A stretch of DNA of 64,000 bases from a bacterium. GTDB lineage: Bacteria > JAJVIF01. The stretch covers positions 895,353-959,352 of the forward strand of contig JAJVIF010000001.1 in NCBI GenBank assembly GCA_022072165.1. The letters are read 5' to 3'. The stretch's first letter is position 1. Each line of letters starts with the position of its first letter. The notes below the pieces were generated by a model, which was not told where the DNA came from, searched no databases, and was given only the letters and a program-made list of their open reading frames with translations. Positions 1 through 64,000 of this stretch are shown here, piece after piece. The translations under genes were made by a program, and so were the position numbers.

Positions 1-1818
1 GTACTGGGTGGGGACTTCCACTTCGATGTCGTAGATCGGCTCCAGCAGGATCGGCTGGGCCATCAGCACACCCTTCTTGTACCCGATGGAAGCGGCGATC
101 TTGAAGGCCATTTCGGAGCTGTCGACCGGGTGGTAGCTGCCGTCATAGAGCGAGATCTTCATGTCGACCGCCGGGAACCCGGCGACTGCGCCCCGCTCCA
201 TGGCTTCGACAAGCCCCTTCTCCACGGCCGGGATGAAGTTGTTCGGGACCACACCACCGACCACGGCATCGACGAACTCGAAGCCACCGCCCCGGGGGAG
301 AGGCTCCAGGCGAAGCCAGGTGTCGCCGAACTGTCCGCGACCGCCGGACTGCTTCTTGTGGCGTCCCTGGACTTCCGCCCGTCCCTTGATGGTCTCTTTG
401 TACGCAATCTCCGGGCGATGGGTGTCGACCTGCGTGTTGAAGCGCTTGGCCAGACGTCCCAGCATGATGTCGACATGAAGCTGACCCATGCCGGAGACGA
501 TGGTCTCGTGGGTTTCCGGGTCGCGATTCCAGTGGAACAGCGGGTCCTCTTCGGCGAGGCGCTGGAGCCCCGAAGAAAGCCGGGTTTCGTCATTCTTGGT
601 CTTCGGTGTGATGGCGAGAAAGACGACCGGGCTGCTGAGCTTCAGGGGCGGGAAGACCACCGGTGCAGCTTCAGTGGCGAGGCTGTCGCCCGTATGCGCT
701 GACTCCAGCTTGCCGATCGCGCCGATTTCACCTGCGGAGAGGGAGTCGACCTGGACGACCTCCTTACCCTTGAGCAGGTAACAGTTGCCTGCCTTGCTCC
801 GCTCGCTCTTGCTGCTGTTGTAGACCTGCATCTCCGGCTTGAAGACGCCGGAAAAGACCCGAATCACCGACAGCTTGCCGATGAACTGATCAATCGAGGT
901 CTTGATCACCAGAGCTGCCGGCAGGCCGTCGGTCTTGCTATCCACCACGGCATCGCCGCCGTTGAGGGTCGCCGCCTGTGGCGGCATATCGGCAGGGCCG
1001 GGGAAGATATCGACCAGGCTGTCCAGCAGAGATGCCACCCCGAGGAGGTCTTTGGAAGAGCCACAGAGGACCGGAATCACCTCCCCGCGGCTGATCGCTG
1101 CCCGGAGGGCGGCGGTCAGCTGCTCATAGGGAAGATGACCTTCCTCGAGGTACTGATTCATCAGGGCCTCGTCGGAGACCGCGACATTCTCCACCAGCGT
1201 GTTGTGGGCTTCCTGCGCGATATCCGCGAGATCTGCCGGGACATCCTGTTCCACGATCTGGCCGCTGGCATCCTTGATGAAGGCCCGCATCTTCAGGAGA
1301 TTGATGACTCCTTTGAATTCCGCGCCTTCGCCGACCGGGATGCGGAGCGGCGTTATACCGCTGTACATCTCGCTGAGGTCCTTCACCGACTGGTTGAAGT
1401 TCGCATTCTCGGCGGCCATTCGGTCGATGAAGAAGGCCCGGGCTTTTCCGAGGTCGCTCGCCCACTCCATCGGCTTCGAGGTTCCCACCATGAAGCCATC
1501 GACTGCGCTCAGAACGCCAATGGCGATGTCCACACCCCGCAGGATGGCCGCCGCTTCATGAAAGAAGTCCATCGCCCCGGGGCAGTCCGCCAGAGTAATC
1601 CGGTGCCCCCGGTGCTCGATGGGAAAGAAGGCGGTCGACAGCGACTGACGTCGGTCCTTTTCGTCTTCCAGATAGTCGAAGACCGTGTTACCAGCAGCGA
1701 CATCCCCCATCCGGGAGGACCCTCCCGTGACATGGACCATGGCTTCCGCCAGGGAGGTCTTGCCGCTGCCGGCCTGCCCAATGAGGGCGACATTGCGCAG
1801 CTTAGACAGCTCAAACAT
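1..1818 (-). CDS. Elongation factor G-like GTPase (C-terminus cut by window edge)
   Basis: This is a translational-GTPase-type protein whose frame stays open to the window edge, so its C-terminus is missing. It starts at the ATG at 1818 (MFELSKLRNVALIGQAG). The P-loop reads GQAGSGKTS and G3 reads DCPG, followed by EF-G-like domains II to IV. The GQAGSGKTS loop resembles the EF-G-like paralogue family rather than canonical EF-G, which has AHIDAGKTT. The G4 motif, normally NKxD, reads DRMA (segment IDRMAAENANF), so the guanine-specifying Asp appears to be lost. I infer a ribosome-associated or regulatory paralogue. EF-G-like family membership is secure; the function is not. Confidence 0.9.
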   Translation of the reverse strand, partial: MFELSKLRNVALIGQAGSGKTSLAEAMVHVTGGSSRMGDVAAGNTVFDYLEDEKDRRQSLSTAFFPIEHRGHRITLADCPGAMDFFHEAAAILRGVDIAIGVLSAVDGFMVGTSKPMEWASDLGKARAFFIDRMAAENANFNQSVKDLSEMYSGITPLRIPVGEGAEFKGVINLLKMRAFIKDASGQIVEQDVPADLADIAQEAHNTLVENVAVSDEALMNQYLEEGHLPYEQLTAALRAAISRGEVIPVLCGSSKDLLGVASLLDSLVDIFPGPADMPPQAATLNGGDAVVDSKTDGLPAALVIKTSIDQFIGKLSVIRVFSGVFKPEMQVYNSSKSERSKAGNCYLLKGKEVVQVDSLSAGEIGAIGKLESAHTGDSLATEAAPVVFPPLKLSSPVVFLAITPKTKNDETRLSSGLQRLAEEDPLFHWNRDPETHETIVSGMGQLHVDIMLGRLAKRFNTQVDTHRPEIAYKETIKGRAEVQGRHKKQSGGRGQFGDTWLRLEPLPRGGGFEFVDAVVGGVVPNNFIPAVEKGLVEAMERGAVAGFPAVDMKISLYDGSYHPVDSSEMAFKIAASIGYKKGVLMAQPILLEPIYDIEVEVPTQY

Positions 1819-1937
1819 CGATGCGAAGCTCCTTTGTGGCTGACGATCGCCTCCCAGCGAGTGGGAGGCCCCTTGGCTTAGGTGGCGATCCGCGTGTCGC
1901 GCATCGCTCCGGACATCCTGCAATGCTGGCAGGGGAA

Positions 1938-1958
1938 GCCCCCGGAAACACCGGGGGC
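1938..1958 (-). terminator. GC-rich hairpin between the thioredoxin gene and the EF-G-like gene
   Basis: GCCCCCGG and CCGGGGGC form an 8-bp perfect stem around an AAACA loop. It lies downstream of the thioredoxin gene stop (2040) and upstream of the EF-G-like start on the minus strand. No T-run follows, so it may be a weak terminator, an RNA-stability element or an attenuator. Confidence 0.45.
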
Positions 1959-2039
1959 CTGACTGGCTCATCTTACGCGGTAACAGCGGTGTTTCTCAAC
2001 CAGCCGCGGCCACGCCGCCCCCTGCTTTCAGCGATGAAC

Positions 2040-3095
2040 CTACGGGACTTCGCTGTCCGCTTCCTCGATGGCCGCAGCGGGGTCAATCCGTCCTCCCTGC
2101 CGCTCCAAGGGCTCTTCGTCGAGCCAGTAGCGCAGGGAGTACGAGGGGTAGAGACTCTTACCTTCGATATTTCGCTCCAGCACCGGGGACCAGGTAAAGG
2201 GCGTAATCATGGCATCCATGGTCCCCTCAGGCAGGGCGATGCGCATGGTGCCGGTCAGGCGACCGTTGGCATCACTGACTTCCATGAAGTGCTCCTGAAC
2301 CACAGTCTCCGCGACTGCAAACTCGAGGACCTCGCCCGTCTTGCTGTCCTTCCGGTATGTCCCATCCGGCATCCGGAAGAGCGTCACATCGCCTGTATCG
2401 ACGTAGGACGTGACCCGTACTCCGACTTTGAGCGCGCCGGTAGGAATCTGCGGGTTGTCGACTTCCAGGACCAGGTCCAAAGGAGCTGGGGTTAACTCGG
2501 GTTCTTCAGGTGTCGGACGGGCCAGTGTTTCAAACGCGGACATGGAAATCCGGATCGGCGCGTACTGAAAGTTGGGGTCGTTGGCGATGCGCCCGGTGAT
2601 CTCGACCAGGTCCTCGCCCCGCAGGTCCCGCATCAGGATGGTGCCATCCGGGGCCAGGAGGAAGTTCGCCGGGATCCCATAGACGCCATACTCCGTGACG
2701 TAGCGACTCTGCCATCGCTGCCAGTCCGTGATGATCGGGAATGTCAGCTGGTAGTCCTCGACCACCTTGGCCAGGCGATCCCGGGTCTGTTCGTTGTCGA
2801 GACTGATTGTGATGATCTCGAAGCGCTCGTTCTGATGCTCATTCATCACCTTCACGACGTTTGGCATTTCTTCCATGCAGGGACCGCACCAGGCAGCCCA
2901 GAAGTCCACCAGGATGTGCTTGCCCTGCTGGAGGTGAGCGCCGAAGTCAAAAGCTTCACCAGTCCAGGTGTCGCCCTGGAAGGTGGGGAAAGTCATCCCC
3001 TCGGTCAGATTGACCCGTTCGGGATTTTCTTCTGCGGAAACTGCGGTTGTCAGCAGCAAGGTGCTGAGCGCGATCAGAAGCCAGGGGTGTCGCAT
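2040..3095 (-). CDS. Secreted TlpA/ResA-type thioredoxin with extra C-terminal domain
   Basis: 351 residues with an N-terminal signal peptide (MRHPWLLIALSTLLLTTAVSA). A thioredoxin-like domain spans about residues 30-165 with the redox pair in WCGPC (C70, C73) and the cis-Pro region YGIPANFLL, as in TlpA/ResA. A beta-rich C-terminal part of about 170 residues has no family I recognise. It probably acts as a periplasmic disulfide reductase, for example in cytochrome c maturation or repair; the substrate is unknown. AAGGAGG lies 10 nt before the ATG. It is read toward the EF-G-like gene. Confidence 0.85.
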   Translation of the reverse strand: MRHPWLLIALSTLLLTTAVSAEENPERVNLTEGMTFPTFQGDTWTGEAFDFGAHLQQGKHILVDFWAAWCGPCMEEMPNVVKVMNEHQNERFEIITISLDNEQTRDRLAKVVEDYQLTFPIITDWQRWQSRYVTEYGVYGIPANFLLAPDGTILMRDLRGEDLVEITGRIANDPNFQYAPIRISMSAFETLARPTPEEPELTPAPLDLVLEVDNPQIPTGALKVGVRVTSYVDTGDVTLFRMPDGTYRKDSKTGEVLEFAVAETVVQEHFMEVSDANGRLTGTMRIALPEGTMDAMITPFTWSPVLERNIEGKSLYPSYSLRYWLDEEPLERQGGRIDPAAAIEEADSEVP

Positions 3096-3133
3096 GGGCA
3101 GGGGCCCTCCTTGAGCCAGTCGGAAAGAATACG

Positions 3134-4336
3134 TTACTCCCGGTGACGATTCTCATACTCACTTTTCATTGTCGCAATTTCGAGTTGCGACTCCCGCCAG
3201 AGTTCATCTTTGGCGGCCCGGAGCGCCTGATCCAGGCCCACGGTCAGCCCCTCGGTCAGCTGCTCCTCCCAGGTGACAATGTTTGCCACCAGGTCCCGCG
3301 CCGGGACGGTCGCAAAACTCTCCTGAAAGGGAAGCTGCATGACCCGGGCCAGGCGTTGCCCCAGAGTCGGCAACTCCAGGGCTGGCGACAGTTCGGGTCC
3401 GCGGACCAAGGGGGTGGACATCACTCCTTCCCGCAGCATACTGATGTTGACCGGCTCTACCTCGCTTTTTTTCTCGGTGTAGTACTCGAACAGATTCTTC
3501 AGGCGCTTGCCCTGTTCCATCAGCTCAAAGACGATGTTGTACGCCGTGGACTCGAAGATGACCTCGTTCAGGGCCGCCTTTTCGCGTCCGCTGTAGTAGA
3601 TCATGCTGCCAACCGCTGCAACCCCGGCAGCATCGGCATAGAGGGGTTGCTGCCAGCAGAGATGCCGGGCAAACGGAGAGCGGTCGAGTATTTGTGTCAA
3701 GCCTGCAGTGGTCCAGTAGAGCGGATTCAACATCTGCAGGCAGCCGGCGGCTCCCAGAAGTCCTCCCAGGGTATGCAGTCCCAGGCTCAGCCGCGTGAGG
3801 AACCCGCCGACCCCATACCCGCGACACCCCCACTCGCTCGCCGCAGCAGCCAGCAGCCCGACCAGTTCTTCTGCGGTCAGTTCGTTCACCAGCCCCAGCC
3901 CGACCCGCAGAACCCGTGGTTGCCCGACCAGTGCACTGCCGATTCCAGCAGGCGCAGCGAGCGTCAGGCTGGCATCGGCGCAAAGATCGATTTGTGGTGT
4001 CCCGGGAATGCCAGCCCGCTGCCACGCTGCCCTGAGCAGCTCGAAGAGCTGGGGTGCATCGGCGACCCGGAGCCATCTTCCCCGGGGTTGAACCGGACGA
4101 TCGATCAGGGGAGCCAGCCAGATGCCTGCCAGGAGTGTCGCCGCCAGGGCCCAGAGGACCCGGCTGATCTGAAGTGGCACGAGTGCCTTCCACCAGAGCC
4201 AGACGACGCCTCCCAGCAACAGGCCCACGACCAGATGGAAGAGCAGGAGGGCCAGGGTCGCGAGGCCCAACTGTCCCCAGATCGCGGAGTGGTACCTCAA
4301 GGGGGGGACACGGGGAACGGGCTGGTCAGACGCCAT
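3134..4336 (-). CDS. M48-like membrane protein with degenerate peptidase motif
   Basis: About 400 residues when started at the ATG at 4336 (MASDQPVPRVPP). The frame is open upstream to 4531, but that would run into the divergent promoter region. Two N-terminal membrane segments (LGLATLALLLFHLVVGLLL and a following one) precede an M48/Ste24-like core. The zinc motif that should read HExxH after LTAEEL reads AAAASE (LTAEELVGLLAAAASEWG). The later ExxAD-type ligand region reads LYADAAGVAAVG. It therefore looks like a catalytically dead M48 homologue. A further hydrophobic stretch lies at LGLHTLGGLLGAAG. Function unknown; it is divergent from the ABC cassette. Confidence 0.7.
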   Translation of the reverse strand: MASDQPVPRVPPLRYHSAIWGQLGLATLALLLFHLVVGLLLGGVVWLWWKALVPLQISRVLWALAATLLAGIWLAPLIDRPVQPRGRWLRVADAPQLFELLRAAWQRAGIPGTPQIDLCADASLTLAAPAGIGSALVGQPRVLRVGLGLVNELTAEELVGLLAAAASEWGCRGYGVGGFLTRLSLGLHTLGGLLGAAGCLQMLNPLYWTTAGLTQILDRSPFARHLCWQQPLYADAAGVAAVGSMIYYSGREKAALNEVIFESTAYNIVFELMEQGKRLKNLFEYYTEKKSEVEPVNISMLREGVMSTPLVRGPELSPALELPTLGQRLARVMQLPFQESFATVPARDLVANIVTWEEQLTEGLTVGLDQALRAAKDELWRESQLEIATMKSEYENRHRE

Positions 4337-4545
4337 AAACCGGGAGGATACCCGCTGTGGAAAGCTCGCCGTTACGACAACCTGTCGAGAAAAGCTGGCA
4401 TCTTTATCCTCAGGAAGGGCTGATCTTGCACGTTCCCTGCTGGTGGTCCCGTGCAACCGGGCACAAGCAGGCTTAATCCGCCCGATAGTAAGGAGGCCCA
4501 AAACCCCTTTGTTGCGGGGAGGTTCGGGCATGGGAAGGAGCCGGC

Positions 4546-5562
4546 ATGAGCTACGAAATCGAGGTCCAGGGGCTCACCAAGACCTTTGAGGACCGGGCGG
4601 TGGTTGAAGACCTCTCCTTTACGGTGAGTTCTGGCGAGATTGTGGGCTTTCTTGGCCCCAATGGGGCTGGCAAAACCAGCACGATGCGGATGCTGACCTG
4701 CTTTTGGCCGCCGACACATGGACGCGCCCTGGTCGGCGGTTTTGATTGCTTCGAGGAGTCGATGGAAGTCCGCAAGCGTGTCGGCTACCTTCCAGAGCAT
4801 GTGCCGCTGTATACGGACATGTCAGTCATCGAATACCTGCTCTTCGTCGCGAAGGCGAAGGGGGTTGGCGCGAGGTATCAATCCGGCATCGTCGACAGCG
4901 TCATCCAGCGGACCGGGCTGGCGGAAGTCCGTCGGCAGCCGATCGCCACCCTTTCCAAGGGGTATCGGCAGCGCGTCGGCCTGGCCCAGGCCCTGGTCAA
5001 CAACCCGAAAGTCCTGATTCTGGATGAGCCGACCACCGGTCTGGATCCTGGGCAGATTATCGAGATTCGCAATCTCATCAAAGAGCTCTCCCTGGGGCAC
5101 ACGATCATCCTCTCGACCCACATCCTGCCAGAAGTCGAGATGATCTGCGACCGGGTCATCATTATCAACAAAGGCAAGATTGTCGCGACCGATACCGTGA
5201 CCAATCTGACCCGGGAACTGACGAAGACGCAAATGACATCGCTGGTGGTGGAAGGTCCGGCTGACCAGGTGAAGCTGGCGATTCGGAGTGTCGCCGGAGT
5301 ACTTGTCACCGAGCAGCACAAGTGGGAGAAGCCGAACCAGGTGCACTTCATTGTCCATGCGAATCTGGCACATGACATTCGGGGTGACCTGGCGAAAGCC
5401 ATCGTGATGGCTGGCTTCCCGTTGCTGGAAATCACCTCACATCAGATGAGCCTCGAAGACATCTTCCTGGAACTGACCAGCAAGGGGAAGCGCGTGCCGC
5501 CCCTGACTGGCCAGCACACGTCAGTCACTTCACCCGGGGCGGGTCCCCGCACCCTGCATTAG
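4546..5562 (+). CDS. ABC transporter ATP-binding protein, GldA-like
   Basis: 338 residues. Walker A is GPNGAGKTS (about 37-45), the ABC signature LSKGYRQRVGLAQAL (136-150), Walker B VLILDEP (156-162), and the switch His sits in LSTHILPEVE. It belongs to the DrrA/NatA/GldA branch that pairs with an integral permease. A GAAGGAG Shine-Dalgarno precedes the ATG. It is the first gene of a tight cassette with the GldF-like and GldG-like proteins and a DUF4340 protein. In Bacteroidetes the Gld proteins serve gliding, but the same set is widespread in non-gliding bacteria, so gliding should not be assumed. Confidence 0.9.
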   Translation: MSYEIEVQGLTKTFEDRAVVEDLSFTVSSGEIVGFLGPNGAGKTSTMRMLTCFWPPTHGRALVGGFDCFEESMEVRKRVGYLPEHVPLYTDMSVIEYLLFVAKAKGVGARYQSGIVDSVIQRTGLAEVRRQPIATLSKGYRQRVGLAQALVNNPKVLILDEPTTGLDPGQIIEIRNLIKELSLGHTIILSTHILPEVEMICDRVIIINKGKIVATDTVTNLTRELTKTQMTSLVVEGPADQVKLAIRSVAGVLVTEQHKWEKPNQVHFIVHANLAHDIRGDLAKAIVMAGFPLLEITSHQMSLEDIFLELTSKGKRVPPLTGQHTSVTSPGAGPRTLH

Positions 5563-5595
5563 CCCAGCACCCAGAATCAGTCACCGGAGGCACGG

Positions 5596-6315
5596 ATGCG
5601 CAACGTCGCTACCATCATGGAGAAAGAGCTACGGGGCTACCTCAACAGTCCCATCGCCTACATCTCCGGGTTTGTTTTTCTGCTGGTGCTGGCCTTCGCC
5701 TTCTTCCTGTTCCTGCAGGCCAAGCCCATCGACCAGGTGCTCTACAACACGACCATGATCATGGTCTGGGTGTTTCTGTTTGTCGCCCCGGCGCTGACCA
5801 TGCATCTGTTCGCCGAGGAACGACGCGCCGGCACCATCGAGCTCCTGATGACCTATCCCATTCAGGACTGGGAAGTGGTGCTGGGCAAGTACCTGGCCGC
5901 GCTGGCGCTCTTTCTGTCGTACGTGCTGCTGACCGCCATCGTCTATCCCACATTCCTGGTGATCTATGGAAGCCCTGACAAAGGGACGCTGGTCACCAGC
6001 TATCTCGGCATCATTTTGATCGGGGCGAGCTACCTCGCACTGGGAGTTCTGGCCAGTGCGCTCACCAAGAGCCAGACCGTGTCGGCCATGATCGGCATCG
6101 GGCTGCTCTTCGGGCTCATGCTCTGTTACTACGCCGGGAGTCTGGATCTCTACGGTGTGGGAAAGGTTCTGGCCTATCTGAGTCCAGTGGAACACTTCAG
6201 CAACAGCTTCGGCATCGGCGCGGTGAACACCCGCGATGTCGTCTACTTCCTGAGCTTCATTTTCTTCTTCCTCTTCGCCTCCGTCCGGGTGGTGGAGATC
6301 AAGCGGTGGCAATAA
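5596..6315 (+). CDS. ABC-2 type permease, GldF-like
   Basis: 239 residues with about six hydrophobic segments, starting with NSPIAYISGFVFLLVLAF. The segment HLFAEERRAGTIELLMTYPI is the typical ABC-2 coupling-helix region (EER..GTIE.LL). It sits 33 nt after the ATPase gene and is followed at once by the GldG-like gene, so it is very probably the membrane subunit of the same transporter. A GGAGG-like site lies before the ATG. The substrate is unknown. Confidence 0.88.
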   Translation: MRNVATIMEKELRGYLNSPIAYISGFVFLLVLAFAFFLFLQAKPIDQVLYNTTMIMVWVFLFVAPALTMHLFAEERRAGTIELLMTYPIQDWEVVLGKYLAALALFLSYVLLTAIVYPTFLVIYGSPDKGTLVTSYLGIILIGASYLALGVLASALTKSQTVSAMIGIGLLFGLMLCYYAGSLDLYGVGKVLAYLSPVEHFSNSFGIGAVNTRDVVYFLSFIFFFLFASVRVVEIKRWQ

Positions 6316-6358
6316 CCCGGTGGCCGTGGTCCCCGAACCCGAGGAGCTGAAAGAGCCC

Positions 6359-8089
6359 ATGAGCGACGCCCCAAACAACGAACTGCGCGCGATTTTCCAG
6401 GACGGAAATGCTCCTTCGCTGGAATCCGTGGTCAAGGAGACAAGGCAACGGATGGACCAGGAGGCTGGACGGGATCTCGCCCGCGAGCGGGCGGAACTCT
6501 CGCAGAGGCTCCGGACTGGCCGGATCGACCCCGAACATAAGCCCCTGCTGGACCTCGCGGCGGTGGTCGGCTTCGGCTGCCTGCTGCTGGGAGCCGCCTC
6601 GATGGCCTTTACCACGGGCGTGCATCCTGCGAGCCTGGGGCTGATGGGGCTGGGAGCCCTGTTGCTGGGTGGCTATGCCGCCATGGACTGGGCACGGGTG
6701 CGGCGACTTGTGACCTCCCGCTCGGCGCTCTACAGCGCCAACCTGGCGATTACGCTCTCCATGCTGCTGGCCATTCTGGTGGTCACGAATTTGCTGGCGA
6801 ACCGGTACTTCCATGTCTTCGACTTCACGGCACAACAGCTGAACTCGTTGTCCCCGCAGTCTGCGCAACTGATGAAGACCCTGAAGGAGTCGGGCCGGGA
6901 GATCACGGTTACCGCCTTTTACCCCAAAGATGCCGAGCACCGACAGGCGGTCCGGATTCTCGAGGAGATTTTCAGCCGCTACACCGTCCGCAATCCGCAC
7001 ATCAAATTCAGCATCGTGGATCCCGATGTCAACAAGCTGCTCGCCGAAGAGAAGGGCGTTACCAAAGCCTTCACGATCCTCTTCGAAGCGGGTAACAACG
7101 AGACCCGGATCAATTCATTCGATGAGCCCAGTATCACCAGCGCCTTCCTGAAAGTCACCAGTCCGGAATCGAAGGTGGTCTACTTCATCACCGGACACAA
7201 CGAGTACCGGATCACCAACGATGAGCAGGACGGGCTCGACAGGCTCAACGAGTACCTGGGTCGTGAAAATCTGGTAGTCAAAGAACTGTCGATTCCGAAG
7301 GAGAACGGGATCCCTGCTGACGCGGCTGCTGTCGCCCTGATTCGGCCGGCCATCACGCCCCTGCAAAATCAGGAATTCGCAGCCCTGAAGGACTACCTCG
7401 ACCGGGGCGGCAACCTGATGGTTCTGGTCGAGCCTTTTCAGGCGCCGGAAGTCGTCGCCTGGCTGGAGCCATACGGCATCAAAGTCCGGCAGGACATGGT
7501 CATCGATCTGGAGTCGAACTACTTCAACGAAGCCACCACTCCGATCCTGATGCCTGCCGAGGGCGACCATCCCCTCCTCCCGGTGACAGTCATGACCAGT
7601 GCGGGCGAGGCAGGGCTGCCGGATGCCCTCGTCACCCCCTCGGCACGGAGCCTGGAACTTGGGTCCGGCAAAGCCACCTGGACTCCGCTCTATGGCACCG
7701 GCTCTATCGTGAGCTTCGGCGAAACTCGCCAGAACTCTGATACCCCATCGTTTACTGAGGGCGAAGACATCCCCGGTCCGCTGGTCGTCGTGGCTGCCGG
7801 ACAGATGCAGGGCACTGAAACGGGGGGCCGTCTGCTCATCGCGGGTGATGCCCAGTGGCTCACCAATGACAACATCTCCCGGGAGTTCAACCGCGACTTC
7901 GCGGTCAACAGTCTCGCCTGGCTCGTCGGCTCCGAGCAGCAAATCGCTATCCGCCCCAAAGAGTTCAATACCCAAAAGGCGAACCTGAAGGGGAGTGCGC
8001 TGCAGCTGGTCAGCGCGACGATTTTCGGCATTCCGGTGTTGGTCGCCTGCCTGGGAGTCGCCGTCTGGTGGCGTCGACGAACGTGGTAA
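6359..8089 (+). CDS. GldG-like ABC-associated auxiliary protein
   Basis: About 576 residues from the ATG at 6359, chosen because GAGGAG precedes it; a GTG at 6320 is also in frame. Two N-terminal membrane helices are followed by the segment FDFTAQQLNSLSPQSAQLMKTL, typical of GldG-type proteins. A long extracytoplasmic domain of the DUF4350/IFT52-like type follows (VVYFITGHNEYR, and later LLIAGDAQWLTNDNI). A C-terminal membrane helix precedes WWRRRTW. It likely acts with the ATPase and permease just upstream. The role is inferred from gene order only. Confidence 0.85.
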   Translation: MSDAPNNELRAIFQDGNAPSLESVVKETRQRMDQEAGRDLARERAELSQRLRTGRIDPEHKPLLDLAAVVGFGCLLLGAASMAFTTGVHPASLGLMGLGALLLGGYAAMDWARVRRLVTSRSALYSANLAITLSMLLAILVVTNLLANRYFHVFDFTAQQLNSLSPQSAQLMKTLKESGREITVTAFYPKDAEHRQAVRILEEIFSRYTVRNPHIKFSIVDPDVNKLLAEEKGVTKAFTILFEAGNNETRINSFDEPSITSAFLKVTSPESKVVYFITGHNEYRITNDEQDGLDRLNEYLGRENLVVKELSIPKENGIPADAAAVALIRPAITPLQNQEFAALKDYLDRGGNLMVLVEPFQAPEVVAWLEPYGIKVRQDMVIDLESNYFNEATTPILMPAEGDHPLLPVTVMTSAGEAGLPDALVTPSARSLELGSGKATWTPLYGTGSIVSFGETRQNSDTPSFTEGEDIPGPLVVVAAGQMQGTETGGRLLIAGDAQWLTNDNISREFNRDFAVNSLAWLVGSEQQIAIRPKEFNTQKANLKGSALQLVSATIFGIPVLVACLGVAVWWRRRTW

Positions 8090-8141
8090 GTCATCCTGTA
8101 GTGTCAGCCCCGGCAGACGCGCAGTCGAAAGGTGGGCCCGC

Positions 8142-9653
8142 ATGAAGCTCAACTACATCAAGGGGTTTGTCCCGCTGCTCATCATCCTGCTTGGAGTCTT
8201 CGTCTACGTCTCGCGCCAGGATGGAAAGCAGGGCGACCGGCTGGTCCCCCTCTCAGAGCGTTATCAGGTCACCCCTCCGGCGGTGATAATGGTGGAATTC
8301 ACCACAGAGCAGGGCACCATGCGAGCAGTGCGGGAAGGAGACGCCTGGCAGATGTCGCAGCCTGGTGACTTCCCCGGAGACACCGACACGATCGAGACCT
8401 TCGTGGACGCCCTCCTGGCGCTGCAGCCCGACCGGATTCTCGAGGATTTGCCCCCCGACAAACTCACCGAATTCGGGCTCGATCAGCCTGCGGCCATGAT
8501 TCAGCTTTCCGACGACAAGCAAGTCCTTCTCAAGCTGGCCCTGGGGAGCACTACTGCTTCGGCTTCTGGCTACTACGCCAAAGTTGAGAAAGACGGCGCG
8601 ATCCTGACGCTACCGAGTGTGCAACTCAACGAGCAGATCCTGAACAAGGACCCCAATGCTTTCCGGAGCCGCCAGGTGTTCCACATTGACCGCGAAGCAC
8701 TGGCGCGCATCGAGGTGGAGTCACCGACTCGTGGGACACACTTCACCCTCGAAAAGCAGCCTGATGGCTGGATGATGACCGCGCCGATTGTCCACCGGGC
8801 CAAGGAACGCCTCATCGATGCCACCCTGATTCACTTCGAGGATCTCAAAGTTGACCAGTTCCTGCCGACTCGTCGTGAACAGGCGACTGAGCAGTCTGAC
8901 TATGGCCTCACGGTACCCGATGCCATCATCACCCTGGTGAACGCCGATGGCACCCGGCAGCAGGTCAGTCTCGGGGCACCGGGCGGCGATCTGGGCAAGC
9001 TCTACGCCACCTCTTCTGATTTGCCGGAAGTGTTCCTGGCCCAGCAGCACATCGCCGACAAAGTCCGCTGGAGCGAGGCAGACCTGAAGGAAGATCGCCT
9101 GGTGGTCTTCGCCAGCGACACCATCGGCAGCGTGGAAGTCCGGCTCCGGGGAGCGGACAACCTGGTATTGAGTCGGCTCGCGGATGGCACCTGGTCGCGC
9201 ACGATGCCGACGCCGCAGAGCTTTGGTCCGGATGAGATAACTCCGCTGATCAAAGCCCTGGTCGCCCTGGCACCGCAGGAGTATGTGCCGGCCGAAGAGG
9301 CTGCCAGCATCGATGAGTCCGACCTCGGCTTCAGTGAGTACACCCTCAAAGTCGAGCTGAAAAAGTCCGATACGTTTAAGTCACAGATGCTGACCATCGG
9401 CAAGCTCCACCGGCGGCGCGGATTCTTCACCCGCGACTCCCTTACCCCCGGGATTTATCTCCTCCCGGAAGCCCAGGTACGGGATCTGGAGCGTGAGATT
9501 GAGGCGGTCCGCGGGGGGGACGCTCAGAAGGAAGCCCAGCAAGCCTGGAGCGAGGAGCAGAAGAAGCAGGCTGAGGAAAACGCCAAGCAGGCCGCTGCTG
9601 AAGAGAAAAAGAACAAAAAGAAGGCGAAGACCGCCGCTTCCAAGAAGAAGTAG
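8142..9653 (+). CDS. DUF4340 domain protein with Lys/Glu-rich tail
   Basis: 503 residues from the ATG at 8142 (MKLNYIKGFVPLLIILLGVFVYVSR), which begins with a signal-anchor helix. The repeated motif (LPPDKLTEFGLDQPAAMIQL and later YGLTVPDAIITLV) is the hallmark of DUF4340 proteins that commonly follow GldG homologues. The last 60 or so residues form a charged, Ala/Lys/Glu-rich coiled coil ending AASKKK. It is the last gene of the cassette and ends just before a strong terminator. Probably a membrane-anchored partner of the transporter. Confidence 0.85.
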   Translation: MKLNYIKGFVPLLIILLGVFVYVSRQDGKQGDRLVPLSERYQVTPPAVIMVEFTTEQGTMRAVREGDAWQMSQPGDFPGDTDTIETFVDALLALQPDRILEDLPPDKLTEFGLDQPAAMIQLSDDKQVLLKLALGSTTASASGYYAKVEKDGAILTLPSVQLNEQILNKDPNAFRSRQVFHIDREALARIEVESPTRGTHFTLEKQPDGWMMTAPIVHRAKERLIDATLIHFEDLKVDQFLPTRREQATEQSDYGLTVPDAIITLVNADGTRQQVSLGAPGGDLGKLYATSSDLPEVFLAQQHIADKVRWSEADLKEDRLVVFASDTIGSVEVRLRGADNLVLSRLADGTWSRTMPTPQSFGPDEITPLIKALVALAPQEYVPAEEAASIDESDLGFSEYTLKVELKKSDTFKSQMLTIGKLHRRRGFFTRDSLTPGIYLLPEAQVRDLEREIEAVRGGDAQKEAQQAWSEEQKKQAEENAKQAAAEEKKNKKKAKTAASKKK

Positions 9654-9681
9654 GCCGTCGTCGGCGAAATCCTGCCGCTGC

Positions 9682-9709
9682 AGCCGGACCCCGGTCCGGC
9701 TGTTTTTTT
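9682..9709 (+). terminator. Rho-independent terminator of the Gld-like cassette
   Basis: AGCCGGACC and GGTCCGGCT form a 9-bp perfect stem with a CC loop, followed by G and seven Ts. It lies 28 nt after the DUF4340 stop codon. Confidence 0.9.
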
Positions 9710-9812
9710 GCCCCGGTGGGAACAAACACTATGGAATGGCGTCAGAGTCTCCGAGTCCAGCAAGTCCGCGACTCAGGCTGCCCATATTCGTGATCCGCGA
9801 GAGGACATCTCC

Positions 9813-12533
9813 ATGCGCCTTGCCCTCCCCTCCGTAGCCCTGCTGCTCGCCAGTAGCCTGTTGGCCGGATGCCAGATGGCATCCCCTGCTCCGACCGCCA
9901 ACCCAACCAGCGAACCCACTCTGGCCAGCCTCCCGGCCAGGACGCTGGTGGAGTCGGCTGGCACTGCCCATGAAGCGCTGGGGCTCTACTGGCTCGAGCG
10001 GGATGCCACCTCGCCGCTGGATGCGACGTTGACAATGGCGCGTCAGGCGGCAGCGCAGGGTGACCTGTTTGCCCTGTCGGTTCGGCCGTTTATGACCCCG
10101 CAGAGTCTGCGGATCATCGGAGCGGCTCCCGCACCAGGGAACGCCACTGACTACGAAGTCCGCTTCACGCATCCGTTCGCTATGCCCGAAGACCTAGAAC
10201 GCCCTCACTCCGCCACGAAGCGGGTGGACCTGTTCCTCTTCGACGTCCAGACGGTCCTGGTCACTCCGGGGACGGACCTTTTCTTCGGTGGGACGGTCAG
10301 AACGAACATCCAGGCTATGCCAGTTGCCGATGGGTACCGGCAGCTCGGTCCGCTGGTCGATCTCGAAACGCTCGGCGTTACCGATGGCACCAATACGTTC
10401 CCGTATCAGGTCCTCTCCAACGCCAGCGATTCAGCCCCCAGAGGCAACTACAGCATCTCTCAGGCCTGGAGCAACCACTGGCTCAATCCCACGGGGTACG
10501 ACGTCGTGCCGCAGGGGGGCACCGCCTTCGCGACACTGCGGGTGAACAATGATCTGGCGGGTCCGGTGGGGGTAGTGGTGGTGGCGAAGTACATGGATCC
10601 CCGGCTGGGTGCGACAGCGCAGGAGAAGCGCCAGAACCGGCTGCCGGATCCGGAGAACGCCGCCGCGACCCGGTACTACCTGCCGGAAGCTGCCGGCGAC
10701 CTCCAAAAGCTGAGCGTCACAGTTGAGGGCGAGGTCCATGAGTCCCGGAGCGTTGACACCGCCACGATCACGGCTCGGATCCTTGACTGGGACCACGCGG
10801 CATCGATGGCGGGGAGTTTCCCGGACCCCTCACAACCTACGGCCATCAGCGAACTCTCACAGCCGGCCCAAATTCAGGCGAGCTTCCCCGATCTGCAGGT
10901 CGATGGAACCTTCCCCGGCGCGACCGGCGCTTCGTCCGGGTTAATCGATCAGTACATCGACGTCACGATTCCGGTGCAGAACCTCGACCAGACTCTGGTG
11001 GTGCCGTCCGATGCTGGACTTGACGTCTGGGGACTCATCCGTGTGCTGGACACCCAGGACCTCAGCGCTCCCGTGCCGGTCTTACTGGATGAATCGCTCA
11101 AAACCACGACACCAGTCCCTGGTTTCTTTCCAAGCACCCGCTATCAGGCAGTCCGGGTCCATATCCGAAAGGACAATGCGCCGCAAGTGACGTCGGTCCA
11201 GCCACTGACAGGTCGCCCTGGAGCCTCGGTGCAGATCAGTGCGTCAGTCATCAATGGACCAGTCACCAGCTGGGTCTGGAACTTCGGCACTGGTGCGACA
11301 CCATCCACGTCGGCGCTCTCCTCACCGCTGGTGACGCTGGGTGAGGAAGGGGAACATGCCGGAAGCGTGACGGTGGGGAATGCCCAGGGCGAAACGACGT
11401 TCGAGTTTGCCCTGCGCCCCGCGTTGCCGGTCCCGACATTGCCGCCGACACCCTTCAACTACGCCAATCAGCCATTGCCTCGGCACTACACGGACCTGAA
11501 CTACCCTGCTTTTGGTCCGGTCGCGCAGTCAGACAATACGCCACCAACGAATCCGACCACCGACGCCGGAGCAACGCTTGGTCGGGTGCTGTTCTACGAC
11601 ACCCGGCTTTCGGCGAACAACACGGTTTCCTGTGCCTCGTGCCATCAGCAGGCTAACGGGTTTTCAGATCCCCTGCCCCGCAGCATCGGTTTCAGCGGCG
11701 GGCAAACCGGACGCCATTCCATGAGCCTGGCCAATGTGCGGTACTACGACAATGGCCAGATGTTCTGGGACGAACGGGCGGCGACCCTGGAGATCCAGGC
11801 GCTGACCCCGATTCAGGATGAAGTCGAAATGGGGATGCCCCTTCCGGCACTGGAAGCGAAGCTCGCACGGGCCAACTTCTACGGTCCCCTCTTCCAGGCG
11901 GCGTTCGGTGATCCCACCATCACCAGTGACCGGATCGGTCGAGCGCTCGCGCAGTTCATGCGGAGCATGGTGAGCTACCGCAGTAAGTATGACCAGGCGG
12001 TGAGTGCTGGTCCCAACGGGCTGCCTGACTTCCCTGCGGTCTTTAATGAACAGGAGATGCTGGGGCTGGCAGTCTTTCAGGGCTTTCCTGGCATCACCGC
12101 ACCGAACATGGGCTGCAACACCTGCCATGCGACGGTCGGCATGACCATCGGACAAGCAGGAGCCCCCCCGCCAGGCCCCCCTCCCGGACCCTTCGCAGTC
12201 AACAATGGCCTGGATCTGGTCACCGGACCGGACCCGGGAGCGGGCCAGGGTCGCTTCAAGTCCCCTTCGCTGCGGAACATCGCCCGGACCGCACCGTACA
12301 TGCACGATGGGCGGTTCCCCAACCTGGATGCCGTGGTGACCTTCTATTCTCAGGGTGTCCAGCCGCATCCGAACCTCCATCCGTTGTTGCGGGAAGGGAA
12401 TCAGCCGGGGAATCCTCCGGAGCGCTTCAATCTGACGCCGCAGGAACGAGCCGGGCTGATCGCGTTCCTCAACACACTGACCGACGACGCCTTCCTGACA
12501 GATCCGAAGTTCAGCAGCCCGTTCACGGACTAA
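9813..12533 (+). CDS. Di-heme cytochrome c peroxidase/MauG-like lipoprotein
   Basis: 906 residues from the ATG at 9813, chosen because it starts a lipoprotein signal (LLASSLLAGC, lipid Cys20). The first 450 residues are a beta-rich secreted region with motifs such as YEVRFTHPF that I cannot name. A PKD-like domain follows (about 453-540, SWVWNFGTG). The C-terminal third is a cytochrome c peroxidase/MauG-type domain with two heme sites, CASCH (607-611) and CNTCH (768-772), plus LGRVLFYDTRLSAN and FKSPSLRNIARTAPYMHDG. It probably acts in the periplasm or on the cell surface on peroxide or by oxidising a partner. The long N-terminal extension is unusual for the family. Confidence 0.85.
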   Translation: MRLALPSVALLLASSLLAGCQMASPAPTANPTSEPTLASLPARTLVESAGTAHEALGLYWLERDATSPLDATLTMARQAAAQGDLFALSVRPFMTPQSLRIIGAAPAPGNATDYEVRFTHPFAMPEDLERPHSATKRVDLFLFDVQTVLVTPGTDLFFGGTVRTNIQAMPVADGYRQLGPLVDLETLGVTDGTNTFPYQVLSNASDSAPRGNYSISQAWSNHWLNPTGYDVVPQGGTAFATLRVNNDLAGPVGVVVVAKYMDPRLGATAQEKRQNRLPDPENAAATRYYLPEAAGDLQKLSVTVEGEVHESRSVDTATITARILDWDHAASMAGSFPDPSQPTAISELSQPAQIQASFPDLQVDGTFPGATGASSGLIDQYIDVTIPVQNLDQTLVVPSDAGLDVWGLIRVLDTQDLSAPVPVLLDESLKTTTPVPGFFPSTRYQAVRVHIRKDNAPQVTSVQPLTGRPGASVQISASVINGPVTSWVWNFGTGATPSTSALSSPLVTLGEEGEHAGSVTVGNAQGETTFEFALRPALPVPTLPPTPFNYANQPLPRHYTDLNYPAFGPVAQSDNTPPTNPTTDAGATLGRVLFYDTRLSANNTVSCASCHQQANGFSDPLPRSIGFSGGQTGRHSMSLANVRYYDNGQMFWDERAATLEIQALTPIQDEVEMGMPLPALEAKLARANFYGPLFQAAFGDPTITSDRIGRALAQFMRSMVSYRSKYDQAVSAGPNGLPDFPAVFNEQEMLGLAVFQGFPGITAPNMGCNTCHATVGMTIGQAGAPPPGPPPGPFAVNNGLDLVTGPDPGAGQGRFKSPSLRNIARTAPYMHDGRFPNLDAVVTFYSQGVQPHPNLHPLLREGNQPGNPPERFNLTPQERAGLIAFLNTLTDDAFLTDPKFSSPFTD

Positions 12534-12562
12534 CGCACCATTCAGCACAGTCCAGCTCACTG

Positions 12563-12590
12563 GCCCCGGAGATCCTGCTCCGGGGCTTTT
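12563..12590 (+). terminator. Rho-independent terminator after the cytochrome peroxidase gene
   Basis: GCCCCGGAG and CTCCGGGGC form a 9-bp stem with a six-base loop, followed by TTTT. It lies 30 nt after the stop codon. Confidence 0.85.
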
Positions 12591-12770
12591 CGTTCGCTTT
12601 TGCCCGCCCAAACGTACAACCTTCAGGAGAGATTGCGCCTCTGGAGTAGTGGCTGTCGCATGCCGTGCTAACTCTGCCGGTACAATCAGTCTGACTGCCC
12701 CGACCACTTGGGTGCCACCTCACTCCTGTGGTTGTAGGTCGGACATCGCACCACCCGCAAGGAGGCTTCT

Positions 12771-14978
12771 ATGCCCCGATTCCCCTTCCTCAGTCTGTTG
12801 CTGCTGCTGCTGGTCGCTGCCTGGCCTGCTGCGCTTCCGGCGCGAGCCGAGACCGCCACCATGCCTGTCAGCGCACTCCAGGTGGGGATGAAAGGGGTGG
12901 GCAAGACGGTCATTCTGGGGACGACGATTCAGGACTTCGATATTGAGATTATCGGCATCCTGGAACGTGGCGGCTTCAATGGAGGCCCCATGATCCTGGT
13001 TCGGGGATCCGGACCGGTGCTGGATGCCACCGGGGGCTTCGCCGGGGGCTACTCCGGGAGCCCGGTGTACATCGACGGCAAGATGTTTGGGGCCATCAGC
13101 GCGGCGTGGTACTTCGCGGATCACAGCATTGCTGGGGTGACTCCCATTGAGGAAATGTTCAAGAACTTTGGTTACCCGCAGGACAATACCGGCGCGGTTA
13201 GCGGCGACCCGACCCCGCTGAGCTCGCCCCTCGCGTTAGAAGGGACGTCCCTGACCCATCTGGAGCTGGCTTCCCTGACACCTTCCCCGGAAGAAGTCGC
13301 GACCCGGGCAGAGGCTGGCATCCTGACCCTCACGCCCTGCAAGACGCCACTCTTTGTCAATGGGCTAAATCCCGCCCTTATTGAACGGGTGAAAGAAGAA
13401 CTCGGTCCGAGGCTCCCCTACATTGAAATCATGCCGGGACTCGGCCCTACGGGGGCCGGATTTGCCAGCACCGGCGGCGGCTCCACACGTCTGGATCTCT
13501 TCTCCGGGTTGCAGCCAGGGGCGGCGGTCGGAGCACAACTGGTGGCGGGGGACATCGACATGACCGCCATCGGTACCCTCACCTACATAGATCAAAACAA
13601 GGTCCTCGCTTTTGGCCATCCGTTCCTGCAGGTCGGAGCGGTGGAACTCCCCCTGACCAAAGCCCGCATTGTGCACACGATGAAGTCCATCCAGCGTTCC
13701 TTCAAGATGGGCGAATCCATGAGTCTGGTGGGAACCATTGATCAGGACCGGGCTGCCGGCATTTCCGGCGTGCTCGGAAAGTCACCCCGCATGATCCCGT
13801 TCCACCTGACGATCCGCGACACGGATCTGGGGCGGGTGCGACGGTACAACTACAGTGTCGTGGACTACGAAGCGATCCTCCCTTTCCTCGGACTGCTGCC
13901 TCCCATGCAGGGATTGTCCGAAGTAATGGATCGCCAGGGTCCAGCCACGATCCGGAGTCACTTCCGGATCCTCACCGACAAACTCCCGCCGATTGAACGG
14001 ACCAATCTCTTTTATGACCAGTTCAGTGGTGTCGGCTTCATGGAGCTGGTCCAGGGGCTGTACATCCTGACGACACAGAACATCTTCGAAGATGTCGAAG
14101 TCCAGGAAGTCGTGATTGAAGTCGAGGTCACCCAGAATCGACAGACCAGCGACATCATCAAGGCCGAGATCGTGGGCGAGTCCGACCATCAGAAGCCGGA
14201 CCTGACACAGCCCCAGGGAAGCACGGGTCCGGACACGACCATGCCGGAACACCCCGGATCGCCCGAGCCACAACCGCTGCAGCAGATGGCCTCCATAGAG
14301 GCGTACGAAGTCCCCTCACTGGAGAGCTACACGATGGCAGGCGAACCTGTCAAAGTGCGTCCGGGTCAGCAGGTCACTGTTGAAGTGCACCTGAAGCCTT
14401 ATCGGGAAGCCGAACGCCGGGAGCGACTGACGCTGACCATTCCCAAAGACCTGCCAGTGGGCCAAACGACAATCGAGGTCCGCGGCGGCGGACGCTTGCC
14501 GAGCATCTTCCAGCTCGCGACTGATGGCCAGGGCATGCCGGCTTTCATGGGCAATCGTGCGCAATCGACACCGCCCAAGCCACCGGAGTCCTTGCAGGAC
14601 CTCATCAACGAGTTCCTCAAGGGCGACATGATGAACGAGCTCGTGATCGAACTCTATCGGCCTGGTGGTGGCGGGCAGTCGTTGCTGGGGGAAGAGCCCT
14701 CCAGTACTCCAAAGAGCAAGAAAGCCACTCCCGCCGGGGTACGGGATGTCGATGCCGACAGCCCCGACCAGCCCGACGAGGAGCCCATCAAGACGGTGCA
14801 GAAGACCGACCGGGTGATCTTTGGGTCGGTCATGCTCCCCGTGGAGATCGTCGGCCTGGAGAGCGGCAAGCCTGCGGAGAAGCAAACCGACGCGGACCAG
14901 CCCAAGGAGGCAGAGCAGCCTCAGGAGGAGGGTTCCTCACGCAACATCCGGAATCGCCGTAACCGTGGTGGCCGGTAG
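12771..14978 (+). CDS. SpoIVB-type (S55 family) peptidase, secreted
   Basis: 735 residues with a signal peptide ending near ALPARAET. The catalytic-type motif GYSGSPVYIDGKMFGAIS and the following PIEEMF match the S55 (SpoIVB) peptidase family. A downstream VLAFGHPFLQVG supplies the likely active-site His region. The C-terminal half contains a beta-sandwich stretch (EVHLKPYREAERRERLTLTI) and a Pro/Asp/Glu-rich tail. AAGGAGG precedes the ATG. In spore formers SpoIVB cleaves a signalling partner, but here the family occurs in an outer-membrane organism with no sporulation genes nearby, so the substrate is unknown. Confidence 0.82.
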   Translation: MPRFPFLSLLLLLLVAAWPAALPARAETATMPVSALQVGMKGVGKTVILGTTIQDFDIEIIGILERGGFNGGPMILVRGSGPVLDATGGFAGGYSGSPVYIDGKMFGAISAAWYFADHSIAGVTPIEEMFKNFGYPQDNTGAVSGDPTPLSSPLALEGTSLTHLELASLTPSPEEVATRAEAGILTLTPCKTPLFVNGLNPALIERVKEELGPRLPYIEIMPGLGPTGAGFASTGGGSTRLDLFSGLQPGAAVGAQLVAGDIDMTAIGTLTYIDQNKVLAFGHPFLQVGAVELPLTKARIVHTMKSIQRSFKMGESMSLVGTIDQDRAAGISGVLGKSPRMIPFHLTIRDTDLGRVRRYNYSVVDYEAILPFLGLLPPMQGLSEVMDRQGPATIRSHFRILTDKLPPIERTNLFYDQFSGVGFMELVQGLYILTTQNIFEDVEVQEVVIEVEVTQNRQTSDIIKAEIVGESDHQKPDLTQPQGSTGPDTTMPEHPGSPEPQPLQQMASIEAYEVPSLESYTMAGEPVKVRPGQQVTVEVHLKPYREAERRERLTLTIPKDLPVGQTTIEVRGGGRLPSIFQLATDGQGMPAFMGNRAQSTPPKPPESLQDLINEFLKGDMMNELVIELYRPGGGGQSLLGEEPSSTPKSKKATPAGVRDVDADSPDQPDEEPIKTVQKTDRVIFGSVMLPVEIVGLESGKPAEKQTDADQPKEAEQPQEEGSSRNIRNRRNRGGR

Positions 14979-14995
14979 CGAAGGAAAAGCGGCCT

Positions 14996-16066
14996 ATGAT
15001 GCGCGTTATGCGCCCTTCCATCTTCGCCCTGCTCACCACGAGTCTGCTGCTCGGTGGGACTCTGGCCTGCAAGAAACAGAGCGAGGTGCCCTCCATCAAA
15101 GTGCGGGGGTATTCGGAAGGATCGGGACTGGCCTCCGGAGGCGCATCAGGCGAACTCAAGCGGTCGGAGATGACCACCGATGCTGACGGGCGCCGATTCG
15201 AAGACCTCGAGTTCATGTCGGATGGGGTCACCATTCGCGGACAGCTGGTCCTGCCTCAACGGCTGGATCCCGCTCCGACTGTTGTGCTGGTTCACATGCT
15301 CGGACGGGACCGCTCTACCTGGAAGCAGTTCCAGTTGCTGCTCGCCGATGAAGGGATCGGGTCGCTGGCGATTGATCTGCGGGGGCACGGCAGCAGCGAG
15401 GGCGGCCCCGCTGGCTACGAGAAGTTTTCTCCAAAGGAGTGGCAGGGAGTCGTCTCCGATGTCCGGAACGCGGTCCATGTTCTGGAGGAGTACCCCGACC
15501 GGATCAACGTGGAGCGACTCGGGATCATTGGTGCCAGCATCGGCGCTAATGCCGCCATTGCGCTGGGGACAGAGCTGGAAAAGCTCCCGATCGTCGCGCT
15601 CTCGGCAGGCAAGGACTACAAGGGGATCCTGACGACTGAGCCCTTGGCTAAGCTCCGTCAGCGGGTCTTCCTCGCGGCGGAGACCGGCGATGCCCCGGCA
15701 GCAGACCTGCTGAACTGGGCGCAGGATGCGATCCCGGAAGCGACTTTCTTCGAGGAAGAGGGAGCCAATCATGGCACGAACATGCTGCCCAACGGCTCCC
15801 TGGAGGCGCAAATCCTCGCGTTCCTGCGGGAGCGCTGGAAACTCCGCCCCGATGACCCGGGAGGTCCGATTCCCGATGGTCTGCCAGAAGACACCTCCCT
15901 GATGGATGACATGACTACCGATGACACTCCTGAGGAACCGCCGGTCTTCGAGGAGTTTGAGCCGGTGGAAGATCTATCGGGGGATGACACCGACGATGGC
16001 TCAGACGACACTGGCGGTGGCTCATCGGGGGACGATGAAAGCACTGACTCCCCGGACTGGGAGTAG
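14996..16066 (+). CDS. Alpha/beta hydrolase lipoprotein with acidic tail
   Basis: 356 residues with a lipoprotein signal (LLLGGTLAC). The alpha/beta hydrolase fold shows in TVVLVHMLGRDRSTW (oxyanion region), AIDLRGHGSSEG, the nucleophile elbow GASIGANAAIALG (GxSxG) and a late EEEGANHGTNM supplying the His. It resembles dienelactone hydrolase or serine esterase families. The last 70 residues are Asp/Glu/Ser/Gly-rich and probably disordered. It lies 17 nt after the S55 peptidase gene and 9 nt before lpxC, so it is likely cotranscribed with both. The substrate is not predictable. Confidence 0.82.
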   Translation: MMRVMRPSIFALLTTSLLLGGTLACKKQSEVPSIKVRGYSEGSGLASGGASGELKRSEMTTDADGRRFEDLEFMSDGVTIRGQLVLPQRLDPAPTVVLVHMLGRDRSTWKQFQLLLADEGIGSLAIDLRGHGSSEGGPAGYEKFSPKEWQGVVSDVRNAVHVLEEYPDRINVERLGIIGASIGANAAIALGTELEKLPIVALSAGKDYKGILTTEPLAKLRQRVFLAAETGDAPAADLLNWAQDAIPEATFFEEEGANHGTNMLPNGSLEAQILAFLRERWKLRPDDPGGPIPDGLPEDTSLMDDMTTDDTPEEPPVFEEFEPVEDLSGDDTDDGSDDTGGGSSGDDESTDSPDWE

Positions 16067-16075
16067 CCAGAGCTG

Positions 16076-16933
16076 ATGCTGCGTGCCATCCCGGTCCCAC
16101 AGCAGACCATCGGGGGCGATGTACAGGTCGCGGGTGTTGGAGTCTTCACTGGCCAGCCCTGCGAGGTGACGCTTGCCCCTGCGCCCCCGGATCATGGACT
16201 CATCTTTCATGCGCGTCAGGCTGATGGGACCGACGCAGTTATTCCGGTCTCACCAGCAGCCCTCCATTCCAATCCGAATCGCACGACTCTCTGTCCGCCG
16301 GGCGAGCCGTCACGCGGAGTCACGATGGTCGAACATGTCCTCTCAGCGCTGCATGGGCTGGGAATCGACAACGCCGTGATTGCGGTGTCCGGACACGAAT
16401 GCCCCCTGGGCGATGGATCCGCCCGGGACTATCTGGCTGGGATCGCCGCCGTAGGAGTAGTCGCCCAGGACACCCAGCGACAGGTCCTCTGCCCGGTGGA
16501 ATCGATGACGTTCGGGTCGGGGGATACCACCCTCACCCTGGCACCTCCCACGCAGGACATGCTCACGATCGACTACACCCTCGCCTATGACCATCCCCTC
16601 ATTGGGCAACGGCACGTGCAATACCAACTGACGCCAGCCCTTTACCGGGACCGGATTGGTATCTCCCGGACCTTTATCCCGATCGCTGAGGTCGAGCAAC
16701 TCATCGCGGCGGGTGTGCTGCGATCCACCGAGTCCGATTGCCTCGTGGTCTGGCCCGACCACACGAATCATCCCCTCCATCATCCGGAGGAATTCGCGGA
16801 TCACAAAGTCCTCGATTTGATCGGCGATTTGCGGCTCTGCGGCTATCCAGTCTGGGCGCATGTGACCGGGGTCCGGAGCGGCCATGGTCTCAACCAGGAA
16901 GCGGCCCGGTGGCTGGCAGCTCAGGTCCGCTAG
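16076..16933 (+). CDS. lpxC: UDP-3-O-acyl-N-acetylglucosamine deacetylase
   Basis: 285 residues. LpxC removes the acetyl group in the committed step of lipid A synthesis. All three zinc-ligand motifs are present: VEHVLSALHGLGIDN, HKVLDLIGDLRLCGY and SGHGLN. Early motifs GVGVFTGQP and FHARQADG also fit. It is slightly shorter than the usual 300 or so residues. No other lpx gene is in the window. It overlaps the convergent deacetylase-family gene by 4 bp. This is the best evidence here for a lipid A-containing outer membrane. Confidence 0.92.
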   Translation: MLRAIPVPQQTIGGDVQVAGVGVFTGQPCEVTLAPAPPDHGLIFHARQADGTDAVIPVSPAALHSNPNRTTLCPPGEPSRGVTMVEHVLSALHGLGIDNAVIAVSGHECPLGDGSARDYLAGIAAVGVVAQDTQRQVLCPVESMTFGSGDTTLTLAPPTQDMLTIDYTLAYDHPLIGQRHVQYQLTPALYRDRIGISRTFIPIAEVEQLIAAGVLRSTESDCLVVWPDHTNHPLHHPEEFADHKVLDLIGDLRLCGYPVWAHVTGVRSGHGLNQEAARWLAAQVR

Positions 16934-17886
16934 CGCTGTAGCAACTCCTCACAGCACGCCAGGACGCATTCCTGTAGAGCAGGGAGACTGTAGCCCCCCT
17001 CCAGTACCAGTACGACCGGGAGGTCCTGATCGCTGTCACCTTCCTGTCGGAGTGTCAGGAGGCGACGGAGCATCTGTCGGTAGCAGTCGGTCGAGAGTTC
17101 CCAGCCGCCAATGGGGTCCCACTGGTGCCCATCAAATCCCGCAGATATCATGAGCAAATCTGGACAAAAATTGAAAATTGAGTCCATGATTTGCCGCTCA
17201 AACATTAACAGAAAGTCTTCGTCGCAGGTGCCAGCAGGGAGTGGAACGTTGAGGGTCGTTCCCTGAGCTGCTCCCTCGCCTGTTTCAGACACTGCGCCGG
17301 TTCCGGGGTATTGCGGCCATTGATGGGTCGAGCAATAAAGAACATCGGGGTCATTCCAGAAGGCTCGCTGGGTCCCATTGCCATGATGGACATCCCAGTC
17401 AAATATCGCGACCCGGTCACAGCCCAGGGTTCGGGCATGTCGCGCCGCCACCGCCACGCTGTTGATGAGGCAAAAGCCCATCGGAGTCTGGAACTCCGCG
17501 TGATGCCCGGGAGGTCGGACCAGGGCCCAGGCCCGACGCGCCCCTGTCGGCTGCGACAGGGCTGCTTCGACGGCTTCGCAGGCTGCCGAGGCAGCCATGA
17601 GGGCCAGATCCGCGCTGTCACGACACACGACCGTGTCAGGGTCCAGCCGGAGCAGCGCTCCGGGTTCGAGTTGCTGGCACAGCGTTTGGAGCCCCTCGAT
17701 GTACACCGGCGGGTGGATGTCGGCAGCGATGGGGCGTCCGCCTGCGGGTTCCCGCAGGTCGAGCTGATCGCGGAATGGCGCGGCTTTGATGGCGTCGAGG
17801 ATGGCCCTCAGTCGGGCGGGTGACTCCGGGTGCCCCGGGCCGGTGTCATGTAACAGAAATCGTCGACTGGTTACGATAGGCAGCAT
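16930..17886 (-). CDS. Histone deacetylase/AcuC family hydrolase
   Basis: 318 residues. Hallmarks of the zinc deacetylase fold are HDTGPGHPESPARL, RPPGHHAEF, the zinc motif DWDVHHGNGTQ and the second Asp in SAGFDGHQWD. The family removes acyl groups from lysine side chains or polyamines; in bacteria the partner may be acetyl-CoA synthetase (AcuC) or acetylpolyamines. The final residues overlap the lpxC 3' end by 4 bp. It begins 2 nt after the STAS/pseudo-receiver gene, in an apparent operon with tpiA and a GNAT acetyltransferase. Confidence 0.9.
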   Translation of the reverse strand: MLPIVTSRRFLLHDTGPGHPESPARLRAILDAIKAAPFRDQLDLREPAGGRPIAADIHPPVYIEGLQTLCQQLEPGALLRLDPDTVVCRDSADLALMAASAACEAVEAALSQPTGARRAWALVRPPGHHAEFQTPMGFCLINSVAVAARHARTLGCDRVAIFDWDVHHGNGTQRAFWNDPDVLYCSTHQWPQYPGTGAVSETGEGAAQGTTLNVPLPAGTCDEDFLLMFERQIMDSIFNFCPDLLMISAGFDGHQWDPIGGWELSTDCYRQMLRRLLTLRQEGDSDQDLPVVLVLEGGYSLPALQECVLACCEELLQR

Positions 17887-17888
17887 CG

Positions 17889-18692
17889 TCAGCCAGGACC
17901 GCCCGCAGCACGCTGCTGGCGACGTTCGTGATACCAGCCCTCGAGGAGAAGATCGAGCTTCTTGCTGAGCAGCTGCCGGAAGCCGCCGTGATCAATCCCT
18001 TTGAGGATGACCTCGATGGAACTGAAGGGAATTTCAAGGATGTCGTCGTACCCTTCCTGACGCCCCATGACCTGCAGGGCGGCATGTTCCCTGGGAGTCC
18101 CGAGGGCGATCAGTACCGGCGCATCTTTGCCGGTGCTAAGTCTCTGCCTGACATGGCGTATGCCCGGGAGTCCAAGTCCGGGATGGACAAACACCGCCCG
18201 GGGGGCGAGTCGCCGGACTTCCGCCAGGGCAGCTGTCGGTCGAGTGACACGGTGGAAGGTCACGCGATGTTTGTAATGGCTAAGCCCCTGGAGGGCGGCC
18301 CCGAGAAAGGGGTCATCCCCCAGGAACACCACCTGCGTATCCCCACTGATGACCTGTTGTCCGGGGAACAACAGGCGCAGGGCGTCCGCTTCATCCTCGG
18401 CCACCGGCAGCCCGGCACCGTACTTTACGACCGATGGCTGATTGCCGGGAGTCAGCCCGATGATGCAGAGTCGTCCGCCGGCCCGCTCCGCGGCGGTCAC
18501 GGCAGAACTTAGTCCGCGACAGAAGACCTGATCGACATGGGGGACTCCGCCGAGATGGATCGCGAGATGTGTCTGTCCCGCAGCGATGGCAGTCTCGACT
18601 TCCTTCTTCAGGGGCATGACGGCCATGCCGTTGCCGACCCCAGCGCAGTCGATGATCAGCACGGCCCCGACCTGTCGCTGCCGCAGATTCAT
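17889..18692 (-). CDS. STAS domain fused to a pseudo-receiver domain
   Basis: 267 residues. Residues 1-110 resemble a STAS (anti-sigma-factor antagonist) domain, with VGAVLIIDCAGVGNGM and LAIHLGGVPHVDQVF. Residues 115-235 have a response-regulator-like fold with VVFLGDDPFLGAAL and RAVFVHPGLGLPG. The STAS phosphoacceptor segment (usually DSSG) reads DQVF, and the receiver strand that normally ends in Asp reads FVHPG. Both domains therefore look non-phosphorylatable. The gene overlaps the tpiA stop by 4 bp. The domain assignment is pattern-based and only moderately sure. Confidence 0.6.
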   Translation of the reverse strand: MNLRQRQVGAVLIIDCAGVGNGMAVMPLKKEVETAIAAGQTHLAIHLGGVPHVDQVFCRGLSSAVTAAERAGGRLCIIGLTPGNQPSVVKYGAGLPVAEDEADALRLLFPGQQVISGDTQVVFLGDDPFLGAALQGLSHYKHRVTFHRVTRPTAALAEVRRLAPRAVFVHPGLGLPGIRHVRQRLSTGKDAPVLIALGTPREHAALQVMGRQEGYDDILEIPFSSIEVILKGIDHGGFRQLLSKKLDLLLEGWYHERRQQRAAGGPG

Positions 18693-19552
18693 GTGAGGTT
18701 GTCGCCAGTGATATGGAGGCTGAGGGGCTGGACGCTGACGCCGTAGCCCTGCCCCATGAGTCCTGCCAGGACGATGCCCTGGAAGTCAGCGGGTTCAAGG
18801 CTGGCGCCTCCCACCAGGACACCATCACAGGATTCGAGGGCCGTGAAGGTCCCGACATTGGAGGGCGTCACGCTCCCCCCATAGAGGAGCGCCATCCGCT
18901 CCGCTGCCGCTTCTCCGAAATGCGCGATCAGCCAGCTCAACACAATCTGCAGGGCTTCGTCGGCCAGCGTCGCGGTCGCTGCTTTGCCCGAGCCAATCGC
19001 CCAGACTGGCTCATAGGCCACAACCAGTGGTGGCAGGTCGGGATCGCCCTGCCGGCTCTCCAGCACAGCGGCGGTCAAATGCCCCAGCGCACCTGCCAGC
19101 TGACGGGTAAGTACATCGACTGTCTCTCCGGCATCGCGATCTTCCAGGGTTTCGCCGATACATACGATGGGCATGAGCCCGCAGAGGAAGGCCTGCTGGA
19201 CCATGTCGCCAATCTGGGAATCGGTTTCATGGTGATGTCGTCGACGCTCCGAGTGCCCGATGATGACCGCCTGCGCTCCCACGCTCCAGAGTGCGACGCC
19301 GCTGATATCGCCGGTGAACGCTCCCTTAAAGCTGGAATGCAACGTCTGGCCACCCAACCGGAGGGTGGTCTCGTGCCAGCGCTGCAACTCGGCATAGAGG
19401 GGATAGATCAGCGGTGCCGGGGGGCAGAGTACGATGGCGCAGGAATCAGGCAGACCTGCCAGGGGATGCTGGTGCCACCAGGAGAGCCAGGCATCCGCCG
19501 TTTCGAGGCTGTGGAACATCTTCCAGTTGGCGACGTAGACCGGCGTACGCAT
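18689..19552 (-). CDS. tpiA: Triosephosphate isomerase
   Basis: 287 residues, somewhat longer than the usual 250. It interconverts dihydroxyacetone phosphate and glyceraldehyde 3-phosphate. Catalytic residues are visible: N9/K11 in ANWKMF, H100 in IIGHSERR and E181 in VAYEPVWAIGSGK. The phosphate-binding loop LLYGGSV and LVGGASL are intact. The extra length comes partly from an insert near ESRQGDPDLPP. It is followed by the STAS/pseudo-receiver gene with a 4-bp overlap and preceded by a GNAT gene. Confidence 0.95.
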   Translation of the reverse strand: MRTPVYVANWKMFHSLETADAWLSWWHQHPLAGLPDSCAIVLCPPAPLIYPLYAELQRWHETTLRLGGQTLHSSFKGAFTGDISGVALWSVGAQAVIIGHSERRRHHHETDSQIGDMVQQAFLCGLMPIVCIGETLEDRDAGETVDVLTRQLAGALGHLTAAVLESRQGDPDLPPLVVAYEPVWAIGSGKAATATLADEALQIVLSWLIAHFGEAAAERMALLYGGSVTPSNVGTFTALESCDGVLVGGASLEPADFQGIVLAGLMGQGYGVSVQPLSLHITGDNLT

Positions 19553-19588
19553 AGCGGCAAGGATACTCCTCCCGACGCTCAGCCGTCC

Positions 19589-20245
19589 TTACCGCAGGGG
19601 GACATGCTCCATGACCGGTCGCACCTGCGTGATCGGGACGGCGGCGGGGCGCGTGAGGTAATGCCAGGTCCCCTCCCCGACAAGTCGCTTCAGGATGCTG
19701 GAGCGGTAGGTGCGCCGGATCCCGAATCCCAGACTCTGATGCAGAAGGAGGGGTCCGGGCTGCCCTGCCGGGAGCCAGGTCATGGTTTGGGGCAGCCCTT
19801 CATACATGGTGAGTTCGATGGCCCGGTTCAGCAGGGCTCGTCCGATGCCATGACGCTGCATCGCCGGATGGACTGCGATGTAGTTGAGATAGAGGCCATT
19901 CTCTGCTGGACGGGAGAGGAAGGGATTCAGGGTCATGGTGGCCCAGAGCGCCTGGGTAAAGCCGAGATGTCCGCCCAGGAGAGCCAGTAATCGCAGAGCT
20001 TCGATACCGGGAGCCCGGACACTGCCGACCTGCATAATGCCCACGACATCCTGATCCAGCACTGCTACCCAGAAAAGCTCTTCTGGCAAAGGTTCAGAGG
20101 CTACCCGCAGGAGGGCATCCCTGGCCTGGGTCGCCTGGAATCCAAAAGCCCGTTGACAGAGGTCCGGAAACGCGGCGAGCAGGACATCGACATACCCTGC
20201 CCGGTCTGATGGGAGCGCGGTCCGTATGATGAGACGCGCCGACAT
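19589..20245 (-). CDS. GNAT family N-acetyltransferase
   Basis: About 218 residues from the ATG at 20245, which has GGAG six bases upstream; an ATG at 20257 is also in frame. The acetyl-CoA-binding motif A region is clear in LNYIAVHPAMQRHGIGRALLNRAIE. Starts as ARLIIRTALPSDRAGYVDVLL, typical for the fold. Acceptor unknown. It lies 36 nt before tpiA. Because the same operon encodes a deacetylase-family protein, it is tempting to link the two, but that is inference. Confidence 0.82.
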   Translation of the reverse strand: MSARLIIRTALPSDRAGYVDVLLAAFPDLCQRAFGFQATQARDALLRVASEPLPEELFWVAVLDQDVVGIMQVGSVRAPGIEALRLLALLGGHLGFTQALWATMTLNPFLSRPAENGLYLNYIAVHPAMQRHGIGRALLNRAIELTMYEGLPQTMTWLPAGQPGPLLLHQSLGFGIRRTYRSSILKRLVGEGTWHYLTRPAAVPITQVRPVMEHVPLR

Positions 20246-20466
20246 GCCCATCTCCATGATGGGGAAAATCAGCGGCTCTCGCGAACCTGTCCGGCATTTG
20301 GACTGTTCTAAAAGCAGGGGTACTCCGCCCTCCGCCCAGAAGCTGGCTGATGCCGAGTATCCTAGCGCGAGTCCCCCGGGAGGGGATGGCAGCTCACCGG
20401 TCCGACCAGACGTCGTAACTGGGCAGGCATCCGTTCAAGAGAGAGCAAGGGACAGAGGAGCAGAGG

Positions 20467-22023
20467 ATGAACCGTTGGCTCATCGGCCTCGTGGTCGTTG
20501 GCATTGCCGTGGGAGTCTGGCGCTGGCAGGCGGCACGTTCGGCCCCGGACACCCTGACGTACTGGCAGCCACTGACCGTAGACCTGGGCCGACTCAAGGA
20601 AGCGATCCCCTGCGATGGCACGCTGGAGCCCCAAAGCCGGGCCGAGATAAAAAGTCGCGTGGCTGGTGAGATTGTCAGTCTCAATGTCCAGGAGGGCGAG
20701 GTTGTTCAGGCCGGGACTGTCATCGCGCAGCTCGACACGGAACAGCTTGTCCAGCAGGTACGACAGGCGGAGGCCAACCTCCAGGCGTCACGGGCACAAC
20801 TGAGTTTAGCGGAGCGAGGGTATTCCCCCTCGGAGCGGGTGAATCGCGAACAGCAGGCCATTGATGCCCAGCTGAATCTGGACCAGGCGCAGCGGGAGTT
20901 GGATCGGGTCACCGGACTGCACGCCCAGGGCTTCGCCAGTGAGGCGGAAGTCGACAACGCCCGCACGCGACGTGATCTGGCGCAAGGGGATCTGGAAGTT
21001 GCCCAACAGCTCCTAAAGACACTGCAAGCTGGCGGCGAGAAAGAAGACCGGGAAGTCGCCCGGGCGTCGGTGATCCGCAACACCGCCATCCTGGAGACCG
21101 CGAGGGAAGAGTTGGCAAATGCCACGATCAAAGCGCCTGTCAGCGGCACGATCCTGAGCCTGCCGGTGGAAGTCGGCAACACGGTCTCCTCGGGCATCAC
21201 TGCGAACAGCGGGGGAACCGTTATCGCGACCATCGGCAACATGGAGACATTGCGGCTGGAGGGGACGGTGGATGAATCCGACATCGGACGTGTCCGCCCC
21301 GGACTGGTTTGTGAGATCACTACCGATGCCTATCCGAATCTGCTGTTCAAAGGACGGGTCGTCAGCATTGCGCCACAGGCCACGGTGGCGCAAAACGTTT
21401 CCACGTTCCGGGTCAAGATTGAAGTCGACATCGACAATCCTACGGTCCAGCGGAGCGGCGGGCGCTCAGCCTTCCGGGGCACGTTCGCAGGGGCACGCGG
21501 CGGCGGTGGTGGGCGTCCGGGAGGCGAGGCGCGGGCGATGGCCCGGGCGGCCAGTGGCGGGGGACCGGGACGTCCAGGCAGCAGTGGCAAGACAAGCGGT
21601 CCTGCCGGTGGCGCTGCCAATCCCAACATCCCGAGTGATGCCCCCGTCCAGGATGTCCCGGCTCCAACGCTGCGCGCCGGGATGACCGCAACCGCTGAAA
21701 TCATCCTGACGGCGTACGACGAAGCGCCGGTAGTGCCGCTGAAGTTCGTGCTGTTTGATGAGGATCAGAAGGCGTACGTCCTCAAATGGCCCGAGGGAGC
21801 ACCCCTCCCCACGCCTCCCGGCAAAGAGTCGGAAGACGAGAATCCAACCGCACAGAAGTACGAACCGGAGAAAATCTTCGTGGAAATCGGCTACACCGAT
21901 GGCGTGTCCTACGCCCTGGCGAGCGGCGTGAAGCCCGGAGATGTCCTGGTCACAGAAGCCGAGATTGAGATGGAAACCAAGTGGGGCGCGTTCGGGATGC
22001 GTCAGGTCCCAAAGAAGTCGTGA
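20467..22023 (+). CDS. HlyD/MacA-type periplasmic adaptor (membrane fusion protein)
   Basis: 518 residues with an N-terminal membrane anchor (WLIGLVVVGIAVGVW). A biotinyl-lipoyl half motif (CDGTLEPQSRAEIKSRVAG) is followed by a long alpha-helical hairpin (residues about 90-210), then the second lipoyl half (ATIKAPVSGTILSLPVEVGN) and a beta-barrel. A Gly/Arg-rich low-complexity insert of about 60 residues (near 340-400, GARGGGGGRPGG) interrupts the barrel region and is atypical. Family members link an inner-membrane pump to an outer-membrane channel. No pump gene is adjacent; a MacB-like permease lies 11 kb away at 33060. Confidence 0.85.
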   Translation: MNRWLIGLVVVGIAVGVWRWQAARSAPDTLTYWQPLTVDLGRLKEAIPCDGTLEPQSRAEIKSRVAGEIVSLNVQEGEVVQAGTVIAQLDTEQLVQQVRQAEANLQASRAQLSLAERGYSPSERVNREQQAIDAQLNLDQAQRELDRVTGLHAQGFASEAEVDNARTRRDLAQGDLEVAQQLLKTLQAGGEKEDREVARASVIRNTAILETAREELANATIKAPVSGTILSLPVEVGNTVSSGITANSGGTVIATIGNMETLRLEGTVDESDIGRVRPGLVCEITTDAYPNLLFKGRVVSIAPQATVAQNVSTFRVKIEVDIDNPTVQRSGGRSAFRGTFAGARGGGGGRPGGEARAMARAASGGGPGRPGSSGKTSGPAGGAANPNIPSDAPVQDVPAPTLRAGMTATAEIILTAYDEAPVVPLKFVLFDEDQKAYVLKWPEGAPLPTPPGKESEDENPTAQKYEPEKIFVEIGYTDGVSYALASGVKPGDVLVTEAEIEMETKWGAFGMRQVPKKS

Positions 22024-22073
22024 GCACCCATGCCAGTGGTTCAGTGGCTCAGATGCGCTCTTAGCTAACGCCT

Positions 22074-22571
22074 TTAGCCGCCCGCAAGGGCGGCTTTGAC
22101 GTCGGCCTCAGTTGGGCGGGCGGCCGGCAAATCGTCCCAGAGCCGATCCAGATTGTAGTGCCGACGCTGCTCCGGTGACTGGATATTGACCAGGAAGTCG
22201 CGATAGTCCATCAGCACCCATCCCGACTCCCCAGACCCCTCCTGCGACAACAAATGCGCCCCCGACACTTTGTGGAGGTCTTCCCTGACTGTTCGGGCGA
22301 GCACATCGCTCTGAACCGACGACAGTCCCGTGCACAGCACTGCCCAGCTGTAGAAGGGGGTTAGAGATGTCGTCTCGTAGATGGTGATGTCCTGTCCCTG
22401 CTTCTCAAACAGCGACAACAGGGCTGAGAGGAGGCTGACCGGAAGCGAGTCCAGTTCCAGCACTACTACGGCTTCCGCTGCTTCCAGCTCCCGGGTCTCG
22501 CTCTGCGCCAGGGTGTCGGCAATTGTGACGGGCTGTCGCTCTTCGCCTGCGGTCGATTCAGAAGGGTTCAC
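22074..22571 (-). CDS. rsfS: Ribosome silencing factor
   Basis: 165 residues. RsfS binds the large ribosomal subunit protein uL14 and blocks subunit joining when nutrients are scarce. The conserved core is visible: VLELDSLPVSLLSALLSLF, YSWAVLCTGLSSVQSDVLA, and WVLMDYRDFLVNIQSPEQRRHYNLDRLW (given here in overlapping parts: WVLMDYRDFLVNIQ, HYNLDRLWDDLP). It overlaps the LCP gene stop by 4 bp and follows yqeK and LCP, the usual order of this cluster, although nadD is not seen upstream. Confidence 0.93.
   Translation of the reverse strand: MNPSESTAGEERQPVTIADTLAQSETRELEAAEAVVVLELDSLPVSLLSALLSLFEKQGQDITIYETTSLTPFYSWAVLCTGLSSVQSDVLARTVREDLHKVSGAHLLSQEGSGESGWVLMDYRDFLVNIQSPEQRRHYNLDRLWDDLPAARPTEADVKAALAGG
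22076..22097 (+). terminator. Hairpin between convergent adaptor gene and rsfS
   Basis: AGCCGCCC and GGGCGGCT form an 8-bp stem with a GCAA loop and a short T-run on the plus strand. It overlaps the last codons of rsfS, so it also encodes the RsfS C-terminus. Confidence 0.5.
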
Positions 22572-23824
22572 AGCGGTGATTTGTCCTTTAGGTCATCCGG
22601 GACCGGCGGTCCGACCGGATTCAGTGGCTCGTTGCTAAAGAAGCGGCTTAGCAGCTCCCGGGTCTCATCATAGCGCGGGACCAGAACGGAAGCGCCGTGA
22701 TACATGATGCCGTAGGAAGGCAGAGTCGCGAACTCGATGTCGCTCTTGTTCAGGCGGGCGATGAAAAGACTCAGGGCACGCAACTGGTCGTAGGAGAGTT
22801 CATCACTCGTGGTAAATGCGGCCTTGACTGCCGGAAGGAGCACCGGCAGCCGTCCCACCAGGCTGAAGTTCAGCTTTTGCTGCTTCAGTTCATTGATGAG
22901 CTGTTGCTGACGGCGAATCCGGCCAAAGTCACCTTCGGCATCATGGCGAAACCGGGCGTACTCCAATGCCTGCTTGCCGTCCATGTGCTGCGGACCAGGC
23001 TCAAAATCGATGTTGAGTCCGCCTGCACGATCGGTGTATTTCATCCGCTTGGGGACATTGACATCGACCCCTCCGAGGGAATCGATGATGGCCTGAAAGC
23101 CGTCGTAATTCACCGACACTACATTGTCCACAGGCACCGTCAGGAACTTCTCGACCGTATCCTGCAGCGCGGTGATGTCGCTCTTGATGGCTGCCGCTTC
23201 GTTGATGCGCCCCCAGCGCTTGCCGTAGTTGACGATGGTGTCGCGGGGAATGGAGAGAATCTTCACCCGCTCGTAATTGAAGTCGAGCAGGCAGACCATG
23301 ATCGTATCGGTCAGGCCCGTGTACTTGTCCTTGTCATCGGTGGTTTCACCGGTCAGGACAAAGACCAGCTGACCCCGGCCACCGAAGGCGGCATGAGGCG
23401 GGTCGGGCGCGACATAGATCTCTTCGCCAAAGAATCCCCGGACTTTGCCATCGGGACTGTCCGACTGGGTGGCGAACCGGATCTGGAGTAATTCCCGATA
23501 GCCCGTCGCCGCGCCCCAGGTCAGGAGCGTGGTGCAGCAGAGGGCAATCGCTGCCGCCGAATAGAACCAGCGCTGCTCCCGGCTCCAGAAACCGGCGAGG
23601 TCCAGCGCAGAGAGTCGTCGACGCGGTGGGGTTACGGCATCCAGGGCACTCTCTTCAGACGGCGTACTGCCGACTTCCAGAGGGAGCGGCAGTTGTACTG
23701 CTCCCGGAACGGGCTGCTCCCCGCCTGACGGAGCCTCACTCGAAACATAGGAGAGGGTCTCGAAATCGAAGCTGATTCCTGAGCTCTCTGTCGTGGGCGA
23801 GCCCTGCGGACCCGTGGTGCTCAT
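22568..23824 (-). CDS. LytR-CpsA-Psr (LCP) family protein
   Basis: 418 residues from the ATG at 23824, which overlaps the yqeK stop as ATGA. A cytoplasmic Pro/Ser-rich N-terminus of about 100 residues precedes one membrane helix (WFYSAAAIALCCTTLLTWG). The LCP catalytic domain follows with TDTIMVCLLDF, ILSIPRDTIVNYG, SLGGVDVNVPK and ALEYARFRHDAEGDFGRI. LCP enzymes transfer undecaprenyl-linked glycopolymers to peptidoglycan or other acceptors. It is placed between yqeK and rsfS as in many bacteria. Confidence 0.92.
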   Translation of the reverse strand: MSTTGPQGSPTTESSGISFDFETLSYVSSEAPSGGEQPVPGAVQLPLPLEVGSTPSEESALDAVTPPRRRLSALDLAGFWSREQRWFYSAAAIALCCTTLLTWGAATGYRELLQIRFATQSDSPDGKVRGFFGEEIYVAPDPPHAAFGGRGQLVFVLTGETTDDKDKYTGLTDTIMVCLLDFNYERVKILSIPRDTIVNYGKRWGRINEAAAIKSDITALQDTVEKFLTVPVDNVVSVNYDGFQAIIDSLGGVDVNVPKRMKYTDRAGGLNIDFEPGPQHMDGKQALEYARFRHDAEGDFGRIRRQQQLINELKQQKLNFSLVGRLPVLLPAVKAAFTTSDELSYDQLRALSLFIARLNKSDIEFATLPSYGIMYHGASVLVPRYDETRELLSRFFSNEPLNPVGPPVPDDLKDKSPL

Positions 23825-24429
23825 CCGTGCTGGCCCCCACACACCAGGCTGTTCCAGGCTTCGACCGACCAGGGATGGATCGGCAGTCCCCGCTCCAGGA
23901 CGTATTCGAGTGTATGCGCCAGCACGGCCTGGTAGCCCCCATCCAGATCTTCCAGCACCAATGCCCGGAGCTGCGTGACTCCCGGGAACTCCCGGAGCGG
24001 CTCGACCGTATCGGCACAATAGAGGAGCCGGTCGAGCGTGGACATGACAGGTCCGGCGGTAGTGTGGTGGCTCACGGCGTGGAGTAATGCAGCATCAGCG
24101 ATACCAAAGTCCCGCTGTGCCAGAAAGGCGGACGTACGCTGATGCAGGATCCAGGGCTGTGCCAGCTCCACCTGATTCACCCCAATCCCGGCTTCCTGGG
24201 CTAGTCGCAGCTGTTCTTCGGGTGGTACATGCTTGGAGAGATCGTGGCACAGAGCCGCGAGTTCGACCACATCGGGGTCGAGGCCGAGGGATTGCACCGC
24301 ATTGACCTGCAGGGCGAAGTCCCTGACGCTCAGGATGTGCGCCAGCCGACTCTCCCGGACCCGTCGGGGGAGGTCGGCTTCGACCTGGGCGATGAGCGCC
24401 CGGGTATCCGTGGTCAACGGCCGTACCAT
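23821..24429 (-). CDS. yqeK: HD-domain hydrolase, YqeK family (Ap4A hydrolase)
   Basis: 202 residues. YqeK enzymes split diadenosine tetraphosphate symmetrically. The HD signature is seen in ALCHDLSKHVPPEEQL, with metal ligands in ILHQRTSAFLAQ and LLHAVSHHTTAGP, and YCADTVEP near the end. It is first in the yqeK, LCP, rsfS operon and is divergent from the reductase-like gene at 24500 across a 70-bp gap. Confidence 0.9.
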   Translation of the reverse strand: MVRPLTTDTRALIAQVEADLPRRVRESRLAHILSVRDFALQVNAVQSLGLDPDVVELAALCHDLSKHVPPEEQLRLAQEAGIGVNQVELAQPWILHQRTSAFLAQRDFGIADAALLHAVSHHTTAGPVMSTLDRLLYCADTVEPLREFPGVTQLRALVLEDLDGGYQAVLAHTLEYVLERGLPIHPWSVEAWNSLVCGGQHG

Positions 24430-24499
24430 CGCTGTCGTCGTCGTGTCCTTGTCCCGCCAAGTCCGGCAGGTGGGGTCATCTTACGTTACCCTGCATGGT

Positions 24500-26605
24500 A
24501 TGAGGGACCTGCCGCCGCCGACTGAGCCTCCTTTAGCAGCGCCGCGCCGGATTGCCCTGCTCTCCCTGGGGACGTCACAGCGAAACCAGACCTTTGAGAC
24601 CATCGTTCTGGGCCAGCGGTTTGTTTTAGAGCGGATTGGGACCGATGGCGACCGGAACCGCCTGCTGTCGCTGATCCAGGAACTAGATGGTCAGGTCGCC
24701 GCCATCGGGCTGGAAGACATCGATGCGTTTTATCTCGCCGGGAATCGGGTCTACACCCATCGGGATGCCATTCGATTCGTGGAAGCTGCCCGGAAAACGC
24801 CAGTGGTAGATGGGTTTGGACTGAAACATACGCTGGAGCGCTGGGCGGTCACCTTCGTGCACAACAGTGCCCCGGACCTTCTGGATGGGAAACGCGCGTT
24901 CGTCCTGAATGGTGTGGACCGCTATGGCATCGCCCAGGTCCTGCAGGAATTCACCCGGCAGGTGGTCTACGGCGATCTGCTTTTCACCACAAAACTCGAC
25001 CTGCCACTCCGGTCCCTCAAGGCGCTGGAATCTTATGCGCGCCTGATGTTCCCCCTGGTCTGCAATCTCCCCCTGGACCTGCTGCATCCCACCGGGAGCC
25101 GGTCCGCCACCCGTCGACCCCGTCACGCCCGGTGGTTTTCCTGGGCGGACATCATCGTGGGGGACTTCTCCCAGATTCGTCGTTATGCCCCATCGGACCT
25201 GTCCGGGAAGACGATCCTGACCAACACCCTATCGGTGGAGGAAGAAGCCGACCTCAAAGCCCGGGGAGCCATGATGGTGGTGACCACCACGCCTGACATG
25301 GGTGGGTACTCCCTGGGAACCCATGCGCTGGAAGCGATTTTTGTCGCCCTGCTGCAGGACCAGGGGTATGTCTGGGATCCCCGGAAAGCGGCCCGGCGGG
25401 ATTTCCGGGATGAGTATCTGAATCTGATTCTGGAGAGCGGCATTGAGCCCCGGATGCTGGAGCTGAATCCGCCCAAAACCAAAAAGAAACCGACGTTCGT
25501 CTTTGTCATTCACCCCCTGCGGGTCTCGGATGCGTTTCAGGTCAAGGCCTTCGCCTGGCTGCGCAATCTGCCGCCGAACCTGCTGGAGATGCTGCTGGCC
25601 AATGTCCCTCCGATGTTCATTTCGAAGGCGAAGGGGATCGTGGATGCCGACGGGAATGAGATCGATGGGTACTTCTATGCGCTGGTGATGACGCCAAAAA
25701 TGATGCTCGCCGCCGACCCCGAAGAGGTGTACAAGGGTCTTGTCCGGATTGCCGAAATGGCGCAGCGGCGGGGAGCCAAAGTGATGGGACTCGGTGCGTT
25801 CACCAGTGTGGTTGGCGATGCCGGGGTCTCTGTGGCCAAACGGTCGCCGATTCCGGTCACCAGTGGCAACTCCCTGACCATCTGGGCTTGTGTGGAGTCA
25901 GCCCGTCAGGCGACTCAAAAGATGGGCAAGCCCCTTAGCTCGTGCCGGGCCATGGTGGTCGGAGCGACCGGCTCCATTGGGAAGGCCGTGACGAAGGTCC
26001 TGGCTGAGGAGGTCGCCGAGCTATACGTGGTCTCCAAGCGGCCCGAAAAAGTCCTGGATTTCGTCAAGCAATTGCAGCAGCAGGGCGTCAAGGCTGAAGG
26101 AGGAACCTCTGTGGACCCCTTCATTGGTCGCTGCGACCTGATTGTCGCCACCACGACCGACCCGGATGGGGTGATCGATGTGATGAAACTGAAGCCGGGC
26201 TGTGTGGTGGTGGATGTCGCACGACCGCCCGATGTCAGTCCTGAAGAGGCCGGAAAACGCAACGACATACTGGTGATTGAGTCCGGGGAGATCCGGTGTC
26301 CTGGGAACCCCGACTGGGGAGTCAATCTGGGACTTCCAAAGGGGATCGCGTTCGCCTGTCTCACGGAAACCATGGTCCTGACATTCGAGAAGCGCTGGGA
26401 GAGCTATACGGTGGGACGCGACATCGATGTGGCCAAGGTCCAGGAAATCGGTGAGTTGGCCCAGCGACGCGGGTTTGTCCTGAGTGGCATCTATAGCTTT
26501 GGTGAACCGGTAAGCGATGAGGAAATCCAGCTCATCCGCGCCCGGGCAGAAGCGAATTTGCACCGGGCTGCCGCGGCTTCAGAAGCGGCAACGAACGCCG
26601 TGTAA
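24500..26605 (+). CDS. Fusion: quinate-dehydrogenase-like domain plus acyl-ACP-reductase-like domain
   Basis: 701 residues from the ATG at 24500; the frame extends upstream into yqeK, but coding quality there is poor. Residues 1-325 (GFGLKHTLERWAV, DLLFTTKLDLPLRSLKALE, VVTTTPDMGGYSLGTHALEA) resemble a family often labelled quinate 5-dehydrogenase, from memory. Residues 330-690 resemble cyanobacterial long-chain acyl-ACP reductase: VMGLGAFTSVVGDAGVSVAK, ITSGNS-like VTSGNSLTIWACVE, NAD(P) loop VVGATGSIGKAV (about 490), and AFACLTETMVLTFE, in which Cys620 matches the catalytic Cys. It may reduce fatty-acyl groups to aldehydes. No aldehyde deformylating oxygenase is adjacent. Confidence 0.72.
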   Translation: MRDLPPPTEPPLAAPRRIALLSLGTSQRNQTFETIVLGQRFVLERIGTDGDRNRLLSLIQELDGQVAAIGLEDIDAFYLAGNRVYTHRDAIRFVEAARKTPVVDGFGLKHTLERWAVTFVHNSAPDLLDGKRAFVLNGVDRYGIAQVLQEFTRQVVYGDLLFTTKLDLPLRSLKALESYARLMFPLVCNLPLDLLHPTGSRSATRRPRHARWFSWADIIVGDFSQIRRYAPSDLSGKTILTNTLSVEEEADLKARGAMMVVTTTPDMGGYSLGTHALEAIFVALLQDQGYVWDPRKAARRDFRDEYLNLILESGIEPRMLELNPPKTKKKPTFVFVIHPLRVSDAFQVKAFAWLRNLPPNLLEMLLANVPPMFISKAKGIVDADGNEIDGYFYALVMTPKMMLAADPEEVYKGLVRIAEMAQRRGAKVMGLGAFTSVVGDAGVSVAKRSPIPVTSGNSLTIWACVESARQATQKMGKPLSSCRAMVVGATGSIGKAVTKVLAEEVAELYVVSKRPEKVLDFVKQLQQQGVKAEGGTSVDPFIGRCDLIVATTTDPDGVIDVMKLKPGCVVVDVARPPDVSPEEAGKRNDILVIESGEIRCPGNPDWGVNLGLPKGIAFACLTETMVLTFEKRWESYTVGRDIDVAKVQEIGELAQRRGFVLSGIYSFGEPVSDEEIQLIRARAEANLHRAAAASEAATNAV

Positions 26606-26652
26606 CGCAGACGTCACACACGCTGTCGCGGATGCTGTGTACCATCGCGTCC

Positions 26653-28620
26653 ATGCGCGCTCTTCTGCTCCTCGGTCTCCTCATCGCCACCAGTCTGAGC
26701 CTGCCATCCCCGGCCTCAGCACAGGGATGGGGCACCCTGGGACTGGAAGAAGAGTCAAAGGATGCTCCTGCGAAGCCCGAACCCCGGGATGTCCTGCGGT
26801 TGGACCCACATCGGGTGGCCTCTCCTCAAGCGTTACTGGAAGCGCTCTGGCGCGTTGACTGGTGGATCACCAATTCCGCGCGACTCTTCACGCCCGATCA
26901 GGCCCGGGCTGAAATCCTCGAGGTCCATCTGGACCTCCTGGAGGACTGGCTGACCGGGCTCGATACCAGCCTGCTGCGCCAGGAAGTCCGGGAGACGCAT
27001 TTTGATCCGGCGATCACCTTTACCGAGCGGGTGTTTCTGACCTGGGACATCGTGCCCGACAACGCCATCCTCTGGCAGCAGACCCGGGATCAGGCACTCG
27101 ACGACCTCCGTCTGCAACGCCCGGCCCAGGCCCTGGCGCGGTACCGCAATTTTCGGGAAGCACACATTATTGGCGCGAACCCGGATCAGGTGCTGTTGTT
27201 TCTGCGACACATGGGAGCGGCCCGAGTACGGGCGGGCGGTCCCGCCTGGCGTCAGGAGTGCCTCGCGCTCTATCGACAGGAAGTCGCGGCCCTGCTCGGC
27301 GAGTACCCCCAGTTCCAGGGGATGAGCGAGTATGGGATGCGGTCCGGCATCCTGGAAACGCTGTATGAAGCCCCGACAATTCGGCACCGCGTCTGGCGGA
27401 TCCGGGCGCTGCTGGACCTCCTGACCGCCAGCGGTTCGGAGGGATACCAGACCCTGCTCGACTACCAGGCAATGGAGGGCGAGGCGGCTTTTCTCCCCTA
27501 CCCTGAAAAAGTTGCACTGGATGGCGGGGGGCTGGGATTGCCGCTGCTCCGGGAGTTGCTCGATGATCCGACCCTGCCGCCACATCGACGGAAAGGTCTC
27601 CTCGCAGTCGCTCTGGAACATGCCCAGCAGCCGGTGAGCAACAGCCTGACCCTCCCCCGGGACCTCCTCAAAGGGAAAGTCACTCTCTACCCCTATAGCC
27701 AGGATGACCGGGCATGGCTGGAAGCCGCGTTCCGCGATTTCCTGCTGGCCGGCGACATCGTCGGAGGCACGCTGGACCCGGTTTTCGTTGGCGACAGCGG
27801 ACCCAAGCTCCCGACCTCGCTGCGGCAGGCCGCGACGCTGTTGCTGGAGCTTGCTGATCCATTGGCGGAAGTCGACCGCCTGCTCGAATCTGGCGATCCT
27901 TCCGCACAGGCAGTTGCGCTGGCCACGCTTTCGCTGGCGCTGGAAGAAGGGAGCAGCTTCGCGCCGGATGAATGGCTGGGGACCGAAGAGGCCTACAACG
28001 AAGTGGTTACGCCCTTCCTGGAAGCGGGTGCGGTCCCGGAATTGCGGGACCTGGCGCTCCTCGTTCTGACTCAGCTGGCGCAGAGTCCGATGCCGCTGCA
28101 GGGGACCCGGGCGGTGCAGGCCACAACTCATATCGCCCTGTGCGAAGCCCTGGTGACCGATGCCCTGCCCGCCAGGGCGGACCTCGCCCGGGTCATGGCA
28201 CTTTCCTGGTATCGCCGGGGAATCGGCCTCGATTTGTTACGCGAGTATGTTCCTGCCATTCGGGACTATGCTGCGAAGGTCGATGCCACCCGCCTGAGTC
28301 TGGATGCGATCCTGGACCTTCTGGCGTTCGCCCGGGGGCTGGATGCGACTGCTGAGGTGGGGACAAGCGCAGCAGCACTGTTCCCGCCGGAACAGCACCT
28401 GGGGTTCATTGATCAGGCACTCGACCGGATGTCGCTCTTCCACCGGGTGGTGGGGCTGGAGGAAGTGATGGCTGACCTCGAGCTGCTGTTGCAGCAGGGG
28501 ATGCAGCTTTCGCCCGCCACGAGTAAAGGGCTTATCGGGCTGCTGAACTATCGGGAAAGTCTGATGATTCATCCCGACGTCGCGCTGGCCATGGAAGCCA
28601 TGCTGGCGGAAGCGCTCTGA
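26653..28620 (+). CDS. Secreted protein of unknown function
   Basis: 655 residues from the ATG at 26653, chosen because it begins a clean signal peptide (MRALLLLGLLIATSLSLPS, cut near PASAQ); an ATG at 26632 is also in frame. The mature part is largely helical and Leu-rich, with segments suggesting repeated helical hairpins such as LADPLAEVDRLLESGDPSAQ and LRDLALLVLTQLAQSPMPL. I recognise no enzyme motif. It lies 47 nt after the reductase-like fusion and 41 nt before rmlB. Real on codon periodicity and signal peptide. Confidence 0.75.
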   Translation: MRALLLLGLLIATSLSLPSPASAQGWGTLGLEEESKDAPAKPEPRDVLRLDPHRVASPQALLEALWRVDWWITNSARLFTPDQARAEILEVHLDLLEDWLTGLDTSLLRQEVRETHFDPAITFTERVFLTWDIVPDNAILWQQTRDQALDDLRLQRPAQALARYRNFREAHIIGANPDQVLLFLRHMGAARVRAGGPAWRQECLALYRQEVAALLGEYPQFQGMSEYGMRSGILETLYEAPTIRHRVWRIRALLDLLTASGSEGYQTLLDYQAMEGEAAFLPYPEKVALDGGGLGLPLLRELLDDPTLPPHRRKGLLAVALEHAQQPVSNSLTLPRDLLKGKVTLYPYSQDDRAWLEAAFRDFLLAGDIVGGTLDPVFVGDSGPKLPTSLRQAATLLLELADPLAEVDRLLESGDPSAQAVALATLSLALEEGSSFAPDEWLGTEEAYNEVVTPFLEAGAVPELRDLALLVLTQLAQSPMPLQGTRAVQATTHIALCEALVTDALPARADLARVMALSWYRRGIGLDLLREYVPAIRDYAAKVDATRLSLDAILDLLAFARGLDATAEVGTSAAALFPPEQHLGFIDQALDRMSLFHRVVGLEEVMADLELLLQQGMQLSPATSKGLIGLLNYRESLMIHPDVALAMEAMLAEAL

Positions 28621-28647
28621 CACCCTCTGCACAGGGGCCAGCGCTGC

Positions 28648-28653
28648 TAGAAT
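28648..28653 (+). promoter_or_regulatory. Extended -10 element for a leaderless rmlB transcript
   Basis: TGC followed by TAGAAT matches an extended -10 (TGnTANAAT). It ends 8 bp before the rmlB ATG, so transcription would begin at or next to the start codon. No Shine-Dalgarno is present between it and the ATG. Confidence 0.5.
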
Positions 28654-28661
28654 CCAACGTT

Positions 28662-29711
28662 ATGAACAGCACGACACCTGCAGGCCGCAAAAAGATCCTG
28701 GTCACAGGAGGCGCGGGCTTTATCGGCTCGAATTTCGTCCATCTGTTGGTGGGCGACCATCCCGACTGGGAAGTGGTGGTGCTCGACAAGCTCACCTACG
28801 CCGGCAACCTGGGGAACTTCCCGCCGGGATTCTGGGATCGCCCCGGGGTGTCTTTTGTGCAGGGCGACATCTGCGACGCCGCACTGGTCGCCGAAGTGAT
28901 GAAAGATTGCACCTATGTGGTGCACTTTGCCGCAGAAACGCATGTGGACCGCTCGATTGTCGATGCCGGGTCGTTCATCGAGACCGATGTGAAGGGGACC
29001 TGGGTCCTGCTGGAAGCGGCCCGAAAGAATCAGGCCCTGGAGCGGTTCGTGCACATTTCCACCGACGAAGTCTATGGCGAAGCGCCGGGACGTCCGAATG
29101 TGGAGGGAGACGATCTGCGCCCGAAGTCGCCCTATGCCGCCAGTAAGGCTGGCGCTGATCGCCTGGCCTTCAGCTACTTCACCACCTATGGGCTGCCGGT
29201 AGTGATCTCCCGCTGCTCCAACAATTTCGGGCCGTTCCAGTACCCTGAGAAGTTGATTCCCCTCTTTGTCACCAATGCACTGGAGGACAAACCGCTCCCA
29301 ATTTACGGGACCGGCAAGAATACCCGCGACTGGATCTATGTCACCGATCACTGTGACGCCATCCTGACCATGCTCAAAGCCCCCGGGGTCGATGGCGAGG
29401 TCTTCAATGTCTCCGCTGCGACCGAGCACTCGGTGCTCGACATCACCGACATCATCCTGGAAACTCTGGGCAAGCCCAAGGATCTGATCCGGTATGTCGA
29501 TGACCGCCCAGGACATGTCGAACGTCACGCGGTCTCCGCCCGAAAGCTCTACGACCAGACCGGCTGGATGCCGAACCGTGACTTCAAGGTCGCATTAACC
29601 GACACGGTCCGGTGGTACCAGGAAAATGCCGAATGGTGGCAGGCCCTGAAGGCAAAGAGCGCGGAGTATCAGCGCTGGATCCAGCAGCAGTATGGAGCCG
29701 CGGTTCAGTGA
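28662..29711 (+). CDS. rmlB: dTDP-glucose 4,6-dehydratase
   Basis: 349 residues. RmlB converts dTDP-glucose to dTDP-4-keto-6-deoxyglucose for deoxysugars such as rhamnose. The NAD loop GGAGFIGS (16-23), the dehydratase Asp-Glu pair in HISTDEVYGE, and the YxxxK pair (Y158, K162 in SPYAASKAGADR) are intact. WIYVTDHCDAI and the C-terminal region DRPGHVERHAVSARKL are also typical. The stop codon overlaps the GTG start of the next gene. No rmlA, C or D is in the window. Confidence 0.92.
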   Translation: MNSTTPAGRKKILVTGGAGFIGSNFVHLLVGDHPDWEVVVLDKLTYAGNLGNFPPGFWDRPGVSFVQGDICDAALVAEVMKDCTYVVHFAAETHVDRSIVDAGSFIETDVKGTWVLLEAARKNQALERFVHISTDEVYGEAPGRPNVEGDDLRPKSPYAASKAGADRLAFSYFTTYGLPVVISRCSNNFGPFQYPEKLIPLFVTNALEDKPLPIYGTGKNTRDWIYVTDHCDAILTMLKAPGVDGEVFNVSAATEHSVLDITDIILETLGKPKDLIRYVDDRPGHVERHAVSARKLYDQTGWMPNRDFKVALTDTVRWYQENAEWWQALKAKSAEYQRWIQQQYGAAVQ

Positions 29712-30805
29712 TCGCCCTGCTGCATCGTGGCGCAGCGGTTCTGAGTCTGCTCTGGCTGTGTGCCGCGCTGACCGGTTGCGGCGGACGTCCCCAGTCGACC
29801 AGTCCGGATGCTTTGCGGCGCCAGGCGAAACAGGTCTCCCTCCCCCTGTCGACAACACTCGACCTCTTTAGCCGGGGGGCCCCCCTCGAGGACTGGCAGA
29901 TCGCGTTCCAGGCGACCCCGGACGACATGGAACTGTTCGAAGCGTTCGCGTATCGCCAGCTCTTACGGGGAGTCGCAGACAGCAACGTGGAGGAGGCCCT
30001 GCGCCGAGTCGCGGCCGCCCGGATGGACGATCCCTTCGTGCTCTTCCTGCAGGTCTACCAGATGCAGCAAAGTGCGCTGAATGTCCGTGCCGATCAAAAA
30101 ACCAGACTGGAGACTGTCGCCGCCTACGCCCGGGACACCCTCCAGAAGGCCCAGCAACGGGATCCCGGCAACGCCTTCTACCCCTATATGGAAGCGACCT
30201 TCTGGATGGTCAAGGGCGAGATGAACAACGCCTGGCTCGCTCTGGAACAGGGGAACAAGGCGACAGAGTTTCATCACCCCTGCGCCGCTCCACTCCCCCG
30301 TGACCTCCGAAAGCTGGAAGGGCTGGTCCAGGCTTTGGGACCACACCTCGGCATCTACTTTCAGACGACGCCCCGATTTTTTCTGACGGAGTTTCACAAG
30401 CAACTCCGTTCCGCCGGAAACTCCTACGGCAAGGACCCGGTTATCAGCCATCGGATTCTGCAGGCAGGGCGACGTCAGCTGGAGATGCTGCCCTTTGATC
30501 TCGTGGCGTATCAGGGAGCGCTGGGGCTGAACAAGGGCTTGTGGGAGCAGCAGCAGCAGGCTGGGAACGCCGGCGCAGCTGAGGTCCTGACCGCTCTGGC
30601 GGCATTCGAGAAGCCACTGAAGGAAGTCGCCACTGCCACGGATCAGGCATCGCGAAAGCTCAAGTCCGCTACGGAAGATCCGCAGTTGCAGTACGGCGCC
30701 GAGATGCTGGCCCTGACCCTGGATTTCCAGGCCAACACCGCCAGTCTGCACCGGGCGTTGCTCAACGCCATTGACCAGCAGCTACCTGCCGCTCCCGGCA
30801 GTTAG
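29708..30805 (+). CDS. Lipoprotein of unknown function
   Basis: 365 residues from a GTG at 29708 that overlaps the rmlB stop (GTGA). The start is chosen because it produces a lipoprotein signal: ALLHRGAAVLSLLWLCAALTGC, split here as HRGAAVLSLLWLC and AALTGC. The mature protein is helical, with a TPR-like feel around DTLQKAQQRDPGNAFYPYME. No known domain is recognised. Translationally coupled to rmlB, so a link to envelope glycans is possible but unproven. Confidence 0.72.
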   Translation: MIALLHRGAAVLSLLWLCAALTGCGGRPQSTSPDALRRQAKQVSLPLSTTLDLFSRGAPLEDWQIAFQATPDDMELFEAFAYRQLLRGVADSNVEEALRRVAAARMDDPFVLFLQVYQMQQSALNVRADQKTRLETVAAYARDTLQKAQQRDPGNAFYPYMEATFWMVKGEMNNAWLALEQGNKATEFHHPCAAPLPRDLRKLEGLVQALGPHLGIYFQTTPRFFLTEFHKQLRSAGNSYGKDPVISHRILQAGRRQLEMLPFDLVAYQGALGLNKGLWEQQQQAGNAGAAEVLTALAAFEKPLKEVATATDQASRKLKSATEDPQLQYGAEMLALTLDFQANTASLHRALLNAIDQQLPAAPGS

Positions 30806-30829
30806 CACCGGTGCTGACGCTGGTACAAT
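30802..30829 (+). promoter_or_regulatory. Promoter for the small HicB-like gene
   Basis: TTAGCA (30802-30807) and an extended -10 TGGTACAAT (TACAAT at 30824-30829) are 16 bp apart. The -35 overlaps the stop codon of the upstream lipoprotein gene. The start codon is about 35 bp beyond the -10, with GGCGAGG as a possible ribosome site. Confidence 0.5.
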
Positions 30830-30864
30830 CAGCGCACTCCAGCGGACTCCCGGCGAGGCACATC

Positions 30865-31086
30865 ATGGAACCGACCAAGCAGTTCGACAAAGGCAACGTG
30901 GTCAGTACCCGCGACTACGGGTTCGAGGAGGATTACAAGATCCACCTCGAGCGGAGTTTTGAGGGGGGCTGGGTCGCGAGTTGTCCTGAATGCGGCCTCT
31001 CTGAAACCGGCAACACCCGGGAAGAGGCCATCGCCCATGTGGTCGATAACCTCCGGCTGTTCCACAAACCGAAGTATAAGATTTAG
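30865..31086 (+). CDS. HicB-like small protein (solo)
   Basis: 73 residues from the ATG at 30865. The segment FEGGWVASCPECGLSETGNT followed by REEAIAHVVDNLRLF has the HicB partial RNase H-like fold pattern (GGWVA.CPE......G.TREEA). HicB proteins are antitoxins to HicA, but no HicA is seen on either side and there is no C-terminal DNA-binding domain. It may be a stand-alone HicB-fold protein. Its stop overlaps the convergent gene by 4 bp. Confidence 0.65.
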   Translation: MEPTKQFDKGNVVSTRDYGFEEDYKIHLERSFEGGWVASCPECGLSETGNTREEAIAHVVDNLRLFHKPKYKI

Positions 31087-32060
31087 CGATTCTGACCGGC
31101 CTTGGGCTTCAGCAGTCGCTGGAGCGCTGCCTTTTCACGCTCGAAGAAGCGCACAAGCTGATCGACTTCGTCGTCCCAAAGTGGGATGAACCGCAGACGC
31201 TGCGAGCTGATCCGGATGGTTTCTGCCGTGTCGCCGCGTTTCGCGAGCTGAAGTCGGCCAGAGATGCGTGTAAGGTCCCAGTCCACTTCGGACTCCAGTT
31301 GCCCGCCCTCGACACTCTTCATTTGGACCGGTGCCAGCGCCAGGTCGATGACGTTTCCTCTTCCCAACGTGGGGATTCCCCAGCGTGACTGCGACCAGGC
31401 AGCGGGTCGCGCGTCCGAATCTGCAATCGTCACGACAAGATCCAGAGGGATCGCCCAGCGCAGGGTGCAGAGGGGATGATTCGCCACGGCAGTGAGGGTC
31501 AGCGCTCCGATAGTCCACGATCCCTGACGGCGGTCCGGTGCATTGGCAAAACGCTGGAGGGTGGCAGCAAAGTGCTGCAACTCCAGCAGCGTTCGGAACT
31601 CCCACCGGGCGAATCGGGGAAAGAGCAACAGTTCCACGGGCTGGTCAGGTGCGCGCCGGAGGCAGAGCAGATCCCGCTCGAAGGCGATCACCTGCGGCCA
31701 GCGATTCGCGTCTGGCTCCAGACCGAGCCCCTGAATCGGAGCCTGCCCCACGGCCCGTCCCCCGCTCGCTTTCAGCGCGGCCTGTTCCCCCCGATGCCAG
31801 GCTTCCACTAATCGAGGGTAGTCGCCCAACTGGTACAGACACGCCCGGTGATAGGCACCGTCATAGGCACGCAACGTGTCCCAGGGTGGGAGATACGCCG
31901 GCCAGTAAGCCACGATGTCCTGGGTGGTGATGTCGCACGACTTCAGGCAGACCGGACAGAGGGTCTCGCGATTCACCAGTGTCGCACGCCCCACCGGAGT
32001 CAATGGGGATGGCTGCAGGGCGACCGGGGTGGTGAAGTCTTCCGGAAGCGCAGAGGTCAT
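31083..32060 (-). CDS. Uncharacterised CPVC-motif protein, paralogue A
   Basis: 325 residues. A zinc-knuckle-like segment near the N-terminus reads LCPVCLKSCDITTQD and is followed by AYDGAYHRACLYQLG, giving a possible Cys4/CysHis metal site (C..C..C with YHRAC). The rest is beta-rich with no family I know. The next gene upstream (32064-32987) has the same layout and is clearly a paralogue in tandem, separated by only 3 nt. Function unknown; a metal-binding adaptor role is a guess. Confidence 0.7.
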   Translation of the reverse strand: MTSALPEDFTTPVALQPSPLTPVGRATLVNRETLCPVCLKSCDITTQDIVAYWPAYLPPWDTLRAYDGAYHRACLYQLGDYPRLVEAWHRGEQAALKASGGRAVGQAPIQGLGLEPDANRWPQVIAFERDLLCLRRAPDQPVELLLFPRFARWEFRTLLELQHFAATLQRFANAPDRRQGSWTIGALTLTAVANHPLCTLRWAIPLDLVVTIADSDARPAAWSQSRWGIPTLGRGNVIDLALAPVQMKSVEGGQLESEVDWDLTRISGRLQLAKRGDTAETIRISSQRLRFIPLWDDEVDQLVRFFEREKAALQRLLKPKAGQNR

Positions 32061-32063
32061 CTG

Positions 32064-32987
32064 CTAGTCCCAACGAGGAAGGTCGTCATCGGAAACCGGG
32101 GCTTCCCCATCATCAGCAGGAAGGTCGCGACGCCACAACGGATCAGGTTGCCAGTCGAGTTCCAGCTGTTCGGTGTATTCCAGCAGACTCCCACGCAGCT
32201 CAAGGGCTTCCCAGAGGGTCAGCTCCACTTCATCACGCGGGTGAATCCGAATCTGCAGATTCATCATCGCCGGATGGAGCTGTGATGGCGCGAACCCAAT
32301 GACCTCGCCCTGCAGGTGATCCGCGATGAAATCGGGATCCCCGGAGCGATCCATGATGCCCAGCTGTTGCTGAATCCGGGAGAAGTCCACCCACTGCGGT
32401 CGGTGCTGGAGGTCGCCTTCCAGATTCAGGTGGTTCCCCAGCGCGATGAAATCCATATCGCTCACGGTCATGGGGACAATCAGTTCCCAGGTCCGGACGA
32501 CCCGGACGAGATCCTGCACCGGGTCGGTCGCGGCCTGGAAATCCTCTGCGAAAACCTGCTGCTCGCTGGCAAAGACATCTTCATCGAGGCCGACCAGGAT
32601 CCTGTAGAGAGTCTGCAGCTGCGACTGATTCAGGTGCCAGTCCATCAGCCGGGGAAACTCCAGCAGCTGATGCTCGAATGCATGAAGGTAGCGATAGCAG
32701 AGGAAACGCTGGGTGTCGAAGGCGATGACGTTGTTGAACAATGACTGGCTGTGATTCCGCCTGCGAAAGCATTCCCGTTGCCATTCTTCCCATTCCCCCA
32801 CCAGCACGCCGAACTGTGACAGCAGCGGCAGGCAGGCCCGGTGATAGACCCCTTCCAGCCCTTCAAACTCCGGACGCGGGCCGCCCAGGAGGTCCGGCAG
32901 CCGGACCACCGACTGCGTGGAGAGATTCACCGGCTCCGCACAGACCGGACAGGGAGTGACGCCGTTGTGGAAGGGGTGCGCAGACAT
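32064..32987 (-). CDS. Uncharacterised CPVC-motif protein, paralogue B
   Basis: 307 residues. N-terminal motif TPCPVCAEPVNLSTQSVV and then GVYHRACLPLLSQF align with the same features in the neighbouring paralogue (CPVC, then YHRAC about 35 residues later). The middle contains a DNAFEH-like Leu/His segment (YRYLHAFEHQLLEFPRLMDW). The C-terminus is strongly acidic (DDGEAPVSDDDLPRWD). No enzyme motif seen. It is the first of the tandem pair and probably cotranscribed with it. Confidence 0.7.
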   Translation of the reverse strand: MSAHPFHNGVTPCPVCAEPVNLSTQSVVRLPDLLGGPRPEFEGLEGVYHRACLPLLSQFGVLVGEWEEWQRECFRRRNHSQSLFNNVIAFDTQRFLCYRYLHAFEHQLLEFPRLMDWHLNQSQLQTLYRILVGLDEDVFASEQQVFAEDFQAATDPVQDLVRVVRTWELIVPMTVSDMDFIALGNHLNLEGDLQHRPQWVDFSRIQQQLGIMDRSGDPDFIADHLQGEVIGFAPSQLHPAMMNLQIRIHPRDEVELTLWEALELRGSLLEYTEQLELDWQPDPLWRRDLPADDGEAPVSDDDLPRWD

Positions 32988-33059
32988 CAGGTCCTCTCAC
33001 CGTTCGCGTCGGGATGCCGGAATCTCCGGTACCAGTAGTATCCAGTGCTGATGCGTACT

Positions 33060-34274
33060 TTACTCTGTTCGCAGCGCTTTAATGGGCTCCAGCTGGCTCG
33101 CCTGGATCGCGGGGAGCATCCCAAAGACAATCGCGATGCCAGCGGAGACTGCCACCGACATCAGGACGGCATCGGGCTGGAGAATCGGGGCGGGAAACTG
33201 GGCATTCTCAGCACCGGCGGCCCGGGTGAGCGCACCGATGACATAGAGGCCGATACCGACACCTACGATCCCGGAGACCAGGCACAGAATCAGCGCTTCC
33301 AACAGGAACTGTCCCAGGATCACAGGACGGGTCGCGCCGAGGGCTTTGCGCAGGCCGATTTCGGTGGTGCGTTCACTGACGGTCACCAGCATGATGTTCA
33401 TGATGCCGATGCCCCCAATGAAAAGCGCAATTCCCCCGATCACCACCAGGAAACCCTGGATCATGGTGGCAGCCTTTTCCTGCTCCTGCTGTCGTTCCGC
33501 CTGATTGCGGATCGAGAAGAGATTTTCGTTCATGCGGAATGCCGGAAACCTGCGCTCCAGATACTCGCGAATTTGCTCCTCCAGCAGTGAAGCATCTTGA
33601 CTGGAACGGGCCTGCATCACGATCTGATCAAGCGCATCGGTTTTGTCGATAGAGCGCTGCATCGTCAGAAGGGGAACGACGACCTGGAGGTCAAGATTCC
33701 GCCAGGGAATCGCGCCTTTTTTGTCGGTGACGCCGATGACGGTAAAAGCCTTGCCGCTGATCTTCACCGACTCGCCAATAGAGTCGCGTCCGCCAAAGAG
33801 ATTCTGATTCGTTTCCCAGCCCAGGACCGCCAGCCGGTCACCGGAGTAGACCTCCTGCGCGGTGAACTCCCGGCCATAGAGCATCGAGTAGTTTTCGACT
33901 GAAAAGTACTCCGGCAGGGCACCGATCACCGGGATTTCGGCGTTATTGCGGAGGTACTCGACCCTTGCGCGGCGATCAGAAATGGGAGAAATCGCAGAGG
34001 CGGCATCGCAGGAGTGGAGCATTTCCTCGGCGATGGCGAGGGTCAGATTGGTGTTGGAGCCGCCCCGACGCTCGTTCCAGCCCCGTCGGACCGTGATCCG
34101 GTTGGTCCCCAGCTTTTCGTAGAGCTCCAGCTGAGCCTTCTTCTGCCCCTCCCCAACCGCCATGAGCGCAATAACAGCGGCAATCCCGACCACCACACCC
34201 AGCATGGTCAGGAGTGTCCGTGAGGGGTTCCCCACCATCGAACGGAGGGCCAGTCGCAGGATTTCCCAGATCAT
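33060..34274 (-). CDS. MacB/FtsX-type ABC transporter permease
   Basis: 404 residues. The N-terminus ALRSMVGNPSRTLLTMLGVV and VVIGIAAVIALMAVGEG-like segment (LGVVVGIAAVIALMAVGEG) are typical of MacB permease subunits. A periplasmic MacB-PCD domain follows (about 45-240), then three membrane helices including GGIALFIGGIGIMNIMLVTV and VSERTTEIGLRKALGATR, the FtsX coupling region. No ATPase gene is adjacent, so this is a permease-only orphan here. It lies 10 nt after an SDR gene. Confidence 0.88.
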   Translation of the reverse strand: MIWEILRLALRSMVGNPSRTLLTMLGVVVGIAAVIALMAVGEGQKKAQLELYEKLGTNRITVRRGWNERRGGSNTNLTLAIAEEMLHSCDAASAISPISDRRARVEYLRNNAEIPVIGALPEYFSVENYSMLYGREFTAQEVYSGDRLAVLGWETNQNLFGGRDSIGESVKISGKAFTVIGVTDKKGAIPWRNLDLQVVVPLLTMQRSIDKTDALDQIVMQARSSQDASLLEEQIREYLERRFPAFRMNENLFSIRNQAERQQEQEKAATMIQGFLVVIGGIALFIGGIGIMNIMLVTVSERTTEIGLRKALGATRPVILGQFLLEALILCLVSGIVGVGIGLYVIGALTRAAGAENAQFPAPILQPDAVLMSVAVSAGIAIVFGMLPAIQASQLEPIKALRTE

Positions 34275-34284
34275 GGATCGCTCC

Positions 34285-35064
34285 TTACGTGGACACCCGG
34301 TGCACTTTTACAGTGTACGCCTGATCCCGGGGGGTGATGAGGAGATCATCGACTACCACATGCTCCGGTCGGGTACAGATCCAGTGGATCGCCTCCGCGA
34401 TGTCTTCGGCGGTGAGGGGGGTCATGCCGCTGTAGACCTGCTGAGCCCTGACAGCATCACCGCCAAATCGGACCTCGGAGAACTCCGTTTCCACCATGCC
34501 CGGTTCGATGGTGGAAATGCGGACGGGCTGGCCACACAGCTCAAGGCGCAATGCCCCGGCAATCGCCCGGACTGCATGTTTGCTGGCGCAGTACATCGCG
34601 CCACCTTCGTAAAAGTATCGTCCGGCGATGCTCCCCAGCATCACGATATGGCCGTGTCCCCGCTCCAGCATCTGTGGGAGGAGGTCACGGGTAAGTCGAA
34701 CCACCCCCATGATATTGGTGTCCAGCACGGTCGCTGCATCGGCGTCAGTGGTCCGACTCAGCGGATCCAGTCCAACTGCCAGACCAGCGTTGTTGATCAG
34801 AAGATCGGTGCCGCCAAAGCGCTCGTGGATCCGCTGAACGAAATCGGTGCAGGATGCTGCGGACTGCACATCCAGCGCAGCAATGAGGAGACGGTCCTCG
34901 GCGAGTCCCAGCGACTTGCGTAGTGCTTCCAGGCGGTCCAGACGTCGGGCGCCCAATGCGAGACGACAGCCAGCAGCGGCGAAGTGCCGTGCGGTCGCTG
35001 CGCCAATGCCCGCCGAGGCACCGGAGATCGTGACGACACGGTCAGTGAGCAAGAGAGATGACAT
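34285..35064 (-). CDS. Short-chain dehydrogenase/reductase
   Basis: 259 residues. A classical SDR with the cofactor loop SGASAGIGAATA, NNAG in LINNAGLAVG, the catalytic Ser in IVMLGSIAGRY and the YxxxK pair in YCASKHAV. The Arg pair in GARRLDR after the second strand suggests NADP preference. The sequence resembles the YdfG (3-hydroxy acid dehydrogenase) group, but the substrate cannot be fixed. It lies between the GAF and MacB-like genes in a long minus-strand run. Confidence 0.88.
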   Translation of the reverse strand: MSSLLLTDRVVTISGASAGIGAATARHFAAAGCRLALGARRLDRLEALRKSLGLAEDRLLIAALDVQSAASCTDFVQRIHERFGGTDLLINNAGLAVGLDPLSRTTDADAATVLDTNIMGVVRLTRDLLPQMLERGHGHIVMLGSIAGRYFYEGGAMYCASKHAVRAIAGALRLELCGQPVRISTIEPGMVETEFSEVRFGGDAVRAQQVYSGMTPLTAEDIAEAIHWICTRPEHVVVDDLLITPRDQAYTVKVHRVST

Positions 35065-35089
35065 GTCAGGGAGGATACCTGAGCCCGGT

Positions 35090-35554
35090 CTACAGCCGTG
35101 ATTCCACGAGGTGGGCCACGGCTTCCAGGAACTCCTGGTCTGCAGCGGTGAACGCCGCTAGCAGATCGGAGTCCAGGTCCAGTTCGCCCACGACCTCACC
35201 TGCTTTGCGCAGGGGAATCACGATCTCACTCCGGGTTTCGATCGAGCAGGCGAGGTATCGCGGGTCGGAGTGCACATCGTCTACGATGAGGGTCTGGTTT
35301 TCTCTGACGGCGGCTCCACAAATGCCCTGGGAAATGGGGATCAGCACATGGGGGGTCGGTTTGCCGCGAAAGGGGCCGAGGGCCAGCATCGCGCCCTCTT
35401 TCATGTAGAAGCCGACCCAGGTGTAGTGCGGAATCGACTGATGCAGGTAACCCACGACCGTGGACTGGACATCCAGGAGGTTCTTTGCCTCCGCAAGCAG
35501 TTCGCTGAGGTGCTGCAGGTGGGCGGCATAGTCGATGGACGGGGCAGCGGTCAT
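35090..35554 (-). CDS. GAF domain protein, free-Met-sulfoxide-reductase-like
   Basis: 154 residues, a single GAF domain. It matches the fRMsr pattern: YTWVGFYMKEGAMLALGPFR, then GKPTPHVLIPISQGICGAAV, RYLACSIETRSEIVIPL and VVGELDLDSDLL. Two of the three family cysteines are kept (ICG and LAC); the first, expected just after GKP, is replaced. fRMsr enzymes reduce free methionine-R-sulfoxide. It could be a working enzyme with a changed resolving Cys or a ligand-binding relative. Confidence 0.75.
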   Translation of the reverse strand: MTAAPSIDYAAHLQHLSELLAEAKNLLDVQSTVVGYLHQSIPHYTWVGFYMKEGAMLALGPFRGKPTPHVLIPISQGICGAAVRENQTLIVDDVHSDPRYLACSIETRSEIVIPLRKAGEVVGELDLDSDLLAAFTAADQEFLEAVAHLVESRL

Positions 35555-35589
35555 AAGCCGTGAGTGTAACGAAGCCGCAGGACCTTTTT

Positions 35590-35802
35590 TTAGAAGGCGC
35601 GTTGCAGTCCCCGAACCAGCCAGAGCCAGATGGCGAGTCCGACCACGAACATCACCGCCAGCAGGAGCGGGACGAACCGGAGCGCATCCTGATCCTTCAT
35701 GGCTGCTTTAGCCAGCGTCCAGAGGATCGCGACACCTGCTCCACCGATGACGCTGTAGACAAGTGTGGCGTTTATGAGCCCCTGGATGTGCTTCTGTGAC
35801 AT
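35590..35802 (-). CDS. Small two-helix membrane protein
   Basis: 70 residues. Two hydrophobic helices (about 12-30, LVYSVIGGAGVAILWTLAKA, and 44-63, FVPLLLAVMFVVGLAIWLWL) are joined by a short charged loop (KDQDALR). A Lys/Gln N-terminus and Arg-rich end suggest a simple hairpin. No family recognised. It fits neatly between the MBL and GAF genes on the same strand, which supports it being real. Confidence 0.6.
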   Translation of the reverse strand: MSQKHIQGLINATLVYSVIGGAGVAILWTLAKAAMKDQDALRFVPLLLAVMFVVGLAIWLWLVRGLQRAF

Positions 35803-35836
35803 GCGCTGATTCTACAGTTGAATCACGATACATGAG

Positions 35837-36520
35837 TCACATGTATTTACCACGACCTGCGATACCGAGCTGCTCGGGGGACATCCGGAGATACGGGTTG
35901 TACCGCCGTTCCTCCCCTATCGTGCTGGACGGGCCATGGCCTGAGAAAAACGGCAGATCATCCGGCAGGACCAGGAGCTTCTCCCGGATGGAAGCAAACA
36001 ATTGCGCCCCATCGCCGCCAGGGAAATCCCAGCGTCCCACGGAGCCGGCAAACAGCGTGTCGCCTGCGATGAGGAAGTCCTGACACAGCAAACAGACTCC
36101 GCCTGGTGTATGTCCGGGGGTGTGGATCACACGGAACGCATCGGGAGTGCCATCTGCCCGCAGGCCCATCGCAACCACGTCACCGTCCTGGTACTCCACA
36201 TCGAGCGCAATCGGCTCCCATTGATGCCCCAGCATCGCCAGAAACTGGGAATCATTCTCCTGGAACAGCCGGTGCTCCGCCGGATGCCCATAGACCTGTG
36301 CGCCGGTTTTGCGACGCATCTCGTTGACGCCGATGGCATGGTCGATGTGCCCGTGGGTCTGGAGGATTTTGGTGATGCGACGGCCACGAGATGCGGCGAG
36401 TTCGATCAGCTCATCTATCGCCCAGGCGGGATCAATGGCAGCGCATTCCTCGCCCTGATCCGGTCCGGTGAGATAGAGATTGTTGGCGAACGGTCCGCGC
36501 TCGATAGACGTGATCCACAT
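35837..36520 (-). CDS. Metallo-beta-lactamase-fold hydrolase (glyoxalase II-like)
   Basis: About 227 residues from the ATG at 36520 (MWITSIERGPFANNLYL); an ATG seven codons upstream is also in frame. The binuclear metal motif is THGHIDHAIG, followed by HTPGHTPGGV, the bridging Asp in LIAGDTLFAG and FFSGHGP. This is the glyoxalase II/YcbL type that hydrolyses thioesters such as lactoylglutathione. Spacing suggests cotranscription with dtd upstream. Confidence 0.9.
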   Translation of the reverse strand: MWITSIERGPFANNLYLTGPDQGEECAAIDPAWAIDELIELAASRGRRITKILQTHGHIDHAIGVNEMRRKTGAQVYGHPAEHRLFQENDSQFLAMLGHQWEPIALDVEYQDGDVVAMGLRADGTPDAFRVIHTPGHTPGGVCLLCQDFLIAGDTLFAGSVGRWDFPGGDGAQLFASIREKLLVLPDDLPFFSGHGPSSTIGEERRYNPYLRMSPEQLGIAGRGKYM

Positions 36521-36561
36521 GGGGCATACCCTAGCAGACAAGTACGTATCGGGTCGTGGGC

Positions 36562-37011
36562 TTAGCGAGCAGGCGACTCCAGCATCAGCGTGACCGGCCC
36601 ATCATTCACCAGATGCACCTGCATCATGGCCCCGAACTCGCCGGTCGGCACCGGATGTCCCAGCCCTTCAGCTAGCAGCGTTATCACCTGCTCATAGAGG
36701 TCGCGCCCTGACTCAGGTCCTGCTGCTTCGGTGAAGGCGGGGCGGAATCCCCGACGGACATCGCCATAGAGGGTGAATTGCGACACCACGAGGATCTCCT
36801 GCTGCTGGTCCAGAACCGATTCGTTCATCTTGCCAGCGGCATCGGGCAGCACGCGCAGATTGAGCAGTTTGTGCGCGATCCAGCGGGCATCAGCGTCAGT
36901 GTCGTCCTGGTGCACGCCCAGCAGGACCAGGAGTCCGGGACCAATAGCGCCGGTGACACGGCCGGAGACTTCGACGCGGGCGGAGGAGACTCGCTGAACC
37001 AGGGCGCGCAT
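36562..37011 (-). CDS. dtd: D-aminoacyl-tRNA deacylase
   Basis: 149 residues from the ATG at 37011 ([17 protein letters not shown]), the canonical start of the family; the frame is open further upstream only because the region overlaps the thioredoxin gene. Dtd removes D-amino acids, and glycine from tRNA-Ala. The signature motifs [15 protein letters not shown] and NDGPVTLML (Gly-cisPro type and NxGPxT) are intact. Confidence 0.94.
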
Positions 37012-37039
37012 AACTGATGAGTGTAGCGAAGGCGCTGGA

Positions 37040-37615
37040 CTAACTCGCGGTCGCGAGGGTCCGGACGATCTCAGCCAGATTGCCGGGGAGTTTGCTGCCG
37101 GTCCATCGGACCTGTCCCTGCGGATCAATGATGACGGTCGTGGGTGTGACACGGACCCCCAGGGTTTGCCAGACCTGCACTGTCTGGTCATCGAGGCTGC
37201 CGGCGACAGGCCACGTGACACCCCGGGCTTCAACAAAGCGTTCCAGTGTCCGACGATCCCGGTCAGAGGCGATCGCGATAAAGGTGAGATCGGTCATGTT
37301 GCCCAGTTCCTGCTGCCATGCGTCACGGAGCGCAGGTGTTTCAGCCACACAGGGAGGGCAGGTGGTCCCCCAGAAATGGAGCACCGTGACCTGTCCAGCA
37401 AACGACGCTGATGAGACTTCCGTGCCATCCAGGAGTGTCAGTTCGATGGCTGGCAGGGCGGCGCGTGGCTGCAACGACGCGGGATCGACCCGGGGACCCA
37501 GTCCAGTCTCCCCGCTTTGGGGGACTGTCAGCATCCAGAAAACCGCCATCGCGAAGAGGCCACCCACCAGGGCTGCGCCGAATCGCATCAGGGATGGCGG
37601 ACGTCGGGAGTCCAT
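37040..37615 (-). CDS. Membrane-anchored TlpA/ResA-type thioredoxin
   Basis: 191 residues. One N-terminal membrane anchor ([20 protein letters not shown]) precedes a thioredoxin fold with the pair TCPPC (C86, C89) and a later [16 protein letters not shown] containing the cis-Pro. This is a second extracytoplasmic thiol-disulfide protein beside the one at 2040. It sits 11 nt after the lipoamide dehydrogenase gene and before dtd. The partner is unknown. Confidence 0.88.
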
Positions 37616-37626
37616 CGGGACAGTGG

Positions 37627-39063
37627 TTACTTTCTGGCGGCGGCCGGGGCCTTGTTCAGCTGGTGGATGGCTCGCTCATCAGCCGCGAGGGCGGCTTCAT
37701 GCAGCGACTCCGCCAGGGTCGGATGGGCGTGGACGGTGTGCTGCAGATCTTCCAGCGTCGCGCCGAGTTCCAGCGCGAGTCCCGCCTCAGCGATGAGGTC
37801 CGATGCGTGGGGTCCCATGATGTGGACGCCCAGCAGGGCATCGGTATCGGGGTCGGCCAGCACTTTCGCGAAGCCTTCCGGTTCGCCCAGCGCAAGCGCT
37901 TTCCCGTTCGCGACAAACCGGAACATCCCCTTCTTGTAGGGCGTACCGGCAGACTTCAGTTCCTGCTCCGTGAGTCCGACATGGGCGATCTCTGGGCTGG
38001 TGAAGATCGCGCCGGGAATCACGCGGTCAAACTCAACATCGTGACCCGCGATCCGCTCCGCCGCGATGATCCCCTCTTCGGAGGCTTTGTGCGCATACAT
38101 GATGCCGCCGACCACATCGCCGATGGCGTAGACCGTCCTGTTCGAGGTCCGCTGTGACTTGTCGACCGTGATGAAGCCCTTCCCATCAGCTTCCACGTTC
38201 ACCCGCTCCAGGCCAAGGTTCGCACTGGAAGGCTTGCGACCAACCGCCACCAGAATCTTGTCGACTGTGATTGTTTCAGACGGACCACCAGCGGCGGGCT
38301 CCAGCGTGACCACCAGGCCGTCTTTCGTGGTCTCGACCCCCTTCGCCTTTGTCGAAAGTCGGATGTCGAGCCCCTGGCCTTTGAAAATCGGCAGCGCCCG
38401 CTTGGAGACATCCTCATCCATTGTCGGCGCGATGCGATCGAGAAACTCCACGATGGTGACCTGGCTCCCCAGGCGCTGCCAGATCGATCCCATTTCGAGG
38501 CCGATAGCGCCAGCGCCGATCACCAGGAGACGCTTAGGGATCTCGGTCCACTCCAGCGCTTCAGTGCTGGAAACGATGGTGTCGCCGTTGAAGTCAAAGC
38601 CCGGCAACGTCGCGGGCTGCGAACCGGTGGCGATGATGGCGTAGTCGAACTCGACCACCCGAATCGTGCCGGTGGCCGCATCATCAGCCCGGAGGCGTCC
38701 CTGCCCCTGGAACTCACCCCGGCCCCGAATCACCGTGATGTCGTTGCCTTCCAGCAGCTTCTGAACCCCGCCGGTAAGCTGCTGCACAACGCCTGCACGA
38801 CGCGCCTGCAGCTTCTGCATATCCAGCCCTTTGCGCTCAATCTGGAAGCCGCGATCTTCCAGATGTCCCATCTGGGACCAGAGTTTGGAGTCATCCAGGA
38901 GCGCCTTGGAGGGGACACAGCCGACATTCAGGCAGACACCACCGATGTGGCGGTCTTCCACGATGGCGACCTGGAGCCCGAGCTGGGCTGCCCGGATGGC
39001 GGCGACATAGCCCCCGGGTCCGGACCCGACCACCACGACATCGACGATGGTTGCTGGAATCAT
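37627..39063 (-). CDS. lpdA: Dihydrolipoyl dehydrogenase (E3)
   Basis: 478 residues. E3 reoxidises the dihydrolipoyl group of E2 using FAD and NAD+. FAD loop GSGPGGYVAAIRA, redox disulfide GGVCLNVGCVPSKALL (C44, C49), NAD loop IGAGAIGLEMGSIW, and the catalytic C-terminal AHPTLAESLHEA (His-Glu dyad) are all intact. GAAGGAG precedes the ATG. Last gene of the E1 alpha, E1 beta, E2, E3 operon. Confidence 0.95.
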   Translation of the reverse strand: MIPATIVDVVVVGSGPGGYVAAIRAAQLGLQVAIVEDRHIGGVCLNVGCVPSKALLDDSKLWSQMGHLEDRGFQIERKGLDMQKLQARRAGVVQQLTGGVQKLLEGNDITVIRGRGEFQGQGRLRADDAATGTIRVVEFDYAIIATGSQPATLPGFDFNGDTIVSSTEALEWTEIPKRLLVIGAGAIGLEMGSIWQRLGSQVTIVEFLDRIAPTMDEDVSKRALPIFKGQGLDIRLSTKAKGVETTKDGLVVTLEPAAGGPSETITVDKILVAVGRKPSSANLGLERVNVEADGKGFITVDKSQRTSNRTVYAIGDVVGGIMYAHKASEEGIIAAERIAGHDVEFDRVIPGAIFTSPEIAHVGLTEQELKSAGTPYKKGMFRFVANGKALALGEPEGFAKVLADPDTDALLGVHIMGPHASDLIAEAGLALELGATLEDLQHTVHAHPTLAESLHEAALAADERAIHQLNKAPAAARK

Positions 39064-39116
39064 GAGTGCACTCCTTCAGGGCTCTTTGCTTTTGGCGGTC
39101 GGGCTCAGGCAGGCAT

Positions 39117-40514
39117 CTAGAGCAACATGCTCGCCGGCTCTTCGAGGTATCCAATGACCCGGTTTACGAACCGGACGTTGTAGACCCCATCGACCAGCCG
39201 ATGATCGAAACAGGCCGAGACGTTCATGATGTCCCGGATCACGATTTCGTCGTTGCGGACCACCGGCAGCCGGCGGATCTTGTTGACCCCGAGAATGCCG
39301 ACATTGGGGTAGTTGATGATGGGGGTCGAGGCGATGGAGCCTTCGGCACCAGCGTTCGTAATGGTGTAGGTTGCGCCCTGCAGGTCGCTCAATTGCGCCT
39401 TGCCATCCCGGACCAGTCCGGCGACCCGGTTGATCTCCTGCTGGAGGGCGACGAGCCCCATGGTATCGGCGTAGCGCACCACCGGGACTGTCAGCCCCTG
39501 CGGGGCATCCACCGCGATCCCCAGATGCACATGTCCTGCGGTCCGGACTTCTCCGGCTTCCAGATCGAGAATGCTGTTGAGCAGCGGGAACTCCCGAAGC
39601 GACATCGCGACTGCCTTCGCGATAAAGGTCGTAAGGGTCAGGCGAAGCCCATACCGCTGCTCGACCTGGGCATTGAGCCGCTTGCGGAGCGCGAGGAGTG
39701 CGGTGACATCGCACTCGTCGATGCTGACCGTATGCACCGCCTGATCAACGCTGTTCCGCAGATAGGTCGCGATGGTGCGTCGGATGGTCGAAAGTCGCTC
39801 GGAGGTCCAGCGCTCTTCGCCAGTCGGGACCGGAATCGACATGATCGGCACTGCTGGCTTGGGTGCAGGGGCAGCAGCCGTCGCAACCGGGGCCGGTGCA
39901 GCCGCCAGGGGGGCATAGGCAGGCGTGGTTGCAGCCTGCTCCGCGACACGTCCGCTGGCCAGGAATCGCTCGATATCCGCAGGAGTCACGCGCCCGTGAC
40001 GTCCGGTGCCCCGAATCGTGCCGAGTTCTGGAGCCGACAAGCCGGCTTCCCGGATCAGGCGTCGCACCCGGGGGGTGTAGCGATGTGGCTTGCCATCGGC
40101 AGATGCTGCCGCGTGGGCGTGCCCGTTGGACGAAGGAGTTGCTGCGGCCGGGGGAGCGACAGGTGTCGCGACTGCAGTTGCTGGTGCAGCGGAAGCTGGC
40201 GGCGGGGAGATGGGCTTGCCATTCGTGGTTGCGGTCGCGGCGGCCGGAGCCGAGGCGCTGGCGCTGCGAGTGCCGGACGTTTCAATGTAGCCCAGCACTT
40301 GCTCGGGCTCGACGACTTCTCCCGCCTGCACCACGATGTCATCAATGACGCCAGAAGCGGAAGCGAGGACATCGTTGCTGACCTTGTCAGTCTCGATAAC
40401 CAGAATCGCCTGATCCTTCTGGATCGTCTCCCCAGGCTGCACTTTCCACTCCGCGAGGGTGCCGGTAAAGACACTGACTCCCAGGGGCGGACACTGGATT
40501 GCGATGCGACTCAT
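39117..40514 (-). CDS. Dihydrolipoamide acyltransferase (E2) of a 2-oxoacid dehydrogenase complex
   Basis: 465 residues from the ATG at 40514 with GAAGGAGG seven bases upstream. One N-terminal lipoyl domain (lipoyl Lys in VIETDKVSNDVLASASG), a long Ala/Pro/Thr linker, an E3-binding domain (TPRVRRLIREAGLS and GTGRHGRVTPADIERFL), a second Ala/Pro linker and the acyltransferase core with the active-site segment DHRLVDGVYNVRF. The acyl substrate (acetyl or branched-chain) cannot be told from sequence by eye; the E1 partners suggest the alpha2beta2 class. Confidence 0.93.
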   Translation of the reverse strand: MSRIAIQCPPLGVSVFTGTLAEWKVQPGETIQKDQAILVIETDKVSNDVLASASGVIDDIVVQAGEVVEPEQVLGYIETSGTRSASASAPAAATATTNGKPISPPPASAAPATAVATPVAPPAAATPSSNGHAHAAASADGKPHRYTPRVRRLIREAGLSAPELGTIRGTGRHGRVTPADIERFLASGRVAEQAATTPAYAPLAAAPAPVATAAAPAPKPAVPIMSIPVPTGEERWTSERLSTIRRTIATYLRNSVDQAVHTVSIDECDVTALLALRKRLNAQVEQRYGLRLTLTTFIAKAVAMSLREFPLLNSILDLEAGEVRTAGHVHLGIAVDAPQGLTVPVVRYADTMGLVALQQEINRVAGLVRDGKAQLSDLQGATYTITNAGAEGSIASTPIINYPNVGILGVNKIRRLPVVRNDEIVIRDIMNVSACFDHRLVDGVYNVRFVNRVIGYLEEPASMLL

Positions 40515-40562
40515 GCGCGGGCCTCCTTCAGGCACTGACGAAAACTGCGGCGCTGGCGCGAC

Positions 40563-41591
40563 TTACGACCGGACCAGATCGATGGCGGCTTCCACCATTT
40601 CGGTGGTCTGGGGGAGATAGTCAGCTTCCATCTTGGGATGGAACGGGAAGGGTGTGTCCTCGCCGCAAATCCGGACCGGACGGGCATCGAGGTAGTCGAA
40701 GGCGGCTTCTGTGACGGTCGAGACAATCTCCGCCCCGACCCCCCCAGTGAGGGGGGCTTCGTGGACGACGATGAGACGTCCGGTTTTCTTCACGCTGTTG
40801 ATGATGGTGTCGCGGTCGAGGGGGAGGAGGGTCTTCAGGTCGATGACTTCCGCCGATATGTCCGACTCACGCTGCAGATCGCGAGCCGCATCCAGGGCCC
40901 GGAAGAGCATGAGGCCATAGGCAACGATGGTGACATCGGTCCCCTCCTGGACCACGCTGGCCTTCCCGATCTCGACCGTGTAGTCGCCATCGGGGATGTC
41001 CGCCATATGCTCGCGGTCTCGGAACATCCGGACCGCCTTGCCCTCCACCTTCTCGCGATAGAGCCGCTTGTGCTCGAAGAAGATGACAGGATTGTTATCG
41101 CGGACCGCAGCCTTCAGGAGCCCCTTCGCATCGTAGGGGGTCGCCGGACAGACGACCTTCAGTCCGGGCACGTGCAGGTACCAGGCCTCGTTGGACTGCG
41201 AATGGTAGACCCCGCCGCCAACCCCGCCGCCATAGGGGACCCGAACGACGATGGGACAGGCCCAGGTGCCACCGGAGCGGAAGTAGAGCTTCGCGGCCTG
41301 ATTGGTGAGCTGGTCGTGACAGGGGGCGATGAAGTCGCCGAACTGGATTTCAGCGATGGGGCGCATCCCCACCAGGGAGGCCCCGACCGCAGCGCCGATG
41401 ATCAGTTCCTCGGCGATGGGGGTATCCAGGCAGCGCCAGAAGCCGAACTCGTCTTTGAGTCCGGCGGTGGCTTTGAACACACCGCCATAGATGCCGATGT
41501 CCTGTCCCATGACAAAGACATTGGGGTCCCGGCGCATCTCTTCGGCCTGAGCCTCGATGATGGCATCGACATAGGTGAGGCGCTTCGTCAT
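40563..41591 (-). CDS. pdhB: 2-oxoacid dehydrogenase E1 component, beta subunit
   Basis: 342 residues. Conserved E1 beta motifs include MGQDIGIYGGVFKATAGL, the segment TPIAEELIIGAAVGASLVG and RVPYGGGVGGGVYHSQSNEA. Together with the alpha subunit it decarboxylates the 2-oxoacid using thiamine diphosphate and passes the acyl group to E2. GGAAGGA precedes the ATG. It could equally be named for a branched-chain enzyme (bkdB). Confidence 0.92.
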   Translation of the reverse strand: MTKRLTYVDAIIEAQAEEMRRDPNVFVMGQDIGIYGGVFKATAGLKDEFGFWRCLDTPIAEELIIGAAVGASLVGMRPIAEIQFGDFIAPCHDQLTNQAAKLYFRSGGTWACPIVVRVPYGGGVGGGVYHSQSNEAWYLHVPGLKVVCPATPYDAKGLLKAAVRDNNPVIFFEHKRLYREKVEGKAVRMFRDREHMADIPDGDYTVEIGKASVVQEGTDVTIVAYGLMLFRALDAARDLQRESDISAEVIDLKTLLPLDRDTIINSVKKTGRLIVVHEAPLTGGVGAEIVSTVTEAAFDYLDARPVRICGEDTPFPFHPKMEADYLPQTTEMVEAAIDLVRS

Positions 41592-41652
41592 GCGGGGTCA
41601 TCCTTCCGGTAGCGAGTAACAGTCTGAAGACGGAGTCGCAGGGGAGACTTAA

Positions 41653-42753
41653 TCAGAGGGCCGACTTGCCATCCCAGCGCTCCCAGCGCTGTTGGGCGGG
41701 GGCGGGCAGCGGACCATCCGGGCAATAGACGTACTGCTTGTAGTCCTCGGCCTCGGGATGGGGGTCGAGCTCCGCCCGGGCCACCTCGTCCTCGATATGG
41801 GCCTTGATAGCGGCTTCCTTGGCCGCGACTTCATCGGCGGTGTAGATGCCGTGATCGATGAGCCACTTCTCGAAGGTCGCCACCGGGTCCTTGGCCTTCC
41901 AGTAATCGACCTCCGCCTGATCCCGATAGTTCGCCGGGTCGATGGAACTGTGGCCGTACCAGCGGTACGTGTCGAACTGGAACAGGGTCGGACCCTCGCC
42001 ATTGCGTGCCCGCTCAACGGCTTCCCGCACCGGTCCGATCATGTTGGGGACATCGTTGCCATCGAGGCGGATCCCCGGCATGTTGAATCCGATGGCCCGG
42101 AGGGTGAGGTCCTCGACCGCCGCCTGGAGGTGAATCGGCACTGACTCCGCCCACCAGTTGTTCTGGATGATGAAGATGACCGGCAGCCGGTGGATCCCGG
42201 CGAAGTTCATCGCTTCATACAGGGGTCCCTTGGAGGAGCCCCCTTCGCCCAGGGTCTGGATCGCGACATTCCGTTGGCCACGCATTTTGAAGGCCAGGGC
42301 AGCCCCGGCAGAGACACAGTACTGATTGGCGATAATCGAAGAACAGACCAAAAAGTTGCCCTTGGTGTAACCCCAGAAGACCGGGTGGCTGTTCCCTTTG
42401 TCCTGGGAGGTCGAGCGGGATTTCACATTGCAGGCGAGCTCATAGATCGGCGCGCCCCGAACAATCGCCCCGGCCAGATCCCGGTGGCTGGGGAGGAAGA
42501 TGTCGTCTTCTTCACCGGCGAAGTACCCCGGCACGACATCGCAGGCTTCCTGACCGACCTGGGCAAAGTAGGTCCCCAGCAGCTGCCCGGCCCGGAACAT
42601 TTCGACCATCCGCTGGTCGAACTCCCGGGTGAGTTTCATGTAGTGGTGGATGTCCTTCAGTTCCTGCGGACTCGCGGGCAACTGAGAGGCCTTCGCAGCC
42701 TGCTGGCCGTTGGCCGGAGCCGTGGTGCGGGCGGTGCTTTGCTGGGGGGTCAT
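41653..42753 (-). CDS. pdhA: 2-oxoacid dehydrogenase E1 component, alpha subunit
   Basis: 366 residues from the ATG at 42753 with AAGGAG upstream. The thiamine-diphosphate motif is split as GEGGSSKGPLYEAMNFAG and FIIQNN (GDG...NN type). HYMKLTREFDQRM and SHRDLAGAIVRGAP are further E1 alpha hallmarks, and YRWYGHSSIDPANYR contains the regulatory loop region. First gene of the four-gene operon. The hydrophilic N-terminus (TARTTAPANGQQAAK) is probably disordered. Confidence 0.92.
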   Translation of the reverse strand: MTPQQSTARTTAPANGQQAAKASQLPASPQELKDIHHYMKLTREFDQRMVEMFRAGQLLGTYFAQVGQEACDVVPGYFAGEEDDIFLPSHRDLAGAIVRGAPIYELACNVKSRSTSQDKGNSHPVFWGYTKGNFLVCSSIIANQYCVSAGAALAFKMRGQRNVAIQTLGEGGSSKGPLYEAMNFAGIHRLPVIFIIQNNWWAESVPIHLQAAVEDLTLRAIGFNMPGIRLDGNDVPNMIGPVREAVERARNGEGPTLFQFDTYRWYGHSSIDPANYRDQAEVDYWKAKDPVATFEKWLIDHGIYTADEVAAKEAAIKAHIEDEVARAELDPHPEAEDYKQYVYCPDGPLPAPAQQRWERWDGKSAL

Positions 42754-42959
42754 GGTGACTCCTTCGGCAGTGACGCTGTCGGCAGACAGGCCAAATCTGG
42801 CCCGCAATCAGCGGGCGCAGGGGTCGTAGGGGCATTGTACGGGATGGGTCGGGGCGGTCAACCAGTCTGCCTGATGCGTCTGCAGACCCGTGACTGAAGT
42901 TCCCTTCTCTTGTCGTGAAATACCGTGCTGACAAGTGGGGCACGCTGCTTTCAGGCAGC

Positions 42960-42984
42960 AAAACAGCGCCGCGAGCGGCGCTGT
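42960..42984 (-). terminator. Terminator between the DUF4139 gene and pdhA
   Basis: ACAGCGCCGC and GCGGCGCTGT form a 10-bp stem with a two-base loop. On the minus strand it is followed by TTTT. It lies just past the DUF4139 stop (43014), so it closes that transcript before the pdhA promoter region (42754-42959, where no other feature is seen). Confidence 0.75.
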
Positions 42985-43013
42985 AGAGGGGATTCGATTC
43001 AGTCTGGCGGACG

Positions 43014-44456
43014 CTAGTACTCCCGGCGGATGGTGTAGGTCAGGACCTTCTCGACATCCGGCTCACAGCGAACGCTGAACTCCAGGGTGGAGGCATCCTG
43101 CTTCTTGTAGTCGCCCCCGGTATGCCGGGTGACCGACCAGTCGCCATAGCTGACTTTGTCGATGACCGACACCACCGCAGCTTCGGTCTTGTGATTCCGC
43201 AACTTGACCGTGATGTCGTACTCCCAGATGTCGGTGCTGATCTTGCGCCGATTGGCGACAATCCGCTCGCCCACGATGTCGAAGGCGTTGCCCAGCAGGA
43301 GCCGGACTGTCTCATCTTTGGGGGTGTGATCGATCCGGTCTTCGCCGATGAACTGCAGCGTGCCATCGGTGTCCGCTTTGTAGACCCGGACAATCCCCTT
43401 GGGCAGGGGCATCCCCAGGTGCTGCTCCTTGGCGTTGCGGAACTCCATCTTGACCTGGATATCGACCTTCTGCGAATCCTGCGGATTCCACCACCAGTAG
43501 TCACCGCCCGGCTCGAAGACGAACTTCTTGGTCGCCGGGACCTTTGCCGCATCGAGGAGGGCGATCTGCTTCTGCTCGTTGTTGCGGAGGGTGGTGGCCC
43601 GTCCCAGGGTGTAGAGGTGGTACTCGAAGAACGACTTTTCCTCGAACTGCTCCGCCGCTTTGGACCGCACCATGTCCATTTCCATCGCAGCCATCGGCAT
43701 CGCGCCGGCGTAGTCCGGCTGGACCCGGTTGACATCGCCAGCGATGAGCTTCAGGGTGGCGTTGTTGTAGGAGGTGCCCGAGTTGTTGGTGATGGTGGTC
43801 CAGCCGTTCAGGTCCAGGGCCGTGTCCTTTTCATTTACCACTGCCACATAGTCGGCCTGCCAGCTCATCCCTGAGGTCAGATAGCTCATGGCGACCTGCT
43901 GCGGTCCGGCCTGATACCCCTCTGCCAGCCACTGGAGGGTCGGGACACTGATCAGTCCGCCCGGGAGTTCCGGCAGGATCAGCTGGCCGGGGATGCCGGG
44001 ATAAATCTTGCCGTCGATCTCCACCACATCCGGCGCGAGGAGGGTGGCGTTCTTGATCTGACGCCCTCCGCCGCTTTCTTCCCACAGCTGGACCTGGACC
44101 CGCTTGCCGAGGTACTTCGAGAGGAGCTTGCTCCGGTCGATGAGGTCGTACTGATAGTTCTGCTCCAGCACCGACAGCCCCTCGGGGTTGCTGAGATTCA
44201 CCAGGCTCACCGACTGGGTGTTGATCTGGCTCGCCACATCGCGCCAGTTGAGCTGGAAGGGACCGGTCGGGACAGCAACAGTCCGCACATCCCGGACGAG
44301 CCCCAGCCCATCGTTGTAGACCGTGATCGCGACACTCTGCTGGTCGCCGATGGTGGATTCCAGCGTGCTGCCCGACTGGGCAGTCGCGGCCGGTGTGAAT
44401 GACCCCAGGGTCAGCAAACAGAGTCCGGGTGCCAGAAACTGGCGAGTCGTCGTCAT
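43014..44456 (-). CDS. DUF4139 domain protein, secreted
   Basis: 480 residues with a signal peptide (FLAPGLCLLTLGSFTPAATA). The family pattern VAITVYNDGLGLVRDVRTV at the N-terminus, YLTSGMSWQADYVAVV in the centre and WEYDITVKLRNHKTEAAVV near the C-terminus fit the DUF4139 beta-rich family. Function of the family is not established. It stands alone between two terminator-like signals. Confidence 0.85.
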   Translation of the reverse strand: MTTTRQFLAPGLCLLTLGSFTPAATAQSGSTLESTIGDQQSVAITVYNDGLGLVRDVRTVAVPTGPFQLNWRDVASQINTQSVSLVNLSNPEGLSVLEQNYQYDLIDRSKLLSKYLGKRVQVQLWEESGGGRQIKNATLLAPDVVEIDGKIYPGIPGQLILPELPGGLISVPTLQWLAEGYQAGPQQVAMSYLTSGMSWQADYVAVVNEKDTALDLNGWTTITNNSGTSYNNATLKLIAGDVNRVQPDYAGAMPMAAMEMDMVRSKAAEQFEEKSFFEYHLYTLGRATTLRNNEQKQIALLDAAKVPATKKFVFEPGGDYWWWNPQDSQKVDIQVKMEFRNAKEQHLGMPLPKGIVRVYKADTDGTLQFIGEDRIDHTPKDETVRLLLGNAFDIVGERIVANRRKISTDIWEYDITVKLRNHKTEAAVVSVIDKVSYGDWSVTRHTGGDYKKQDASTLEFSVRCEPDVEKVLTYTIRREY

Positions 44457-44582
44457 GTGAGAGGGTGCCTCCAGCTACAGATGGGTCAGTGGGCGTCAGG
44501 CGATACCAGCGGCATCGTAGGGTATGACACCCCGTCGTTGCGAGTGCCCATGAGATACCGCCATCATGGTCGCGGGTTCAGG

Positions 44583-45401
44583 CTAGAGGGCGACCAGTCG
44601 CTGGAAGTCGACTGTCTGGGCCGCAAAGATGGGACCCTCGGTGCAGACCCGATCGTAACGGCCGTTCCGCATGGGCAACACGCATCCGAGGCAGGCCCCC
44701 ACCGCACATCCCATTTTGTTTTCGAACGAGAGCCAGACCGGCTTCGGGGGTGGGGCATCGGTGGTGAGACACCCCGCCCAGCGCGCGATGGCCTGCAGCA
44801 TCGGCAGGGGACCGCAGGCGAAGACCGCGCGGTAGGGCATCGACCCGACAGGCGGCAGGAGCTCCGTCACCCGCCCCGGATGGCCTGCGCTGCCATCATC
44901 GGTGGCGAGTGCGAGCGTCGCGCCGGTGGCACGAATCCGGTCGGTCATCAGCAGGAGGTCGGCGCGACGCGCCCCCTGATAGAACGTCGCTGCGATCCCC
45001 CACTCTGCCAGACGCTTTGCGAGATAGACCAGAGGCGGGACGCCTACGCCACCGCCGATCAGCGCGATGGGTCCCTCGGTGGCGAGGGTCACGGGCCAGG
45101 GATGCCCCAGGGGACCAAGGCAGTCGAGCAAGTCTCCGGGTTGTCGCTCCGCGAGGTCCCGGGTCCCCTCCCCCACGATGGCGAAGAGGATCTCGAGCTC
45201 CCAGGAGCCATCGGGTGCCTGCCGGGCGTCCTGGATTGACAGGGGGCGTCGGAGCATTTCCCCAGATGGGTCCGTCAGCAGGTGGACGAACTGTCCAGGC
45301 TGGGCGAGGGGGGCGATGGCGGGGGACTCCAGGGTGAGGAGGAAGTAGCCGGGGGCGACTTCCTGGCGGGTCTTCAGGCGGCAGCGCTCCTGGAGTGTCA
45401 T
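44583..45401 (-). CDS. pyrK: Dihydroorotate dehydrogenase electron transfer subunit
   Basis: 272 residues from the ATG at 45401 (MTLQERCRLKTRQEV), selected over an ATG 17 codons upstream. PyrK carries FAD and a [2Fe-2S] cluster and passes electrons from the PyrD flavin to NAD+. The FAD-binding motif (RRPLSIQDA) and NAD region (LIGGGVGVPPLVYLAKRL) are present, and the cluster Cys motif is CAVGACLGCVLP followed by RVCTEGP. The start region abuts the CRISPR leader (106 bp). pyrD is not adjacent. Confidence 0.9.
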   Translation of the reverse strand: MTLQERCRLKTRQEVAPGYFLLTLESPAIAPLAQPGQFVHLLTDPSGEMLRRPLSIQDARQAPDGSWELEILFAIVGEGTRDLAERQPGDLLDCLGPLGHPWPVTLATEGPIALIGGGVGVPPLVYLAKRLAEWGIAATFYQGARRADLLLMTDRIRATGATLALATDDGSAGHPGRVTELLPPVGSMPYRAVFACGPLPMLQAIARWAGCLTTDAPPPKPVWLSFENKMGCAVGACLGCVLPMRNGRYDRVCTEGPIFAAQTVDFQRLVAL

Positions 45402-45481
45402 GGGGCTATTGAAGCATGGGGCGCGGGGCGGGGTCGCGGGGTTTGGGAGCAATCAGGTGCGTCGGGTGCTCATCAGTTGGT

Positions 45482-45501
45482 CGACGGCGCTAGCGCCGTC
45501 G
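45482..45501. repeat. 20-bp perfect palindrome beside the CRISPR array
   Basis: The arm CGACGGCGCT and its reverse complement are joined with no spacer. The palindrome ends 6 bp before the first CRISPR repeat and lies 80 bp upstream of pyrK. There is no T-run on either side. It could be an operator shared by the array leader and pyrK, or a processing or termination signal. Confidence 0.7.
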
Positions 45502-45507
45502 TCCAAA

Positions 45508-45675
45508 GGTGTACACAACCCGTTTTGTTCGACGTTCTCCAGCCACCGGCTGGTCCTTCACTGATTTAGCCGAGGTGTACACAACCCGTTTTGTTCGACG
45601 TTCTCCAGCTCCCCCGCTGCTGGTAACTGAACACTTGGGGGTGTACACAACCCGTTTTGTTCGACGTTCTCCAGC
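45508..45675 (+). CRISPR. CRISPR array: three perfect 36-bp repeats, two 30-bp spacers
   Basis: Repeats at 45508-45543, 45574-45609 and 45640-45675 are identical over 36 bp; the unit begins GGTGTACACAACCC and ends GACGTTCTCCAGC. Spacers are 45544-45573 and 45610-45639, each 30 bp, with no resemblance to each other. Orientation is set to plus because the adjacent anti-repeat RNA folds and terminates best on that strand and pairs with the 3' end of the repeat next to the spacer, as in other tracrRNA-using type V systems. All three repeats lack decay, so the leader end is not shown by a degenerate repeat. Confidence 0.95.
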
Positions 45676-45828
45676 AGATTCGAAGCTGAGGCTGATCAAT
45701 TGCGGCTCAGCGCTGATTTGGCCTTTGGAAAACGCTCTCGGGAGGCCTCCTGGAGAACAGTTTCTGACGGGTTTATCGAGACTTGTACTGGGGTCCGCCC
45801 TTAGTACGCCATAGCCGCCGGGCTTTTT
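45676..45828 (+). ncRNA. Putative tracrRNA with anti-repeat (type V-G)
   Basis: CTGGAGAAC at 45750-45758 is complementary to repeat positions 27-35, and ACGGGTT at 45767-45773 to repeat positions 10-16, in the right order, separated by an 8-base/10-base internal loop. This is the classic interrupted anti-repeat. Upstream are a GCTGAG/CTCAGC hairpin (45685-45711) and the palindrome GGAGGCCTCC (45741-45750). Downstream is a 9-bp hairpin (45785-45807) that is fully paired only as plus-strand RNA (two G-U pairs; two mismatches on the minus strand), then a terminator. The 5' end is not defined; no convincing promoter was found, so it may be processed from the array transcript. Confidence 0.6.
45813..45828 (+). 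terminator. Terminator of the putative tracrRNA/array transcript
   Basis: AGCC and GGCT form a short stem with a GCCG loop, followed by TTTTT on the plus strand. It ends 36 bp before the 3' end of the convergent effector gene. The stem is only 4 bp, so the call is tentative. Confidence 0.4.
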
Positions 45829-45863
45829 CCAGAGTAGTACTCAAGTTCGACCCCCCATTCATA

Positions 45864-48332
45864 TCACGTTGGGGCATTTGCTGCAAGCCTGACATCCTGC
45901 CAGTGAGGATCTTCCGGGAGAGGCAGGGTGCCCCAGAACACATGCCCTAACACACGCGCCGCATTCTCATCGCTATCCCCCTTGTACCCACAGCTTTTAC
46001 GTTCACACTCGAAACGTCCTTGCTGCTTATTGCTCTTCCATTTGTTCTGAATCTCCTGCGGCGAGTGGCACGCACTGCAAAAACGAGAACTCTGGAAGTA
46101 TGGGACTGTCACCACCCGCGTCCCATGCTCTATCGCCTTTTCTGTCACTTTGCGCCGGATTTGGCCGAAGGGAAAGAAAGCGAGCCGCGACTTTTGAGCG
46201 GCGTCCAGCTCATGCCGACCTGGAACCCGCGCACCGCGCAAACTCTCAAAAACAATGAGATCGGCCTGCGAAGCCTCTACTTCAGCCAGAATCTGCCTGA
46301 CGTTCAGTCGGACCCAGTCCCGAATCATCCAGCGCATGTGGGCGGTCTCTTCCCGCATGTCACTGCGCAGAAGTTCCCCGGAACAGTGCCGTGCCAGTCG
46401 CTGCTCTGCAAGTGTCTGAACTTTTGGTACGAAATCCTGCAGATGACGGTCCAGGTGCCCTGCTCGCAACCCCATATCTATTCGTATTGGCTTCTCCCCT
46501 TTGGCAGGCTTGGGTGGTCGTTCATTGGTCAGCGTGGCAAGGTCTTTGACTACTCTGAGCCGTGAGGAACGCAGACACCTGTTCCCCTCAAAACTGGCGA
46601 TAGCGGTCATGCCGGATCCCAGGTCAACAGCCAGCACTCTGAGTGGTGGATGCAGGCTCATCGCCCCACTGCTCTCGAGCAGCTGCCGTACTGCCAGCAG
46701 GAAGTCACTGTCCTGATAGGGCCGCGGATAGACATGGCTACGCAGATAGTCGATGTCATCCTGCGACAGCGTGATGCGACCGGCTGCAAATTTCGTATCA
46801 AAGCGGAACCCCAAACGCGGACGTGTTCCAATGAAGTGAAGATGCGCGCTGGTGACTTCGACACTGTCAGCATCCGGGCTGTAGCCCTTCGGCCAGGGTG
46901 GCATTGCAAATTCCAGCCATTGGTAGGGACGGCCGGGCTGTTCCACACGGAGACGGGCCCGCCCACGTTTCAGGTCGACCTCAAAGAAGCCCTTTCCAAA
47001 AATCCGGGGCAAAGGGGCATCGGTCGCAGAAGGGAGCACGAACTGCGGACCACGAGGGGGTGCCAGATAGCGTGATCTCCAGGTCCGGTACTCCTCTTCC
47101 AGTGCACGGAGATCCGACGGCTGTGCGGCGACCAGTTCGCGATACCTGATGCAGAGGTCTGTATGCTGATTAAAGACACACTCCTCTCCAGCATGAGAGC
47201 AATGCGGTGGCTCGCCTTTGAGGTCGAGGAAGAGCACCTTGGGTGAGAGCCCAACAGCTTGCAAATAACCACGCAGGAGTTTGTCAAATTGCTCCCGGTC
47301 TCGCTCTCTACGCTGGAAAAGCTTTTCCAGAGTCGCCCGGTGCGCTTCACGATGAAGTTCCTCATTTCGCATGGCAGCAAATTGCGGAGGGACTCGCACT
47401 TTGCTGGCTGGCCTCTGACGCAGCCGCCGTTCTTCTCTCGCCCGAAGCTCCAAATACCCTGGCTTCCCCATGGGATTCTTGTCATTCGGCTTTTGTCCGA
47501 ACAGGTGCCGCTGAAAAGTCCTTTTCTCTTCGATACCCTCGATGTCGCTGAAAGATCTGATGGTCCTGGCACAAATGTCCGCATGACGCTTTTTCAGTGC
47601 CACTTCCTGGCCAGCGTGTAGGCAGTTGTTCTGTAGATCTTCCAGCCGCGACCAGTGGCAGATTCGCGGACGCTTCTCGCGTACGCCCAGCTCGCTGAAA
47701 ATGGCATTGAACTGCTCCCTCACTTCCGGAGTCAGTGCCGGGTGCGCCTGCTCCCAAGCAGCCTTCTCGGCATACCAGGCCTGATGGTTTTGTACCATTC
47801 GTTCTCTGGTGCGAAGGTACCTCGATGCGATCCAGTCGCAGGCGGCTTTCATTACCGCTCCCCGGTAACCATGCGAAGCTAACCGAAGCCTCGCAAACAG
47901 GGCCGGACCGGTTGTGGTCGCCTGCTGGTGAGCCGTCAAAGCCGGGAGCTCGTGGAGCACCGCCCTACAGGCCGGAGGCACTACTTCCTCTGCTTCTGCT
48001 GGGAGTCCGAGGAGTGCATCGAGTGTCATACGATGCCAGGCTTCCAGCGATGCCTTGTCCATTTCAGGCCATATTGATTTCGGCCACACCAACGCTCGCC
48101 ACGCTTCTTCAGTGCATACCACCATGCTGACATCTTTCGGTCTCATCGCCATTAGCCAACGGCACAAGTTCGCCACATCAGTGTTGAACTCCCGAAACGC
48201 AGTTTTGAGAAGCTCTACACGCTGGAGGTAGTCCGTCCGGGTTTCCCCGGGCAAGGGCAGTAGTCGGCGAACCAGGGTGCGGGCAGGCTCATAGCGCGAA
48301 ACCTGGCGTGGTGAAGCGGTCAGTTGCATCAT
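45864..48332 (-). CDS. cas12g: Cas12g-like type V-G CRISPR effector nuclease
   Basis: 822 residues. A C-terminal RuvC domain is complete: RuvC-I LRVLAVDLGSG (D570), RuvC-II DLIVFESLRG (E696), zinc ribbon C752/C755/C776/C781 and RuvC-III GDSDENAARVLG (D788). Blocks such as RTLVRRLLPLPG near residue 20, HPALTPEVREQFNAIF (197-212) and GQIRRKVTEKAI with RVVTVPYFQSS match my memory of Cas12g1 (767 residues). Cas12g is a tracrRNA-dependent, RNA-guided RNase with collateral cleavage. Two similar Cys/His motifs lie in the N-terminal half (237-254, 378-394). An AGGA site precedes ATGATG. Only 33 nt separate it from tRNA-Ser. Composition looks less GC-rich than neighbours, suggesting transfer. Confidence 0.9.
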   Translation of the reverse strand: MMQLTASPRQVSRYEPARTLVRRLLPLPGETRTDYLQRVELLKTAFREFNTDVANLCRWLMAMRPKDVSMVVCTEEAWRALVWPKSIWPEMDKASLEAWHRMTLDALLGLPAEAEEVVPPACRAVLHELPALTAHQQATTTGPALFARLRLASHGYRGAVMKAACDWIASRYLRTRERMVQNHQAWYAEKAAWEQAHPALTPEVREQFNAIFSELGVREKRPRICHWSRLEDLQNNCLHAGQEVALKKRHADICARTIRSFSDIEGIEEKRTFQRHLFGQKPNDKNPMGKPGYLELRAREERRLRQRPASKVRVPPQFAAMRNEELHREAHRATLEKLFQRRERDREQFDKLLRGYLQAVGLSPKVLFLDLKGEPPHCSHAGEECVFNQHTDLCIRYRELVAAQPSDLRALEEEYRTWRSRYLAPPRGPQFVLPSATDAPLPRIFGKGFFEVDLKRGRARLRVEQPGRPYQWLEFAMPPWPKGYSPDADSVEVTSAHLHFIGTRPRLGFRFDTKFAAGRITLSQDDIDYLRSHVYPRPYQDSDFLLAVRQLLESSGAMSLHPPLRVLAVDLGSGMTAIASFEGNRCLRSSRLRVVKDLATLTNERPPKPAKGEKPIRIDMGLRAGHLDRHLQDFVPKVQTLAEQRLARHCSGELLRSDMREETAHMRWMIRDWVRLNVRQILAEVEASQADLIVFESLRGARVPGRHELDAAQKSRLAFFPFGQIRRKVTEKAIEHGTRVVTVPYFQSSRFCSACHSPQEIQNKWKSNKQQGRFECERKSCGYKGDSDENAARVLGHVFWGTLPLPEDPHWQDVRLAANAPT

Positions 48333-48365
48333 CGTATTCCTGCGGTTAGCCTATCGATAACGTTC

Positions 48366-48458
48366 TGGCGGAGAGGCCGGGATTCGAACCCGGGTAGGAG
48401 TTTTGAGCCCCTAACTCGATTAGCAGTCGAGTGCTTTCAGCCACTCAGCCACCTCTCC
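48366..48458 (-). tRNA. tRNA-Ser (anticodon GCT)
   Basis: A complete class II tRNA with encoded CCA. The acceptor stem is GGAGAGG/CCTCTCC with G73. The anticodon stem CTCGA/TCGAG encloses CTGCTAA, anticodon GCT at 48422-48424, reading AGC/AGU. A long variable arm and the T-loop GGTTCGAATCC are present. Its 3' end faces the cas12g gene. Confidence 0.96.
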
Positions 48459-48572
48459 GCGGCTGGATCCAGGGGGCCGGCGACACAGCACACGCTGCAC
48501 CACCGGCCGGGGGAGGTAGCCTACCCTATCGGTGGCCCTCCCGCAATCGTTTTTCCCGGGCGGCCCCGGGCC

Positions 48573-49130
48573 CTAGCCCTCGGCCCCCGGCTCGGCGTCA
48601 TCCGCGGGAAAGAGGTCCTCCGGACGCAACCCCGCGATGAACTGCCGGAACTCTTCAGGGTCATCGGTGTTGAGCGACGTGTAGAGCTCCTCGCCGAAGC
48701 TCCCGCTCTGGCCAGGGGGGTCGGAGGCCTGGACCCCGGCATCGTTGAGAATCTCCTCGCTCACGACAATCGGCGCTTCCTCGCGGATGGCGATGGCGAT
48801 GGCATCGCTGGGGCGGGCGTCGATTTCGTACGTCTCCCCATCCCCTGAGAGGATGATATTGGCGTAGAAGGTGTGGTCCTCGATTTTGGCGACCTGGATC
48901 TGGAAGACCGTCAGGTGCATTTCGTGGAGGAAGTTCGAGATGAGATCGTGGGTGAGCGGACGCGTGGGGCGCTTCTTTTTCAGGCCCATTTCGATGGCGG
49001 TGGCCTCGAAGTATCCGATGAGGATGGGGAGGTACCGGTCGCCTTCTTCTTCCTTGAGGACCACGACGGGACTGCGGGCCGTCAGGTCGTACATGAGGGA
49101 GAAGATGCGCATTCGTCGCAGTGACGGCAT
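48573..49130 (-). CDS. Bifunctional nuclease (BFN, DUF151) family protein
   Basis: 185 residues from the ATG at 49130, supported by GAAGG 8 bases upstream; an ATG at 49112 is also in frame. The family core is visible: VVVLKEEEGDRYLPILIGYF, EATAIEMGL, RPLTHDLISNFL, YANIILSGDGETYEIDARPS and DAIAIAIREEAPIVVSEEIL. Bacterial members are often linked to nucleotide or DNA-binding roles and oxidative stress. The acidic C-terminus (DLFPADDAEPGAEG) is disordered. The tRNA-Ser gene follows 115 bp downstream on the same strand. Confidence 0.9.
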   Translation of the reverse strand: MPSLRRMRIFSLMYDLTARSPVVVLKEEEGDRYLPILIGYFEATAIEMGLKKKRPTRPLTHDLISNFLHEMHLTVFQIQVAKIEDHTFYANIILSGDGETYEIDARPSDAIAIAIREEAPIVVSEEILNDAGVQASDPPGQSGSFGEELYTSLNTDDPEEFRQFIAGLRPEDLFPADDAEPGAEG

Positions 49131-49155
49131 CCACGGCCTTCTTGAGTGGCGGTAG

Positions 49156-49178
49156 AAAAAATGGGCAGTTTCCTGCCC
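49156..49178 (-). terminator. Rho-independent terminator just upstream of the BFN gene
   Basis: GGGCAG and CTGCCC form a 6-bp stem with a GAAA loop on the minus strand, followed by A and six Ts. It lies 26 bp before the BFN start codon, so any transcript arriving from the carboxypeptidase-repeat gene would be stopped, or it may work as an attenuator. Confidence 0.7.
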
Positions 49179-49278
49179 GTAACAGCGGCAGTATACCACT
49201 GGGGTTTGCGCTCCCCGCAAGGCGTCAGGCCGCTTGCGATGCGCGATTTCGTGGGCTCCAGGACGCCTTCGGAAATGG

Positions 49279-49307
49279 CGACGGGCAGCCAGAGGGGCTG
49301 CCCGTCG
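49279..49307 (-). terminator. Long hairpin after the carboxypeptidase-repeat gene
   Basis: CGACGGGCAGCC and GGCTGCCCGTCG form a 12-bp perfect stem with a five-base loop, 28 bp past the stop at 49335. There is no clear T-run, so it may act together with the second hairpin at 49156-49178. Confidence 0.6.
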
Positions 49308-49334
49308 GGGGGAAGTCTTCCGGCAGGCTGACGC

Positions 49335-50801
49335 TTACGGGAAGGTCAGATTCCGCTTCGTGATCTGCCCGGCGATGACATCGGTGGAGCCCGTGACGCT
49401 GAGGTTCACCGGTCCGGTGGGGCTGACATAGCTGGCGCGGACTTTGTAGCGTCCTGCCGGCAGCCCATTGAGTCCGAAGTTGCCGTTGGCATCGACAGCG
49501 GTCCGGAAAACCTGGCCGGACTGCGGTTCGCCGACTTTCTCCGCTTCCACCACGGCTCCAACTGGCGGTGTGGTCTGACCGGTCTTGGTTACGCGGCCAT
49601 TGATGGCACCCGTGGTCTCTTCCGGGAGGCTGATCTGGAGCAGGAGCCCTGAAGCTGGCACACTGACGGTGAGCTTCAGGGTCTGGTTCAGCGCAGCGGT
49701 CGGGGTGAAGATCAACGTGTATGGGGTGTCCACCACGACATTCTGGAGGGTGAAGGACCCCGAGGAGGTGGAAGTTGCGGAGATGGAGCCGTAGGCACCA
49801 CTGGAGGCGACCACGGAGCAGTTGTTGAGCGGGGTGGTGCCGTTGAAGCTGAAGACTGTTCCCTGGATGGTCGCGCGACCGGCAGGGTCGGGGTCGAGGA
49901 AGAGATTCAGAACACCATCGCGGGTGTTGATCACAGCGCTGGCGGTCTGGGTCAGAAACCCATCGCGGCGGATCTCGAGGCTGTAGGAGCCCGCGGGGAT
50001 GTTATAGAAGCGCCACACACCGCCAAGATTCGTCTGGCGGCGGATGGGAGTGAAGCTCGGGTCAATGGGACGGGAGAGGGTGAGGATCGCGCCGCCGACT
50101 GGGTTGCCGTTGGTGATGTCGCGCAGGACCCCGCCGAGGCTGGAGGCGGTATCGGAGTTCGGCTTCACCGTGAAGAACGCCGTGTTCAGGAGCTCATCGC
50201 GACTCACCTGGCCACTGCGCAGTTCCAGATCCGCCGAGCTGAAGCCAGGAGCCTCAATCATCACGCGTCCGGAGGGGGTGCTGCCGACACTGTGGAACGA
50301 GTAGAACCCGAAGCCATCGGTTGCGACTTCCCGACCACCGAAGCTCACCTTCGCGCCGGAGACCGGCTCGCCATGCTTCGTGTCCACCGCGCGTCCGATG
50401 AGCAGTCCGGCAGTCCCACCCGTGAGGGTGAAGTCCTGCAGGCTGGTCTGCGACTTATCGGGGACGTTGACCCAAGCGGGACCGGCACTCCCCTGCGGGC
50501 TGGTCACCCAGATGCCGACCTCGCGGGAGGGCAGATCCAGGATGTAGTGCCCATCAGTATCGGAAGCGGTGCGGTCCAGTTCCAGACCGGTGGAGAGGTC
50601 GTAGGCGACCACGGTGGCATCAGCGATGAAGGCACCATTCAGGAGCACATCACCCTCGACCGCGGTCTGGGCAACCTGACGTCCGGGTCCTTTGACCTGG
50701 CCGCTGGGATCCGGAGTGACCGCATTCGAGCCGCCTCCGCCGCATCCAAAGATGCAGACCAGGGCAGCGAGAATCACGGGAGCAATAGTGGACGGCCGCA
50801 T
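49335..50801 (-). CDS. Lipoprotein with carboxypeptidase-regulatory-like repeats
   Basis: 488 residues with a lipoprotein signal (VILAALVCIFGCGGGG). At least four CarboxypepD_reg-like beta-sandwich repeats follow, recognised from recurrent motifs such as LLIGRAVDTKHGEPVSGAKV, LGGVLRDITNGNPVGGAIL, GTVFSFNGTTPLNNCSV and INGRVTKTGQTTPPVGAVV, each ending in Y.L...PG/GSY-type turns (FYNIPAGSYSLEI, LNGLPAGRYKVRA). Likely a surface scaffold or adhesion protein. Catalytic residues are absent. Confidence 0.8.
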   Translation of the reverse strand: MRPSTIAPVILAALVCIFGCGGGGSNAVTPDPSGQVKGPGRQVAQTAVEGDVLLNGAFIADATVVAYDLSTGLELDRTASDTDGHYILDLPSREVGIWVTSPQGSAGPAWVNVPDKSQTSLQDFTLTGGTAGLLIGRAVDTKHGEPVSGAKVSFGGREVATDGFGFYSFHSVGSTPSGRVMIEAPGFSSADLELRSGQVSRDELLNTAFFTVKPNSDTASSLGGVLRDITNGNPVGGAILTLSRPIDPSFTPIRRQTNLGGVWRFYNIPAGSYSLEIRRDGFLTQTASAVINTRDGVLNLFLDPDPAGRATIQGTVFSFNGTTPLNNCSVVASSGAYGSISATSTSSGSFTLQNVVVDTPYTLIFTPTAALNQTLKLTVSVPASGLLLQISLPEETTGAINGRVTKTGQTTPPVGAVVEAEKVGEPQSGQVFRTAVDANGNFGLNGLPAGRYKVRASYVSPTGPVNLSVTGSTDVIAGQITKRNLTFP

Positions 50802-50940
50802 GCAGGGGCCCCTCCTCGACAGTCACGGTGGGAACATCCTGAGTTTACAGGACGTTACAGGAAGACACAAGCTATGGCCTGTCAGTGTAGCACTCCCCGG
50901 GGAGGAAATGCCACTGGCTCGATAGGGAATCAGGAGGGCG

Positions 50941-51912
50941 GTGATAATCGGGGTCATGGCCCCCTCCCCCAACCCGATGTCGGATGCGGTCCGGGTGAAG
51001 GAGCTGGCCCGGGAGGCGGGGTTTCCGCTGGTCGGGATCGCCAGAGTCGCGGGGGCAGATGTCGGAGTACGGTATCGCGAATGGCTCGACCGGGGCTACG
51101 CCGGAGAGATGTCCTATTTAGGACGGCATGTGGAGCATCGGCGGGACCCGGCGTTGCTCATCGAGGATGTGCGGTCGGTCATCGCCCTCGGTGTTCCTTA
51201 TAAGACGCACGATCAGATGTCGGAGATGCCGTCGGGGACTGGGCGGATATCGAACTACGCCTGGGGTGACGATTACCATTTGGTCATTCAGGAGCGACTC
51301 GAGCGACTGGGCCAGCTACTGGTCGGGGCGTTTCCCTCCCATACAGGACGAGGGTTTGTCGATACCGCGCCGATTCTGGAGCGCGAGTGGGCCGCCAGGG
51401 CAGGCCTCGGCTGGATCGGGAAGCACACCCTCCTAATCCACCAGTTCTACGGCAGCTATGTCTTTCTCGCGGAGATCCTGACTACCCTTGAATTAGCGCC
51501 GGACATCCCGGTGACCGACCACTGCGGTAGTTGCACGGCCTGTCTTGACGCCTGCCCCACGGCAGCCTTTCCGGAAGCCGGAGTGCTGGATGCGTCGCGG
51601 TGTGTGTCATACCTGACGATAGAGCATCGTGGGCCGCTCCCCGACTCGCTGAATTCCCAGCTGGGGGAATGGGTCTACGGGTGCGACATCTGCCAGCTGG
51701 TCTGTCCGTGGAACCGGAAAAGTCCATCGACCCTCGATCCGGCCTTCCAGCCGCGCCATCACTGGATCGCGCCATCGCTTTCGACGCTCTCCACGCTCGA
51801 CGAGGCGACCTGGATCGCCTGGACACGTCGCAGTGCCATCAAGCGGACCAAGCGTTCGGGACTCCAGCGCAATGCCCAAGTCGTGCTGGAACAGCGGCCC
51901 GATACAGGGTAA
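50941..51912 (+). CDS. queG: Epoxyqueuosine reductase
   Basis: 323 residues from a GTG at 50941 behind AGGAGG (only 3 nt away); the ATG at 50956 is an alternative. QueG reduces epoxyqueuosine to queuosine in tRNA using cobalamin and two [4Fe-4S] clusters. Cluster motifs CGSCTACLDACPTAAF and CDICQLVCPWN, plus RYREWLDRGYAGEMSYL and GWIGKHTLLI, are characteristic. No other queuosine gene is in the window. Confidence 0.93.
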   Translation: MIIGVMAPSPNPMSDAVRVKELAREAGFPLVGIARVAGADVGVRYREWLDRGYAGEMSYLGRHVEHRRDPALLIEDVRSVIALGVPYKTHDQMSEMPSGTGRISNYAWGDDYHLVIQERLERLGQLLVGAFPSHTGRGFVDTAPILEREWAARAGLGWIGKHTLLIHQFYGSYVFLAEILTTLELAPDIPVTDHCGSCTACLDACPTAAFPEAGVLDASRCVSYLTIEHRGPLPDSLNSQLGEWVYGCDICQLVCPWNRKSPSTLDPAFQPRHHWIAPSLSTLSTLDEATWIAWTRRSAIKRTKRSGLQRNAQVVLEQRPDTG

Positions 51913-51933
51913 CAATCAATCACTATCCTGCGG

Positions 51934-51939
51934 TATAAT
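51934..51939 (+). promoter_or_regulatory. Consensus -10 element upstream of a secreted-protein gene
   Basis: A perfect TATAAT lies 40 bp before the ATG at 51979. No good -35 was seen at 16-18 bp. GAGGTG lies just before the start codon. Confidence 0.5.
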
Positions 51940-51978
51940 TCGTGACGGCTCACCGCATTCCGGCATCGAGGTGTTCTC

Positions 51979-52611
51979 ATGGCACGGTCTACAGGCCAGG
52001 TCTCGACCCAGACATTGCTACTCGCTGGTTGGGCATTGCTCATCTGCGTGGGGGTCGGCAAAGCGTTCGTTGTCCAGGCGGCGGAAGGGATCGCCCGCGT
52101 GTCGCCGGTCGCAAGCGCCCGGCAGGGGGCATCGCGCACTGACGCTTTCCAGTTCGTCAACCGTACGCGGGCGACACGCCCGACAGTCACAGAGCGACGC
52201 GCTGCCGCATGCGGCGATCTGTTGAGTATTCCCGCCCCAACCAGCGAATCGCTGCAGACAAACATGCCTGATCAGAACCTGGGTGTCGTGACTTTCACGG
52301 ATGGCGCACAGGTCTATCTCTACCTGCCGGGCTACACAGGAAAGGCTGGTCTGCAGGAGGTCCGGATCCTGACCATCGATGGCGAGAACCATCCCCTCGG
52401 CAGTGACAACAGCAGCGATGTCACGCTGGATGCGCGTCAGGGCGACTTCCCCTCCCTGGGGAGCATCACACTCGAGCCGCATCAGCGAGGCGCATTTTCC
52501 GCCAAAGTGATGCTGGAGTCCGGCAACAATGCCATCGCGGTCCGTGTCAGTCGGGCGATCGACACCGGCGATGTCAGTCAGGTGGCAACGTTCCAGCTCG
52601 CGGTCCGGTAG
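51979..52611 (+). CDS. Secreted/anchored protein of unknown function
   Basis: 210 residues. An N-terminal membrane segment (TLLLAGWALLICVGVGKAF) acts as signal or anchor. The mature part contains a beta-rich region with VYLYLPGYTGKAGLQEVRIL, LGSITLEPHQRGAFSAKVML and NNAIAVRVSRAIDTGDVSQV. No family recognised. A -10 sequence and a strong terminator frame it as a single-gene transcript. Confidence 0.75.
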   Translation: MARSTGQVSTQTLLLAGWALLICVGVGKAFVVQAAEGIARVSPVASARQGASRTDAFQFVNRTRATRPTVTERRAAACGDLLSIPAPTSESLQTNMPDQNLGVVTFTDGAQVYLYLPGYTGKAGLQEVRILTIDGENHPLGSDNSSDVTLDARQGDFPSLGSITLEPHQRGAFSAKVMLESGNNAIAVRVSRAIDTGDVSQVATFQLAVR

Positions 52612-52646
52612 ACAAGATTCCTCCCTCCTTTCGCATGGTTCTTCTA

Positions 52647-52680
52647 CACGCCTCTGGAGCGCCAGAGGCGTGCTACTTTT
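52647..52680 (+). terminator. Rho-independent terminator
   Basis: CACGCCTCTGG and CCAGAGGCGTG form an 11-bp perfect stem with an AGCG loop, followed by CTACTTTT. It lies 36 nt after the stop at 52611. Confidence 0.85.
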
Positions 52681-52796
52681 GTACGGGCGACACGGCATGA
52701 CACGTGCTTCTGGGTGCCGATGTGACCCCGGTCACGGGGACCAACGCCACTCCGCCCTACGATCGTTCATAGTCCGCGCGAAGCGCAGCTCACGTC

Positions 52797-54503
52797 ATGA
52801 CAGGAACCACGGTGTCATACACGCCAGCGACGCCTCATAGCTTCCACATTCCCGTCATGGGGACCGGGTTCACCATCGACACGCCCCTGCGCGTGGCGCG
52901 CTACGGCATCAGTTCAGTCGTGTCGCTCGTGGATGACACGCTCCTTGAGCATATGCGTCAGTTTCATGCCCGGGCCAACGGACTCTCGGCGACTCCCATC
53001 CGGACGGGCGATCCGGATGCCCGAGCGCGCCGGATCACCCAGTATCTCGACCTGTTGTCGGAGCTGGTGTTGAGCCAGGCCGCGACCCGGTCGGCACAAG
53101 ACCACGAGCGCTACCTGCGTCTGCTCCCCGACGGAGCGGCACGGGATGTTTCCAGACTTGGCGGCATCGATGTCAACATCATGACGAAGCTCGACCGGTC
53201 GGTGGATCGCCAGGGGAAGCCCCTCGCCCATGAAGACTCCGATGCGTTAGCGGCCTTTCGGGGCTTCGCCAAAAGTACGCTGCAGTCTGCGATGGTGCTG
53301 TCTGCCGGCATCAACCGGAAGCTCTACGAATACATGGCGCAGTTCTCAGACTTCTTCCCGGATGCCGACGGAGCCCTGCGGAAAACCATCACGCTCAAAG
53401 TCAGCGACTATCGCTCCGCTGCGGTGCAAGGCAAGTTCCTGGCACGACTCGGCATCTGGGTGTCGGAGTTTCGGATTGAGTCGGGACTGAACTGCGGGGG
53501 TCATGCTTTCGGCGGGTCCGGCGAACTCATGGGGCCGATCCTCGCGATGTTCCAGGAGCGACGGGACTCGTTGCGAACCGAGTTAGGCGAGGTCTGGGCG
53601 AAAGCGCTCCGGGATCGTGGCATGACGGTCCCGCCGTTGCCGTCACAGTCCATTACAGCGCAGGGCGGAGTTGGGATCCATCAGGAGCATCGGCTGCTCC
53701 TTGAGGAGTTCAGCCTGGATCGGATCGGCTGGGGCACCCCCTTCCTGCTGGTGCCGGAAGTCGTGACGCTGGATGACGCCACCCGCGAGGCCCTGGCGCA
53801 GTCGACAGAGGAAACCGTACAACTGAAGCACTCGTCGCCACTGGGACTCCCCTTCTGGACGTTGCGGTCATCCGGCGGCGAGCAGGCGCGGCGCGATCGC
53901 ATTGCGGCCGGGTCGCCGGGAAGCCCCTGCCCGAAAGGGCATCTCGCGGACAATCGCGAGTTCACGGAGCATCCGCTCTGTGTCGCCTCCCGGAGCTACC
54001 AGGCGAAGAAACTTGCGGAGATCGACTTCGCTGGGCTCCCTCTTGCGGAGCGGGATCTCGCCCGGTCGGGGGTCCTGCAGAAGTCCTGCATTTGTCACGA
54101 CCTGAGTGGGGCGGTCACCAAAGCGCTGGCGATCGATCCCCAGGCGACACCGCTGGTCTGCCCGGGTCCGAATATCGTCAATTTTTCGAAGACCGCAACG
54201 CTGGAAGAGATGGTGGATCACATCTACGGCCGGGCGGCGCTGCCGATGCCGCTGGATCGTCCGCATATGTTCGTCCGCGAGTTTCAGCTGGCCATGGAGC
54301 ATCTCGCCCGAACGGAAGGTGTGGCTGCGCTCACGACACCCGGACAGCCGGTGCGGCAGACGCTCCTGGAAGGACTGGCGTTCTATGAGGCACTGACAGA
54401 AAAGCTTCCCACCGAAAGCCAGCAACCATTTGCGGAGCATCTGCGGCGCATTCGTCAGCAACTACATCAGACCGCGCCGGAAATGGTGGCCGCAACCGCC
54501 TGA
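52797..54503 (+). CDS. Conserved-looking protein with clustered Cys motifs, function unknown
   Basis: 568 residues. It starts with a segment (HSFHIPVMGTGFTIDTPLRV, ARYGISSVVSLVDD) that suggests a TIM-barrel or flavoprotein-like N-terminus. The centre has NCGGHAFGGSGELMGPIL. The C-terminal third holds a set of Cys residues in short motifs (SPCPKGHL, HPLCVASRSY, KSCICHDLSGAV, LVCPGPNIVNFS) that could bind an iron-sulfur cluster or metal. I do not recognise the family and give no function. It stands alone, convergent with the next gene. Confidence 0.7.
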   Translation: MTGTTVSYTPATPHSFHIPVMGTGFTIDTPLRVARYGISSVVSLVDDTLLEHMRQFHARANGLSATPIRTGDPDARARRITQYLDLLSELVLSQAATRSAQDHERYLRLLPDGAARDVSRLGGIDVNIMTKLDRSVDRQGKPLAHEDSDALAAFRGFAKSTLQSAMVLSAGINRKLYEYMAQFSDFFPDADGALRKTITLKVSDYRSAAVQGKFLARLGIWVSEFRIESGLNCGGHAFGGSGELMGPILAMFQERRDSLRTELGEVWAKALRDRGMTVPPLPSQSITAQGGVGIHQEHRLLLEEFSLDRIGWGTPFLLVPEVVTLDDATREALAQSTEETVQLKHSSPLGLPFWTLRSSGGEQARRDRIAAGSPGSPCPKGHLADNREFTEHPLCVASRSYQAKKLAEIDFAGLPLAERDLARSGVLQKSCICHDLSGAVTKALAIDPQATPLVCPGPNIVNFSKTATLEEMVDHIYGRAALPMPLDRPHMFVREFQLAMEHLARTEGVAALTTPGQPVRQTLLEGLAFYEALTEKLPTESQQPFAEHLRRIRQQLHQTAPEMVAATA

Positions 54504-54519
54504 CCAGGCAATGCGCTGG

Positions 54520-55257
54520 CTAGTAGGTGATGAAGTTCCCTAAGTAGGTACTGACGGCATCATGAATGCCGAGTTCCATCTGGCGATCATCCGCTGCAGA
54601 GCCGCTGGAGCTGTACGAGTCATCGCTGCCTCCACCGGAGGTGGCATAGGCACCTGCCAGCATCGCATCCATCACGGGCTGGTACTCCGCGAAGCTGACT
54701 TCACCTGCCAGGTAGGCTGCGGTAGGACCTGCGGCATCGCCCCAGATACTCCCGACCAATGCCACCACATTCGCGGTGATGTCCCGGCGTTCGGTAGCGG
54801 AGGATTGCGCCCAGTTTTGCTCCGCGGACGTCCAGACCACATCCATGATGCTGATCAGTGCTTTGGTGTCGGCATCCAGGCTGTCCCAGAGATAGCCCCA
54901 GAGGTAGACCGCATTCACCGAGGCGTCATCGCCAATGCTCAGGGTGGGGTCCACCGACTTCACGGTGAGGTCATAACACCAGGCCGTGAACTGTGAGAGA
55001 GCCACCATGTCGCTTATGGTGATGACCCCATCACCCATCCCCTCCGGGACTGCAACCACTTCGATCACAGTCTCCATATCCCCATCGCTGTTGTCGGTTC
55101 CCTGATGCGACGGCTCCGGCTCGTAGGGCGCGGGATCGTAGCCTCCTCCCTGCGCCAGGACCGGGGCTGCACCTGCCAGAGTTAGCAAGAGCGCGAGACT
55201 GCCCGGAAGCAGACGACTGATGTTGAGCAAGGAGGGAGCGGGGGTGAGAGTTCGCAT
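54520..55257 (-). CDS. Secreted protein of unknown function
   Basis: 245 residues from the ATG at 55257 (MRTLTPAPSLLNI), chosen for its signal peptide (LLPGSLALLLTLAGAAPVLA). The mature protein is mostly helical with several Trp/Tyr segments (YLWGYLWDSLDADTKALI, TAAYLAGEVSFAEYQPVMDA) and an Asp/Ser/Gly-rich patch (GGGSDDSYSSSGSAADD). No domain recognised. It is divergent from katG. Confidence 0.65.
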   Translation of the reverse strand: MRTLTPAPSLLNISRLLPGSLALLLTLAGAAPVLAQGGGYDPAPYEPEPSHQGTDNSDGDMETVIEVVAVPEGMGDGVITISDMVALSQFTAWCYDLTVKSVDPTLSIGDDASVNAVYLWGYLWDSLDADTKALISIMDVVWTSAEQNWAQSSATERRDITANVVALVGSIWGDAAGPTAAYLAGEVSFAEYQPVMDAMLAGAYATSGGGSDDSYSSSGSAADDRQMELGIHDAVSTYLGNFITY

Positions 55258-55318
55258 GGCCCCTATTCTAACTGGAGGTCGAAGTGTGCCCGAAGTCACA
55301 ATAAGGACCAGCTAAAAG

Positions 55319-57649
<2,331 letters not shown>

Positions 57650-57694
57650 GCTAGGGCGAGTCGCGGCACATCATCAGCTCAGAGCAACACCCTG

Positions 57695-57727
57695 CCCCGC
57701 GACTCCGGTCGCGGGGTTATGCTTTTT
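57695..57727 (+). terminator. Rho-independent terminator of katG
   Basis: CCCCGCGAC and GTCGCGGGG form a 9-bp stem with a TCCG loop, then TTATGC and TTTTT. It lies 45 nt after the katG stop. Confidence 0.85.
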
Positions 57728-57824
57728 CCCGAAAGCGAAGAAGCCCGCCATAGACGCTAACTCTAAGCCGGTCCTCCTCTCGGGAGGCAATCCGCAGATT
57801 CCCAAAGGGGACGGTGACGCACCT

Positions 57825-58181
57825 GTGCAGGCGTACCTCGATGCCATCCCGGCCGGCTGGAAACAGGACGCTGCGCGGAAGCTCGACGCCCTCATTGTGA
57901 AGACGGTCCCGACGGTCCAGAAGGCGGTACGCTGGAACTCGCCGTTCTACTCAGTCGGCAATGGGTACTTCCTCAGCTTCCACATGTTCACGCGGTACAT
58001 CAAGGTGACGTTCCTCAAGGGCAAGCTTCTAACACCCGTCCCGCCGGAGCCGTCGAAAGACCCGGACGCGGCGTATCTGCACCTCTACGAAGATGTCCCG
58101 GTCGAAACAGAGCAGCTGACATCGTGGATCAGGCAGGCGTCAATCCTCCCGGGCTGGGATCCGGGAACATCGACGAAGTGA
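57825..58181 (+). CDS. DUF1801 family protein, start uncertain
   Basis: 118 residues from the first GTG at 57825. The family core is clear: LIVKTVPTVQKAVRWNSPFY, YFLSFHMFTRYIKVTFLKG and LHLYEDVPVETEQLTSWI. The same frame upstream of the GTG continues to read like the conserved family N-terminus (AIDANSKPVLLSGGNPQIP) back to about 57735 but contains no ATG, GTG or TTG. An ATG at 57719 is one base out of frame across a T5 run. Either a frameshift (real or sequencing) lies near 57723-57730 or the start is shortened. Family function unknown. Confidence 0.75.
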   Translation: MQAYLDAIPAGWKQDAARKLDALIVKTVPTVQKAVRWNSPFYSVGNGYFLSFHMFTRYIKVTFLKGKLLTPVPPEPSKDPDAAYLHLYEDVPVETEQLTSWIRQASILPGWDPGTSTK

Positions 58182-58273
58182 TGTAAGCAGGCCTGGGTAT
58201 GAGTGCCCGCGCGATCATTCCCGTAGAATCAGCAGCGCGTTAAGCGCCACACTTTCCAGAGGAGTCCCCCCCC

Positions 58274-58678
58274 ATGAAGATCACGGTCGAGACCACCGTC
58301 CATGCCCCGATCGAGCGTGTTTGGCAGGCCTGGAACTCCCCCGAGGACATCACGCACTGGAACTTCGCGTCTGACGACTGGCAGTGTCCCAGCGCGACGG
58401 TCGACTTGCGCGAAGGCGGCAGCTACTCCTCGCGCATGGAAGCAAAAGACGGCTCCATGGGCTTTGACTTCGAGGGGACCTACACAGAGGTTGTGCCGCA
58501 CGAGCGCATCGTGAGCACGTTCGGCGGACGCGAACTTGTGGTCGAGTTCGTCCAGTCAGAGAACGGCGTGACGGTCCGCGAGACGTTTGATGCCGAAGAG
58601 ATGCACCCCGCGGAGGTGCAACAGGCTGGCTGGCAGGCCATCCTCGACAATTTCGCGAAGCACGTGGAAGGTCGCTGA
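58274..58678 (+). CDS. SRPBCC (AHSA1-type) domain protein
   Basis: 134 residues. A START-like fold shown by ITVETTVHAPIERVWQAWN at the N-terminus, DITHWNFASDDWQCPSATVD, FDFEGTYTEVVPHERI and the helical end WQAILDNFAKHVEG. Such proteins bind hydrophobic ligands or act in stress response, often next to DUF1801 genes. An AGAGGAG site precedes the ATG. The stop overlaps the ATG of the next gene (TGATG). Confidence 0.88.
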   Translation: MKITVETTVHAPIERVWQAWNSPEDITHWNFASDDWQCPSATVDLREGGSYSSRMEAKDGSMGFDFEGTYTEVVPHERIVSTFGGRELVVEFVQSENGVTVRETFDAEEMHPAEVQQAGWQAILDNFAKHVEGR

Positions 58679-58932
58679 TGCCAACGAAGAAGTCCGCAGA
58701 GCTGAGGCAGGCCGACACCTTAACCGCATCCGGGGAGATCAACGCGCAGATCGCGGCGACTCCGGGCTTTCGTGGCGACCTGCTCGCGACACTCCGCCAG
58801 CTGATCCATGCGGCGGTGCCAGATGTCGTTGAGACCATCAAGTGGCAGAAACCCTCGTTGGCTGAATGTGCGGTCAGCCGCGACGGGCGGCTTCGAGGGC
58901 TGCGATGTCGAGCTTGCTCATGGTCCCCATAG
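58678..58932 (+). pseudogene. Truncated DUF1801 family gene
   Basis: 84 codons open, but only about the first 64 residues match the DUF1801 pattern (FRGDLLATLRQLIHAAVPDV, VETIKWQKPS). The homology stops exactly where the 3' end of the convergent VOC gene begins (58874), and the remaining codons read antisense through it (RLRGLRCRACSWSP). Normal members are about 115-140 residues, so the C-terminal half was probably lost by a deletion or join at this point. The start overlaps the SRPBCC stop. Confidence 0.65.
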
Positions 58933-59350
58933 CCTCGAACACCCGCCGCGCTTCCTCGCCGCCGACTGCGAACAGATCAAAGATGAATCGGGGCTGAATC
59001 TGCCAGGACACCCCCCAGCGATCCTTGCACCATCCGCACTGCCCGGCACTCCCGCCGTTGCCGACCAGGGCGTCCCAGTACCGGTCAGTCTCTTCCTGAG
59101 AGTCGGTCGTGACCAGGAACGAAAAGGCTTCGTTGTGCGTGAACATCGGACCGCCATTGATGCCGAGGCAAGGGATCCCGAGGACCGTAAACTCGACCGT
59201 CAGCACCTCCCCGGGATGCGCGCCGGGGAACTCACCGGGGGAGATGTTGACGGCGGTCACGGCACTGTCGGGGAAAGTGGCGGCGTAGAACTGCGCCGCC
59301 TCCAGGGCGTCCTTGTCGTACCAGAGGCTGACGTTGTTCCTGGCGAGCAT
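58874..59350 (-). CDS. VOC/PhnB-like glyoxalase-fold protein
   Basis: 158 residues from the ATG at 59350 with GGAG upstream. Matches the PhnB-like VOC family: LWYDKDALEAAQFYAATFPD, FTVLGIPCLGINGGPMFTHN, the segment EETDRYWDALVGNGG and CGWCKDRWGVSWQI. Members are metal-dependent small-molecule enzymes or resistance proteins; the substrate is unknown. Its 3' end overlaps the truncated DUF1801 gene. It belongs to a small group of stress-type genes with SRPBCC and DUF1801 members. Confidence 0.88.
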   Translation of the reverse strand: MLARNNVSLWYDKDALEAAQFYAATFPDSAVTAVNISPGEFPGAHPGEVLTVEFTVLGIPCLGINGGPMFTHNEAFSFLVTTDSQEETDRYWDALVGNGGSAGQCGWCKDRWGVSWQIQPRFIFDLFAVGGEEARRVFEAMGTMSKLDIAALEAARRG

Positions 59351-59533
59351 GGGCAGGTCTCCTTGGCGTAGTGGCGGTGAGCAGTCGTGTGCCACCAGAG
59401 GGTACATCGCCGGGACGGGATGGTCAGATTTGGGAGCTGGGTATGAGGGGAGACCGCATTCGTCAGTCGCCTCATCGACCTTGCCTTCCTGGCCCCGGAC
59501 ATCACGACGGCGATCCTTGATGGCCAGCAGCCG

Positions 59534-60757
59534 ATGGAGATAACCTCCAAGCAGCTAGCTCGGACGAGGATGACTGAAATCATGGGACGAGCAACGCACA
59601 ACCATTGGCGTTACCATGGGTTATTCTGGCGGCGCGGAGGAAGGAGCAGTACGTCGGTGGCCACAGGTGAGAGAACATTAGCCCCAAGTTGGGAGCAGGT
59701 GGAAACCATAGAGGATGCAATGGCATTCCTCTCCGACCTTTTCCTTCGCAGCTACTTTCCACCCAATGGCCCCTTTACTGGTTCGTCTTCTGAAGACGCC
59801 ATGCAGAGCTCAATCTCCAGGATTTTGACTGAGCACAATGTCCCTCATGAAAGGGAGTACAAACTCTCAGGAATACGTGCCGATCTGTTTATCCCTACGT
59901 TCGGACTAGCTATCGAACTGAAATCAGCTGATCTCGGCGAGCGCGCTCTGACTCAGCAGCTTCGTCGATACCTTACGGCGAATTGTCGGGGCATACTCCT
60001 TGTGACAGTCAGTTCGCGACATCAGGGGATGCTCGAGTCGGTGAAGCCTTTCCCCCGGGGAAATCGCTCTGGATTGGTCAAGCCAATGCAATGCTGCTGG
60101 ATTCCTCCTCATACTTGGACCCCTGAAGAGCTTCGTGAGCCTGCGCTTCGTGAAATCGAGGAACTGAGAGCTAAGGGGGTCGATCAGGAGTACATCTCTA
60201 GCAAGGAGAACCTCCACACGCGTATTCAGTGCCGCTTGGAACCAATGTTTGACTTCGAGTACATCTATGACGACCCCCACCTGATCGTTATCTCTCGATG
60301 CACGCTAATCCACACTCCCACAGGGGAGTGCTGCGCATTTGGTGTTGGAGAAAGCAGCACGACAGAAACGAAGTTCGCCTGGGGCCAGGGACATCGCGTC
60401 TGTCCAGAGTGCGGATTGCGTTCCATCCGCCGCAGTTCCTACCCGCCTCGATGGGATCCGGATGGCGAGCCGGGCTGGTATTGCAACGGTACTTTGGCTG
60501 CTGAGATTCTCATGGCTCCCGCCCGCAGCAGTGGAGATCCCGAAACGATCGAAAGGTGCGTAAGAGAGCTTCTTGATCATCACTGTGACGCGCAATTTGC
60601 CTTGGACGACATAAGAGTCACGACGCAACAAGGGAGTCGTGTCCCTACAGAGGGCAATGGAAATCCTCATTACCAGCTTCGCTACAAGGCTCAGGAACGG
60701 GCACTCCGGGACACGCACCTCAAATTCACGGCAACCCAGCAGAGCGTATCGAGTTGA
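59534..60757 (+). CDS. Accessory nuclease: PD-(D/E)xK domain plus zinc-ribbon segment
   Basis: 407 residues from the ATG at 59534; ATGs at 59570 and 59582 are alternatives, and no strong ribosome site marks any. A PD-(D/E)xK-like core shows E87 (SSSEDAMQ), D117 (SGIRADLFIP) and E128-x-K130 (GLAIELKS) followed by QQLRRYL. A zinc-ribbon-like segment follows (VCPECG at 289-294, C317 in GWYCNG). Similar C-terminal ribbons occur in phage-type proteins. The lower GC content by eye and the position between a stress-gene cluster and a tRNA-Ser suggest acquired DNA. Target unknown. Confidence 0.7.
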   Translation: MEITSKQLARTRMTEIMGRATHNHWRYHGLFWRRGGRSSTSVATGERTLAPSWEQVETIEDAMAFLSDLFLRSYFPPNGPFTGSSSEDAMQSSISRILTEHNVPHEREYKLSGIRADLFIPTFGLAIELKSADLGERALTQQLRRYLTANCRGILLVTVSSRHQGMLESVKPFPRGNRSGLVKPMQCCWIPPHTWTPEELREPALREIEELRAKGVDQEYISSKENLHTRIQCRLEPMFDFEYIYDDPHLIVISRCTLIHTPTGECCAFGVGESSTTETKFAWGQGHRVCPECGLRSIRRSSYPPRWDPDGEPGWYCNGTLAAEILMAPARSSGDPETIERCVRELLDHHCDAQFALDDIRVTTQQGSRVPTEGNGNPHYQLRYKAQERALRDTHLKFTATQQSVSS

Positions 60758-61071
60758 TCGTAGCTACCGAGTTTCTGGCTTTGATTGGGTCCGACTCTCC
60801 CCTGTTCCAACAGTGAACCCCGTCGAGCCTCGTTCAGCAAAAGCACCTGTTTTCCCGGGAAACAGGCCTCTTGGTCCTCTCCCACTCCAACAGTGAACCC
60901 CGCCAATCCGACGCAGAGACTCCGCGTAGACCGGCCTCGGAAATCGCCCTCTCCTGCGCTCTCTACGGAAGCTCTTCCTCAATCCAGACTCGCCGACTCC
61001 CGCATGAATGCGGGGCATTCCGGGCTATCCAACCAGTGAACCAGATCAAGTCCATTTCGCCGACGACTTGC
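60758..61071. other. Non-coding interval between the nuclease gene and tRNA-Ser(GGA)
   Basis: About 314 bp with no convincing gene. It holds the direct repeats described separately, a near-palindrome CCTGTTT...AAACAGG (60846-60866) between them, a CCCGCAT/ATGCGGG hairpin (60999-61014), and a partial third copy of the repeat core (CCAACCAGTGAACC near 61029). No promoter or terminator is obvious. Confidence 0.6.
60806..60902. repeat. 17-bp direct repeat pair, 80 bp apart
   Basis: TCCAACAGTGAACCCCG occurs at 60806-60822 and 60886-60902, with a near-palindrome between the copies. A degenerate third copy (CCAACCAGTGAACC) lies near 61029, close to the tRNA 3' end. Two copies are exact; the function is unknown and they may be recombination or insertion remnants. 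Confidence 0.7.
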
Positions 61072-61162
61072 TGGCGGAGAGGCCGGGATTCGAACCCGGG
61101 GTACGCTCATCACGCACATACGCTTTCCAGGCGTACGCCTTAAACCGCTCGGCCACCTCTCC
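61072..61162 (-). tRNA. tRNA-Ser (anticodon GGA)
   Basis: A class II tRNA with encoded CCA. Acceptor stem GGAGAGG/CCTCTCC. Anticodon stem TACGC/GCGTA encloses CTGGAAA, anticodon GGA at 61126-61128, reading UCC/UCU. A long variable arm and T-loop GGTTCGAATCC are present. Its last 30 bases match those of the tRNA-Ser(GCT) gene at 48366. Confidence 0.96.
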
Positions 61163-61247
61163 GTACTGTCGGACACCACCCCACACGGGATGTGCCGGGG
61201 TGGAACGGCCCGGCAAGGGGCGAGTATCGCAGCCGCATCCCCGACGG

Positions 61248-62033
61248 TCAAGGGGTGGGCCCTGCCGCTGAGGGAGACGCTGCCGGTGGTTGGGCATCGG
61301 TGCTCGATGGCTGCGGCAACAGGAAGTTCACCGCCACGACAGTCAGCATCACCAGCAGCGCCCGACGAAAGCGCGCCTCATCAATGGTCGCCAGCGTGGA
61401 GCGTCCGATCCAGATTCCGAGGCTCACCATCACCGCCGCCGCCCCGCTCCAGCCCCAGAGCTCCGGGGTCAGGGACCCGCCATGGGTGTAGACCAGCGCT
61501 TTGATGCCGTTGATGACCAGGGCCGCCAGCATGTTGGTGGCGAGGAATCGCTCCTTGGTGAGGCCGTAGTTCGCCAGGAACGGTGCGCTGATGGGACCCG
61601 CTGCGCCGAACATCCCGGAGAGGAGGCCGGTGATGAACCCGACCAGAGGAAAGTGCTGCAGCCGGGTCTCGAACTCCGCCTGACTGCCCCAGAGTTCATA
61701 GGCGACGAACGCCAGCAGGTAGATGGCGATCACCGGACGCAACCACTCTTCCGGGGCGATGTTGAGGAGGCTGGCACCGATGACTGACCCAATGGCGGCA
61801 CCGGGAAGAATCTGCCGGATGACCTCCCAGTCGGTGAAGGCGTGGAACATCGCGAAGCGAACAATGTTGCCCCACATCATGCTGGTCGACAGCACAACCA
61901 CCGCCGCGACTGGTCCCAGCGCCCAGATCAGGACCGGCAGCAGGAGAATCCCCCCGCCGAGGCCCGCGACAGTCGTGATGTAGCCCGCAAAGAGGCTGCT
62001 CGCCAGGACGGCGGCGGTGACCCAGGGGTCCAT
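61248..62033 (-). CDS. TauE/SafE (TSUP) family membrane transporter, copy 1
   Basis: 261 residues from the ATG at 62033 (MDPWVTAAV), with GGGAG six bases upstream. About eight membrane helices, with family motifs TTVAGLGGGILLLPVLIWAL and a repeat-like second half (GFITGLLSGMFGAAGPISAP). TSUP proteins move sulfite, sulfoacetate, taurine-related or other organic anions. The tail is Pro/Ala/Ser-rich. It follows a second TSUP gene and the lar genes. Confidence 0.88.
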   Translation of the reverse strand: MDPWVTAAVLASSLFAGYITTVAGLGGGILLLPVLIWALGPVAAVVVLSTSMMWGNIVRFAMFHAFTDWEVIRQILPGAAIGSVIGASLLNIAPEEWLRPVIAIYLLAFVAYELWGSQAEFETRLQHFPLVGFITGLLSGMFGAAGPISAPFLANYGLTKERFLATNMLAALVINGIKALVYTHGGSLTPELWGWSGAAAVMVSLGIWIGRSTLATIDEARFRRALLVMLTVVAVNFLLPQPSSTDAQPPAASPSAAGPTP

Positions 62034-62075
62034 ACCCATCTCCCGCCCGCGTTGTAGCACGCGCCGGGCCGGGAA

Positions 62076-62882
62076 TCACTCATGCTGCCAGAGGAATTTT
62101 TCCTGCATCTGTTCCCGGACATCGATGGCGGGATTGTGGTCCACGCCGCCGAAGAGGTAACCCAGCGCGACAATGGTCAGCATCCCGAGGAACAACAGGC
62201 GGAAGCGTCCGTGGCTGGAGGTCTTCAGCACCCAGACACCGAGCTGGACACCCACCGCGACCGCGATCACGACTCCCCAGGCCATCACGGGCGAAATGTG
62301 CTGGAAGAATCCCAGGGCGGCATAAGTCGAGAGCTTCACGCTGTTCATGGCGAGGGCGGCGGCGGTGATGGTCGCGACCAGGTGGATGCCGGTGAGTCCA
62401 TGTCGGAAGAGGAACGGGGCGGCGATGGGTCCGGTTGTGCCAAAGAGGGCGGAGAGTGCGCCGGTGAGGAGCCCCACCGCCGGGATTTGTGCGAGGTTGA
62501 CCTGCCAGTCGTGTTTGGTCTGGAAGAACTCGGTGGCGACAAAGATCAGGATGCCGACCGCGAGGGTGCGTCGCAGTAAGAGCTCAGGCATGTTGCCGAT
62601 GAGCATGGCTCCGATGAACGCGCCGATCATGCCGCCGATGGCGAGTCGCCAGACCACATTCCACTTCGCTTCGCGCCAGATCGCCAGGGTCAGCATGATG
62701 TTGCGCGAGATCTGCGAAAGGGCCACCACAATAAGGGCTTCCTGGGGCGGCAGCAGCGCCAGCGCCAGGGGCATCAGGACCCCGGCTCCGCCGACGCCGG
62801 TGGCCGAGTTCACGATCCCGGACATCAGTGTCGCGCCCCAGATAAGGAGCATCCGGACTTCCGGCGTCAGGTCGAATGTCAT
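62076..62882 (-). CDS. TauE/SafE (TSUP) family membrane transporter, copy 2
   Basis: 268 residues with about eight helices. Motifs GIVNSATGVGGAGVLMPLAL and GLLTGALSALFGTTGPIAAP mirror copy 1, so the two genes are tandem paralogues, or a heterodimer pair. The ATG overlaps the larB stop as ATGA, showing translational coupling to nickel-pincer cofactor genes. Confidence 0.88.
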   Translation of the reverse strand: MTFDLTPEVRMLLIWGATLMSGIVNSATGVGGAGVLMPLALALLPPQEALIVVALSQISRNIMLTLAIWREAKWNVVWRLAIGGMIGAFIGAMLIGNMPELLLRRTLAVGILIFVATEFFQTKHDWQVNLAQIPAVGLLTGALSALFGTTGPIAAPFLFRHGLTGIHLVATITAAALAMNSVKLSTYAALGFFQHISPVMAWGVVIAVAVGVQLGVWVLKTSSHGRFRLLFLGMLTIVALGYLFGGVDHNPAIDVREQMQEKFLWQHE

Positions 62883-63649
62883 ACGCTGCCAGCCTTGCGT
62901 CGATCCATTTGTCGCGCCAGGAGACCAGCGAAGTATCCGGCACCAAAGCCGTTATCGATGTTGACGGTCACTGTTCCCGCCGCGCAGCTGTTGAGCATGG
63001 TCAGCATGGCAGCAAAGCCCCCCAGTCCGGTGCCATAGCCGGTGGAGGTCGGGACCGCAATCAGCGGCTTGCCAAGCAGCCCCCCGACCACACTGGGGAG
63101 CGCGCCTTCCATGCCCGCCACCACGATGACCAGATCGGCGGCCTCGAGCAGATCCTTGCGTCCCGTGAGTCGGTGGATCCCGGCGACTCCGGCATCCCAG
63201 AGGGTCGTCACCTGACACCCCTGCAACGTCGCCATCAGGGCCGCTTCCCTGGCGACCGGCAGATCGGCAGTCCCGGCGGCGATGACCAGCACGTTGACAT
63301 CCAGCGATGGCGGCGGAACGGGTGCATGGAGGATCGCAGCGTCGGGATCGTAGTGAAGGTCCGGGAAGGCATCGCGGAGCGGCGCGACCCGGTCGGGCGT
63401 GAGGCGCGTCACCACCACCACTGCGCCAGCCTGTTGCTGGGCAGTGATGACATCGTGCAACTGGGCATCGGTCTTGCCGGGGGCATAGATGACCTCCGGA
63501 AAGCCCACCCGCAGTGAGCGATGATGGTCGAGCTGAATCGCACCGAGGTCTTCCAGTGCGAAATATCGGAGTTGTCGGACCGCAGCATCGACCGTCAACT
63601 CACCGGCAGCGACCTGCGAGAGCAGGCTGGTCAGTCGGGGTTCATCCAC
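62879..63649 (-). CDS. larB: Nickel-pincer nucleotide biosynthesis protein LarB
   Basis: 256 residues. LarB carboxylates and hydrolyses nicotinic acid adenine dinucleotide to start the nickel-pincer cofactor of lactate racemase-type enzymes. The C-terminal AIR-carboxylase-like domain is clear: LRVGFPEVIYAPGK, VIAAGTADLPVAREA, ADLVIVVAGMEGALPSVVGG and STGYGTGLGGFAAMLTMLNS with NIDNGFGAGYFAG. It overlaps larE by 8 bp. larC is not in the window. Confidence 0.93.
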   Translation of the reverse strand: MDEPRLTSLLSQVAAGELTVDAAVRQLRYFALEDLGAIQLDHHRSLRVGFPEVIYAPGKTDAQLHDVITAQQQAGAVVVVTRLTPDRVAPLRDAFPDLHYDPDAAILHAPVPPPSLDVNVLVIAAGTADLPVAREAALMATLQGCQVTTLWDAGVAGIHRLTGRKDLLEAADLVIVVAGMEGALPSVVGGLLGKPLIAVPTSTGYGTGLGGFAAMLTMLNSCAAGTVTVNIDNGFGAGYFAGLLARQMDRRKAGSV

Positions 63650-64000
63650 GGGCCAGCACGTCGGCGGGGAGCCCTTCGTTGAGCGCTCCGGTGCGATAGC
63701 CCTCCAGGTCGAGGGCGATGTAGGTGAATCCCAGCGTTTTCAGCGCATTGAGCAGGGCGGTCCGGATGGCGGGATCAATCGCCCGGGGGAGTTCTTCTGG
63801 GGCGACTTCGAGCCGGGCGATGGGGGCATGGTCGCGCACCCGAAACTGCCGGAAGCCACAGGCACGGACCGCGGCTTCCGCCGCCTCGATCCGGGCAAGC
63901 AGTTCGGGTGTGATCCGGGTGCCGTAGGGGAACCGACTTGCGAGGCAGGCGGTTCCCGGCAGGTCGGCGATGGGGAGGTTCAACTCGCGGGCGAGTTCCC
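63642..64000 (-). CDS. larE: ATP-dependent sacrificial sulfur transferase LarE (N-terminus cut)
   Basis: The C-terminal 119 or so residues are present; the frame continues past the window edge. LarE inserts sulfur into the pyridinium precursor, in some species by sacrificing its own Cys. The key Cys lies in TACLASRFPYGTRITPELL, and RVRDHAPIARLEVAPEEL and LGFTYIALDLEGYRTGALNE are typical of the C-terminus. It is first in the operon with larB and two TSUP genes. Confidence 0.92.
   Translation of the reverse strand, partial: ELARELNLPIADLPGTACLASRFPYGTRITPELLARIEAAEAAVRACGFRQFRVRDHAPIARLEVAPEELPRAIDPAIRTALLNALKTLGFTYIALDLEGYRTGALNEGLPADVLARG

Follow-up and report, generated by a model that had tools for sequence, protein, structure and literature searches.

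We propose that the gene at 24500..26605 (+) of the window, the whole 64,000-nucleotide stretch of DNA analyzed here, encodes a fused two-component acyl-thioester reductase that makes long-chain aldehydes for lipids, a reading to which we assign a probability of roughly 55%. Its 701-aa product joins an N-terminal domain of an uncatalogued family (hereafter N; aa 16-323, 24545..25468, +), which would act as the non-catalytic partner, to a C-terminal domain (hereafter R; aa 332-690, 25493..26569, +) assigned by profiles, PDB matches and fold to the AAR/PigE superfamily of acyl-thioester reductases. The N-R couple recurs across many phyla, and no description of it was found in those portions of the literature that were searched; taken together, the evidence set out below is pointing to an undescribed two-part fatty-aldehyde system for lipids.

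The gene is a single uninterrupted frame from an ATG start to its stop codon, which is included in the above coordinates; thus, the 701-aa chain of the original prediction stands. A longer alternative frame would open with a TTG at 24233; as a divergent ORF starts at 24429 (-) and relatives start near residue 16, 24500 is a reasonable putative start. This divergent ORF is followed by two further ORFs on the same strand, and from their sequences we take the three to be YqeK-, LytR/Cps- and RsfS-like. Downstream, the next gene (26632-28620, 662 aa) has no match in Pfam, and is succeeded by a NAD-dependent epimerase/dehydratase (Pfam), presumably of the dTDP-glucose-dehydratase kind. A predicted 397-aa protein further on (29612-30805) is likewise without a Pfam match. 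Among the genes adjoining the N-R gene we recognized neither a lipid gene nor a partner gene. The source genome (3.26 Mb, 99.1% complete) carries a second, lone N gene (L162:9926-10924; G000:C1 about 1639068-1640066), 40% identical to the N half of the window. Lone N genes adjoin unrelated genes: this one lies directly after a DUF3084 gene, and DUF3084 followed by N recurs in two other genomes, G001 (L167) and G003 (L181).

On the catalytic side, the closest named relative of R by score is the reductase domain of PigE/TamH (NCBIfam NF053554; residues 374-692, 3.2e-62), scoring 211 bits where the cut-off is 850, with a match confined to positions 47-366 of the 837 in the profile. The AcACP_reductase/AAR profile (TIGR04058) matches residues 368-659 (3.4e-27) at 95.7 bits (cut-off 449.7). 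As these scores lie far under both equivalog cut-offs, R is, on profile evidence, a new and separate subfamily of AAR/PigE-type reductases. Sequence matches in the PDB agree: 4ppm (1.4e-36, with the Cys conserved in the alignment) and 6jzq (1.8e-20), the former of which is titled Aminotransferase and is taken by us, from the match, to be of the PigE type. The AlphaFold2 model of the whole chain (85 rows; pLDDT 92.4, pTM 0.75) has an R domain that matches AAR with a Foldseek TM of 0.82 of the target and aligns with 6jzq_D, a 339-residue AAR chain, over 325 residues (VIA-align Z 35.0, rmsd 2.7).

The residues expected of such an enzyme are also in place. The dinucleotide loop GATGSIG (aa 488-494; 25961..25981, +) retains Gly488 and Gly491 in 81/81 aligned relatives and Gly494 in 79/81. 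Cys620 (26357..26359, +), within FACLTETMV, is present in all 81 and is placed by the HMMER alignment to 6jzq opposite Cys294 of AAR, which, according to PMC7089970, forms the acyl-enzyme that is then reduced to aldehyde. A basic residue occurs at position 517 in 79/81 relatives and at position 640 in 78/81; counted by hand on the R-6jzq alignment, Lys517 and Arg640 stand opposite Arg193 and Arg314, reported in PMC7089970 to serve the NADPH phosphate. For PigE too, thioester reduction is reported (PMC8341465). Given this homology to AAR and PigE, the fold, the conserved Cys620 and loop and the basic residues, R is very likely an acyl-thioester reductase.

R thus shares with the AARs (TIGR04058; 6jzq/6jzu/6jzy/6jzz) the three-domain fold, the dinucleotide loop, the catalytic-type Cys and an Arg after the T-V/L-G motif, and differs from them in its score far beneath the AAR cut-off, in the additional N domain and in coming from a genome without ADO. 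PigE/TamH (4ppm) is likewise a natural fusion; in contrast, a Pfam scan finds no aminotransferase in the window's chain, where N is the fused partner. The carmabin NRPS TAD (9e4s/9e4u/9e4x/9e50/9e56) has the same fold as R (Z 34.7) and supplies the second-best structural match of N, but is part of an NRPS assembly line and reaches only 2e-07 by sequence. These last comparisons raise the alternative that the substrate of R is not a long-chain acyl group but a short polyketide or peptide thioester, as for PigE and the carmabin TAD, or a glutamyl-type ester: PigE rather than AAR is the best named profile of R, the NRPS TAD is as close to it in fold as AAR, and both equivalog cut-offs are far from being reached. 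We nevertheless consider this unlikely, for no NRPS/PKS genes were recognized among the conserved neighbor clusters scanned, of which part of the neighbors were annotated, and the neighbors and fusion partners include PlsC-like, SCP2, PlsY and START-like lipid-transport proteins.

The assignment of the C-terminal half as an AAR-like reductase with a catalytic-type Cys and cofactor loop is therefore well supported, and a domain search of each half leads R to the PigE and AAR profiles and N to no Pfam family. What does not hold is the description of the N-terminal half as quinate-dehydrogenase-like: the shikimate/quinate 5-dehydrogenase family (PF01488) matches the cofactor-binding middle of R (residues 472-584; 37.9 bits, cut-off 24.3), and none of 80 N members matches it, or any other Pfam family, at E 0.01. 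NCBIfam yields a single chance-level match among the 80, a PDB search with a profile built from them gives nothing convincing, and a search of a viral structure library with N returns no match at E <=0.001. That the chain has two distinct halves is correct, but the N-terminal one has an AAR-like predicted fold of its own. Modeled alone (pLDDT 94.3, pTM 0.91), N places 6jzq_C at the top of 1000 re-aligned PDB chains (251 residues aligned, rmsd 4.3), with a Z of 13.6 that is to be read against the Z of 14.6 which modeled R scores with malic enzyme, so that values of 13-14 are possible between distant Rossmann dehydrogenases. The nine best of the 1000 chains are all AAR or carmabin TAD (Z 11.3-13.6), with glutamate dehydrogenase next at 10.4.

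Direct comparison of N with R is less telling. The profile-profile alignment is collinear, with an hhalign probability of 0.2% and a score not above that of control profiles; the best hmmsearch match has an E of 3.6, which is not significant, and the group-wise shift is small. Since these sequence comparisons are not significant, the descent of N from an AAR-like ancestor rests on the predicted fold, and we infer common descent of N and R at that level; together with the Z values attainable among distant Rossmann dehydrogenases, this counts against our preferred explanation. In the hhalign alignment, which is not statistically significant, the N stretch NGVDRYG (aa 137-143; 24908..24928, +) falls opposite GATGSIG with the canonical glycines lost, and the family as a whole reads S/P-G-x-D/E/N-R/H-x-G opposite the GxxGxxG loop. 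The same weak alignment sets the conserved Glu278 of N opposite Glu623 of R; this puts His275 (25322..25324, +), three residues before that Glu, at the place of Cys620. The position is mostly N/D/A in the relatives and, thus placed, holds no Cys in any of the 80 rows; Cys is found in more than 8 of the 80 rows at columns 48 (17) and 137 (11) only. N is therefore best described, at the level of the model, as an uncatalogued, divergent and Cys-less family with an AAR-like fold.

At the same time, N has strongly conserved positions of its own (invariant G47, G105, D159, G221 and P231; near-invariant polar D63, D104, E113, R114, D222, K237, R255 and E278), and hence is probably under selection to bind something. 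These polar residues are more than a bare scaffold needs, which again weighs against a purely non-catalytic partner. They could instead indicate a truly bifunctional protein, in which N would be an enzyme in its own right and might, for instance, convert the aldehyde from R, so that an acyl thioester becomes an alcohol or other product in two steps. The near-invariant polar residues with the invariant D159, the confident dehydrogenase-like predicted fold and the direct fusion to an aldehyde-forming domain would all suit such an enzyme, whereas the weakly aligned loop and Cys sites have lost their usual residues and no family or solved relative of N names an activity. Since the customary cofactor loop and Cys are missing from N, the bifunctional enzyme of the original prediction is not the likeliest reading, and we keep it as a tentative alternative.

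With one genome scanned per species, at least 567 related loci came to light, and the best 80 of them were analyzed: N and R are fused in 50 and encoded by adjacent same-strand genes, N then R, in 30. Being drawn from the best 80 of at least 567, this ratio is no census; yet its presence in 50 of the 80 nearest loci, all in other genomes, shows that the fusion is neither an assembly oddity nor unique to one genome. The fused loci comprise 47 from Chloroflexota, one from a Planctomycetota-labelled MAG, one from an Acidobacteriota-labelled MAG and one other, and the split ones 19 from Bacillota, seven from Armatimonadota, two from Abditibacteriota, one from a Pseudomonadota-labelled MAG and one other; the separate neighboring genes to be looked for in other phyla thus exist in Bacillota and Armatimonadota. 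The junction of the halves (aa 324-331; 25469..25492, +) corresponds to the intergenic gap of the split pairs, which is 3-159 bp with a median of 13.5 across the 30 loci. Variants of the arrangement include a genome with the order reversed to R then N (G129) and another with two tandem N genes preceding R and ORFs reading as GreA and LysS (G184; L165:6033-10894).

The domain alignments cover the window with 79 of the 80 loci (A3; L052 left out) and the window with every fused locus (50) and 17 of the 30 split pairs (A4). In a quick maximum-likelihood tree of R, a fully supported branch (100%) has all 54 fused rows on one side, and the fused/split label requires one change, as against an average of 27.8 in shuffles (0/500 as low). 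This fits a single origin of the fusion; the tree carries long-branch warnings and gain is not distinguishable from loss on it. It has 98 rows, nine of them without a state; they include 17 hand-chosen from 42 extra R sequences, with duplicates and PlsY- or aminotransferase-fused R left out. The nearest named records are the MAG bacterium AUK107 and the Planctomycetota-labelled MAG; the window's protein groups with both, and its R is 59% identical to that of AUK107. A MAG labelled Acetobacteraceae (L070) shows the gene order of the Bacillota type (dusB, N, R, lysS), and the tree places it with Bacillota as well; its label or contig may be wrong.

Across 289 genomes, R occurs in 36 and N in 27, the latter spanning 19 family-level groups; every one of the 27 genomes with N also has R, as against nine of the 262 others (Fisher value 1e-30, which overstates independence as the genomes are related). 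In the phylum of G063, taken here to be Chloroflexota since G204, which shares its genus code, clusters with Oscillochloris in the tree, there are matches in 25/121 genomes; both parts are present in 24 of these, fused in 13 and apart in 11. A plasmid collection contained no N; the five R-like places in it bear the annotation aminotransferase class III or hypothetical. The view that AAR-type reductases are rarely seen outside cyanobacteria is not borne out, as just two of the 36 genomes with the superfamily have ADO (PF11266) above cut-off. The resemblance of R to AAR in sequence and fold could suggest a cyanobacterial-type alkane pathway of AAR plus ADO, but we rejected this as highly improbable: neither the source genome nor any of the 27 N genomes has a match to PF11266, and of the three genomes in the 289 with ADO above cut-off two, G050 and G194, have it beside an AAR-like gene, and none of the three has N. 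Thus, the neighbor of the reductase is ADO in cyanobacterial-type genomes and elsewhere often N. A canonical WS/DGAT wax synthase as partner was also rejected, being above cut-off in 16/289 genomes and 0/27 with N; a PlsC-type wax synthase is still compatible. Taken alone, these absences among N genomes are not significant (Fisher p 0.38 for WS, 1.0 for ADO).

Gene neighborhoods offer some clues to the fate of the product. The 19 Bacillota loci display the order coaX-dusB-HTH-N-R-greA-lysS (within 5 kb: HTH 16, lysS 15, dusB 14, coaX 12, greA 11); this context shows that N and R travel together, is silent on lipids and says little on function. A conserved 321-aa protein (e.g., L033:8415-9380) lies between dusB and the HTH gene in seven Bacillota loci and matches nothing in Pfam or NCBIfam. 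Among the 47 loci from Chloroflexota, the fusion has a PlsC-like acyltransferase, SCP2 or NAD-epimerase in its vicinity in 13, and within 5 kb there is an alpha/beta hydrolase in 10, an Fe-ADH in 8 and a PHB_acc_N regulator in 4. Elsewhere, class III aminotransferases are drawn in: G281 (L174:5698-9435) has N, such an aminotransferase, a START-like lipid-transport protein and R, in an operon that is a split PigE-like system plus N; G144 has the order N, aminotransferase, R; in G093 an aminotransferase precedes N; and in G049 a class III aminotransferase is fused to R. The PlsC/SCP2/epimerase neighbors, the PlsY-R and aminotransferase-R fusions and the N-aminotransferase-R operons support the lipid reading; the lone N beside unrelated genes, and the Bacillota and window loci without lipid genes, count against it.

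Briefly, we advance the following mechanism for a fused two-component reductase. R would bind a long-chain acyl-ACP or acyl-CoA, take the acyl group onto Cys620 and reduce it with NAD(P)H to the aldehyde, like cyanobacterial AAR and PigE; this activity we infer from strong homology. N, Cys-less and AAR-like in predicted fold, might hold, regulate or hand on the product of R, and may position the acyl group; it occupies the place that ADO has in cyanobacteria; this partner role is suggested by co-occurrence and fold. The aldehyde would then enter lipids: in some lineages class III aminotransferases would turn it into an alkylamine, and in Chloroflexota it would end up in an alcohol or ester lipid.

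One lineage hints at a more specific role. In the phylum of G022, both an N and an R match are present in 61/61 genomes; we identify it as Deinococcus-Thermus since G420, from the same phylum set, shares 96% identity with plasmid pTT27 of Thermus thermophilus HB8 along 5.5 kb. In the Thermus-type genomes G022 and G420, a PlsY-type acyltransferase is fused to R (L163:4365-6026; L190:7063-8724), with the Cys in PACLAETM. A third genome, G435, has a 605-aa R frame that keeps the Cys motif, with no PlsY similarity detected at the threshold used; R frames in the remaining genomes of the 61 are 448-1109 aa long. No aminotransferase adjoins N or R in the Thermus-type genomes examined. The lipids of T. 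thermophilus and D. radiodurans contain a glyceroyl-alkylamine (PMC3398001), and the enzymes for the third chain of these phosphoglycolipids are described as unidentified in PMC9636437. Reduction of an acyl group and subsequent transamination would yield such an alkylamine. Hence, we offer, as a speculative extension, that N-R might be an ancient two-subunit fatty-acyl reductase of many phyla, with a catalytic AAR-like subunit and an AAR-fold pseudoenzyme, that in Deinococcus-Thermus it might supply the aldehyde precursor of the phosphoglycolipid alkylamine chain, and that the fused form of the window's lineage and Chloroflexota might contribute to a similar amine, alcohol or ether lipid.

In broader terms, these findings connect an uncatalogued family, N, with aldehyde-forming reductases of a known kind in 19 of the family-level groups sampled. 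In Chloroflexota, with the sampled N genomes being without WS/DGAT, N-R could provide the aldehyde or alcohol of neutral lipids and, more generally, it is a concrete candidate for fatty-aldehyde formation in bacteria other than cyanobacteria.
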